This document shows positions 1 through 42,536 of a stretch of DNA of 42,536 nucleotides, piece by piece. A program made the translations under genes and the position numbers. The notes beneath the pieces were generated by a model, which saw only the letters and a program-made list of their open reading frames with translations, did no database searches and was not told the origin of the DNA. The DNA comes from Eubacteriales bacterium (GTDB lineage: Bacteria; Bacillota; Clostridia; Oscillospirales; Oscillospiraceae): contig JAUMWJ010000016.1 in assembly GCA_030529655.1 (NCBI GenBank), positions 1 through 42,536 of the forward strand, given 5' to 3'. How positions within the stretch are numbered: position 1 is the first letter of the stretch; each line of letters begins with the position of its first letter.

Positions 1-80
1 CAAAGCACCCTCGTATCGTCTGCTGCACACTGGGCAACGCCGCCGGCATGATCGGCGCGGCCATGTTTGCCAAAAAGTGA
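1..80 (+). CDS. ROK-family glucokinase-like protein, C-terminal fragment
   Basis: Only the last 25 codons lie in the window, ending in TGA at 78-80. The readable tail contains LGNAAGMIGAAMFAKK, which matches the usual C-terminal signature of ROK-family glucokinases (LGNDAGxIGAA). These enzymes phosphorylate glucose to glucose-6-phosphate in the cytoplasm. The gene lies 20 bp upstream of pgi, which uses that product, so the two probably form a glycolytic pair. The start and the catalytic domain are outside the window, so the family call rests on this short tail and the neighbour. Confidence 0.6.
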   Translation, partial: KHPRIVCCTLGNAAGMIGAAMFAKK

Positions 81-100
81 CAGAATAAAGAGGCTTTTAT

Positions 101-1438
101 ATGATTCGTATTGATTTATCCAATACACAACAGCTTTTACAGGCCAACTATGTAGCCGCCCTCTCCTCTCGTCTGCATATCGCCCACGAGCAACTGCAAA
201 AGGGCAACGGCTCAGGCGGCGAATTCACCGGATGGGTACATCTGCCCACCGACTATGACCGCGAGGAGTTTGCCCGCATCAAGAAAGCCGCCAAGAAGAT
301 CCAAAGCGACTCGCAGGCATTGGTGGTTATCGGCATCGGCGGTTCCTATCTGGGCGCTCGCGGTGTCATCGAGTGCCTGTGCTCTCCCAACTACAATCTC
401 AAAAAGAAGAACACGCCCAATATTTACTTCATCGGCAACGGTCTGTCCTCCGAGGCTTTGAGCGAAACCATGGAGCTGCTTGACGGCGTGGATTTCTCCG
501 TCAATGTGATTTCCAAGTCCGGCACCACCACCGAGCCTGCCGTGGCATTTCGTTTCTTTCGCCGTATGCTGGAGGAAAAGTACGGCAAGGCTGAGGCTGC
601 CCGCCGCATCTATGCCACTACCGACCGCACAAAAGGTGCGCTGAAATCTCTGGCCAATGAGAATGGCTATGAAACCTTTGTGGTACCCGATGATGTGGGT
701 GGCCGTTACAGCGTGCTGACCGCCGTGGGCCTGCTGCCCATTGCCGTGGCAGGCATCGACATCGATGAACTGATGAGCGGCGCTGCCGCTATGCAGGCAA
801 ACTGTGTCGCAGACGATATGGCAAGCAACCCCGCGTGGCAGTATGCCGCCGCACGGTACGAACTCTATCGCAGCGGCAAACACATTGAGATTCTTGCCGC
901 CTATGAGCCTTCTTTCCGCTTCATGGCAGAGTGGTGGAAACAGCTTTACGGTGAGTCCGAGGGCAAGGAGAACAAGGGTCTGTTTCCCGCCAGCGTAGAG
1001 TTTACCGCTGACCTGCACTCCATGGGTCAGTATATCCAGCAGGGCGAGCGCCATATCTTCGAGTCGGTTGTCCGTTTCGGCACATCGAAAGATGAGAACC
1101 CCGTACCCTTTGACGAGGTTAACGGTGACGGTCTGAACTTCCTTGCCGGTAAGTCCATGGACTTTATCGCCACCCAGGCCATGGACGGTACGCTGCTTGC
1201 CCATGTAGAGGGCGGTGTGCCCAATATCATTGTCCGTGTAGGACAGAAGAATGCTTACACGCTCGGTGAGATGATCTATTTCTTCGAATACGCTTGCGGT
1301 CTGAGCGGCTATCTGCTGGGTGTGAATCCCTTCGACCAGCCCGGCGTGGAGGCCTATAAGAAGAATATGTTCGCCCTCCTCGGCAAGCCCGGCTACGAGA
1401 AATTGCGTGAGGAATTGCTTAATAAGCTGAAGAGGTGA
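101..1438 (+). CDS. pgi: glucose-6-phosphate isomerase
   Basis: This enzyme interconverts glucose-6-phosphate and fructose-6-phosphate in glycolysis. The protein has 445 residues, the usual size for the Firmicute form. Visible signatures are GIGGSYLGARG (about 78-88), the phosphate-binding SKSGTT loop (138-143), GESEGKENKG near the catalytic glutamate, DLHSMGQY with the conserved histidine, and QPGVEAYKKN with the C-terminal catalytic lysine. It follows a glucokinase-like gene by 20 bp, suggesting co-transcription. A long open frame on the opposite strand is a shadow of this gene. The assignment is secure. Confidence 0.97.
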   Translation: MIRIDLSNTQQLLQANYVAALSSRLHIAHEQLQKGNGSGGEFTGWVHLPTDYDREEFARIKKAAKKIQSDSQALVVIGIGGSYLGARGVIECLCSPNYNLKKKNTPNIYFIGNGLSSEALSETMELLDGVDFSVNVISKSGTTTEPAVAFRFFRRMLEEKYGKAEAARRIYATTDRTKGALKSLANENGYETFVVPDDVGGRYSVLTAVGLLPIAVAGIDIDELMSGAAAMQANCVADDMASNPAWQYAAARYELYRSGKHIEILAAYEPSFRFMAEWWKQLYGESEGKENKGLFPASVEFTADLHSMGQYIQQGERHIFESVVRFGTSKDENPVPFDEVNGDGLNFLAGKSMDFIATQAMDGTLLAHVEGGVPNIIVRVGQKNAYTLGEMIYFFEYACGLSGYLLGVNPFDQPGVEAYKKNMFALLGKPGYEKLREELLNKLKR

Positions 1439-1453
1439 TCGAGCTCTTTTTTT
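1430..1453 (+). terminator. weak terminator overlapping the pgi stop
   Basis: AAGAG (1430-1434) can pair with CTCTT (1444-1448), followed directly by a T run to 1453. The stem is only about 5 bp, so this is a modest candidate. Confidence 0.35.
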
Positions 1454-1780
1454 CATCTATATGCAATCATTCAACGGCCTGATGGTGAAATACCGCCGTA
1501 ATCTCGGTATAACACATGCTGTCTGGCAGGACATTTGATGAAATCACTTATATTTGATGAAAACGCAATCTCCGAACGGCGTTGCCGGTCGGTGTTAGAT
1601 GGCTCTGGCAGGGTTATTTCTGCCAGAGCCTTTATCCTACTTCAAAATCGACCACGAAATATACCCCACAATATAGGGGTGTGGGCTTAGCCCGCATTCG
1701 GCAGAAGTGGGGCGGGAAAGCGCATGGCGCGAAACCGTACCACAAATGCGAAACTTGCCATGCCGTAAAACGGCATGCGC
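1439..1780. other. gene-poor region with hairpins and mini-ORFs
   Basis: No convincing gene is seen here. Two tiny frames, 1461-1538 and 1538-1690, overlap as TGATG, and an AGGA lies 6 nt before the second. Neither product resembles anything I recognise. A 10-bp direct repeat, TTTGATGAAA, occurs at 1534-1543 and 1553-1562. A strong hairpin lies at 1601-1630 and a second at 1759-1777. Next to the broken helix-turn-helix gene this looks like the scar of a mobile element. Confidence 0.5.
1601..1630 (+). terminator. 11-bp hairpin, possible weak terminator
   Basis: GGCTCTGGCAG (1601-1611) pairs perfectly with CTGCCAGAGCC (1620-1630) around an 8-nt loop, followed by TTTATCC. The T tract is short, so termination is uncertain. 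On the minus strand there is no T tract. Confidence 0.4.
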
Positions 1781-1782
1781 CT
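1759..1782. other. candidate oriT-like hairpin of a mobile-element remnant
   Basis: CATGCCGT (1759-1766) and ACGGCATG (1770-1777) form an 8-bp stem with a 3-nt loop, and the right arm runs directly into CGCCTA. An inverted repeat followed by TGCGCC recalls the nick regions of RSF1010/pIP501-type mobilisation origins. It also lies just after the stop of the broken helix-turn-helix gene on the minus strand, so it could equally be that gene's terminator. No relaxase gene is present. Confidence 0.25.
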
Positions 1783-2244
1783 AATTCATGTTTCTCCGTT
1801 CCAAACGCTCCCGCCAGTTGACATTCATGCGGTGCTGCCTTTGAAGTATACGACGTACTTGGAGACGTTCGTGCTCCGCTTCGATGTGCTGCTTTGCGAC
1901 ATAGTCACGATACTGAATTGCCAGAACGATTGGTTCAATATGATAGAGTAGATTGCCGTTGCGTATACCGTAGGCGGTGAACAGCTTTGTAGGACAGGTA
2001 GTGATGAGCCGTTTCTCCTCCAGCATGTCCACATATTTTTCACAGTGTTTCTGCTGTTGATCCCCACAGCCGCGCCGATAGTTTTGTAACTGGGATAGCA
2101 CTCGTGCGTCTTACGATTCTCCAGATAGAGGAGGTAGGCATAGACTGCCAGCTCACCGGTAGAGAGATTCAACGAAAAGATTTCATATGGCAGCATGAAG
2201 TAATGCGAGCGAGCGCTCAGCTTGCTCCAACTATTGCGTGACAT
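1781..2244 (-). pseudogene. helix-turn-helix protein of mobile-element type, frameshifted
   Basis: Two overlapping minus-strand frames join into one protein of about 154 residues. The first part, from ATG at 2244, reads through LSTGELAVYAYLLYLENRKT and CYPSYKTIGAAVG, a winged-helix/HTH pattern common in replication-initiator-like proteins of Clostridial integrative elements. At the T5 run 2036-2040 (A5 on the coding strand) the frame breaks. Restoring one base gives NTVKKYVDMLEEKRLI, the expected recognition-helix continuation, which runs to the stop at 1781. A one-base deletion in a homopolymer is the simplest reading; a sequencing error is possible. The ribosome site AAGGGGGG sits about 8 nt before the start, inside an inverted repeat. 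Confidence 0.7.
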
Positions 2245-2250
2245 GAAAAA

Positions 2251-2290
2251 TACCCCCCTTGCTGCTTCTATTATGCAGCGAGGAGGGGTA
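2251..2290 (-). repeat. imperfect inverted repeat over the HTH gene ribosome site
   Basis: TACCCCCCTTGCTGC at 2251-2265 is an imperfect inverted copy of the sequence at 2275-2290. On the minus strand the hairpin includes the AAGGGGGG ribosome site of the HTH gene. It could be an operator or a translational control hairpin. Confidence 0.4.
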
Positions 2291-2371
2291 AGAAAGTACG
2301 GACAAAATGTAACAAGCTGACTATGCAGGAGGAGAGTGTGCGCAGATACCAGGCGTGGAACACACCTTATC

Positions 2372-2400
2372 TTGACGTATAAGTTCGAATCATATACAAT
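2372..2400 (+). promoter_or_regulatory. sigma-A promoter for the CHASE histidine kinase
   Basis: TTGACG (2372-2377) and TACAAT (2395-2400) are separated by 17 bp, upstream of the kinase start at 2456. Each hexamer differs from consensus at one position. Confidence 0.7.
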
Positions 2401-2455
2401 GAACTTAGATTATTGATGTCAATATGTATCGCTTTTTGCACAAAATGGTGAGCTT

Positions 2456-3958
2456 ATGAAAGAACGAATTTCAAAAATCATACACAATATATACTTTTTG
2501 CCAATTACTGTTGCTATTGTATGCTTTCTGGCATTGCTGCTGTTAATCAACCTGTATCGGTCACAACGCAATGAGGAAGAAGCCTTGCGTATGGAATACA
2601 TCGCACGCACAGTAGAGGCGGAAACCTATGAAACGTTGTCTTATCAGCTGAGTAAGACTCATATTCTGGAGGGGCACCTTATTGAAACAGGAGGCAATTT
2701 TGACGATTTTGGGCCTATAGCTGAAGGCCTGCTGAAAGAACCCTATGTGCGAAATCTGCTGTTTGCGCCAAATGGAGTGGTCAAAGGTATTTTCCCGATT
2801 GAAGGCAATGAACCTGTGTATGATCTGGATATGAACGGTCAGGGGCAGGGTAATCTGGAAGCACAGGCGGCCATTCAAAAGGGTGAACTGTATATGGCGG
2901 GTCCCTTTGAAATGGTGGAGGGCGGTTTGGGCATCTGCGGAAGATTGCCAATCTACCTGCGTAATGAAAGCGGTGAGCGGGAATATTGGGGATTGGTATC
3001 CATTACACTCAGTTATCCCGATATTTTTGATAACAGTCCTATGCAGCACATCAATGAGCAAGGATACACATGCCGCATATGGCGCATCAATCCCGATGAT
3101 AATAAACCGCAGACTATTTTGGAAACGGAAAAGACTGTTGATCGCAATGCCATCGCATTGAGTAGACAGATGGCACTGTTTAATTCCGAGTGGACATTGG
3201 ATATAGCGCCGCTGAACCCGCTGCTCTCGTCTATTATTTTTACATTTCTCTTATTGGCAAATATTGCTGTGAGCACGCTTGTGGGTGTGGGGCTGTATCT
3301 TAACAGCAAGGTGCGCCGCATGAAAGCGGAGGAAACTGCAGCACAGATTCGCTTATTACAGGAGCAGCTGGAGCAGGAGCAGACGCATATGCTGCTCAGC
3401 CAGATCAGCTCACATTTTTTCTACCACACATTGAATGCGCTGCAGGCACTGATTGTGCTGCAGCCGGACGCAGCTTATAAGATGGCCGGTGACTTTGCAC
3501 GCTATCTGCGTTTCAATCTTGATTCGATCACCGCACCCAGTGGTATGGGCACTTTTAAGGATGAGCTGCGCGCTGTCCGCGCCTATGCTGATATCAATGT
3601 GCAGCAGCTTGGTGATCGACTTAAAATGGAGTACGACGTGCCGGATATTGATTTCGATATTCCTACATTAACGATTCAGCCCGTTGTGGAGAATGCTATC
3701 TTGCATGGTATTAAGCCAAAAATCGGCGGCGGCACGGTGTCCATCTCTGTGCAGGAAATGGTGGCATATTGGCAGGTTACGGTTACGGATGACGGCGTTG
3801 GTTTTTCTCCCGATTCGACAGATAACAGCAAGTCTGTCGGTCTGGATAACGTCCGAAAGCGGCTATCCCGTTTTGATGGTTGCTATATGACGATTGACAG
3901 TCAACCCGGCATGGGGACAAAAGTCGTATTAAGATTTGCAAAAAACTATGATAATTAA
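2456..3958 (+). CDS. CHASE-domain sensor histidine kinase (LytS/His_kinase type)
   Basis: This is a membrane sensor kinase of 500 residues. An N-terminal helix (about 13-33) and a second at about 256-283 bracket an extracellular region with CHASE-domain character. That region includes a run of VVKGIFPIEGNEPVYDLD type, then an AGPFEM/GICGRLPIYL block. The cytoplasmic part is a His_kinase/LytS-type module: H320 lies in QISSHFFYHTLNALQ, followed by an ATPase domain with PVVENAILHG, DDGVGF and VGLDNVRKRL. The usual PHFL(F/Y)N context of the histidine is changed to SHFFYH. It is followed by a response regulator and a BMP-type importer, whose substrate it may sense. CHASE domains bind cytokinins in plants; the ligand here is unknown. 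Confidence 0.85.
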   Translation: MKERISKIIHNIYFLPITVAIVCFLALLLLINLYRSQRNEEEALRMEYIARTVEAETYETLSYQLSKTHILEGHLIETGGNFDDFGPIAEGLLKEPYVRNLLFAPNGVVKGIFPIEGNEPVYDLDMNGQGQGNLEAQAAIQKGELYMAGPFEMVEGGLGICGRLPIYLRNESGEREYWGLVSITLSYPDIFDNSPMQHINEQGYTCRIWRINPDDNKPQTILETEKTVDRNAIALSRQMALFNSEWTLDIAPLNPLLSSIIFTFLLLANIAVSTLVGVGLYLNSKVRRMKAEETAAQIRLLQEQLEQEQTHMLLSQISSHFFYHTLNALQALIVLQPDAAYKMAGDFARYLRFNLDSITAPSGMGTFKDELRAVRAYADINVQQLGDRLKMEYDVPDIDFDIPTLTIQPVVENAILHGIKPKIGGGTVSISVQEMVAYWQVTVTDDGVGFSPDSTDNSKSVGLDNVRKRLSRFDGCYMTIDSQPGMGTKVVLRFAKNYDN

Positions 3959-3973
3959 ATAAAAACGACAAAA

Positions 3974-4000
3974 GGCGTACGGTTTCCGTACGCCTTTTTT
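3974..4000 (+). terminator. strong terminator between kinase and response regulator
   Basis: GGCGTACGG (3974-3982) and CCGTACGCC (3986-3994) form a perfect 9-bp stem with a TTT loop, followed by T6 (3995-4000). It separates the kinase transcript from the regulator/importer transcript. Confidence 0.9.
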
Positions 4001-4002
4001 GC

Positions 4003-4008
4003 TATAAT
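4003..4008 (+). promoter_or_regulatory. -10 element of the regulator/importer operon
   Basis: A perfect TATAAT lies 3 bp after the terminator T run, and a GGAGG follows at 4017-4021. No good -35 is visible, because the terminator stem occupies that position. An activator-dependent promoter is therefore plausible. The implied leader is only about 15 nt. Confidence 0.5.
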
Positions 4009-4028
4009 ACAAAAATGGAGGCGTGTCT

Positions 4029-4850
4029 ATGAAAACGATTATAGTTGACGATATGCTGCTGGATATACAGCTGTTGGAACTGAAATGCGCTGATATGCCC
4101 GATCTTGAAATCATCGGTAAATTTACTGATCCACAGGAAGCTATGACATTTGCACAGCAGAATGCGGTAGACTTTGCGTTGCTTGATATTGATATGCCCG
4201 GCATGAATGGTATGGATTTGGCCCGCAATCTGCGCGCTATCCGTTCCGATATTATCATCGTCTTTATCACAGCACACCCAAAATTTGCGGTTGACGCGCT
4301 GAAAATGAAAGCAGACTATATCATTTTCAAGCCCTACGACCGAGAGGATATGGAGGACATGCTGGAGCGTGCGAAGCTACTTCATCAGCGGCAAAAGAAA
4401 CGGTTTTATTTTCATACCTTTGGCGATTTTGATATGTTTGTTGACGGAAACCCAATCCATTTCCGCTCGGGAAAAGCCAAAGAATTGATGGCGCTTTGCG
4501 TGTTTCGGGAGGGACGCCCGGTGTCGATCCACGACATGATCGAGCATTTATGGGGCGAAGATGCTGCTGCCACGCCGGAAAACACAGGCTATCGCCGCAC
4601 CATCAAGGAACTGTCAGACACCTTAAAAGCGTACGGCGCAGAGGAACTGTTTGCCCGTGAGCGAGGCAGCCTTCGCGTAAAGATGGAACTGACAGATTCG
4701 GATCTGCAGGACTTCATGAATGGCAAGAAGGATGCCCTGTGCAGTTTTCAGGGTGCCTATATGCAGCAATATTCCTGGGCAGAAGAAGGAATTTATGCTC
4801 TGGTGGAACGCAAAGAAATGATGCTTTCCAAAAAAGAGCAGGATAAATAA
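4029..4850 (+). CDS. response regulator, REC plus SARP-type winged helix
   Basis: The protein has 273 residues from ATG at 4029. This start was chosen because GGAGG at 4017-4021 lies 7 nt before it; an in-frame GTG at 4023 is too close. The N-terminal receiver domain has acidic D7/D8, the phosphoacceptor D53 in LLDIDMPGMNG, T81 and K101. From about residue 128 a winged-helix region (FHTFGDFDMFVDG, then RSGKAKELMALCVF and MIEHLWGED) matches the SARP/BTAD-like regulators of COG3947. It is the probable partner of the CHASE kinase upstream. It ends 20 bp before the importer ATPase, so it is probably co-transcribed with the transporter and may autoregulate the operon. Confidence 0.88.
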   Translation: MKTIIVDDMLLDIQLLELKCADMPDLEIIGKFTDPQEAMTFAQQNAVDFALLDIDMPGMNGMDLARNLRAIRSDIIIVFITAHPKFAVDALKMKADYIIFKPYDREDMEDMLERAKLLHQRQKKRFYFHTFGDFDMFVDGNPIHFRSGKAKELMALCVFREGRPVSIHDMIEHLWGEDAAATPENTGYRRTIKELSDTLKAYGAEELFARERGSLRVKMELTDSDLQDFMNGKKDALCSFQGAYMQQYSWAEEGIYALVERKEMMLSKKEQDK

Positions 4851-4870
4851 AGAGAGGGAGTGAGCACACA

Positions 4871-6379
4871 TTGGATGAACTGTTGCGAATGGAACACATC
4901 AGCAAGCGTTTCAAGGATTTTTATGCCAACAAGGACATCAATCTGACCGTGAAGCGCGGCGAGGTCCTTACGCTGCTGGGTGAAAACGGTGCAGGTAAAT
5001 CTACCTTAATGAACATTCTCATCGGCCTGTACCAACCGACAGAAGGAAAAATTTTCCTTAACGGCAAGGAAGAACACATCGATTCACCCGCTCATGCGGT
5101 CAAGCTGGGCATCGGCATGGTACATCAGCACTTCATGTTGGTGGAGGCCATGACGGTGTTCGAGAACATTATTTTGGGTGACCGCAATGTCACTGGTGTT
5201 TTCATCGACCGTGATGCACGCAGAAAAGAGATCGAGGAGCTCTCCGCCAGATACGGCTTGGACGTGGAGCTGGACAAGTACATCACCGAGATCTCCGTGG
5301 GCGCACAGCAGCGCGTGGAGATTCTCAAGGCACTGTATCACGGCGCCGAGCTGCTGATTCTGGACGAGCCCTCTGCCGCCTTGACCGATATCGAGGTGGA
5401 AGGTCTGTTTGCCATCATGCGCAAGCTGGTCAGCGAGGGTAAGAGTATTATCTTCATCAGCCACAAAATGCGCGAGGTGCTGCATATCTCTGACCGCATT
5501 ACGGTTTTGCGTCTGGGCGAAGTGATCGGTACGGTGAACCGCTCCGAAACTGATGGCAAGAAGCTGGCGAGCATGATGATTGGTCGTGAGTTGTCCGCCT
5601 CTCAGTATGAGAAGCTGGAATTCAAGGGTGAATCCGTCGTAGAACTGCAGGATGTGTCCTATAACAAGGAATCCAAGCATAACGGCCTCAACGGTGTCTC
5701 CATGCAGGTGCGCCGCGGTGAGATCGTGGGTATTGCCGGCGTGGACGGCAACGGCCAGACCCAGTTGGCACAGATTGTGACCGGCGTGCTGACACCCCAG
5801 TCCGGCGAAGTGAAGATGAAGGGCAGCGCGGTTGCCGCCTTTGATCCGTTTTCCTTTATTTCCTCCGGCGTCTCCCATGTTCCCGAGGATCGCAATCTGC
5901 AGGGTCTTGTGGGCGATATGTCCATTGCCGATAATCTGGTGCTGAAAGCAACGGACACAGATCGTTTCAGCCGTGGCAAGGGCATGGTGCTGAAGAAGGG
6001 CACCATCGACAAGTATGCCGACGAGATGGTGGAGAAATACGATATCCGATGCACCGGCGTTTCGCAGGATGTACGTAGTCTTTCCGGCGGTAACCAGCAG
6101 AAGGTCATTTTGGCCCGTGAGATTGAGTCCCAGCCGGATCTTCTGGTGGCGGCACATCCCACCCGCGGTTTGGATATCGGTGCCACCCGCTTTGTTCACG
6201 ATAAGATGATCGAAGCACGCGAAAATGGTGTGGGCGTTCTGCTCATCAGCGCAGACTTCGACGAAATTCTGGAAATGTCTGACCGCATTATCGTGTTCTT
6301 TGAAGGGCAGATCATGGGCGAGTTTTCCGGCAAGAATCCGCCCGTGGATGAGATCAGTCTTGCCATGACCGGTAAGTGA
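4871..6379 (+). CDS. BMP-type nucleoside/sugar ABC importer, double ATPase subunit
   Basis: This is a cytoplasmic energising subunit of 502 residues with two fused nucleotide-binding domains, like NupO/RbsA-class proteins. The first half has Walker A GENGAGKST, signature ISVGAQQR and Walker B LLILDEPSAAL. The second half has a degenerate Walker A (GVDGNGQTQ), LSGGNQQK and AAHPTRGLD in place of a standard Walker B, as is normal for this class. A TTG start at 4871 is preferred because GGGAG lies 10 nt upstream; the in-frame ATG at 4889 has no ribosome site. The order is regulator, ATPase, two permeases, binding protein. Purine nucleosides are the likely cargo by family, not by direct evidence. 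Confidence 0.9.
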   Translation: MDELLRMEHISKRFKDFYANKDINLTVKRGEVLTLLGENGAGKSTLMNILIGLYQPTEGKIFLNGKEEHIDSPAHAVKLGIGMVHQHFMLVEAMTVFENIILGDRNVTGVFIDRDARRKEIEELSARYGLDVELDKYITEISVGAQQRVEILKALYHGAELLILDEPSAALTDIEVEGLFAIMRKLVSEGKSIIFISHKMREVLHISDRITVLRLGEVIGTVNRSETDGKKLASMMIGRELSASQYEKLEFKGESVVELQDVSYNKESKHNGLNGVSMQVRRGEIVGIAGVDGNGQTQLAQIVTGVLTPQSGEVKMKGSAVAAFDPFSFISSGVSHVPEDRNLQGLVGDMSIADNLVLKATDTDRFSRGKGMVLKKGTIDKYADEMVEKYDIRCTGVSQDVRSLSGGNQQKVILAREIESQPDLLVAAHPTRGLDIGATRFVHDKMIEARENGVGVLLISADFDEILEMSDRIIVFFEGQIMGEFSGKNPPVDEISLAMTGK

Positions 6380-6393
6380 GGGGAGGTTTACGA

Positions 6394-7467
6394 ATGAAAA
6401 AATTGACAAAATCGATGACAAGTTTCATCGTACCTCTGCTGTCGATTCTTTTGGCATTCATTATCGGTGCCATTATCATGCTGGCTTTGGGTGCCAATCC
6501 CCTGACGGCACTGCAGTATCTGATCAAGGGCGCCTTTGGCTCCGTTGCCAATATCGGCACCACATTTTCCAAGGCAACTCCTCTGATTTTCACCGCACTG
6601 TGCGCCTGCTTTGCTTATAAATGCGGCGTGTTCAATCTGGGCGGCGAAGGTCAGTTCATCATCGGCTCCGTGGCCTGCTATCTGGTGGCATACTGCTCCG
6701 GTATCACAGGTCTGCCCGGTATTCTGCTGAGCCTGCTGGCCGGTACCATTGCCGGCGGTATCTGGGGCCTGATCCCCGGCGTGCTGAAGATCAGCCGCGG
6801 TCAGAACGAGATGATCATCTCCATCATGCTCAACTATGTGGCCACGCTGTTCATGGGCGTTATCTACACCAACTGGCTGCGCGACGCAAGCGTGCCTCAG
6901 ACCCCGGCCATTCCCGATGGCGTGATGCTCCCCCGTGTAATTAACGGTATGCGTTTCAGCTGGGCATTTGTGATTGCATTGGTCGTCGGTCTTGTGCTGT
7001 ACTATTTCCTGTTCTGGACAAGCGATGGCTTTAAACTGCGTGCGGTTGGTTACAACATGACGGCCAGCCGTTTCAATGGCTTCCCCGTTAAGCGCTATAT
7101 TCTGACAAGTTTCATCATCTCCGGCGCTATCGCCGGCCTCGGCGGCGGTGCTGAACTGCTTGGCACCCAGTTCCGTCTGATCAACGGTTTCGGCGCTGGT
7201 TACGGCTTCGACGGCGTGGCTATGGCACTGATCGGTCAACTCCACCCCATCGCTACCGTACTCGTTGCTATTTTCTTTGCAGCGCTGCGTGTTGGTTCCA
7301 CCACTATGCAGGCAGCCACCGGTGTACCCACCAGCGTGTCCGACATCATTCAGGCACTGGTCATCGTGTTCTCTGTGGCAGGCATGGCGCTGACCAAACT
7401 CCCTGAGTTTGAGGCATTCAAGCTGCGCTATTTCGGCAAGCATAAGAAGGAGGCGACGGATAAATGA
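6394..7467 (+). CDS. BMP-type ABC importer permease, first subunit
   Basis: This is a membrane permease of 357 residues in the BPD_transp_2 class (NupP-like). It begins MKKLTKSMTSFIVPLLSI and shows about nine hydrophobic segments. It has the typical FNLGGEGQFIIGS loop, GQNEMIISIMLNYVA, and the AVGYNMTASRFNGF segment near the ATPase contact. The start at 6394 is set by GGGGAGG at 6380-6386, 7 nt upstream; an in-frame GTG at 6376 overlaps the previous stop and lacks a site. The next permease starts in an ATGA overlap, indicating translational coupling. Confidence 0.9.
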   Translation: MKKLTKSMTSFIVPLLSILLAFIIGAIIMLALGANPLTALQYLIKGAFGSVANIGTTFSKATPLIFTALCACFAYKCGVFNLGGEGQFIIGSVACYLVAYCSGITGLPGILLSLLAGTIAGGIWGLIPGVLKISRGQNEMIISIMLNYVATLFMGVIYTNWLRDASVPQTPAIPDGVMLPRVINGMRFSWAFVIALVVGLVLYYFLFWTSDGFKLRAVGYNMTASRFNGFPVKRYILTSFIISGAIAGLGGGAELLGTQFRLINGFGAGYGFDGVAMALIGQLHPIATVLVAIFFAALRVGSTTMQAATGVPTSVSDIIQALVIVFSVAGMALTKLPEFEAFKLRYFGKHKKEATDK

Positions 7468-8387
7468 GTTGGATCACCAGTTTGATATTAGCTTCTGTTC
7501 GTATGGCTGTTCCTCTGCTGTTCATTGCGTTGGCAGAACTGTATTCTGAGCGTGCCGGTATGGTCAACATCGGTCTGGAAGGTCTGGCAGCTATTGGCTC
7601 GTTAGTCGGTTTCCTGGTCTGCTTTATCACCGGCAGCACATGGCTCGGCATTTTGTGCGGCGCGCTGGCCGGTATTGCTGTTAACATGATTTACGCCGTC
7701 GCCACCATCTCCCTGTGTGCTGACCACACGGTGTACGGCATGGCCATGAACATTTTTGCTCCGGCATTGGCAGCGTTTATTTACCGCGTCTACTTCGGTG
7801 CCGGCAGCGACCTGAGCCAGATTACGCTGATGCGCGGCATCGGCATCCCCGGCCTGAAGGATATTCCCTTCTTCGGTAATCTGTTGTTCAATCAGACCCC
7901 TATGGTTTACATTGCCTTTGCATTGGCCATTTTCACCAGTATCTTCTTTAATAAGACCCGCGCGGGCCTGAACTATAAGGCTGTGGGCGAGCATCCGCAG
8001 GCAGCCGCCACCTTGGGTATCCCCGTGGTGCGCATTAAATATTTGAGCTGCGTGATCTGCGGTGCCCTGTCCGGTATCGGCGGTGCTTACTTGACTACCT
8101 GCTATTCCAACACCTACTCTCAGGGCAACATTGCCGGTCGCGGCTTTATCGCGCTGGCAGCCGTCATCTTCGGTCGTTGGACCGGTGGTGGCGTGGTAGC
8201 AGCGTGCCTGTTCTTCGGCTTCTGCGATGCATTGCAGATCCGTCTGCAGGTCGGTTCCTCCGGCGTGCCCTATCAGTTCTTCCAGATGATTCCCTATCTG
8301 GCAACCATCATTGTCCTGACGGCTATCGGCTCTAAGCAGGCCGGACCCAAGGCCAACGGTAAACCCTATCGCCGCGAGCAGCGGTAA
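7464..8387 (+). CDS. BMP-type ABC importer permease, second subunit
   Basis: This is a 307-residue permease of the NupQ type. It contains ERAGMVNIGLEGLAAIG near the N-terminus, LCADHTVYGMAMN, and the KAVGEHPQAAATLGI loop, all hallmarks of BMP-associated permeases. It overlaps the upstream permease by 4 bases (ATGA). It is presumed to form the channel heterodimer with that protein. A hairpin and then the binding-protein gene follow. Confidence 0.9.
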   Translation: MSWITSLILASVRMAVPLLFIALAELYSERAGMVNIGLEGLAAIGSLVGFLVCFITGSTWLGILCGALAGIAVNMIYAVATISLCADHTVYGMAMNIFAPALAAFIYRVYFGAGSDLSQITLMRGIGIPGLKDIPFFGNLLFNQTPMVYIAFALAIFTSIFFNKTRAGLNYKAVGEHPQAAATLGIPVVRIKYLSCVICGALSGIGGAYLTTCYSNTYSQGNIAGRGFIALAAVIFGRWTGGGVVAACLFFGFCDALQIRLQVGSSGVPYQFFQMIPYLATIIVLTAIGSKQAGPKANGKPYRREQR

Positions 8388-8394
8388 AAAAGGT

Positions 8395-8415
8395 AATATC
8401 CGCTTTGCGGCTATT
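8395..8415 (+). other. intercistronic hairpin before the binding-protein gene
   Basis: AATA-CCGC (8395-8403) pairs with GCGG-TATT (8407-8415) around TTT, with one opposed mismatch. It may stabilise the downstream lipoprotein message or attenuate read-through; no long T run follows. Confidence 0.4.
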
Positions 8416-8442
8416 ATAAAATAATTTAGGAGGAAAACAAGA

Positions 8443-9468
8443 ATGAAAAAGTTTCTCGCATTGATCCTTGCTCTGGCTATGGCTCTGTCTCTGGTTGCCT
8501 GCGGTCAGAAGGACGCCGGAAATGAAGGCGGCAACGGCGAAAAGCAGTACAAGGTCGCTATGATCTGCGACTCCAGCATCAGCGACGGTGGTTGGGGCGC
8601 TGCCTGCTACAACGCCATGGTCGACGCAGCCGGTAAGATGGGCTGGACCTATGAAGTCACTGACTCTATCGCTCAGAACGAGTATTATGAGTCCATCGCA
8701 GCATACTGCGCACTGGGTTTCGACATGATCTATGCTCCCGGTAACCAGTATACTGACGCAGTGCTGCAGGCTGCTGAAGAGTATCCTGACATTGCATTCG
8801 CTCTGCTCAACGGCAACGAAGCTACTCCCGGCAAGGCCGTGAACAAGAACGTGACTTCTCTGCTGCCCGATGCTCAGCAGATCGGCTGGATCGCCGGTGC
8901 ACTGGCAGGTCTGATGACCCAGTCTAACACCATCGCCTTCATCGGCGGTATGGAACTGGACACCACCAAGGGCAAGTATGCCGGCTACGGCGAGGCTGCC
9001 AAGTTCGTTGGCGAGAAGGAAGGCAAGACCATCAATCTGCTGGATTGCCCCTTCGCAGGCTCCTTTGATGACTCCGCTAAGGGTCTCGAGTTTGCCAAGA
9101 CCATGATCGATCAGGGCGCTGATGTCTTCTTCGGCGATGCTTCCGCTGTTGACTCCGGTGCCCGTCAGGCTATCGATGAGTACAACAAGGCTGCCGGCAG
9201 CGTGAAGGTCTTTGATATTGGCCAGCCCGCTGATATTCTGGGCCAGAACGAGTGCATCATCTGCTCTCAGGTCACCGATAACTCCGCAATGATCGTTGCT
9301 TCCATGCAGGCTGTTCAGGACGGCAACTTCGGCGGCGAGACCCTGTACGGTACACTGCAGAACGGCGCTCTGTCTGCCGGCAAGCTCTCCGAGCTGGTTC
9401 CCTCCGAGATCCAGACCAAGTACCTGGCTTACATCGATGAGATGGTCGCCGGCACCTTCATGAAGTAA
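8443..9468 (+). CDS. BMP-family substrate-binding lipoprotein
   Basis: This is the extracytoplasmic binding lipoprotein of the importer, 341 residues. The signal peptide MKKFLALILALAMALSLVAC has its lipobox at LVAC, so the mature protein starts at the cysteine. After a Gly/Lys/Glu-rich linker comes a BMP-family periplasmic-binding fold. Recognisable stretches are YKVAMICDSSISDGGWG, GFDMIYAPGNQYTDA and ADVFFGDASAVDSGA. A good AGGAGG ribosome site precedes it. Family members bind nucleosides or related ligands; the exact ligand is not visible. A strong terminator follows. Confidence 0.9.
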   Translation: MKKFLALILALAMALSLVACGQKDAGNEGGNGEKQYKVAMICDSSISDGGWGAACYNAMVDAAGKMGWTYEVTDSIAQNEYYESIAAYCALGFDMIYAPGNQYTDAVLQAAEEYPDIAFALLNGNEATPGKAVNKNVTSLLPDAQQIGWIAGALAGLMTQSNTIAFIGGMELDTTKGKYAGYGEAAKFVGEKEGKTINLLDCPFAGSFDDSAKGLEFAKTMIDQGADVFFGDASAVDSGARQAIDEYNKAAGSVKVFDIGQPADILGQNECIICSQVTDNSAMIVASMQAVQDGNFGGETLYGTLQNGALSAGKLSELVPSEIQTKYLAYIDEMVAGTFMK

Positions 9469-9518
9469 TCACTCCAAAAGGTGACAGTTTACATTCAGTC
9501 ATCCAAGGGCTGTTAAAC

Positions 9519-9558
9519 AAAGAAAGGGGACACCAATTTATTGGTGCCCTCTTTCTTT
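9519..9558. terminator. long hairpin terminator after the first BMP operon
   Basis: An 18-nt arm (9519-9536) pairs with 9541-9558 around TTTA, with two G-T wobbles on the plus strand. The right arm ends CTTTCTTT. It lies between this operon and the convergent HipA-like gene and probably serves both. Confidence 0.8.
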
Positions 9559-9703
9559 GCTATACGCAAAAAGGATATGCCACAGTTCGAACAATCTGAA
9601 AGACACACCTATACTTCTCCTCGCTTACTGCGGCTCAAAAATTGACAGCGATAACCAACAGAAAACACTTGTAATAACAATTACATATACCCTCGCTTTT
9701 CTT

Positions 9704-10837
9704 CTACTTCAACAACTCTTGAGCTTGTCGATGGATTACATATTCGAGCAGTTCCAATCGTTTGGGGTTCAGATTGTATCGAACATGACGTTTAAACTTC
9801 ACATTCAACAAAGCTCGTATTGCGCTTTTCTGCTCATGTGTAATATATTTTCTTGCCTCTTCTGCGAAATCATCGTAGACGCGAGGTTTCTGTATAGAAG
9901 CATATTTCCAAATGCTTTTTTCGTCTGTCCATGCATCATTTCCGGCAAAATTCAGCAGTGAATTACCATGGTCAAAAAGCGGAGCAGGTGCGATGATACG
10001 ATTAGTGTTGTTATCTACCAAGAAACCAAAATTCCCGTAGTGACGATCTGTGTTGAAAATCAATGCGTCAAATACAATCATTTCATTGAGCGCTTGAACA
10101 AATTCTTCTCCAAGCTCTTCGTAATACTTGCGAACAGCCTTTATACCGCCAGATCGTACGATACGCCCCACCGGAATAAAAGAAATGTCTTTACTGGTAA
10201 ATAACTCACAGGTGGAGCAAAGCTTCCCTTTCCATTTTGAAATACCATAAGGAATAGCGTTGACTCCAATTTTGGCAGCAAGCTGAGAGGCATAATACTC
10301 CGAATAAGGCTCGAAACCACTATTAGAGGCGCCTTCCGTTCCGCCCTTATATAGACGAATCACTCGGTTTTCCCTGCGCCAACACTTTGGTAGCATTCCG
10401 TTAGTTGTAAATTCCGGGCTCGTAGTTAACAAAGTGTTGGAACTCGTACCGTAACCAGTAAATGCAATTTCGCCCAATATGCGACTGAATCGATTATCGT
10501 ATAAATTGTATTTTTCAAAACTTCCGTCGAATCCGTCCTCTGTAACCCAATAGCAGTCGTTTAAGGAAAGCCCCTTGGACAACCTAATTACATCAAAAGG
10601 ACGGTTTAAACTCAACCCCATCTTATTTAAAATGGTGTCCACATAAGCTCGGTTCTTTGGTATAGTGCGATGGCGAATCCAAGAAACCAGTTCTGCCTCA
10701 GATACTGCACTCAAATCTAATGGCAGCAAGTGTTTTGCGTCTTCGTTCTGCCAAATAACCTTGATTTCGGGTTCCGCACTACCTTCCACAGAAAATCGAA
10801 GCAGTGGCACATCAAAGTGCTTCAATGTGTATACCAT
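9704..10837 (-). CDS. HipA-like serine/threonine kinase, stand-alone
   Basis: The protein has 377 residues from ATG at 10837. A GGAG lies 10 nt upstream; a GTG at 10843 is an alternative start. The C-terminal half has HipA-type kinase features: VIRLYKGG (about 159-166), the catalytic NTDRHYGNFG loop (262-271) and a metal-binding FDHGNSL (288-294) in place of DFG. The N-terminal region is not recognised. No HipB-like antitoxin is visible beside it, so it is not a classical toxin-antitoxin pair here. The gene is clearly more AT-rich than its flanks, suggesting acquisition. Target unknown. Confidence 0.75.
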   Translation of the reverse strand: MVYTLKHFDVPLLRFSVEGSAEPEIKVIWQNEDAKHLLPLDLSAVSEAELVSWIRHRTIPKNRAYVDTILNKMGLSLNRPFDVIRLSKGLSLNDCYWVTEDGFDGSFEKYNLYDNRFSRILGEIAFTGYGTSSNTLLTTSPEFTTNGMLPKCWRRENRVIRLYKGGTEGASNSGFEPYSEYYASQLAAKIGVNAIPYGISKWKGKLCSTCELFTSKDISFIPVGRIVRSGGIKAVRKYYEELGEEFVQALNEMIVFDALIFNTDRHYGNFGFLVDNNTNRIIAPAPLFDHGNSLLNFAGNDAWTDEKSIWKYASIQKPRVYDDFAEEARKYITHEQKSAIRALLNVKFKRHVRYNLNPKRLELLEYVIHRQAQELLK

Positions 10838-10866
10838 TTTCACATCACTCCTTCCAAATTTGTTTT

Positions 10867-10895
10867 ATCGTATCATATTTTCGCCTTATCTGCAA
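10867..10895 (-). promoter_or_regulatory. promoter of the HipA-like gene
   Basis: On the minus strand TTGCAG (10890-10895) and TACGAT (10867-10872) are 17 bp apart, about 30 bp before the start. This is a moderate match to the sigma-A consensus. Confidence 0.5.
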
Positions 10896-11051
10896 CGTAA
10901 TTTTGTCGATTACACTCTCTACACATTTTTAGGGGCTTGTTTTTGTGCGCCCTTTTTTACATGGATGAACTAATTACAATGTTTCAATCTTTTCACCTGC
11001 AATTTTTGAACAAGATAACTGAAATAGTTTAAAAAAATCTAAAAAATAGTA

Positions 11052-11080
11052 TTGACATTCTAATACCGTTTTGTTATACT
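11052..11080 (+). promoter_or_regulatory. sigma-A promoter of the tRNA pair
   Basis: TTGACA (11052-11057) and TATACT (11075-11080) have an exact 17-bp spacer and lie 40 bp before tRNA-Asp. Confidence 0.88.
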
Positions 11081-11120
11081 AATCAAGCTCGAGTTCGACA
11101 AGATCTCCGGTAAAAATAAT

Positions 11121-11197
11121 GGCCAAGTAGTTCAGTTGGTTAGAACGCCAGCCTGTCACGCTGGAGGTCGTGGGTTCGAGCCCCATCTTGGTCGCCA
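11121..11197 (+). tRNA. tRNA-Asp (GTC)
   Basis: A full cloverleaf is present. The acceptor GGCCAAG pairs with CTTGGTC, the anticodon stem is CCAGC/GCTGG with loop CTGTCAC giving anticodon GTC, the T arm is GTGGG-TTCGAGC-CCCAT, and CCA is encoded. It is 77 nt long. Confidence 0.96.
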
Positions 11198-11200
11198 TAT

Positions 11201-11276
<76 letters not shown>

Positions 11277-11277
11277 A

Positions 11278-11306
11278 AGAGCACGGCTTACGCTGTGCTC
11301 TTTTTT
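11278..11306 (+). terminator. terminator of the tRNA operon
   Basis: AGAGCACGGC (11278-11287) pairs with GCTGTGCTCT (11292-11301), one wobble, followed by T6. Confidence 0.9.
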
Positions 11307-11355
11307 GCGCCTTGCGCTGAAAAAGCATTTTTTCCGCGGAATCCACAAAAAACTA

Positions 11356-11384
11356 TTGACATGGCTGACGCAATAGCATATATT
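11356..11384 (+). promoter_or_regulatory. promoter of the T-box/trpXYZ operon
   Basis: TTGACA (11356-11361) and TATATT (11379-11384) are 17 bp apart, just upstream of the T-box leader. Confidence 0.85.
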
Positions 11385-11390
11385 ATGGTG

Positions 11391-11674
11391 TATCAAGTTG
11401 ATAGACAAACCTGTGAGAAAGAAAAGTAGCAAAATACAGCAATCCCAAAGAGAGCCTTGGGTGGTGAGATCAAGGCGGTGCGCGGTTTTGTGAATGGCCT
11501 TTTGAGGGCGGCTTGAACGGAATGACTTCTCAGTAGATGCCGACGGGATCCCACCCGTTATCCATCGGGTACGCGTGATGGCGCGGAAAGCGAGCGGACA
11601 TTTTATATGTCAATTTGGGTGGTATCGCAGAAGCTGGAGCTTTTGTCCCATAGTAGGGGACGGAGGCTCTTTTT
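11391..11674 (+). promoter_or_regulatory. T-box riboswitch, tryptophan specifier
   Basis: This is a tRNA-sensing leader of about 280 nt that controls the transporter downstream. Characteristic elements in order are AGAGAG and GGTGGTGAGA of stem I, then GTGAATGGCCTTTTGAG with the apparent specifier TGG (Trp) at 11495-11497 directly after GAA. Next come AGTAG with a CCGACGGG...CCCGTTA region, and the T-box core GGGTGGTATCGC (11617-11628). The leader ends in an intrinsic terminator: 11637-11649 pairs with 11657-11669, then T5. Uncharged tRNA-Trp should favour the antiterminator and switch the operon on. The specifier was placed by alignment to remembered T-box consensus, so its position is less certain than the T-box itself. 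Confidence 0.9.
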
Positions 11675-11762
11675 GTTTTACCTAAAACGAATTTGAAAGC
11701 CCTCCATCAACCACTCAAACATCAATTTCAGCCGAAAAGGCAAAAAATGGAGGTACAAAATC

Positions 11763-12812
11763 ATGAAAAACACATTAAAACGCATCATTTCTCTCGTTGC
11801 TGTGATGACGGTGCTGCTGACGCTGGCGGCCTGCGGCGCAAAGCCTGCTGCAGAGTCTGACGGCAAGACATTCAAAGTTGGCATCTGCAACTATGTGGAC
11901 GACGCATCGCTGAATCAGATCGTTGAAAACATTACCAATCAGCTCAAAGCCATTGGCGAGGCACAGGGTGTCACCTTCGACATTAAGTATGATAACTGCA
12001 ACGCCGATGCCACGGTGATGAATCAGATCATTTCCAACTTCATCGTTGACAAGGTCGATCTGATGGTAGGCGTGGCAACACCTGTTGCCATGGCGATGCA
12101 GGCGGCCACTGAGGATTCCGATATTCCCGTTGTCTTTGCCGCGGTGTCCGATCCCGTTGGTGTACAACTGGTTGACAGTCTGGAAGCACCCGGTGCCAAC
12201 ATCACCGGTACGTCCGACTATCTGGATACCGATGCCATTCTGGATCTGATCTTCGCTGCCGATCCCGATGCGGATACCATCGGATTGCTGTACGATCAGG
12301 GTCAGGATTCTTCCACCACCCCCATCAAGAATGCCAAAACATATTTGGATAAGAAGGGCGTGAAGTACATCGAGCGCACCGGTTCCAACACAGAGGAAAT
12401 GATGATGATCGCTGACAAGCTGGTAGAGGACAAGGTGGACGCCGTATTTACCCCCACCGATAACACCGTTATGACCGCAGAGCTGTCCATTTACGAGAAG
12501 TTCGCCAAGGCCGGCATTCCTCATTACGCCGGCGCTGATTCCTTTGCACTGAATGGCGCATTCCTCGGCTACGGTGTGGATTACGCCAATCTGGGCGTGG
12601 AAACTGCCGATATGATCGCTGACATCCTGCTCAATGGTGCTTCTCCTGCTACATTGGCCGTTAAGACCTTCGATAACGGCACGGCCACTGTCAACACCGA
12701 AATCTGCCAGCAGCTGGGACTGGATTTTGATACCATTCAGAACACCTTCGCTCCCCTTTGTACCAAGGTGCAGAGCATCGTTACCGCGAATAGTTTCGAT
12801 GAACTGAACTAA
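11763..12812 (+). CDS. trpX: tryptophan ABC importer, substrate-binding lipoprotein
   Basis: This is a 349-residue extracytoplasmic lipoprotein of the ABC_sub_bind (PF04392) family. The signal peptide ends in LTLAACG, with a lipobox cysteine around residue 24. The core shows FKVGICNYVDDASLNQIVEN, LMVGVATPVAMAMQ, IPVVFAAVSDPVG and ADAVFTPTDNTVM-like segments. A TGGAGG lies 9 nt before the ATG. The Trp-type T-box upstream and the permease and ATPase downstream match the trpXYZ arrangement known in Firmicutes, which supports tryptophan as the substrate. Without the T-box the cargo could not be named. Confidence 0.82.
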   Translation: MKNTLKRIISLVAVMTVLLTLAACGAKPAAESDGKTFKVGICNYVDDASLNQIVENITNQLKAIGEAQGVTFDIKYDNCNADATVMNQIISNFIVDKVDLMVGVATPVAMAMQAATEDSDIPVVFAAVSDPVGVQLVDSLEAPGANITGTSDYLDTDAILDLIFAADPDADTIGLLYDQGQDSSTTPIKNAKTYLDKKGVKYIERTGSNTEEMMMIADKLVEDKVDAVFTPTDNTVMTAELSIYEKFAKAGIPHYAGADSFALNGAFLGYGVDYANLGVETADMIADILLNGASPATLAVKTFDNGTATVNTEICQQLGLDFDTIQNTFAPLCTKVQSIVTANSFDELN

Positions 12813-12840
12813 CACATTTTCCCAAAGGAGTTACATCACC

Positions 12841-13767
12841 ATGAATTTTCTCTCCCTCCTGTCATTGGGACAGACCGCCCTGGAGCTGGGCCTGATCTGC
12901 TCGCTGACGGTGCTGGCGCTGTTCCTCAGCTATTCCATGCTCAATGTCTGCGACTTGTCCACAGACGGCTGCTTTACTCTGGGAGCGGCTGTGGGCGCGG
13001 TGGTGGCCATTTCCGGACATCCCTATCTGGCGATTTTGGCGGCAATGGCTGCCGGTGTTTGCTCCGGCTTCCTTACGGCACTGCTGCAAACACGCATGGG
13101 AATTGACAGTCTGCTGGCCGGTATCATCGTCAATACAGGACTATACTCCATCAATATTGCGGTCATGAGCGGCTCATCGCTTCTGAATATGAACAAGACG
13201 GAAACCGTATTCACCAAGGCAAAGGCGCTTTTGGGGGGGACGATTTTTGCAGAGCAGTACCGCCTGCTGGTGGCGCTGATCGCCGTTGCGGCAACGGTGA
13301 CGGCTCTGACGCTGTTTCTCAATACGCGACTGGGACTTGCCATCCGTGCCACCGGCGATAATCCCGATATGGTGCGTTCGTCGTCTATCAATCCCATCTT
13401 TACCACTACCGTTGGTCTGTGTGTTGCCAATGCCTTTACAGGTCTGTCGGGCTGTCTGCTGGCACAGTCCCAGAAATCCGTCAGTATTGACATCGGCACA
13501 GGCATGGTCACTGTGGCGCTGGCTTCTCTGCTGATCGGGCAGGTGGTCATGGACAAGGGCAGTATTCTCAAGCGTGCCATTGGCATGGTAGTGGGTGCGT
13601 TCGGGTTTCGTCTGGTCTACACCGTGGCGCTGCGCCTCCAAATGCCGGCGTTCATGCTCAAACTGGTATCCTCGGTGATCGTCATTCTGGCCATTGCCAC
13701 GCCGTATCTTAAAAAACAGTTGCCTGTGCTGCACCGCCGTATGGCTGCACGGAAAGGAGTGAGGTAA
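12841..13767 (+). CDS. trpY: tryptophan ABC importer, permease
   Basis: This is an inner-membrane permease of 308 residues in the BPD_transp_2 family, with about eight to nine hydrophobic segments. It contains SYSMLNVCDLSTDGCFTLGA near the N-terminus, GIDSLLAGIIVNTGLYS, and the RATGDNPDMVRSSSIN cytoplasmic loop that contacts the ATPase. It lies 28 bp after the binding protein and 1 bp before the ATPase gene, under the same T-box. Confidence 0.82.
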   Translation: MNFLSLLSLGQTALELGLICSLTVLALFLSYSMLNVCDLSTDGCFTLGAAVGAVVAISGHPYLAILAAMAAGVCSGFLTALLQTRMGIDSLLAGIIVNTGLYSINIAVMSGSSLLNMNKTETVFTKAKALLGGTIFAEQYRLLVALIAVAATVTALTLFLNTRLGLAIRATGDNPDMVRSSSINPIFTTTVGLCVANAFTGLSGCLLAQSQKSVSIDIGTGMVTVALASLLIGQVVMDKGSILKRAIGMVVGAFGFRLVYTVALRLQMPAFMLKLVSSVIVILAIATPYLKKQLPVLHRRMAARKGVR

Positions 13768-13768
13768 A

Positions 13769-14554
13769 ATGCTGACGATTTCTCATATTTCCAAAACATT
13801 CTATTCCGGTACAGGCGATGAAAAGCTGGCGCTGAACGATTTGAGCCTGCACCTCGATCCGGGCGATTTTGTGACGATCATTGGCTCCAACGGTGCCGGC
13901 AAATCCACCCTGTTCAATGCGATCTGCGGCAGTTTTCTGACGGACAGCGGCAGCATTGTGCTGGATGGAGAGGACATCACTTTTGCGCCGGAATATCAGC
14001 GTGCCCGACAGATCGGACGACTGTTTCAAGACCCTATGCGCGGCAGCGCTCCCCATATGACCATTGAGGAGAATCTGGCGTTGGCAGCCGGCAACGGCGG
14101 CTGGTTTTCCCATGTGGGGAAAAGGGAAAAGCAACTGTTCCGCGATCGGCTTCGTCTGCTTGGTATGGGGCTGGAGGATCGGATGCGTCAGCCGGTAGGA
14201 TTACTCTCCGGCGGTCAGCGCCAGGCATTGACGCTGATGATGGCCACCTTCCATCCGCCGAAGCTGCTCTTATTGGATGAACATACCGCAGCCCTGGATC
14301 CTGCCACGGCGGAAAAAGTGCTGGCGATCACCCGGGATACGGTGGCACAGGACCGCATTACCACGCTGATGGTGACCCATAATATGCACCAGGCACTGGA
14401 GCTGGGCAACCGTACGCTGATGATGGACAGCGGCCGTATCGTGCTGGATGTGAAGGGAGAAAACCGCACGAAGATGAGCGTAGATGATCTGCTGGATCAG
14501 TTCAAGGCGGGTGCAGGTAAGACGCTGGATAATGACCGCATATTGTTAGCGTAA
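13769..14554 (+). CDS. trpZ: tryptophan ABC importer, ATPase
   Basis: This is a single-domain ABC ATPase of 261 residues. It has Walker A GSNGAGKST, a Q-loop region RLFQDPMRG, signature LLSGGQRQAL, Walker B LLLLDEHTAALDP and switch histidine VTHNMHQ. Walker B reads DEH rather than DEP, as seen in close relatives of this class. It directly follows the permease and ends before a strong bidirectional terminator. It would power the TrpXY importer. Confidence 0.84.
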   Translation: MLTISHISKTFYSGTGDEKLALNDLSLHLDPGDFVTIIGSNGAGKSTLFNAICGSFLTDSGSIVLDGEDITFAPEYQRARQIGRLFQDPMRGSAPHMTIEENLALAAGNGGWFSHVGKREKQLFRDRLRLLGMGLEDRMRQPVGLLSGGQRQALTLMMATFHPPKLLLLDEHTAALDPATAEKVLAITRDTVAQDRITTLMVTHNMHQALELGNRTLMMDSGRIVLDVKGENRTKMSVDDLLDQFKAGAGKTLDNDRILLA

Positions 14555-14561
14555 CACAATG

Positions 14562-14589
14562 AAAGGCGAGGAGAAAACTCCTCGCCTTT
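14562..14589. terminator. bidirectional terminator between trpZ and ftsH
   Basis: AAAGGCGAGGAG (14562-14573) pairs perfectly with CTCCTCGCCTTT (14578-14589) around an AAAA loop. It is shared by convergent genes. Confidence 0.88.
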
Positions 14590-14593
14590 GCTG

Positions 14594-16693
14594 TTATTCA
14601 TTTGTTTCTTCCGGTTGTTCTTCCGATTGCTCCTCGCCTTTTTCATCGAAATCCGGCATGGGAATCGGTTCGGATACGATGTTGATATGCTTGGCAGGCG
14701 CCTCGATCACATCGGGCACGCTGGGGCGGAACAAAGGCTGATCACCTTCCTTTGTGGCACCGTAATTGTCCACCGTTTCCGGATCGCGTCCCTCGATAAT
14801 CGCCATCATTTCCTGACCGGTGATCGTTTCCTTCTTCAGTAGGTATGCGGCGATCTTATCCAGCAGTTCACGGTTGTCACGCAGGATCTGCTTGGCTTCC
14901 TCGTGGCACTGGCGAATGATCTGAATGGTTGCGCGATCGGCAGCGGCATAGGTTTCCTGGGCGCAGGACATGGAATAGGTGCCGTCCAGATACTGATTCT
15001 GCACTGTGCCCAATGCCATCATGTCAAACTCATCGCTCATACCGAAACGGGCCACCAGATTCCGTGCCAGCTCTGTGGCGCGCTCGATGTCGTTGGCGGC
15101 ACCGGAGGTCATGGTGTTGCACACAATTTCTTCGCTGCTGCGGCCTGCCAGCAATGTGCGGATCTCGGCCAGAATATCCTCCCGGGACATGAGGAACTTT
15201 TCCTCTTCCGGCAGGTGCAGCGTGTAGCCCAAAGCACCCTGGGTATGAGGCACAATGGTAATTTTCGACACGGGCTGGGCGTTTTTCTGCTTGGCAGCCA
15301 CCAATGCGTGACCCACTTCGTGGTAAGCAATGATGCGCTTTTCCTCCTGCGTAATAACTGTGCCTTTCTTTTCGCTGCCGGCAATGACCACTTCAAAGGC
15401 GGCCAACAAATCGTTCTGATTCACCGCCTTGCGGCCTTTGCGAACGGCTCTCAGGGCGGCCTCGTTGACCAGGTTGGCGAGGTCTGCGCCTACGCAGCCG
15501 GCAGTTGCCTGTGCAATTTTCTCCAAATTGACATCCTCTGCCAGATGAATGTTGCGCGTGTGTACCTGCAAAGTGGCCAGACGGCCGGCCAGATTGGGAC
15601 GGTCAACGGTGATGCGGCGGTCAAATCGACCGGGACGCAGCAGTGCCTTATCCAGCACTTCGGGACGGTTGGTGGCGCCCAGTACGATAATACCCTTGCC
15701 GGGATCAAAGCCGTCTAATTCTGCCAGCAACTGATTCAGCGTTTGCTCACGCTCATCGTTGCCGCCGAAGCGTCCGCTGTCACGGGTTTTACCGATGGTG
15801 TCGATTTCGTCGATAAAGATAATACACGGTGCGACCTTGGCGGCTTCCTTGAACAGGTCACGCACACGGCTGGCACCCACGCCCACGAACATCTCCACAA
15901 AGTCCGAGCCGGAGATGGAGAAGAAGGGCACATTGGCCTCGCCGGCTACTGCCTTGGCAAGCAGCGTTTTGCCGGTACCGGGAGAGCCGACCAACAGCGC
16001 ACCTTTGGGCAGCTTGGCACCGATGGCAGTGTATTTCTGGGGATTATGCAGAAAGTCGATGATTTCCTCCAGCGATTCCTTTGCCTCGTCCTGACCGGCC
16101 ACATCCTTAAAGGTGACGCCGGTGGATTTTTCCATATAGACCTTTGCGTTGGACTTGCCCACATTACCGATACCGCCGATACCGCCGCCGCTCTTGGAAA
16201 TAAAGCGTATCAGCAGCATGAATAGGCCGACCATCACAATCGTGGGCAGAATATAGGCCACCATAAACTCCAGCACCGGTGACATCTTGGCCTTATAAGG
16301 GCTGGTGTAGTCCACATGATGCTCGTTGAGCAGCGGCAGCAGGTCCTTGTCGTTGAGTTGTGTGGTATAGAGCGTGATCTTGGTTTTTTCGGTCTGGGTG
16401 TGTGTCTTACCGTCCTTGTCGGTATAGACATAGCCATCCACAGGGGTGGCATACACCGTGTTGTCCTTAAACTCCACATCTGCCACCTGATTACGCTCCA
16501 CCATGTCGATGAATTCGCTGTATTTCACTTCATAGCTGGTGGATTTGTTGGAGGCGTTGCCGGTGTAAGCGTTCAGGTAGTTGAAGCCAACGACAAATAC
16601 CAGCGCCCAGGCGATCAGCGTGAGAACGCCACGCAGGTAACGGTTGGGTTTGTTGTTTTTGTTTTGGTTGTTCTTGTTGCTATTCGGGTCCAT
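14594..16693 (-). CDS. ftsH: ATP-dependent zinc metalloprotease FtsH
   Basis: This membrane-anchored AAA+ protease degrades membrane and short-lived cytosolic proteins. It has 699 residues. Two transmembrane helices (about 20-43 and 145-167) flank an extracytoplasmic domain. The AAA module has Walker A GSPGTGKT (about 234-241), Walker B IIFIDEID and a second region of homology RPGRFDRR. The protease domain has the zinc site HEVGH (about 456-460). The C-terminus is a Glu-rich tail. A GGAGGG precedes the ATG. It is transcribed divergently from rlmB. Confidence 0.97.
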
Positions 16694-16748
16694 AGAGGCC
16701 CTCCTTCCCTAAAAAACGCCGAAGCGTATACCTTTTCATTTAATTGGC

Positions 16749-16777
16749 AGTATACCATATAATTTCCAAACTCACAA
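16749..16777 (-). promoter_or_regulatory. ftsH promoter
   Basis: On the minus strand TTGTGA (16772-16777) and TATACT (16749-16754) are 17 bp apart, about 55 bp before ftsH. Confidence 0.65.
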
Positions 16778-16821
16778 GTCACACAATCAGCGTTTTTCTG
16801 TAAAATTTCTATGAATGGTGC

Positions 16822-16850
16822 TTTATCTTGCCGAAAGAGTATGCTATAAT
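16822..16850 (+). promoter_or_regulatory. rlmB operon promoter, extended -10
   Basis: TATAAT at 16845-16850 is preceded by TGC (extended -10). The -35 position, TTTATC at 16822-16827, is weak. The start codon follows at 16889. Confidence 0.6.
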
Positions 16851-16888
16851 AGCAAAATAAAAAATGATGCCAAACTGAGGATCGACAT

Positions 16889-17665
16889 ATGAGAGAGAAC
16901 GAAACGAAAAAAACATTTGATGAGGCCGTGTCGGACGGCATGATCGAGGGCCGTAATGCGGTGATCGAGGCACTTCGCACGGAAATGACCATCGATAAGA
17001 TCTACATTGCCAAGGGCGAGACAGACAAGACACTGGGTCATATCGCCTCCAAAGCCCGTGACATGGGCATCGTGGTAGTGGAGGCGGATCGCCGCAAGCT
17101 GGATAACATGAGCCGCACCCATTCCCACCAGGGCGTGATCGCCCTTGCCGCCGTGCGGGAATATGTGAGCGTGCAGTCTATGCTGGAGGCGGCGGCAGAA
17201 AAAGGGGAAGCACCTCTGCTGGTGGTGTGCGATGAGATCTCCGACCCCCACAATCTGGGTGCGATTCTGCGTACGGCAGAGTGTGCCGGCGCCCACGGAG
17301 TCATTATTCCCAAGCGGCGCAGCGCCGGCCTGACTGCCGTGGTGGCAAAGACCTCTGCCGGTGCGGTCAGCTATATGCCCGTGGCCCGTGTGCCGAATAT
17401 TGCCGCGCTGCTGAAGGATCTGAAAAAACAGGGTATATGGGTGTTCGGTACGGCTGCCGAGGGTACCACCACACTGTACGATGCCGATTTGAAGGGCGCA
17501 GCCGCCATTGTGATCGGCAGCGAAGGTGACGGTATGAGCCGTCTGGTGGCAGAAAACTGCGACTTTTTGGTTAGTATACCCATGAAGGGTAAGATTTCAT
17601 CTTTGAACGCATCGGCCGCAGCCGCTATTTTGCTGTACGAGGCGGTGCGTCAGCGTTTGCGCTGA
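16889..17665 (+). CDS. rlmB: 23S rRNA 2'-O-methyltransferase, RlmB/TrmH type
   Basis: This is a SPOUT-class methyltransferase of 258 residues that 2'-O-methylates a guanosine in 23S rRNA in characterised relatives. An N-terminal substrate-binding domain (MIEGRNAVIEAL to HQGVIALA) is followed by the SpoU motifs: DEISDPHNLGAILRTAE, VIGSEGDGMS and the C-terminal knot IPMKGKISSLNASAAAAI. The next gene starts 10 bp after its stop, so they are likely co-transcribed. Exact target specificity cannot be proven from sequence alone. Confidence 0.9.
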   Translation: MRENETKKTFDEAVSDGMIEGRNAVIEALRTEMTIDKIYIAKGETDKTLGHIASKARDMGIVVVEADRRKLDNMSRTHSHQGVIALAAVREYVSVQSMLEAAAEKGEAPLLVVCDEISDPHNLGAILRTAECAGAHGVIIPKRRSAGLTAVVAKTSAGAVSYMPVARVPNIAALLKDLKKQGIWVFGTAAEGTTTLYDADLKGAAAIVIGSEGDGMSRLVAENCDFLVSIPMKGKISSLNASAAAAILLYEAVRQRLR

Positions 17666-17675
17666 AAGTGAGTTT

Positions 17676-19892
17676 ATGAGCAGGGAATACAGCGATGAAC
17701 TGCATAGCGCATTGGATGCAGCGCACCTTTTGGATGGCATAGAGCCATTGGAGGGCGAGGAGTATTCACTGGATGCCATCCTGGCAGAATTCGGTCAGGG
17801 TGAGGCGGAGCCTGCCCAAAAACGAAAGACAGAAGAAACGGCACATGAGACAGTGGAGACATCACCGGAGACAGCACCGGAGACAGCACCCGTTGTGGAT
17901 GAAGATACGGACGGGATGCGCGCCTTGATCAGCGCAGTCGTGGGAATGCCGGCGGAAGAGGAATCTGCCATCGGGGAAGAAGAACCGACGACGCAGAAGA
18001 CGGAAATCGTTATGGACCGGGATCCCGGTGAACCGGAGGGGAATGCCGACCAAATATCCCTTGCACAGGTAATGAGCCGGACAGTGGAGGCCGTACTGGA
18101 GCAGGACGATGAAATTTTAGAGGCGCAGCCCACTCTGCGTGAGCGCTTGGCCGCTCGATTTTCTGCGGTGAAAGAGCATCGTGCCGCAAAGGCGCCGATA
18201 CTTGGCGATACGGAGGAGCTGTGGGATCATCCGGAGACGGAAACAGCGGATGAACCGGAAGAACCGCAGGAAGCAGAACCGGATATGGAGCAGGCGGACC
18301 GGGATGAAAAACGCCGCATGAAGAAGCTGCGCCGCCAGACGCTGCTGGCAGCGGTGCCTGTTCTGCTGGTGGTGGCGGCATCGGTGCTGCATGAACTGAT
18401 CACAATGCCTGCCGTGTGGCTGGATCAAGCGGTGGTACGCTGCAGCTTGCTGGCAGGACTGCTGGTGCTGACGGGCATCGCCTGCGCGGATGTGTGGAAA
18501 GAAATGGGGAAACGGTTGGCCAATCGCCGCGCCAGCTGCGAGCTGGCGGCGGCGTTGGCGGCATTGGTGTCGCTGGCTGACTGTGTGCAGGGCTGTGCAA
18601 CGGGAAACAGCGGAAATCTGCCCTTTGCGGCGGTTTCGGCGGTACTGATCTGGCTGTGCCAGTACGGGCTGCTGCTGGAAAGCTCATCGCGCCGCGCCGG
18701 TTTCCATTTGGCGAATCTGGGCGGTACGCCGCCGTATACGGTATCGCAGACATCTGCCGGTATGTGCAAGCAAAAGGGCCTGATCGAGGGCTTTTACCGC
18801 ACTGCAAACGGACGGGACCCGGCGCGTATCTGGCAGTCGATTCTCGTGCCGCTGCTGCTTTCGGCAGCCACGGTGCTTGCCGGCGTAGTGTGCTTGTCAG
18901 GCAAGGAAATGAGCCGCTTTTTGTGGGTGTGGTCGGCCATGCTGTCAGCATCCGTGCCCTTATCCCTGCCTCTGACATTGCCGCTGCCCCTGTATCATCT
19001 GAGCAAACGGCTCAATAAAAGCGGCAGCGCCGTTGCCGGCTATCAAGGGGCGAAGTTTGTCAGCCGCGGCCGCCGTATGGTGCTGACGGACAACGATATT
19101 TTTCCACCCGGTACGGTGAGCTTAAACGGACTGAAGGTGTTCGGTGAGGAGATCGGCAAGGTGGCCTCCTATGCTGCTACGGTGGCTGCGGCGGCAGGCA
19201 GTCAGTTATCACCGCTGTTTGACCAGCTTCTGGCAGGTGAAGGCGGCGTGCATAGGAAGATAGAGGATCTGCACTTCTATGAGGAGGGCGGTGTCGGCGG
19301 TACCATCCGCGGCGAAACCGTTACCATGGGCAGCGCATACTTTATGAAAAAGTCCAAGGTGGTACTGCCCCGCGACCTGAAACTGAAAACAGGCGTTTTT
19401 CTGGCGGTGGACGGCGTATTGGTTGCGATTTTTGCCATTAAATACCAGCCATCCCGCAATGTGGAGTGGGCATTGCGTGCCCTGCGCCGCAATCGGATCG
19501 AACCGGTGCTGGCGGTGCGCAGCGGTAATATTACCCCCTCGCTTTTGAAGCGAAAGTTTAATCTGGACGTGAAGCCCATTTATCCCGATGTATCTACGCG
19601 ACTGGCGTTGTCAGATGCTTGCCGTGAGCGCGGTGAACGCGCCGATGCCGTGATCTATCGCGAAGGGCTGATGCCCTTTGCCGAAACGGTCATTGGCAGC
19701 CGCCGCTTGGTGCAGACAGTGAAATGGACAACGATACTCGCCTATGTGGGCGGTGTGTGCGGTCTGCTGCTGAGCTATTATTTCACCCATGTGGGGAACT
19801 CCGGCGCACTGTCGGCACTGTATATGATGGCGTTTCTGGCACTGTGGCTGCTGCCTACATGGCTTTTAAGCGGACTTGTGAAACATTACTGA
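17676..19892 (+). CDS. membrane protein resembling a catalytically dead P-type ATPase
   Basis: I do not recognise a named family for this 738-residue protein. An acidic, disordered-looking N-terminus (1-210) precedes eight predicted helices, at about 222-240, 250-272, 288-306, 315-336, 388-408, 414-440, 683-705 and 709-735. This 4+2+2 layout is that of P1B-type ATPases. Between helices 6 and 7 is a soluble region with P/N-domain-like pieces: GGVGGTIRGETVTMGSAYFM and a FLAVDGVLVAIFAI stretch. The phosphorylation motif DKTGT is replaced by TDNDIFPPGT (471-480). No GDGxND motif is present, and the loop between helices 4 and 5 is short and lacks TGE. Hence it is probably not an active pump. It sits 10 bp after rlmB. 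Confidence 0.7.
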   Translation: MSREYSDELHSALDAAHLLDGIEPLEGEEYSLDAILAEFGQGEAEPAQKRKTEETAHETVETSPETAPETAPVVDEDTDGMRALISAVVGMPAEEESAIGEEEPTTQKTEIVMDRDPGEPEGNADQISLAQVMSRTVEAVLEQDDEILEAQPTLRERLAARFSAVKEHRAAKAPILGDTEELWDHPETETADEPEEPQEAEPDMEQADRDEKRRMKKLRRQTLLAAVPVLLVVAASVLHELITMPAVWLDQAVVRCSLLAGLLVLTGIACADVWKEMGKRLANRRASCELAAALAALVSLADCVQGCATGNSGNLPFAAVSAVLIWLCQYGLLLESSSRRAGFHLANLGGTPPYTVSQTSAGMCKQKGLIEGFYRTANGRDPARIWQSILVPLLLSAATVLAGVVCLSGKEMSRFLWVWSAMLSASVPLSLPLTLPLPLYHLSKRLNKSGSAVAGYQGAKFVSRGRRMVLTDNDIFPPGTVSLNGLKVFGEEIGKVASYAATVAAAAGSQLSPLFDQLLAGEGGVHRKIEDLHFYEEGGVGGTIRGETVTMGSAYFMKKSKVVLPRDLKLKTGVFLAVDGVLVAIFAIKYQPSRNVEWALRALRRNRIEPVLAVRSGNITPSLLKRKFNLDVKPIYPDVSTRLALSDACRERGERADAVIYREGLMPFAETVIGSRRLVQTVKWTTILAYVGGVCGLLLSYYFTHVGNSGALSALYMMAFLALWLLPTWLLSGLVKHY

Positions 19893-19898
19893 CCTTTG

Positions 19899-19932
19899 AA
19901 ACCGCGACTTGTTGCACCAAGTCGCGGTTTTT
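19899..19932 (+). terminator. terminator of the rlmB operon
   Basis: A 13-bp perfect stem (19899-19911 with 19918-19930) around TTGCAC is followed by a T run ending at 19932. Confidence 0.92.
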
Positions 19933-19988
19933 GGCATACACGATAAATTTTCGGCTGTAATTTCTACTAAAAAAACGGAAAAATGTAG

Positions 19989-20017
19989 TTGTCAGATGAG
20001 AAAAAATAAGATATAAT
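19989..20017 (+). promoter_or_regulatory. promoter of the EF-G-like gene
   Basis: TTGTCA (19989-19994) and TATAAT (20012-20017) are exactly 17 bp apart. Confidence 0.85.
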
Positions 20018-20035
20018 CAGCATATTGAGCGATTT

Positions 20036-20058
20036 GCGCATTTTTCAGAAAAATGCGC
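20036..20058 (+). other. 5'-leader hairpin of the EF-G-like gene
   Basis: GCGCATTTTT (20036-20045) and AAAAATGCGC (20049-20058) form a perfect 10-bp stem with a 3-nt loop. The hairpin lies about 12 nt into the predicted transcript and 12 nt before AGGGAG (20071-20076). It may protect the message 5' end or modulate initiation. Confidence 0.6.
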
Positions 20059-20087
20059 TTTATCAAATGAAGGGAGAACTCAACATT

Positions 20088-22151
20088 ATGACCGCTAATG
20101 ACATTCGTAATATCGCGCTGCTGGGCCATGGCGGCTCCGGTAAGACTTCCTTGGCTGAGCAGATGCTCTTTATGACCAAGGGCACTGACCGTTTCGGCAA
20201 GACGGCCGACGGCAACACTACCTGCGACTACGACGCAGAAGAAATCAAGCGCCAGATCTCTATTTCTCTGGCATTCGCTCCTGTGAACTATAAGAACGTG
20301 AAGATCAATGTGATGGACGCTCCCGGTAACTTCGACTTCTCCGGTGAGGCCCTGTCCGCCATCCGTGCCGCTGAGTGCGCTGTGATCGTTGGCAACGCCA
20401 AGGACGGTCTGTCCGTGGGCATGGAGCGTACATGGAAGCTGCTGGGCAAGAAGCCCCGCATGATCTTCGTCAACCGTACCGAAGAGGACAACAGCGATTA
20501 TGCCACCTGCCTGGAAGCCATCAAGGGCAAGTTCGGTCAGAGCATCGCTCCCATTGTTGCGCCCGTGATCGACGACAACAAGAAGGTTACCGCCATCGTT
20601 GACCTGCTGCACAACACCGCTTACGAAGTCAAGGGCGGCAAGGCAGTCGCCTGCGCCATTCCTGCCGACATGGCTGACGAGGTGGAGGCACTGCGTGCCG
20701 AGCTGATGGAAGCTGCTGCCGGTGCTGACGAGGAACTGATGGAGAAGTTCTTTGAGACCATGGAGCTGTCCGATGCGGATATGGCCAAGGGCCTGAAGCT
20801 GGGCGTGCGCGACGGCAGCATCTGCCCCGTGCTGTGCGGCTCCGCTATGACCGGTCTGGGCGTGGAAATGCTGATGCAGACCATTCTGGATCTGGTTCCC
20901 GTTGCTACCGATATGCCTGCTGAAGAGGCCGAGGATGATGACGGCAACGCTGTGGAAGTGGCGATCGATCCCAACGGCGCTACCGCTGCTATCGTGTTCA
21001 AGACCATTTCCGACCAGTATGGTAAGTACTCCATGATCAAGGTCGTTCGCGGTAAGGTGACCGGCGATATGGCTCTGTACAATGTGACCACCGGCAACAC
21101 CGAAAAGCTGGGTCGCCTGTACTTCATGAAGGGTAAGAAGGGCGAGGAGACCAAGGAAATCTGCTGCGGCGACATCGGCGCCATCGGCAAGATGGATAAG
21201 GTCAAGACCGGCGACACTCTGTGCGATGCCAAGAACATCGTGAAGCTGTCCGCTATGGATTATGCACAGCCCTGCTATGAGCGTGCCATCTCCCCCAAGA
21301 CCAAGCAGGAAGTGGAAAAGCTGGGTACGGGTCTTAACAAGCTGAACGAAGAAGATCCCACCTTCAAGGTCACCAATAATCCCGAAACCCACCAGACCGT
21401 CATCGCCGGTGCCGGCGACATCCAGATCGATGTTCTGTGCGCCAAGCTGAAGTCCCGCTTTGGCGTGGATGCTGAGCTGGATACTCCTCGTGTGGCTTAC
21501 CGTGAGAAGATCCGCAGCACCGTTCGCAAGCAGGGTCGCTATAAGAAGCAGACCGGCGGCAGCGGCCAGTTCGGTGATGTTCATATCATCTTCGAGCCTC
21601 AGTCCGAGCAGGAAGAGATGATCTTTGAAGAGAACGTGTTCGGCGGCTCCGTGCCTAAGAACTACTTCCCCGCCGTCGAAAAGGGTCTGCGCGAGAGCTG
21701 CCTGCACGGCGTGCTGGCCGGCTATCCCGTGGTGTACCTGAAGGCCACGCTGGTCGATGGTTCTTACCACCCCGTTGACTCCTCCGAAATCGCCTTCAAG
21801 CTGGCCGCCAACCTGGCATTCAAGGCCGCTCTGCCCGAGGCGAAGCCCGTGCTGATGGAGCCCATCGGCGAGCTGAAGGTCACCATTCCCGATAGCTATC
21901 TGGGTGATGTGATGGGCGATCTGAACAAGCGTCGCGGCCGCGTGATGGGCATGAATCCCACCGGCGACGGCGAGCAGGTGCTGGAGGCCGAAGTGCCCAT
22001 GGCCGAGATGATGAGCTATGCCATCGATCTGCGTTCCATGACCCAGTCCCGCGGTACCTTCACCTTCAACTTCGTCCGCTATGAGGACTGCCCCGGTGCA
22101 GCTCAGGAGAAGGCGATTGCTGAGGCAAAGGCCCTGGCAGAAGCTGAGTAA
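20088..22151 (+). CDS. elongation factor G-like GTPase, atypical G motifs
   Basis: This is a translational GTPase of the EF-G superfamily, 687 residues from ATG at 20088. AGGGAG lies 11 nt upstream; in-frame TTG 20025 and ATG 20067 lack sites. The P-loop is GHGGSGKTS (13-21), not AHIDAGKTT as in canonical EF-G. Switch II reads DAPGNFDF (77-84), so Asn81 replaces the catalytic His. The guanine-specificity motif reads NRTE (129-132) instead of NKxD. Domains II to V are present, including domain IV with KKQTGGSGQFGDVH and C-terminal YLGDVMGDLNKRRGRVMGM. It belongs to the EF-G-like paralogue group often found beside a canonical fusA elsewhere in the genome. Its role (translocation, recycling or stress) is unknown. 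Confidence 0.85.
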   Translation: MTANDIRNIALLGHGGSGKTSLAEQMLFMTKGTDRFGKTADGNTTCDYDAEEIKRQISISLAFAPVNYKNVKINVMDAPGNFDFSGEALSAIRAAECAVIVGNAKDGLSVGMERTWKLLGKKPRMIFVNRTEEDNSDYATCLEAIKGKFGQSIAPIVAPVIDDNKKVTAIVDLLHNTAYEVKGGKAVACAIPADMADEVEALRAELMEAAAGADEELMEKFFETMELSDADMAKGLKLGVRDGSICPVLCGSAMTGLGVEMLMQTILDLVPVATDMPAEEAEDDDGNAVEVAIDPNGATAAIVFKTISDQYGKYSMIKVVRGKVTGDMALYNVTTGNTEKLGRLYFMKGKKGEETKEICCGDIGAIGKMDKVKTGDTLCDAKNIVKLSAMDYAQPCYERAISPKTKQEVEKLGTGLNKLNEEDPTFKVTNNPETHQTVIAGAGDIQIDVLCAKLKSRFGVDAELDTPRVAYREKIRSTVRKQGRYKKQTGGSGQFGDVHIIFEPQSEQEEMIFEENVFGGSVPKNYFPAVEKGLRESCLHGVLAGYPVVYLKATLVDGSYHPVDSSEIAFKLAANLAFKAALPEAKPVLMEPIGELKVTIPDSYLGDVMGDLNKRRGRVMGMNPTGDGEQVLEAEVPMAEMMSYAIDLRSMTQSRGTFTFNFVRYEDCPGAAQEKAIAEAKALAEAE

Positions 22152-22160
22152 TTTATCCAT

Positions 22161-22195
22161 AAAAATGCGGCTGTTGAAAAAACAGCCGCATTTTT
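22161..22195 (+). terminator. terminator after the EF-G-like gene
   Basis: A 15-bp perfect stem (22161-22175 with 22181-22195) ends in T5. Confidence 0.93.
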
Positions 22196-22205
22196 CATCC
22201 CCCTA

Positions 22206-22233
22206 TTGACAAACGCAAAATATGGTATATAAT
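22206..22233 (+). promoter_or_regulatory. promoter of perR/rubrerythrin
   Basis: TTGACA (22206-22211) and TATAAT (22228-22233) have a 16-bp spacer. AT-rich sequence with TAATTA and TAGTTA follows before the start and could hold an operator, but no clear PerR box can be drawn. Confidence 0.8.
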
Positions 22234-22270
22234 ACTAATTAAGAATAGTTATCAATAAGGAATGGGTACT

Positions 22271-22651
22271 ATGAACGAGCGACATACCATACAAAAGGAT
22301 ATTATTTATGCCGCTTTATGCGAGATGAAAAACCACCCTACAGCGGATATGGTGTATGAAAAGGTACACGGAACGAGTCCCACGATCAGCAAGGCAACGG
22401 TCTATCGTGTGCTGGGTCGCATGGCGGAACGGGGAACGATCCTGCGGATACCGGTGACAGATGGCGCGGACCACTACGATCACCAGACGCACGCCCATTA
22501 CCATGTTCATTGCGATGTCTGCGGCAAGGTAGATGATGTGGATATGCCTGCTTTAGGCGATTTGTGTGCTGCGGTCACAGACCGCTGCGGATACGAGCTG
22601 GCTGACTATACGGTGTTGTTTCACGGACGATGCGGTGAGTGCCAAATGTGA
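22271..22651 (+). CDS. perR: Fur-family peroxide regulator, PerR-like
   Basis: This is a metal-dependent repressor of 126 residues. ATG 22271 is chosen because AAGGA ends 9 nt upstream; the in-frame ATG at 22262 directly abuts it. The N-terminal winged helix contains [11 protein letters not shown] and [13 protein letters not shown]. The regulatory site contains [13 protein letters not shown]; Asp70 fits the PerR-type Asp ligand. Structural zinc is held by C81/C84 and C121/C124. The rubrerythrin gene 61 bp downstream supports an oxidative-stress role. Fur or Zur function cannot be excluded by sequence alone. Confidence 0.83.
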
Positions 22652-22712
22652 ACTGCCGCAAGGGAAACCTTGCGCGTCAATAAAATCAATTTATTATGAA
22701 AAGGAGATTACG

Positions 22713-23276
22713 ATGATGAAATGGGTTTGCAGTGTTTGCGGTTATGTACATGAGGGTGACCAGGCCCCGGCTGAGTGCCCTGTTTGCCATGTGGGCGCCG
22801 ATAAGTTCCTCCAGCAGTCCGAGGAGAAGTCCTGGGCGGCAGAGCACGTTGTTGGCGTAGGCAAGTCCTTCGGCGCCGATGTGCCTGCGGAGGTACAGGA
22901 AGAAATCATTGCCGGTCTGCGCGCTAACTTCGAGGGTGAGTGCACTGAGGTCGGTATGTATCTGGCTATGGCTCGTGTGGCACACCGCGAGGGTTATCCC
23001 GAAATCGGTCTGTACTGGGAAAAGGCCGGTCTGGAAGAGGCCGAACACGCTGCCAAGTTTGCTGAGCTGCTGGGCGAAGTCATCACCGATTCCACCAAGA
23101 AGAATCTGTCCATGCGCGTAGACGCCGAGAACGGTGCCACCGCCGGTAAGTTCGAGCTGGCTAAGCTGTGCAAGCAGTACAATCTGGACGCTCTGCATGA
23201 CACCATCCACGAGATGGCACGTGACGAGGCTCGCCACGGCAAGGCATTTGAGGGTCTGCTGAAGCGCTACTTCTAA
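22713..23276 (+). CDS. reverse rubrerythrin, peroxide-scavenging
   Basis: This non-haem iron protein reduces hydrogen peroxide (and in some relatives oxygen) in anaerobes. It has 187 residues from ATG 22713; ATG 22716 is equally possible after AAGGAG at 22701-22706. The rubredoxin domain is N-terminal ([18 protein letters not shown]), with the ferritin-like diiron domain after it ([38 protein letters not shown]). This order is reversed relative to classical rubrerythrin. It is probably PerR-controlled and co-transcribed with perR. The electron donor is not encoded nearby. Confidence 0.9.
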
Positions 23277-23295
23277 TTGTACGGAAAAGAGCATA

Positions 23296-23327
23296 AAAAG
23301 GACCTTGGCGATCGCCAAGGTCCTTTT
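23296..23327. terminator. 32-bp perfect palindrome, bidirectional terminator
   Basis: The 32 bases are self-complementary, with AAAAGG/CCTTTT ends. It lies between convergent rubrerythrin and pssA genes. Confidence 0.9.
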
Positions 23328-23337
23328 ACTATGGTAT

Positions 23338-23985
23338 TCACAAAACACGCAGCATTACTAAAATCAATCCTGCCAGTTCGGCAGCACCGATGCATGACAT
23401 AATGATGATGCCTGCAAGCCGCGGCTTTTTAATATGTAACGGCGTAATAAAGAGGAGACCGTTGATTACCATGCCGACAGTCAGAATTGCCAGCCGCGCA
23501 TTGGGCAGCAGCAATGTCAGCAGATACAGAAACGGGAAGATCAGAGTGCTGGAGGTAATGGGCAAACCGAGATAGTACTTGCGCTTATCGCCGGACGTTT
23601 GTTGCCGTTCTTCTTCCGTTACATTGAAAAACGCCAGACGGATCAAACCTGTCAGCATAAAGAAGCACAGTGACGCGCTGATCAATACCGGCACATTGCC
23701 GTCTGTCCAGCCGCGGCACAGACAGTAACCGGTGGCGGCAGGCAGCACACCGAAGCAAATCAAGTCATTCAGGGAGTCGATCTGAATACCGAAACGCTTC
23801 TCCTGCTCGCTTCTGTTTTTCTTGGTGCGTGCAATGCGACCGTCTACCGAGTCCAGAAGGCCTGATAGCAGCAGACAGAAAATAGCGGGCAGAACCTGCC
23901 CGTCAATGGCCATAAACACGCCGAATAAACCCAGAATACTGGCCAGATAGGTGGCGATAACCGTATAATCGTAAACCCCGATCAT
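23338..23985 (-). CDS. pssA: CDP-diacylglycerol-serine O-phosphatidyltransferase
   Basis: This integral membrane enzyme makes phosphatidylserine from CDP-diacylglycerol and serine. It has 215 residues with about six hydrophobic segments. The CDP-alcohol phosphatidyltransferase motif D-x2-DG-x2-AR...G-x3-D-x3-D is complete: DSVDGRIAR followed by FGIQIDSLND. Other members of the superfamily, such as PgsA, share this motif. The length and LPITSST-type C-terminal half favour PssA, with moderate certainty. It is transcribed away from deoC. Confidence 0.82.
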   Translation of the reverse strand: MIGVYDYTVIATYLASILGLFGVFMAIDGQVLPAIFCLLLSGLLDSVDGRIARTKKNRSEQEKRFGIQIDSLNDLICFGVLPAATGYCLCRGWTDGNVPVLISASLCFFMLTGLIRLAFFNVTEEERQQTSGDKRKYYLGLPITSSTLIFPFLYLLTLLLPNARLAILTVGMVINGLLFITPLHIKKPRLAGIIIMSCIGAAELAGLILVMLRVL

Positions 23986-24024
23986 GGTGAGAGCTCCTTT
24001 ATTACAAATATGTATCTATATATA

Positions 24025-24053
24025 ATTATACTACTTATGCACCCAACAAACAA
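24025..24053 (-). promoter_or_regulatory. pssA promoter
   Basis: Minus-strand TATAAT (24025-24030) with TTGTTT 17 bp upstream (24048-24053). Confidence 0.5.
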
Positions 24054-24102
24054 GTGGCAGACGATAATTTGGCGCCTGATCGAAAAAGAACACAATTTAT
24101 AC

Positions 24103-24131
24103 TTGCGATGTAAGCGCATTACGTGTAAAAT
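24103..24131 (+). promoter_or_regulatory. deoC-deoD promoter
   Basis: TTGCGA (24103-24108) and TAAAAT (24126-24131) are 17 bp apart, upstream of deoC. Confidence 0.6.
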
Positions 24132-24169
24132 AACCCTATAGAAGCAATAAATAGTAAGGAGGATGTTGC

Positions 24170-24832
24170 ATGACACAGGATCTGCAAACGATTTTGTCCA
24201 AGGTGGACCACACCCTGCTTTCCCAGAGCGCCAAGTGGAGCGAAATCAAAGCAATTTGCGATGACGGCATTCGCTATGGCTGTGCCAGCGTCTGTATCCC
24301 TGCCTCTTATGTCAGACAGGCGGCGGAGTATGTGTCCGGAAAGATTGCCATTTGCACGGTGATCGGCTTTCCCAACGGCTACTCCACCACGGCGGTCAAG
24401 TGCTTCGAGACTGCCGACGCGGTGAAAAACGGCGCGGAAGAGATCGACATGGTGATCAATGTCGGTTGGGTCAAGGACGGACTGTATAATCAGGTGCTTG
24501 ATGAAATTCGTGCAGTAAAGGCGGCCTGCGGTGGCAAGCTGTTAAAGGTCATTATCGAAACCTGCCTGCTGACCGATGAAGAAAAGATTGAAATGTGCCG
24601 TGTAGTCAGCGAATCCGGTGCGGAATACATAAAAACCTCCACCGGTTTTGGCGGAGGCGGTGCTACACGGGAGGATGTGGCACTCTTTAAGGCGCATATA
24701 GCGCCTCATGTGAAAGTCAAGGCGGCAGGCGGCATTGCCGATTTAAACGATGCCCGGGATTTTATCGCATTAGGCGCCGACCGGTTGGGGACAAGCCGCA
24801 TTGTCAAAGCAGTCAAAGCGATGGAACAGTAA
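24170..24832 (+). CDS. deoC: deoxyribose-phosphate aldolase
   Basis: This enzyme cleaves 2-deoxyribose-5-phosphate to glyceraldehyde-3-phosphate and acetaldehyde, the last step of deoxynucleoside breakdown. It has 220 residues, the normal bacterial size. The Schiff-base lysine is K155 in YIKTSTGF. The proton-relay pair is D93 in EIDMVINVG and K184 in [16 protein letters not shown] lies before the ATG. It is followed 26 bp later by deoD, forming a two-gene nucleoside catabolic unit next to a nucleoside importer. Confidence 0.96.
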
Positions 24833-24858
24833 ACACGAACTGAGAAAGGAGAATTTCT

Positions 24859-25572
24859 ATGACCCCTCATAATAATGCCCCTAAGGGCGCGTTTGCCAAA
24901 ACGGTGCTGATGCCCGGTGATCCGCTTCGTGCCAAATTTATTGCCGAAACCTTTTTGGAGAACCCGAAGCTTGTCAATAATGTGCGCGGCGTTCAGGGCT
25001 ATACCGGCACCTATAAGGGTGTGCCTGTCAGTGTAATGGCCAGCGGTATGGGTATGCCCTCGATCGGCATCTATTCCTATGAACTATACACACAATATGA
25101 TGTGGAAAACATTATTCGCGTGGGCAGCGCCGGCGCGATGCGAGCTGATATGGAGCTGGGCAGTGTGGTGGCCGGTATGGGTGCCTGCACCAACTCCCGT
25201 TATGCTGAGCAGTATGAGCTGGGCGGCACCTTTGCGCCGATCTGCGACTTTGATCTGCTGACGGCTGCTGTGGAAAGTGCCAAGGAGCTGGGTGTGAAGA
25301 TGCCGGTGGGCAATCTCTACTCCTCCGATACTTTCTATGATGCGGCAAATCGCAATACACGCTGGATCAAGATGGGTGTTATGGCTGTGGAAATGGAAGC
25401 GGCAGCGCTTTACTGTAATGCGGCCTATACCGGCAAGCGTGCATTGGCTATCTGCTCTATTTCCGATAATTTGGTTACGGGGATGGAGCTGTCTCCCGAA
25501 GATCGCCAGAATACCTTTACCAATATGATGAAAATTGCGTTGGAAATCGCCGTGAAGATGGAAAACAAGTGA
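24859..25572 (+). CDS. deoD: purine nucleoside phosphorylase, DeoD type
   Basis: This enzyme phosphorolyses purine (deoxy)nucleosides to base plus (deoxy)ribose-1-phosphate. It has 237 residues, the usual size for the hexameric DeoD class. Signatures are LMPGDPLRAKFIAE (phosphate-binding Gly20, Arg24), ASGMGMPSIGIYSYEL, RVGSAGAM, VEMEAAALY with the substrate glutamate, and SISDNLVTG with the catalytic aspartate. The AAAGGAG site is strong. With deoC and the BMP importer downstream it forms a purine deoxynucleoside salvage locus. Confidence 0.95.
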   Translation: MTPHNNAPKGAFAKTVLMPGDPLRAKFIAETFLENPKLVNNVRGVQGYTGTYKGVPVSVMASGMGMPSIGIYSYELYTQYDVENIIRVGSAGAMRADMELGSVVAGMGACTNSRYAEQYELGGTFAPICDFDLLTAAVESAKELGVKMPVGNLYSSDTFYDAANRNTRWIKMGVMAVEMEAAALYCNAAYTGKRALAICSISDNLVTGMELSPEDRQNTFTNMMKIALEIAVKMENK

Positions 25573-25576
25573 AAGC

Positions 25577-25616
25577 AAGCAGGTGTTTGTCCATAAGTAT
25601 GGATAAACACCTGCTT
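25577..25616 (+). terminator. terminator after deoD
   Basis: AAGCAGGTGTTT (25577-25588) pairs with AAACACCTGCTT (25605-25616), extended by CCAT/ATGG above a small internal asymmetry. The downstream T tract is interrupted (CTATTATTTT). Confidence 0.7.
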
Positions 25617-25649
25617 CTATTATTTTCCGGGAAAAATACCATAAAGTGC

Positions 25650-25678
25650 TTGCTATTGACGGCCGCTTTTGATATAAT
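25650..25678 (+). promoter_or_regulatory. promoter of the second BMP lipoprotein gene
   Basis: TTGCTA (25650-25655) and TATAAT (25673-25678) have a 17-bp spacer. A TTGACG at 25656 is too close to the -10 to serve. Confidence 0.7.
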
Positions 25679-25726
25679 TGTCTGCAAGAGGATTACCCTC
25701 AAATTTTAAAGAAAGGTATGAAGATC

Positions 25727-26842
25727 ATGAAAAAGTTTCTGGCTCTGATTCTGGCTCTGGTTATGGCACTGTCCCTGATGGCCTGCAATAACCAGAAAAC
25801 CCCCGCTAATGACAATACCAATCCCGATGCGATCGCTGACGAAATGACCAGCAAGGACGGCAAGTATGAAATTGCCTTCGTTACCGACGTTGGACAGTTG
25901 AAGGACAAGTCCTTTAACCAGGGTACTTACGACGGTGTGAAGCTGTTTGCTGCTGCCAATGAGAAGTCTTATAAGTACTATCAGCCCGCTAACGGTGCTG
26001 AGGCGACCGATGATGACCGCTATGAGGCGATGAAGGCCGCTGTGGAAAACGGCGCTAAGGTCGTCGTTTGCGCCGGCTTTATGCAGGGCAACGCTCTGGC
26101 AAAGGCCGCTGCTGAGTTCACCGATGTGATGTTCGTATTCATTGATGGTTGGTCTCTGGGTAAGGATAATGTGGCCGGTATCGTCTTCCATGAAGAGCAG
26201 TGCGGCTATCTGGCCGGTTATGCCGCTGTTATGGACGGCTACACCAAGCTGGGCTTCTGCGGCGGTGGCGGCGGCACCAACGATGCTTGCTGCCGTTATG
26301 GCTACGGCTATGTTCAGGGCGCTGAGGCCGCTGCGGCTGCCAAGGGCGTGAAGGTCGAAATGAACTACACCTGGCAGTATGGCGCCAGCTTCCAGCCCTC
26401 TGCTGAGCTGCAGGCACTGGCCTCCGGCTGGTATGAGAATGGCACCGAGGTCATCTTCTCCTGCGGCGGTTCCATCTTTGACTCCATCACTGCTGCTGCA
26501 TCCGCTAACGATGCCGCTGTGATCGGTGTTGACGTTGACCAGTCCTTCTCCTCCGAAACCGTTATCACCTCTGCTCTGAAGGGCATTGGCCAGGCCGCTC
26601 AGATGGCTCTGACTGCTGCTTATGATGGCACTTTCGTTGAGAAGTTCGGCGGCGCTAACTGCGCTAACCTGGGTGCTGCTGAGGGCGCTGTGGGTCTGCC
26701 CACCGCTACTTGGTCCCTGAAGAACTGGAGCGTGGATGATTACAACGCTATGTTCAAGCAGATCGTGGATGGCACCATTGCCATTGATGCTGACTTCAGC
26801 AAGCTGGCTTCCACCGAGCATGTGACTCTGAATGTCATCTAA
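25727..26842 (+). CDS. BMP-family substrate-binding lipoprotein, second importer
   Basis: This is a nucleoside-class binding lipoprotein of 371 residues. The start at 25727 is preferred, since AAAGG ends 10 nt upstream; the ATG at 25718 is only 1 nt from it. The signal peptide MKKFLALILALVMALSLMAC is nearly identical to that of the first importer's lipoprotein. The mature part has IAFVTDVGQLKDKSFNQGTY, KVVVCAGFMQGN, FCGGGGGTNDACCRYGYGY and GVDVDQSF, all BMP hallmarks. It has its own promoter and terminator, so it is probably expressed more strongly than the ATPase and permeases that follow. Confidence 0.92.
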   Translation: MKKFLALILALVMALSLMACNNQKTPANDNTNPDAIADEMTSKDGKYEIAFVTDVGQLKDKSFNQGTYDGVKLFAAANEKSYKYYQPANGAEATDDDRYEAMKAAVENGAKVVVCAGFMQGNALAKAAAEFTDVMFVFIDGWSLGKDNVAGIVFHEEQCGYLAGYAAVMDGYTKLGFCGGGGGTNDACCRYGYGYVQGAEAAAAAKGVKVEMNYTWQYGASFQPSAELQALASGWYENGTEVIFSCGGSIFDSITAAASANDAAVIGVDVDQSFSSETVITSALKGIGQAAQMALTAAYDGTFVEKFGGANCANLGAAEGAVGLPTATWSLKNWSVDDYNAMFKQIVDGTIAIDADFSKLASTEHVTLNVI

Positions 26843-26858
26843 TGCAAAGACATTAAAT

Positions 26859-26882
26859 AAAAGAGAGCTTCGGCTCTCTTTT
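26859..26882 (+). terminator. terminator with C(UUCG)G tetraloop
   Basis: AAAAGAGAGC (26859-26868) and GCTCTCTTTT (26873-26882) enclose TTCG, a very stable tetraloop, followed by ATTTTTT. Confidence 0.92.
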
Positions 26883-26930
26883 ATTTTTTACAAAATTTTG
26901 CTCAGATAGACAAGAAAATTTGTGTATAAC

Positions 26931-26959
26931 TTGCATTTTGAAATAATATCAGATATAAT
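26931..26959 (+). promoter_or_regulatory. promoter of the second importer ATPase/permease operon
   Basis: TTGCAT (26931-26936) and TATAAT (26954-26959) are 17 bp apart. Confidence 0.72.
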
Positions 26960-27009
26960 TATAACGTGATAAACCCTCGGACAAGAAACGAGAGAAAGTA
27001 GGTGACGGC

Positions 27010-28557
27010 ATGGAGAATACGATCCCGTATGTGATTGAAATGAATCACATCACCAAAGAATTCCCCGGCATTAAGGCCAATGACGACATCACCCTGCAGC
27101 TTCGCAAGGGCGAGATTCATGCGCTATTGGGGGAAAACGGCGCAGGAAAGTCCACATTGATGTCTGTCTTATTTGGCTTATATCAGCCGGAAGAGGGCGA
27201 GATCCGCAAGAACGGACAGGTAGTCACGATTAACGACCCTAACGATGCTACGGCACTGGGAATCGGAATGGTGCATCAGCATTTTAAGTTGGTGGATGTA
27301 TTTTCTGTATTGGATAATATTATTTTAGGCGCAGAAACCACCAAATGCGGCTTTATCCAGAAGAAGGAAGCCCGTCAAAAGGTGCTTGACCTGTCTGACC
27401 GCTATGGTTTGAAAGTGGACGTTGATGCCAAGATTGAGGACATTACCGTTGGTATGCAGCAGCGTGTAGAGATCCTGAAAATGCTCTACCGCGACAACGA
27501 GATCCTGATTTTTGACGAACCCACTGCCGTGCTGACACCGCAGGAGATTGATGAGCTGATGCTCGTTATGAAGAACCTTTCAAAAGAGGGGAAGTCGATT
27601 CTTTTCATTTCCCACAAGCTCAACGAAATCATGGCGGTGGCAGATCGTGTTACCGTTTTGCGTAAGGGAAAATATATAGGAACGGTGAATACCTGTGACA
27701 CCAACAAACAGGAGCTGTCCAACATGATGGTGGGTCGCCCTGTGCAGCTGGAGGTCGAAAAGGATCAGGCGAAGCCGGAAGATACGGTTTTGTGTGTGCG
27801 GGACTTGTGCGTACCTTCCCACTTACATAAGAAGAACGCCGTGAATCATGTCAGTTTCGATGTACGCAAGGGCGAAATCGTTTGCATTGCCGGTATTGAC
27901 GGCAACGGTCAGACAGAGCTGATTCACGGACTGACCGGACTTGATAAGGTGAGTGGCGGTACAATTACATTGTGCGGTAAGGATATTTCTCACGCGACTG
28001 TGAAACATCGCGGCGAAAATATGAGCCATATACCGGAGGATCGCCATAAACACGGCTTGATCCTGGACTTTACGCTGGAGCAGAACATGGTGCTGCAGCG
28101 CTATCAGGAGCCGCAATTCCAAAAAAGCGGATTCATTCGCTTTGATGCCGTGCGTGAATATACGGAGAAGCTGATTGACCAGTTCGATGTCCGCAGCGGA
28201 CAGGGCCCCGTGACGGTGGCGCGCAGTATGTCCGGCGGTAATCAGCAAAAGGCAATCATCGCCCGTGAAGTAGATCGTGACAAGCCGCTGATCGTGGCGG
28301 TGCAGCCCACTCGCGGTTTGGATGTGGGTGCGATTGAGAATATCCACAGCCGACTGGTGGCGGAGCGCGATGCCGGTAAGGCGGTACTGCTGGTATCGTT
28401 GGAGCTGGACGAGGTCATGAGTTTGAGTGACCGTATCCTGGTCATTTATGAGGGCGAGATCGTGGGTGAATTTAACCCCAAAGAGATCAGCGTGCAGGAA
28501 TTGGGCCTGTATATGGCCGGTGCCAAGCGCATGGATAGGGGAGATGAAAAGGAATGA
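27010..28557 (+). CDS. second BMP-type ABC importer, double ATPase subunit
   Basis: This is a cytoplasmic ATPase of 515 residues with two nucleotide-binding halves. The first half has GENGAGKST, ITVGMQQRVEILKML and LIFDEPTAVL. The second has degenerate GIDGNGQTE, MSGGNQQKAI and VAVQPTRGLDVG. It is similar in plan to the ATPase of the first importer but clearly diverged. The upstream site around AGGTGA is weak. The next gene overlaps by ATGA. By family and by proximity to deoC-deoD, nucleosides are the probable cargo. Confidence 0.9.
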   Translation: MENTIPYVIEMNHITKEFPGIKANDDITLQLRKGEIHALLGENGAGKSTLMSVLFGLYQPEEGEIRKNGQVVTINDPNDATALGIGMVHQHFKLVDVFSVLDNIILGAETTKCGFIQKKEARQKVLDLSDRYGLKVDVDAKIEDITVGMQQRVEILKMLYRDNEILIFDEPTAVLTPQEIDELMLVMKNLSKEGKSILFISHKLNEIMAVADRVTVLRKGKYIGTVNTCDTNKQELSNMMVGRPVQLEVEKDQAKPEDTVLCVRDLCVPSHLHKKNAVNHVSFDVRKGEIVCIAGIDGNGQTELIHGLTGLDKVSGGTITLCGKDISHATVKHRGENMSHIPEDRHKHGLILDFTLEQNMVLQRYQEPQFQKSGFIRFDAVREYTEKLIDQFDVRSGQGPVTVARSMSGGNQQKAIIAREVDRDKPLIVAVQPTRGLDVGAIENIHSRLVAERDAGKAVLLVSLELDEVMSLSDRILVIYEGEIVGEFNPKEISVQELGLYMAGAKRMDRGDEKE

Positions 28558-29816
28558 AAGAGAAGCTATCTGCATTGTATGAACAGGACGGAACGAAAAA
28601 AGTCCTTTCCTCATTGATTTCTATTGTGATTGGTCTTCTGGTGGGCGGCATTGTGGTGTTCATTGTGGGCCTGATTATCCCGAAAATTTCCTTGTCCGGT
28701 GCATGGGACGGCGTGCGTATCATTTTTGCCGGCATTTTCAGTACCGGACGCAATACGACCGGAATGCTGACATGGGGCTTTAACGCCACCAACTGGGGCA
28801 ATATGCTCTTCCGCGCAACACCGCTGATCATGACGGGTCTTTCCGTTGCCGTCGCGTTCAAAACCGGTCTTTTTAACATCGGCGCACCAGGTCAGTACCT
28901 GATGGGTACCATGGTCACGCTGATGATCGCGCTGGGGATTCCCTCCACATCTGTCCCGGCAGGGATCATCTGGATCCTGGCATTGCTGGGCGGTATGCTG
29001 GCAGGTGCCATTTGGGGTTCGATCCCGGGTCTTGTCAAGGCGTTTTTGAACATCAACGAAGTGCTGGCGTGCATCATGACAAACTGGATCGCCGCCAATA
29101 TCGTCACATGGATGTTCGACATCAGCAACTTTAAAAATGTGGTGGAGAACACCAAGTCCGGCTATATCTATAAGACCACCTTTAATGGCGTGGCTACGCC
29201 GAAGCTGGGATTGGATAAAATTTTCCCCGGCTCTCAGGTCAACGGCGGAATTCTGATTGCCATTGTGTTGGCCGTTGCCATGTATATCCTCATCAATAAG
29301 ACCACATTGGGTTACGAACTGCGAGCCTGCGGCGCTAATCGCCACGGTGCGCGCTATGCGGGTATTCGCGATAAGCGCAATATTGTGCTGTCGATGGCTA
29401 TTGCCGGTGCATTGGCCGCAACCGGCGCATCCCTGTATTGCCTTTCCGGTAATACGGAGTTCTTCTGGTCCACCTACCAGTCTTTGCCTGCCATCGGCTT
29501 TAACGGGATCCCCGTAGCATTGCTGGCACTGAACAATCCCATTGGTGTCGTCTTTTCCGCCATCTTTATGGCCATGCTTGACATCGTGGGTATGCAGCTG
29601 ACAAATCTGACCGCCTATAATGAGTACATTACCGATGTGATTATCGCGGTTATCGTGTATCTGTCTGCGTTCTCCCTGGTGATTCGTCTGTGGCTGACAG
29701 GACGGAAGAACAAGAAGTCAAAAGAAAATACGGCTGCGATTCCGACACAGGTAAAAATAACAGATCAATCGCCGGATGCAGTTCCTGAAACAGAGGAAGG
29801 AGGCGAGGAAGCATGA
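28554..29816 (+). CDS. second BMP-type ABC importer, permease A
   Basis: This is a membrane permease of 420 residues (NupP-like), longer than its counterpart in the first importer. It has multiple hydrophobic segments, with KTGLFNIGAPGQYLMG, LNINEVLACIMTNWIA and LRACGANRHGARYAGI as the family signatures. The C-terminal 35 residues are a polar, charged tail. It overlaps the ATPase by 4 bp and the next permease by 4 bp (ATGA both times). Confidence 0.9.
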   Translation: MKEKLSALYEQDGTKKVLSSLISIVIGLLVGGIVVFIVGLIIPKISLSGAWDGVRIIFAGIFSTGRNTTGMLTWGFNATNWGNMLFRATPLIMTGLSVAVAFKTGLFNIGAPGQYLMGTMVTLMIALGIPSTSVPAGIIWILALLGGMLAGAIWGSIPGLVKAFLNINEVLACIMTNWIAANIVTWMFDISNFKNVVENTKSGYIYKTTFNGVATPKLGLDKIFPGSQVNGGILIAIVLAVAMYILINKTTLGYELRACGANRHGARYAGIRDKRNIVLSMAIAGALAATGASLYCLSGNTEFFWSTYQSLPAIGFNGIPVALLALNNPIGVVFSAIFMAMLDIVGMQLTNLTAYNEYITDVIIAVIVYLSAFSLVIRLWLTGRKNKKSKENTAAIPTQVKITDQSPDAVPETEEGGEEA

Positions 29817-30844
29817 CATTTCTGATTCAACAGACCTTGATTTATGCCATTCCGCTGATGATTGTGGCGCTGGCTGGCGTGTTTGCCGAGCGCAGTGGTA
29901 TCATTAACCTCGCCCTCGAGGGTATCATGATCTTCGGCGCATTTGTGGGCGTACTGTTTGTGCGTATTATGCAGGGCAACGCCGGTATTCTGGCAGCCAA
30001 GGCGGCCGGTGATTGGATCACGATGCAGGGCTTTGAACTGCTGGCAATGTTGGTGGCAGGTGTCATGGGCGCGATCTTCTCGCTGCTGCTGTCCTTTGCC
30101 TCCATTAACCTGCGTGCCGATCAGACCATCGGCGGTACGGCATTGAACATGATGGCGCCGGCTCTGGTGCTGTTCCTGGTCCGTATCATTGCCAATCAGA
30201 ACACCCTGCAGATGGCAACGGGCGACTCCGCCAGTTGGTTTATGATCAAGAAATCCACGCTGGGCATTGATAAGAATACAGATCTGGGTTTCATTGGCGA
30301 AACATTTTTAAATAAGACCTATATTGCGACCTACATTTGTATTCTCCTGTTTGTGGTACTTTCAATTATTCTGTATAAGACGAAGTTCGGTCTGCGCCTT
30401 CGTGCCTGCGGTGAAAATCCGCAAGCTGCCGACTCGCTGGGCATCAATGTTCACAAAATGCGCTATGTCGGCACGACGATTTCCGGTTTTCTCGCCGGTA
30501 TGGGCGGTTTCGTCTACTCGCTGACCACAGCCAACTGCACCGCTAACGGTGATGTGGCAGGTTTCGGCTTCCTGGCACTGGCCGTCATGATCTTCGGTAA
30601 CTGGAAACCGCTGAATATTGCCGGTGCCTCGCTGCTGTTCGGCTTGTTTAAGTGCATCGCTGCCGCGTATTCGTCTATCGACATCAATGGCGATGGCGTT
30701 TACTGGCTGGCGGAAATCGGCATCAGTTCCCACCTGTACCGTATGCTGCCCTATCTGATTACCCTTCTTGTGCTGGCATTTACCTCCAAAAAATCCCGTG
30801 CACCTAAGGCGGAGGGTATTCCCTACGACAAGGGACAGCGCTGA
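29813..30844 (+). CDS. second BMP-type ABC importer, permease B
   Basis: This is a membrane permease of 343 residues (NupQ-like). It contains ERSGIINLALEGIMIFGAF, NLRADQTIGGTALNMMAP, and the ACGENPQAADSLGIN loop, and ends in the typical KAEGIPYDKGQR tail. The first importer's permease ends similarly (GKPYRREQR). It is translationally coupled to permease A and followed by a strong terminator. Confidence 0.91.
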   Translation: MTFLIQQTLIYAIPLMIVALAGVFAERSGIINLALEGIMIFGAFVGVLFVRIMQGNAGILAAKAAGDWITMQGFELLAMLVAGVMGAIFSLLLSFASINLRADQTIGGTALNMMAPALVLFLVRIIANQNTLQMATGDSASWFMIKKSTLGIDKNTDLGFIGETFLNKTYIATYICILLFVVLSIILYKTKFGLRLRACGENPQAADSLGINVHKMRYVGTTISGFLAGMGGFVYSLTTANCTANGDVAGFGFLALAVMIFGNWKPLNIAGASLLFGLFKCIAAAYSSIDINGDGVYWLAEIGISSHLYRMLPYLITLLVLAFTSKKSRAPKAEGIPYDKGQR

Positions 30845-30852
30845 AATGAATC

Positions 30853-30884
30853 AAAAAACGCACCGCTTTGGCGGTGCGTTTTTT
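30853..30884. terminator. terminator shared by the importer and the YlbJ-like gene
   Basis: A 14-bp perfect stem (30853-30866 with 30871-30884) around TTTG, with A6/T6 ends, works in both directions between convergent genes. Confidence 0.93.
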
Positions 30885-31779
30885 ATGGCAGAAAATAGCT
30901 GACGGGCCACGCCAACACCATGGAAATGACCGCTTGCAATACCTTGCCGATCACATAACGCTTGATGGAAAGACCGCTTTCCTGCAACACCGCCGCTGTT
31001 TGACAATGTACGGATAGGCCACCCCATCCCAAAAGTCCGGCAGACCAAATAAAACCGCTTCTATCGCACCCTAAACGCAAAATGCCGTTGGTCAGTTCAA
31101 TGATTCCCAGAATGGCGCCGTGCTGTATGCCGGTAAGTCGTGAAATGAGCCGCAGAATGACCAGAAAGAACGCCACGAACGCGCAGATGTTGACCATGCT
31201 CATGGCGCCGCTCCGCATGGCGCTGATAAAGGCATCTGTCCACTGGGGCAATTTTGTTTTTGGAGCCGGTTTAACATCAGGTGTCTTAGAATGAAAGAGT
31301 ACGCCCACGATGATTGCCGCACCTACATGAATGAGATACAGCCAAGCCCCCACCCTTACGCTGCCGAAACAGCCCAGACCTGCAATGCCAAGAATAAACG
31401 ACGGGCCGGCATTGTTGCAAAAGGTCAACAGACGCTCACACTCCTCACGGGAACATTGACCGCTGAGATAAAGCTCGCCTACGGTACGGCCGCCCACCGG
31501 ATAGCCACCGATGATTCCCAAAAGAAATGCCGTACCGCCTGCGCCCGACACGCCGAACAGAAGTCGGGTGAAGGGTGCAAGTGTCTGCCCTAACACAGCG
31601 GCACAGCCCAGATCAATAAACAGGGAGGATAGCACGAAAAAGGGGAACAAAGCCGGAACAACCGATTGGGCGCAAAGCACCAGCGCATCACGCACTGCCT
31701 GCGCTGTGTGTGCAGAGCAGATCAGCAACAGTACCATGATGCTCAGCATTCCGATTGTCAAAGATAAACGCCGTTTCAT
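30883..31779 (-). CDS. YlbJ-like Gate (nucleoside recognition) membrane protein
   Basis: This is an integral membrane protein of 298 residues with about eight hydrophobic segments. SVVPALFPFFVLSSL, GIIGGYPVGGR and LTFCNNAGPSFI are the hallmarks of the Gate/nucleoside-recognition family to which sporulation protein YlbJ belongs. It is shorter than typical YlbJ (about 400). It is divergent from yqfC-yqfD, which are sporulation genes, so a mother-cell role is plausible. An AGGTGA lies before the ATG. A CATAGAGT on the minus strand (31798-31805) loosely recalls a sigma-E -10, without a clear -35. Confidence 0.72.
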   Translation of the reverse strand: MKRRLSLTIGMLSIMVLLLICSAHTAQAVRDALVLCAQSVVPALFPFFVLSSLFIDLGCAAVLGQTLAPFTRLLFGVSGAGGTAFLLGIIGGYPVGGRTVGELYLSGQCSREECERLLTFCNNAGPSFILGIAGLGCFGSVRVGAWLYLIHVGAAIIVGVLFHSKTPDVKPAPKTKLPQWTDAFISAMRSGAMSMVNICAFVAFFLVILRLISRLTGIQHGAILGIIELTNGILRLGCDRSGFIWSAGLLGWGGLSVHCQTAAVLQESGLSIKRYVIGKVLQAVISMVLAWPVSYFLP

Positions 31780-31875
31780 TGCCGATCACCTCGTCCCACT
31801 CTATGAACAAAGCAGCGCATTTCATGCAAGTTTTTCTGTTTTGCGGCATAGCTTTAAGGGAAAGGCGGTGAAGCA

Positions 31876-32166
31876 ATGGGGCGAATGGAAAAACGCAAGC
31901 TGGCGCAGGCAGGTCAGGCGGCTATGGAAAAACTGGATCTGCCCGGCGAGATTGCAGTCGGTGTGCCGCGAGTGGAATTGGTGGGCAACCGGGAGTTCTA
32001 CATGGATCGCCATAAGGGTGTGCTGTCTTACAGCACGGAGTTGGTGGAGATCGGCGGTGGCAGTATGGCGGTGCGCCTGATCGGACACGACTTGCAGTTG
32101 CTTGCCATGACAGATGATGAGCTGCGTATTACAGGGCGAATCGAAAGGGTGGAGTTGGTAGGATAA
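31876..32166 (+). CDS. yqfC: sporulation protein YqfC
   Basis: This is a small 96-residue protein of the YabP/YqfC family, linked to sporulation in Firmicutes. The middle has the family's PRVELVGNREFYMDRHKGVL and the C-terminal LLAMTDDELRITGRIE. It is followed after 1 bp by yqfD, as in other spore-formers. The start has AAGGCGGTG upstream; an ATG at 31885 is possible. Molecular function is not known. Confidence 0.85.
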   Translation: MGRMEKRKLAQAGQAAMEKLDLPGEIAVGVPRVELVGNREFYMDRHKGVLSYSTELVEIGGGSMAVRLIGHDLQLLAMTDDELRITGRIERVELVG

Positions 32167-32167
32167 T

Positions 32168-33367
32168 ATGTATCGGTCACTGTTTCATTTTTTGCAGGGC
32201 AGCGTGCTTTTGCGTATAGAAAGTCCCAGTCCGGAGCGGGTGCTGAATTTGTGCGGCGTACACGGCATCACCTTCTGGAGCTTACGATGGTTGGATGAAA
32301 CCACATTTACGCTGCGTACCACACGCCGTGATGTTCACCGCTTGAAACAGGCGGTCAGATCGGTAGCCTGTACAATTTCCGTGGAACGCGAGCGTGGCGC
32401 ACCGGCCTTTCTGCGCCGTTTTCGCAAGCGTTATGTATTGCTGACGGGTGTTATCGTGTTTGGTGTTCTGCTGCTCTGCGGACATATTTTTATTTGGGAT
32501 TTTGAGGTACAGGGCAATGAAACCATTCCCACAGAAACCATATTGCGCGCTTTGGAGGACTACGGCGTGGGTGTGGGAACGTTGAGCTTGTCCATCGACC
32601 AAGAGGATCTGCGAAATCATGTGCTGCTGGAGCTGCATGATGTGTCGTGGATGGCGGTGAATGTCCGTGGCTGTACGGCGCACGTTCAGGTAGTGGAGCG
32701 ACATCGTCCGCCTCCGATCGTATGCGATGCGGAACGCTCCAATGTGGTGGCGCGCTGCGCCGGCCTTGTGACGCGAGTGGAGGCGTTAGGCGGTCGCGCC
32801 CAGGTAATGGTGGGCACGACAGTCACGCAGGGGCAGTTGCTTATTTCCGGTGTTGCGGACTTTGATGCAATGGGTGTGCGCTTAAGCCACGGTATGGGCA
32901 AGGTCTGGGCGCGCACATGGCACGAATTGTCGGTGTCTGTGCCGCTGCAAATCACAGAAAAGGAGAACGAAAGGAAAAAAGTGACCTATGTGGCCCTTGA
33001 TTTGGGGAAACAACGCATAAAAATCTGCGGAAAGGGTAGCATTACAGGCGATGAATGTGATAAAATAATACGATACAAACCGTGGACATTGCCCGGGGGC
33101 TATCGCCTGCCTGTCACCTTGGTGACGGAAACGGTCACGCAATATGATACCGCTGCCTACAAGCGCTCTGTGGATGAAGCACAGCAGGAGGGCGAAGCGG
33201 AGCTGCTGCAGGCCTTAGAGGAAATGCTGGCAGAGGATGCCGCGGTGGAGCAAACAAAATTTTCCGTATTGCCACAGGGCGATCGGCTTCAGGTTTTACT
33301 CAGCGCAGAGTGCTTGGAACAAATCGGTGAAATCGCGCCGATTGAGGTGGAAGAACAAGGGAATTAG
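32168..33367 (+). CDS. yqfD: sporulation protein YqfD
   Basis: This is a membrane protein of 399 residues. A soluble N-terminal domain precedes one transmembrane helix (about 91-110, VLLTGVIVFGVLLLCG), then an extracytoplasmic region starting WDFEVQGNETIPTETIL, which resembles a FtsQ/POTRA-like fold. YqfD is required for efficient sporulation in Bacillus. It directly follows yqfC and precedes phoH, the conserved Firmicute order. Confidence 0.87.
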   Translation: MYRSLFHFLQGSVLLRIESPSPERVLNLCGVHGITFWSLRWLDETTFTLRTTRRDVHRLKQAVRSVACTISVERERGAPAFLRRFRKRYVLLTGVIVFGVLLLCGHIFIWDFEVQGNETIPTETILRALEDYGVGVGTLSLSIDQEDLRNHVLLELHDVSWMAVNVRGCTAHVQVVERHRPPPIVCDAERSNVVARCAGLVTRVEALGGRAQVMVGTTVTQGQLLISGVADFDAMGVRLSHGMGKVWARTWHELSVSVPLQITEKENERKKVTYVALDLGKQRIKICGKGSITGDECDKIIRYKPWTLPGGYRLPVTLVTETVTQYDTAAYKRSVDEAQQEGEAELLQALEEMLAEDAAVEQTKFSVLPQGDRLQVLLSAECLEQIGEIAPIEVEEQGN

Positions 33368-33386
33368 CACAAAGGAGGGAGCGCAG

Positions 33387-34355
33387 TTGGAACAGCGTAT
33401 CGGCATTGAACGAATGGAGGAGGCCATCAATCTTTTCGGCTCTTTCGATGAAAATATCCGCCTGCTGGAATCGGAATTGCAGGTGGTCATCACCAACCGT
33501 GAAGGCGAGATCTGCATTTCCGGGGAGGCGGAGAATGTGATGCTGGGCACCAAGGCAGTGCAGGCATTGCTGACGCTTTCTGCCAAAGGTGAGAGTATCA
33601 ACGCCCAGCATGTGCGCTATGTGATCGGTTTGTGCCGCACCGGTCAGTCCGAACGCATTGCCGAACTGACTCAGGATGTGATCTGCATTACTTCCAAGGG
33701 GCGTCCCGTCAAGCCGAAAACCATCGGACAAAAGCAGTATGTAGATTCCATTTTGAATCAGACAGTTACCATCGGCGTAGGCCCTGCCGGTACGGGAAAG
33801 ACCTATCTGGCGGTGGCGGCAGCGGTGGCGGCGTTCCGTGATAAGCAGATCAATCGCATTATTTTGACCCGTCCGGCGGTAGAAGCCGGTGAGCGTCTGG
33901 GCTTTTTGCCCGGTGATCTGCAAAGCAAAGTGGATCCGTATCTGCGTCCGCTGTACGATGCCCTTTTCGATATGCTGGGCGCGGAAACCTATCAGAAATA
34001 TCTGGAACGGGGCAATATTGAGGTGGCGCCGCTTGCCTATATGCGCGGCAGAACGCTGGACGACAGCTTTATCATCTTGGACGAGGCACAGAACACCAGC
34101 CGTGAACAGATGAAAATGTTTCTCACCCGTATGGGCTTTGGCTCCAAGGTGGTCATCACCGGCGATATTACCCAAATCGACCTGCCCGGTGATAAGCCCA
34201 GCGGATTGAAAGAGGCCATGAAGGTCCTCAAGAATGTAGAGGGCGTGGGCATCTGCCAACTGACACAGGAGGATGTGGTGCGCCATGTGATGGTGCAGCG
34301 TATTATTGAGGCCTATGCCAAGTACGAGGAACATCGGGGAGGGAACAGAAAATGA
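33387..34355 (+). CDS. phoH: PhoH-family ATPase
   Basis: This is a cytoplasmic P-loop ATPase of 322 residues, probably RNA-linked through its conserved neighbour ybeY. The start is a TTG at 33387: AAAGGAGG at 33371-33378 lies 8 nt upstream, and the MEQRIGIERMEEAINLFG N-terminus fits the family. Walker A is GPAGTGKTY and Walker B is FIILDEAQNTSREQMK, followed by VVITGDITQIDLP. It overlaps ybeY by ATGA. Confidence 0.93.
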   Translation: MEQRIGIERMEEAINLFGSFDENIRLLESELQVVITNREGEICISGEAENVMLGTKAVQALLTLSAKGESINAQHVRYVIGLCRTGQSERIAELTQDVICITSKGRPVKPKTIGQKQYVDSILNQTVTIGVGPAGTGKTYLAVAAAVAAFRDKQINRIILTRPAVEAGERLGFLPGDLQSKVDPYLRPLYDALFDMLGAETYQKYLERGNIEVAPLAYMRGRTLDDSFIILDEAQNTSREQMKMFLTRMGFGSKVVITGDITQIDLPGDKPSGLKEAMKVLKNVEGVGICQLTQEDVVRHVMVQRIIEAYAKYEEHRGGNRK

Positions 34356-34840
34356 CCCATCAAATTTCCGTCACAAGTAACCGCAAAGGCATCAATAACC
34401 CTACCCTTGCCGCCAAACTGCGTAAAACGGTGAAAACCGCACTCCAATGTGAGAAAGTAGAGCAGCCCTGCGAGGTCAATATCATGCTTACCGACGATGA
34501 GGGGATCCATGAAGTCAATCTTGCCATGCGTCAGGTGGATCGCCCCACCGATGTGCTGAGCTTTCCTATGTTCGATTTGACGCCCGGTGAGCATCCCGAT
34601 GTGTACGATGCGGACCCCGAAACGGGACTTATCCCGTTGGGCGATATGTGTATTTCGGTGGAGCGTGCCAAAGCGCAGGCGGAAGAGTACGGCCACAGCT
34701 TCGAGCGCGAGATCTGCTACCTCGCTGTCCATTCCGCATTGCACCTACTGGGCTACGACCATATGGACGAAGGTGAGATGAAGCGCCAAATGCGCGAGCA
34801 TGAAGAAGCGATCATGTCTGCGCTGAAACTGAAAAGATAA
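34352..34840 (+). CDS. ybeY: endoribonuclease YbeY
   Basis: This is a zinc-dependent endoribonuclease of 162 residues acting in rRNA maturation and ribosome quality control. The metal site HSALHLLGYDH carries the three histidines. N-terminal TDDEGIHEVN and RPTDVLSFPMFD segments match the family. GGGGAGGG precedes the ATG and the gene overlaps phoH by 4 bp. An insertion-like, acidic stretch (EHPDVYDADPETG) precedes GDMCISVERAKAQA. Confidence 0.95.
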   Translation: MTHQISVTSNRKGINNPTLAAKLRKTVKTALQCEKVEQPCEVNIMLTDDEGIHEVNLAMRQVDRPTDVLSFPMFDLTPGEHPDVYDADPETGLIPLGDMCISVERAKAQAEEYGHSFEREICYLAVHSALHLLGYDHMDEGEMKRQMREHEEAIMSALKLKR

Positions 34841-34922
34841 CGACAAACAGTAATATTTTGCCAAAATATGACGAATAGTTATCAAAAATTGCTCAAAAGA
34901 GAAAGAAAGTTGAGGATCACCT

Positions 34923-35822
34923 ATGAAAATCACGAAAACCGCCATGATCACCGTCTGCGGCCGTCCCAATGTGGGCAAGTCCAGTCTGACCAACGCCCTT
35001 GTGGGTGAGAAAATTGCCATCGTATCCAATAAGCCACAGACCACACGCAACCGCATCTACGGCGTGGTGAACCGGGGCGACACGCAGTTTGTCCTGCTGG
35101 ATACGCCGGGTCTGCATAAGCCCCGTTCCCGTCTGGGCGACTACATGGTCAAGGTGGTGCGGGAGAGTCTGGCCGATGTGGAGGCCGCTTTGCTGTTGGT
35201 GGAACCGATTGCCCATGTGGGTGAGCCGGAGAAGGTGCTGCTGCAGCGTATTGCCGAGGAGCAGATTCCCACCATTTTGTGCATCAATAAAATTGATACC
35301 GTGGAGAAAAAGGACGACCTGCTGGCCGTCATCGCAGCATACAGCGAAACAGGTGCGCGTTTTGACGCCATTATCCCCATTTCCGCTCGTACCGGTGATG
35401 GGCTGGACGAGCTGATGAAGCAGCTTGCGGTGTATGCACAGGAAGGTCCACAGTTGTTCCCCGACGGCATGACCACCGATCAGCCGGATGCACAGGTCTG
35501 TGCTGAGATCGTGCGTGAAAAGATGCTGCGGTGCTTGGATAAGGAAATTCCCCACGGTACGGCGGTGGAAGTCACTCGCTTTACCGAGCGCGACAGCGGC
35601 ATTATCGATCTGGATGTGACCATCTATTGCGAAAAGGCCAGCCATAAGGGCATTATCATCGGAAAGCACGGCGATATGATCAAGCGCATCAGTACCCTGG
35701 CACGCAAGGACATTGAGCGTTTCATGGGCACCCAGGTCTACATGGAAACATGGGTGAAGGTCAAAGAAAACTGGCGCGATAATGTGAACTTCATCCGCTC
35801 ACAGGGCTACGACGAGCAGTAA
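34923..35822 (+). CDS. era: GTPase Era
   Basis: This is a 30S-assembly GTPase of 299 residues that binds the 3' end of 16S rRNA. G1 is GRPNVGKS (13-20), G3 is DTPGLHKPRSRLG, G4 is NKID, and the KH domain has HKGIIIGKHGDMIKRIS. In B. subtilis dgkA and cdd separate ybeY and era; here they are absent and 82 bp intervene, with a small ATATTTT-gcc-AAAATAT inverted repeat of unknown meaning at 34853-34869. The yqzL and recO genes follow. Confidence 0.97.
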   Translation: MKITKTAMITVCGRPNVGKSSLTNALVGEKIAIVSNKPQTTRNRIYGVVNRGDTQFVLLDTPGLHKPRSRLGDYMVKVVRESLADVEAALLLVEPIAHVGEPEKVLLQRIAEEQIPTILCINKIDTVEKKDDLLAVIAAYSETGARFDAIIPISARTGDGLDELMKQLAVYAQEGPQLFPDGMTTDQPDAQVCAEIVREKMLRCLDKEIPHGTAVEVTRFTERDSGIIDLDVTIYCEKASHKGIIIGKHGDMIKRISTLARKDIERFMGTQVYMETWVKVKENWRDNVNFIRSQGYDEQ

Positions 35823-35846
35823 AAATTACCAACCATAATCGGCTTG

Positions 35847-35872
35847 CTCACCACGCAAACTATGCGTGGGAG
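35847..35872 (+). promoter_or_regulatory. hairpin overlapping the yqzL ribosome site
   Basis: CCACGCA (35851-35857) pairs with TGCGTGG (35863-35869), extended by CTC/GAG across one bulge. The right arm includes the start of GGGAGGTGGG (35868-35877), the yqzL ribosome site. It could limit yqzL initiation. Confidence 0.45.
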
Positions 35873-35880
35873 GTGGGACG

Positions 35881-35991
35881 ATGAACGAAGAAAACTACTG
35901 GGAATTATTCAGCCGGACAGGCGCACCGGAGCTGTATATGCTCTACCGCGCGGCACAGGAGGAAACATCATGCAAAACGGAAAACAAGTGA
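35881..35991 (+). CDS. yqzL: YqzL-like small protein
   Basis: This is a 36-residue protein, MNEENYWELFSRTGAPELYM followed by LYRAAQEETSCKTENK. The pattern W-x-LFSRTG...E-x-YMLYR and the position between era and recO match the YqzL family of Firmicutes, whose function is unknown. GGGAGGTGGG lies just upstream. The last 22 bases overlap the recO start, and recO's ribosome site lies inside this gene, so the two are probably translationally coupled. Confidence 0.82.
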   Translation: MNEENYWELFSRTGAPELYMLYRAAQEETSCKTENK

Positions 35992-36728
35992 CCTCCGGCA
36001 TTGTGCTGCGATCGACAGACACCAAGGAAACGGATCAGATCCTGACTGTCCTGACCCCCGATCGAGGCAAAATTGCCGTCATTGCCCGCGGTGCGCGCCG
36101 TAAAAACAGCCCTCTGGCGGCGTCGTGCCAACTGCTGACCTATTCGGAAATGACGATCTATCAGCGGGGCAACTGGTACTATCTGTCTGAAGCGAGTACC
36201 ATTGAGCTGTTTGACGGTGTGCGGCAGGATTTTGTGCTGCTGTCATTGGCGTCCTATTTTGCCGAGCTGACCGAAGCGCTGACGGAGAGCGAAAACCCGT
36301 CGCCGGAAGTGTTGTCACTGCTGCTCAACGCATTGTATGCCCTGGGCACGCAACAAAAAGACCCGCAGTTGGTCAAACCGGCCTTTGAACTGCGCCTGAT
36401 GGCTCTGAGCGGGTTTGAGCCGTTAGCGGACGGCTGCGCGATCTGCGGCAAGCCGGAGCCGGAGCGTCCTATGCTGGATGTGACGCAAGGCATTGTGCAT
36501 TGCGCCGGCTGTAAGCAGATGGGCGGCTTGTCACTGCCGCTTTCCTCCGGCGCATTAGCGGCGATGCGCCATGTGATTTACGGCAACCCCAAACGACTCT
36601 ACAGCTTCTCGCTGGACAAGCTGCCGCTTTACCAACTGGATCATGCATCGGAGGCATTCATCGCCACCCAACTGGAGCGTAGTTTCCGTACACTTGACTA
36701 TTATAAATCCATCCGAATGGAGCATTGA
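35970..36728 (+). CDS. recO: DNA repair protein RecO
   Basis: This is a recombination mediator of 252 residues that helps load RecA with RecFR. The start at 35970 is set by AGGAGG at 35958-35963, 6 nt upstream. An N-terminal OB-fold (SGIVLRSTDTKETDQILTVL, then GKIAVIARGARR) precedes a helical domain. The zinc-type cysteines are CAICGK and HCAGCKQ (about 190-220). The mutS2 gene follows almost directly. Confidence 0.93.
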   Translation: MQNGKQVTSGIVLRSTDTKETDQILTVLTPDRGKIAVIARGARRKNSPLAASCQLLTYSEMTIYQRGNWYYLSEASTIELFDGVRQDFVLLSLASYFAELTEALTESENPSPEVLSLLLNALYALGTQQKDPQLVKPAFELRLMALSGFEPLADGCAICGKPEPERPMLDVTQGIVHCAGCKQMGGLSLPLSSGALAAMRHVIYGNPKRLYSFSLDKLPLYQLDHASEAFIATQLERSFRTLDYYKSIRMEH

Positions 36729-36736
36729 CTACATAT

Positions 36737-39118
36737 ATGAGTGAACTATTTGAAAAATCCATCCGCACGCTGGAGCTGCCTGTTGTGCTGGAGCTGCTCT
36801 CTCGCTTTGCCACCAGCGATGCGGCAAAAGAGAAGTGTCTGCACCTGTCGCCTGCCACCGATATGGATGATGTGCTGCGCTTGTTGGACGAAACCGATGC
36901 CGCCAAAGCCAGATTGGGACTGCATGGCAGCCCACCCTTTGCCGGCGTCAAGGATGTGTCCGCATCGCTTAGCAGGGCAGACCGCGGCGGTATGCTCAAC
37001 ACCCGAGAACTGCTGGACATTGCCGGCGTACTGACCGCCAGCCGCCGTGTGGCGGAATACGATGAAGAACGCCAGGGCGCAGCCACGGTCATCGATCATA
37101 TTTTCTCCGCGCTGCATACCAACAAATATCTGGAGGAGCGGATTCATTCCGCCATTTTGGATGAGGATACCATTGCCGACAGTGCCAGTCCGGAGCTTTT
37201 GGATATTCGCCGCAAAATGCGTCAGGCGGCGTCTAAGGGCCGACAGATTTTGCAGCGCATTATTTCCTCCCCCTCCTATGCCAAGGTGCTGCAGGAAGCA
37301 CTGATCACCCAGCGTGACGGGCGATTTGTGGTGCCTGTCAAGGCAGAGTATAAAGGCAGCTTACCCGGTTTGGTGCATGACATCTCCTCCTCCGGTGCCA
37401 CACTGTTTGTGGAGCCCATGGGTGTGGTGCAGGCCAATAACGAATTGCGTGAACTGCAATCCCGTGAGGAAAAGGAAATTGACCGTATTCTGCGTGTTCT
37501 GTCCGGCGAATGTGCGGCACAAATGACTAATATATTGTCGGATTATGACAATTTAGTGCATCTTGATGTGATTTTTGCCCGTGGACAGTTGAGTTTTCAC
37601 CTCAACGCCAGTCGTCCGGAAGTGCGGAAGCGAGGCGGTATTACACTGCGCCGTGCCCGTCATCCGCTGCTGGATCAGGCCAAGGCCGTGCCGATCAGCG
37701 TGGAACTGGGCGAGCAGTTTGACACACTTGTCATCACCGGACCCAATACCGGCGGCAAGACAGTCACACTGAAAACGCTGGGACTGTTGAGCTTGATGGC
37801 GCAGTGCGGCTTGCATATCCCTGCCGATGACGGCAGTGCCGTGCGTGTGTTTGATCGGGTGCTGGCAGATGTAGGCGATGAGCAGAGTATTGAGCAGAGT
37901 CTGTCCACCTTCTCAGCCCACATGGCCAACACGGTGGCAATTTTGCGTCAGGCCGATGAAAAGAGTTTGATTTTATTTGATGAGCTGGGTGCCGGTACTG
38001 ATCCCGTAGAGGGTGCGGCATTGGCCATCGCCATTATACAGAATGCCCGCAGTAAAGGTGCGTTAACGGCGGCAACTACCCACTATGCCGAGCTGAAAAC
38101 CTTTGCCATGACCACGGCAGGAGTGGAGAATGCCTCCTGCGAGTTTGATGTGGCAACGCTTCGTCCCACCTACCGTTTGCTGATCGGCATTCCCGGTAAG
38201 TCCAACGCTTTTGCCATTTCCCGTCGTCTGGGGTTGGACGAGAGTGTTATCGAAGCGGCTAAGGCACAGATGGATAGTGAGTCTGTACGCTTTGAAGATG
38301 TGCTGGCTCAGTTGGAGGAGAAGCGACAGCGTCTGGAAAAGGCGCAGAATGAAGCGGATCGTCTATGGCGCAGTCGTGAGGAGGATGCCCGCAAGGCGCG
38401 TACCTTCCGCGAACAGATGGAACGCGCCAAGGAGAACGCCCGCAGTAAGGGCGAGGCAGAGGCCAAGCGCATTGTCCGTGAAGCACAGCAGCGAGCCGAT
38501 CAGATTTTTGCCCAACTGGACGAGCTGCGAAAAGCGCAGCAGAAGCAGGCCAATGTGCAGGCAATGAACGATGCCCGTGCTGCAGTGCGCCATCAGCTCA
38601 AGCAGGCGGAGCAGTCGCTCCATATTCGTGAAGAAACAGCGGAGCCGTCCTTTGCACCCAGTCGTCCCATTGTAGAGGGAGATGTGGTGGAGCTGCCCGG
38701 TGTGAAGATGGGCGCTACGGTACTGCATGTCAATGACGACGGCACCTTGCTGCTGCAGGCAGGTAAAATGAAAATGACCACCAAGGTATCCCAGGTTCGC
38801 CTGATGGAGGGCGCTCCCCAAAAGGTACAAAAGCCGGCATCGGTGGCAAGCACCCCGGTGATATTGGCATCTCGCGCATCATCGGAGTTGGATATTCGCG
38901 GATTGGAAACGCTGGAAGCAGAGAGTGTGGTGGAGAATTATATCGACGCTGCTGTCATGGCAAAGCTGGGCACGGTGACGATCATCCACGGCAAGGGAAC
39001 AGGTGCGCTGCGTAAGGCAGTACACGAAATGCTCAAGCGCAACCGGGCAGTCAAGAGTTTCCGCCTGGGACGCTATGGTGAGGGTGAAGCCGGTGTCACT
39101 GTGGTGGAATTAAAATAG
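36737..39118 (+). CDS. mutS2: MutS2 endonuclease
   Basis: This is a homodimeric MutS-family ATPase with a C-terminal Smr nuclease domain, 793 residues. It is implicated in recombination control and, in some Firmicutes, ribosome collision rescue. The ATPase has GPNTGGKT (about 334-341) and LILFDELGAGTDP. A charged coiled coil (about 510-640) precedes the KOW-like and Smr parts: LDIRGLETLEAESVV and IIHGKGTGALRKAV. The start at 36737 (MSELFEKSIRTLEL) fits family N-termini. An overlapping TTG at 36725, straddling the recO stop, is an alternative. Confidence 0.93.
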   Translation: MSELFEKSIRTLELPVVLELLSRFATSDAAKEKCLHLSPATDMDDVLRLLDETDAAKARLGLHGSPPFAGVKDVSASLSRADRGGMLNTRELLDIAGVLTASRRVAEYDEERQGAATVIDHIFSALHTNKYLEERIHSAILDEDTIADSASPELLDIRRKMRQAASKGRQILQRIISSPSYAKVLQEALITQRDGRFVVPVKAEYKGSLPGLVHDISSSGATLFVEPMGVVQANNELRELQSREEKEIDRILRVLSGECAAQMTNILSDYDNLVHLDVIFARGQLSFHLNASRPEVRKRGGITLRRARHPLLDQAKAVPISVELGEQFDTLVITGPNTGGKTVTLKTLGLLSLMAQCGLHIPADDGSAVRVFDRVLADVGDEQSIEQSLSTFSAHMANTVAILRQADEKSLILFDELGAGTDPVEGAALAIAIIQNARSKGALTAATTHYAELKTFAMTTAGVENASCEFDVATLRPTYRLLIGIPGKSNAFAISRRLGLDESVIEAAKAQMDSESVRFEDVLAQLEEKRQRLEKAQNEADRLWRSREEDARKARTFREQMERAKENARSKGEAEAKRIVREAQQRADQIFAQLDELRKAQQKQANVQAMNDARAAVRHQLKQAEQSLHIREETAEPSFAPSRPIVEGDVVELPGVKMGATVLHVNDDGTLLLQAGKMKMTTKVSQVRLMEGAPQKVQKPASVASTPVILASRASSELDIRGLETLEAESVVENYIDAAVMAKLGTVTIIHGKGTGALRKAVHEMLKRNRAVKSFRLGRYGEGEAGVTVVELK

Positions 39119-39192
39119 CTTATTTTCGTCATAAGTGACAAAAAAGATTGATAATTGAGTGACAATCTGCGAAAAAATTGTGGGAATGTCCA

Positions 39193-39220
39193 TTGCAATC
39201 TTTTGACAATCCGATATAAT
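39193..39220 (+). promoter_or_regulatory. HPr gene promoter
   Basis: TTGCAA (39193-39198) and TATAAT (39215-39220) have a 16-bp spacer. No clear terminator separates it from mutS2. Confidence 0.65.
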
Positions 39221-39280
39221 AAGTATTATAGGGTATAGCGCTTTCATTATCATTTGCTATATGCGAAGGAGAGCTGTTAG

Positions 39281-39544
39281 ATGTTTACAAAGGAAATCAC
39301 TGTAAAAAATGAAGTTGGTCTGCACGCAAGACCGGCTACTTATTTCATTCAGAAGGCCAATGAGTTTAAAAGCGGCATTTGGGTGGAGAAGGAAGAACGC
39401 CGCGTGAATGCTAAGAGCCTGCTGGGTGTGTTGTCCTTGGGCATCATGCAGGGTACGACCATCACCCTGATTGCTGACGGCAGCGATGAACAGGATGCGG
39501 TGGAATCTCTGAGCAACTTGATTGATCATAATTTCGGCGAATAA
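39281..39544 (+). CDS. ptsH: phosphocarrier protein HPr
   Basis: This is an 87-residue HPr of the sugar phosphotransferase system and carbon control. GLHARPAT contains the phosphorylatable His15, and NAKSLLGVLSLG contains the HPrK-regulated serine (Ser46 equivalent). Because both residues are present it is an HPr rather than Crh. AAGGAG lies before the ATG. No enzyme I is adjacent. Strong promoter and terminator make it a single-gene unit. Confidence 0.94.
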   Translation: MFTKEITVKNEVGLHARPATYFIQKANEFKSGIWVEKEERRVNAKSLLGVLSLGIMQGTTITLIADGSDEQDAVESLSNLIDHNFGE

Positions 39545-39556
39545 ACGATACACAGG

Positions 39557-39588
39557 AAAAGCGACGGACTTTTGTCCGTCGCTTTTTT
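39557..39588 (+). terminator. HPr terminator
   Basis: A 13-bp stem, AAAAGCGACGGAC (39557-39569) with GTCCGTCGCTTTT (39574-39586), TTTT loop, T6 to 39588. Minus-strand uvrC ends close by. Confidence 0.93.
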
Positions 39589-39613
39589 ACTGCCATCTAT
39601 GGCGGCGTAGGAT

Positions 39614-41449
39614 TTATAGCGTGTCCTTTTTGTGAAAATGGTCATAAACCGACTGTGCAGCAGCGCGAGGCAAAATAGCTGTCAGTTCTGCCAAATCCGC
39701 CTGCTCAATGGCCTTCATGCTCTTAAAATGCTTCAAAAGTGCTGCTTTACGCTGATTGCCAATGCCGGCGATGCCGTCCAATCGGGAACGATAGGTGTTT
39801 TTGGTGTGTTTCTCGTGGTGATAGGTGATGGCAAAACGGTGTACCTCATCCTGTATGCGGCCGATCATGGCAAACAGAGGCGGACTCTGCTGAATGCCCA
39901 GCTCATTGCCGTCCGGCGTCATTAAGGCACGGGTGCGATGTCGGTCGTCCTTGACCATGCCGAGAATGGGAATGTCGGTCAAACCCAGTTGCCACAGGGC
40001 TTCACGGGCAGTACGCGCGTGCATTTCGCCGCCGTCGATCAGCAGCAGATCAGGGCGTTCCTTAAATTTGCCGTCGCCGTCCAGATAGCGGCGGAAACGG
40101 CGCGTTAACACCTCACGCATGGCGGCATAGTCGTCAGGTGCTGTCAGCGTTTTGATTTGAAAACGGCGGTAATCGCGCTTCAATGGTTTGCCGTCCACGA
40201 ATACCACCATAGACGCCACCATATCTTCGCTGCCGGTATGGGAAATGTCGTAGGACTCCATGCGATGGGGTGCTTCAGTCAAACCGGCCAATGCGCCCAA
40301 CTGTTCCAAGGTCTTATTGGTACGCTCACAGTCGGTGGTGATGCGTTCTACCTCCTCACGAGCGTTGCGCCGGGCTAAACGGAGCAGCTCCATGCGCTCT
40401 CCCCGTTGGGGAACGCGAATACTCACCTTATGACCGCAGCGCTCGCTCAGCAGTGCCGCAAAGGACTCGCTATCTTCCCAGAATTGGGAAACAACAATTT
40501 CGGCAGGCAGTACATGCTTGTCCAAATAATACTGGCTGAGCACGGCGGCAAGAATAGCAGCTTCTCCTTCGTCTGCAGCGGCAGGGAATACCTCTAACTC
40601 GCGGCCGAGGAGATTTCCCTCCTCAATATGCAATACGGCGGCACCGCAGCGCACTTGGCCGGCATAAATACCCCAAATGTCCGTGTCGGCGCAGACACCG
40701 GCAATTACCTGCTGCTGTTTTCCCAACACCGAAATGGCGCGAATCCGGTCACGCAGGGCGGCGGCCTTTTCAAATTGCAGTGCCTCGGCGGCCTCCGCCA
40801 TCTCCTGCTGCAGTTCGGCGGTGAGCTGACGGTAATGTCCGCTGAAAATACGGACAGCCTGCTCGATGCGCCGCTGATATTCCGCCTGCGAGGGATCGCC
40901 CGGCAGACAGAAGCCGTCACAGCGACCAATGTGGTGATTCAGACACGGACGATCCTTGCCGATGTCCCGGGGGAACTGTCGCGAACAGGTGGGCAGCTTC
41001 AAGGCACTGCACACCGCGTCAATGGCTTGCCGTGTTTCGTGGCGACCGCCAAATGGCCCGAAATACTTGGCACCGTCATCCTCCGCTTTGCCCACCAGCG
41101 TGAAGCGGGGATAGGGAACACCGGTATTCAAACGAATAAAGGGATAGCCCTTATCGTCCTTGAGAAGAATGTTATAACGGGGCTGATGGTGCTTAATGAG
41201 GGAGTTTTCCAAAATCAGCGCCTCAAACTCCGTGCGGACGAAAATGGTATCAAAACGGTCTACCTGGGATACCATCATGCGGGTTTTCTCGTTGTGCTGA
41301 GAACCGCTCTGGAAGTATTGGCTGACACGGTTTTTCAGCTTTTTCGCCTTGCCTACATAGATGACCTTGCCGGTTTTGTCCATCATGAGATAGACGCCCG
41401 GCTGCTGCGGCAAATCATTCGCTTTTTGACGCAGTTCTTCCTTTGTCAT
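39614..41449 (-). CDS. uvrC: excinuclease ABC subunit C
   Basis: This is the nucleotide-excision repair incision subunit, 611 residues. The start is placed at 41449, where GGAGG lies 8 nt upstream; a longer upstream frame has no support. The GIY-YIG nuclease begins PGVYLMMDKTGKVIYVGKAK. The UVR domain is in LQFEKAAALRDRI. The C-terminal RNase H-like half has LLLIDGG and tandem helix-hairpin-helix motifs (LDGIAGIGNQRKAALL). It is divergent from nudC. Confidence 0.96.
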   Translation of the reverse strand: MTKEELRQKANDLPQQPGVYLMMDKTGKVIYVGKAKKLKNRVSQYFQSGSQHNEKTRMMVSQVDRFDTIFVRTEFEALILENSLIKHHQPRYNILLKDDKGYPFIRLNTGVPYPRFTLVGKAEDDGAKYFGPFGGRHETRQAIDAVCSALKLPTCSRQFPRDIGKDRPCLNHHIGRCDGFCLPGDPSQAEYQRRIEQAVRIFSGHYRQLTAELQQEMAEAAEALQFEKAAALRDRIRAISVLGKQQQVIAGVCADTDIWGIYAGQVRCGAAVLHIEEGNLLGRELEVFPAAADEGEAAILAAVLSQYYLDKHVLPAEIVVSQFWEDSESFAALLSERCGHKVSIRVPQRGERMELLRLARRNAREEVERITTDCERTNKTLEQLGALAGLTEAPHRMESYDISHTGSEDMVASMVVFVDGKPLKRDYRRFQIKTLTAPDDYAAMREVLTRRFRRYLDGDGKFKERPDLLLIDGGEMHARTAREALWQLGLTDIPILGMVKDDRHRTRALMTPDGNELGIQQSPPLFAMIGRIQDEVHRFAITYHHEKHTKNTYRSRLDGIAGIGNQRKAALLKHFKSMKAIEQADLAELTAILPRAAAQSVYDHFHKKDTL

Positions 41450-41476
41450 GCCAAACCCTCCTTTTGCGTTTTTGCT

Positions 41477-41485
41477 ATTGTAGCA
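41477..41485 (-). promoter_or_regulatory. uvrC extended -10 element
   Basis: The minus strand reads TGC-TACAAT (-10 at 41477-41482), an extended -10 about 28 bp before the start. The -35 region is weak. Confidence 0.45.
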
Positions 41486-41513
41486 TGATGCGAGTGAAAA
41501 GAAAAGAGCACTA

Positions 41514-41541
41514 TTGTATTTTGCGCCGTTGCGGATATAAT
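41514..41541 (+). promoter_or_regulatory. nudC promoter
   Basis: TTGTAT (41514-41519) and TATAAT (41536-41541) are 16 bp apart. Confidence 0.65.
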
Positions 41542-41572
41542 AAAAATGATAATACATCATTCGGGGGACACT

Positions 41573-42418
41573 ATGATTCAGGATATTGGAAACCATCAGT
41601 TTGATAGAAGTTATTCACTGAAGAAGGCCGCGGCAGAGGATATTGCCCTGTGCTATCAGGCAGGCAAGGTGCTGCTGCGCCAAGAGGAAGGTACTTACAC
41701 ATTGCCCCGGTTCGGTGACTTTCCGGCACCGTATCAGCCAAATCGGGAAGGTGCCTGCCATGTGTTTACGCTTGACGGTGTGGCCTGCTACACAGCACAG
41801 ACCGACATGACGGAGGAACAGCTCCCCGACACCTCATGGGAATATGTATCCATGCGCAGCTTGCGGGCGGTACGACCTATGGAAGTGGCATTTGCCGCCG
41901 TTACCGGCGAGCAATTACGGCGGTGGTATGAATGTCGGGCTTACTGCGGACGGTGCGGCGCGAAAACCGAACACAGCCAGACTGAACGGGCTGTGATATG
42001 CCCCCAATGCGGCTTGACCGAATACCCGAAAATCTGCCCGGCGGTCATTGTGGCAGTAACAAACGGAGATCAACTGCTGGCCACCCGTTATGCCAACCGA
42101 CCCTATAACGGCTGGGCATTGATCGCGGGATTTACCGAAATCGGTGAAACGCTGGAGGACACCGTACACCGTGAGGTCATGGAGGAAGTGGGCTTGCGGG
42201 TGAAGAACCTGCGCTATTACAAGAATCAGCCCTGGGCCTTTACGGACACGCTGTTGGTGGGATTCTACTGCGAGTTAGACGGCGCGGCGGATATTACGCT
42301 GGACAGCAGCGAGCTGTGTCAGGGCGTATGGCTGCACCGTGACGAGATCGTGCCGCGAGAAAACGACATCAGTCTGACGGCAGAGATGATGGAACGGTTC
42401 CGTTTGGGAATGGAATAA
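41573..42418 (+). CDS. nudC: NAD(H) pyrophosphatase, NudC type
   Basis: This is a Nudix hydrolase of 281 residues from ATG 41573 (GGGGG ends 5 nt upstream; the ATG at 41546 has no site). Family members hydrolyse NAD(H) and remove NAD caps from RNA. The zinc ribbon has CGRCGAKT and CPQCG. The Nudix box is GFTEIGETLEDTVHREVMEEVG, here interrupted in reporting as GFTEIGE and REVMEEVG. The family motif SQPWPFPxS reads NQPWAFTDT, so the usual motif is altered. The N-terminal domain is poorly conserved, as normal. Confidence 0.85.
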   Translation: MIQDIGNHQFDRSYSLKKAAAEDIALCYQAGKVLLRQEEGTYTLPRFGDFPAPYQPNREGACHVFTLDGVACYTAQTDMTEEQLPDTSWEYVSMRSLRAVRPMEVAFAAVTGEQLRRWYECRAYCGRCGAKTEHSQTERAVICPQCGLTEYPKICPAVIVAVTNGDQLLATRYANRPYNGWALIAGFTEIGETLEDTVHREVMEEVGLRVKNLRYYKNQPWAFTDTLLVGFYCELDGAADITLDSSELCQGVWLHRDEIVPRENDISLTAEMMERFRLGME

Positions 42419-42422
42419 ATAC

Positions 42423-42446
42423 GTGCCGGCGCATATGCGCCGGCAC
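42423..42446. terminator. 24-bp perfect palindrome between convergent genes
   Basis: GTGCCGGCGCAT and ATGCGCCGGCAC are adjacent and fully complementary, followed by ATTTCTTGTTT on the plus strand. It is probably a bidirectional terminator. Confidence 0.8.
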
Positions 42447-42455
42447 ATTTCTTGT

Positions 42456-42536
42456 TTAATTCAAACTGTCGGCATTCAACGCAAACAATTCGTGGATACG
42501 CTCACGCAGGAAGCGGTGTTGGGGTTGAGATAGCTC
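42456..42536 (-). CDS. unidentified protein, C-terminal fragment
   Basis: Only the last 26 codons and the stop (42456-42458) are inside the window. The readable tail is ELSQPQHRFLRERIHELF then ALNADSLN. It is too short to name a family; the reading frame and the terminator just downstream are the support for a gene. Confidence 0.5.
   Translation of the reverse strand, partial: ELSQPQHRFLRERIHELFALNADSLN

Follow-up and report, generated by a model that had tools for sequence, protein, structure and literature searches.

The locus at positions 17676-19892 of the window, the whole 42,536-nucleotide stretch of DNA that was analysed, raises the question of what a membrane protein built like a P1B-type ATPase does when the motifs that define such pumps are absent. 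The gene encodes a product of 738 amino acids, begins 10 bp past the stop codon of rlmB and is single-copy, with one match in its own genome. The open reading frame, the intervening gap and the peptides quoted in a preliminary description of this DNA are all present in the sequence. The features of the locus, all on the + strand, are as follows.

16889..17665, + strand: rlmB, 23S rRNA methyltransferase family of the SpoU type (Pfam SpoU_methylase, 153 bits), the upstream neighbour
17676..19892, + strand: pseudo-P1B-type ATPase, whole gene, 738 aa
17763..17792, + strand: N-terminal peptide YSLDAILAEF, residues 30-39, a strict motif match
17796..18290, + strand: acidic tail, residues 41-205, probably disordered to judge from the charge and composition of residues 1-205
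18291..18686, + strand: transmembrane helices 1-4, equivalents of MA, MB, M1 and M2 (hydropathy; first stretch of the LpCopA alignment)
18687..18833, + strand: remnant of the actuator loop, TGE deleted (family mean about 24 residues, against 100 in canonical pumps)
18834..19001, + strand: transmembrane helices 5-6, with VPL in place of the CPC metal site (alignment and hydropathy)
19002..19715, + strand: P/N-domain head without catalytic motifs (alignments)
19077..19118, + strand: former phosphorylation loop MVLTDNDIFPPGTV, residues 468-481 (joint alignment)
19512..19538, + strand: TGDxxxTA equivalent AVRSGNITP, residues 613-621 (joint alignment)
19623..19646, + strand: site of the deleted GDGxND stretch, residues 650-657 (joint alignment)
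19716..19889, + strand: transmembrane helices 7-8 (hydropathy)

Hydropathy predicts four helices that a short loop separates from a pair, then a large head and a closing pair, in agreement with the 4+2+2 layout originally proposed; the total of eight is the P1B count when MA and MB are included. A ninth hydropathy peak at residues 570-588 lies inside the head, within the part aligned to the N domain. Residues 1-205 carry a net charge of -43, with aspartate and glutamate making up 28% of the positions. No terminator-like site was found between rlmB and the pseudo-pump gene in the scanned stretch, whose sole + strand terminator-like site is located inside the pseudo-pump gene, and the two genes are presumably co-transcribed. 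The downstream EF-G gene probably has its own promoter, as a promoter-like site (11 of 12) occurs at 19989-20017, between it and the pseudo-pump gene.

Taken alone, the protein gives only sub-threshold matches (Pfam E1-E2_ATPase, 9.2 bits; TIGR01525, 14.1 bits, E=0.015), and no Pfam P-type domain is detected at E<=1e-3 in any of 34 diverse family members. With a profile built from these 34 members (A2), the copper pump LpCopA is recovered at E=2.9e-36; the alignment falls into two segments, one spanning helices 1-4 and the other helices 5-6 together with the P/N head. A second profile (A3), made from 69 more closely related members, finds the copper pump HMA4 at 4.4e-12, and in single scans the CopA model matches 20 of the 34 diverse members at E<=1e-3, with a best value of 2.9e-16. 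Because the profiles and the CopA model converge in this way, descent of the family from a CopA-like P1B pump is well supported at the sequence level, and the likeness, which the preliminary description had proposed to check with P1B profiles, is not due to chance. In a tree of 48 rows, 26 family representatives form one clade (100/100); this tree contains no P2 pump, and its deep branches are long and carry a warning of long-branch joining. Compared with LpCopA (PDB 3rfu; NCBIfam PRK10671), the family is homologous over helices 1-6 and the P/N head, shares the eight-helix layout and retains as recognizable features the glycine following DKTGTxT, the N-domain G539 and an ADIVL-like strand. It differs in lacking DKTGT, TGE, GDGxND, HP and CPC, and in having at its N-terminus an acidic tail with a peptide where a Pfam scan reveals no HMA domain. 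The quoted pieces GGVGG... and FLAVDG..., ascribed at the outset to the P/N domain, are indeed present, with the correction that both belong to the N domain.

The extent of motif loss was assessed by aligning 143 non-redundant members (167 reduced at 95% identity) jointly with 20 canonical pumps; the split or truncated members L028, L070 and L087 are excluded from the column counts, and since the canonical pumps were kept for having DKTGT, only the other motifs count as controls. DKTGT, GDGxND and TGDxxxTA are each found in 0 of 170 family proteins. At the place of DKTGT the window protein reads TDNDI, and the column of the catalytic aspartate holds T in 97, S in 11 and D in 8 of the 143 members. 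The G and E columns of the TGE loop are gapped in 137 and 138 members, with E never occurring, and the GDG columns are gapped in 142, the remaining member having G-D-G but not GDGxND. In keeping with a deletion of the GDGxND stretch, the spacing from TGD to ADIVL averages 46.5 residues in the family versus 80.5 in the 20 canonical pumps. The histidine of the N-domain HP motif, present in 20/20 canonical pumps, is mostly replaced by S (85), C (22) or G (16) in the 143 members, and cysteine is outside the seven commonest residues at either cysteine column of the CPx motif. As raw strings anywhere in the 170 family proteins, TGE is found in 31, [CST]P[CH] in 8 and EHP in 4. The alignment thus bears out the reported absence of DKTGT and GDGxND and the short actuator without TGE. 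Orthologues with intact motifs, which would mark the window's copy as simply decayed, were sought for DKTGT and GDGxND among the same 170 proteins without yielding one, and the pseudoenzyme proposal stands.

The former active-site loops have acquired other conserved residues. D472 and D474, described earlier as still present, are there as residues, in 131 and 130 of 143 members respectively, but they are not survivors of the catalytic set. The alignments place the catalytic aspartate on T471, the lysine of DKTGT on D472 and its glycine on D474, so that the two aspartates are new signatures of the family. The survey of residues 471-480 across orthologues that had been suggested also brings out F476 (137/143) and P477 (134/143), and further conserved positions are G552 (143/143), R615 (117/143), N618 (134/143), R662 (115/143), W724 in the last helix (132/143) and Y590 (141/143), the last at the place of the hinge aspartate that is D in 20/20 canonical pumps. 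The mean frequency of the top residue is 0.48-0.53 in the head, 0.48 in helices 7-8 and 0.36 in helices 1-4, and omega is 0.13 and 0.21 in two distinct close pairs. New conserved residues in the active-site loop, conservation of the head and low omega point to neofunctionalization of a former P1B pump rather than decay. That the gene is decaying and functionless, as the loss of every catalytic motif and an in-frame stop or split gene in a few genomes might imply, is extremely improbable given order-wide retention, the omega range of 0.13-0.21 and the near-invariance of G552, Y590 and F476; for the family as a whole, presence across the order together with purifying selection leads us to reject simple decay.

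The family is nearly universal in its order, which we take to be Oscillospirales, and its records include Oscillibacter, Flavonifractor, Pseudoflavonifractor, Intestinimonas and Oscillospiraceae. Of 297 order genomes with a completeness of 95% or more, 291 carry it, most of them judged by score alone. A search scoring up to three candidates per genome yields 290 matches at E<=1e-45, and one more genome (G452) has a divergent member beside rlmB. Full repeat searches were made of the seven matchless genomes and of seven among the weakest. None of the seven weak matches read has DKTGT, and three have rlmB within a short locus. The remaining six genomes contain, where read, ordinary pumps only, and as two of the family-less genomes (G258 and G269) belong to the same genus, real loss is suggested. 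Among the window's genome and its relatives, 94 of 99 are matched, or 92 of 99 after removal of two ordinary pumps recognized by length (G047) and by DKTGT (G058, locus L090). Outside the order but within the same class, 135 of 141 genomes are matched at the level of ordinary pumps (best 198 bits), and the nine of these 135 matches that were read, the top one included, are all canonical pumps; six order members within the class search score at least 528 bits. As some order members of family f20 score just 139-223 bits, a strongly divergent member beyond the order could escape detection. A role confined to sporulation is rejected, as all five SpoIVA-less genomes (of 63 good ones) keep the gene. 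Three genomes of one genus (G282, G299 and G311) have a single in-frame TGA within the matched gene. One family record (L099, JAGHUH010000011.1) is titled Candidatus Cacconaster stercorequi and placed under Bacteroidales in the NCBI taxonomy; its protein is identical to one in the window's own genus, and the label may be wrong.

Conservation extends to the neighbourhood on one side of the gene only. Of 164 loci that extend 800 bp or more upstream of the gene, 161 have rlmB there on the same strand and no more than 400 bp away; when only non-redundant checkable loci are counted, the figure is 136 of 138. The three exceptions among the 164 are L062 (rlmB about 470 bp away), L070 (split gene) and L053 (no rlmB). 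The linkage to rlmB that had been conjectured is therefore general, but that to ftsH is not, as 57 of the 119 loci that reach beyond 2.5 kb upstream contain ftsH. General linkage to EF-G is likewise rejected (downstream in 70 of 160 loci). In a number of loci rlmB is preceded by a gene cluster in which the one gene tested encodes MetK.

The frequency of the N-terminal peptide is given for 85 non-redundant loci fetched independently of it, because 80 others (the best 80 of 174) were fetched via the peptide itself. Within the first 110 residues the strict motif is present in 52 of the 85 (28 of the 29 loci from the window's genus and 24 of the 56 from other genera) and is missing by the strict pattern in 33; two members, L074 and L079, are almost tailless. 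It occurs in 2 of 477 other gene models of at least 200 aa, and one of those two is a fragment of a family member. One species has the tail, including its peptide, and the membrane core as separate neighbouring frames (L070:4164-5255 and 5268-6560, +).

A profile of the peptide, run on 14 and then 197 genomes, also detects it near an end of some unrelated membrane proteins, although the E-values of such a 32-position model are rough. The peptide lies at the extreme C-terminus of three long LspA (signal peptidase II) proteins (L240, L245, L254), at the C-terminus of a two-helix protein (L253), a surface protein with a Cadherin-like domain (L255) and a single-helix protein (L258, E=0.011), the helix counts for L253 and L258 being made by eye, and at the N-terminus of an ABC-2 permease (L256). 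With per-genome E-values of 2e-6 to 8e-4, L258 excepted, about 0.2 chance matches are expected in 197 genomes. Among the further matches, L259, L260, L261 and L264 are family members, L262, L265 and L266 are probably family fragments cut off at contig edges, as L250 perhaps is too, and L252, L257 and L263 look like chance matches and were set aside. The peptide is not a general feature of LspA, being present in 0 of 50 LspA loci taken regardless of it (the 30 top-scoring matches and 20 chosen largely for their long frames) and restricted to the three LspA proteins found through the peptide, and the profile finds no second peptide protein in the window's own genome. As its occurrence is this sporadic, docking by the peptide is put forward as a hypothesis.

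Loss of catalytic motifs is not confined to the main family. Two genomes of genus g21 encode a second dead P1B-type protein, L251:538-2424 (-) with NKTGT and L318 from 1375 (+) with SLSGT, and these two alone exceed 200 bits when L251 is searched against 247 order genomes. L251 has no GDGxND and carries an N-terminal peptide of the same type together with an acidic tail. The pair thus resembles the main family in the N-terminal YDL(D/E)(D/E)IL peptide, the acidic tail and the missing GDGxND, but stands apart from it in the tree, grouping with canonical P1B pumps of 621-733 aa that are ZntA/CadA-like by length only. In family f18, a dead P2-like protein lies directly upstream of rlmB in all four loci read (a fifth genome, G254, was left unread), so that rlmB is flanked by the P2-like dead protein upstream and the P1B-like one downstream.

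L073:9322-11778, - strand: dead P2-like protein, family f18
L076:9051-11261, - strand: dead P2-like protein, family f18
L347:3591-6041, + strand: dead P2-like protein, family f18
L348:3168-5378, - strand: dead P2-like protein, family f18

The f18 protein shares with the main family the absence of DKTGT, GDGxND and TGES as well as the neighbourhood, but unlike it retains a recognizable actuator (Pfam E1-E2_ATPase, 57 and 60 bits in the two tested). Its descent is assigned to P2 rather than P1B pumps because the closest canonical relative among the proteins compared is a 795-aa pump (L248, 119 bits). P-type folds therefore seem to have been inactivated on three or more separate occasions, two of these at one locus. 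A further protein, L319 from 754 (+), has DKTGV and GDGVAD and is possibly another partly eroded pump.

The reading we favour, at a probability of roughly 0.6, is that the protein is a neofunctionalized, non-catalytic pseudo-pump acting as a membrane scaffold or adaptor. A copper-type P1B ATPase would have shed every known catalytic or metal-binding motif by the time of the order's ancestor, after which the resulting non-catalytic membrane protein would have been kept in one gene pair with rlmB. Eight helices would anchor a compact head of P/N type, whose former active-site pocket, marked by D472, D474, F476-P477, Y590, R615, N618 and R662, may now be a conserved site for binding or for structure. 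Many members would have a flexible acidic tail with a short, probably amphipathic docking peptide, [YF]xL[ED]xILxE[FY], that may recruit a cytosolic partner, and ligand binding, if any, would be signalled through conformation rather than ATP turnover. The homology, the motif losses, the newly conserved residues, purifying selection, the adjacency to rlmB and the recurrence of the peptide in some other membrane proteins are established by the sequences, whereas fold, docking and partner are presumptive, as is the sensing or scaffold role suggested in the preliminary description. Against this reading weigh the patchy occurrence of the peptide in the family and outside it, and the possibility that adjacency to rlmB reflects old operon inertia. 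A broader version, in which an order-wide system of dead-pump scaffolds draws on at least three co-options (the P1B family, the g21 P1B-type and the f18 P2-like proteins), some of them co-assembling, and the shared peptide docks several membrane proteins, among them signal peptidase II, an ABC-2 permease and a surface protein, on one cytosolic hub, is offered tentatively and seems to us rather unlikely.

Continued transport by unorthodox chemistry, with D472 or D474 as acceptor in the manner claimed for the aspartate of DKQGI in TMEM94/ERMA, is quite unlikely: the conservation of these residues (131 and 130 of 143) and the ERMA precedent (PMC13322241) speak for it, but the catalytic column is T in 97 of 143 members and D in only 8, the histidine of the nucleotide site, CPC and the lysine of DKTGT are lost, the actuator is reduced to about 24 residues, and the activity of ERMA is itself disputed in another report (PMC12134183). 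It is also unlikely that the protein modulates a canonical P1B pump as its regulatory subunit. The common ancestry with such pumps and the presence of full-motif canonical P1B pumps in several of the same genomes, the window's included (L180), would fit such a role, but the conserved neighbour is rlmB, which is neither a pump nor a metal regulator.

The rlmB neighbour in turn raises the idea that the protein works together with RlmB or the ribosome, perhaps by positioning RlmB or ribosome assembly at the membrane. Adjacency across the order speaks for such a role, as does the cluster with MetK, which synthesizes the methyl donor, found ahead of rlmB in a number of loci. The role is nevertheless quite unlikely in our estimate, as the evidence for it consists of adjacency and, to our knowledge, E. 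coli RlmB needs no membrane partner. Any link of the pseudo-pump to ribosomes is accordingly presumptive, and the non-catalytic scaffold or adaptor remains our preferred reading.

Pseudoenzymes are well known among kinases and proteases. For P-type ATPases, the papers listed in searches on inactive, DKTGT-less or Oscillospiraceae members included no description of this family, and passages of one review (PMC10654040) on such terms contain nothing relevant. The only comparable case met in that literature is human TMEM94/ERMA, whose activity is disputed: it is argued not to be a Mg pump (PMC12134183), and it is reported to have DKQGI and GSSANL and to lose uptake in a D427N mutant (PMC13322241). 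As described there, it resembles the bacterial family in its P-type architecture, missing TGES and altered GDGxND place (PMC12134183, PMC13322241). Compared by description, TMEM94 keeps the aspartate of DKQGI and has ten helices, whereas the bacterial family mostly lacks the aspartate, has eight predicted helices and is of P1B descent.

As Pfam detects none of the 34 diverse members, routine annotation is likely to miss the family. A P-type protein that is near-universal and strongly conserved across a large, mostly gut-dwelling order yet devoid of catalytic motifs constitutes a natural test of the ATP-free uses of this fold, and the repeated inactivations together with the common peptide make the system testable in cultured members.
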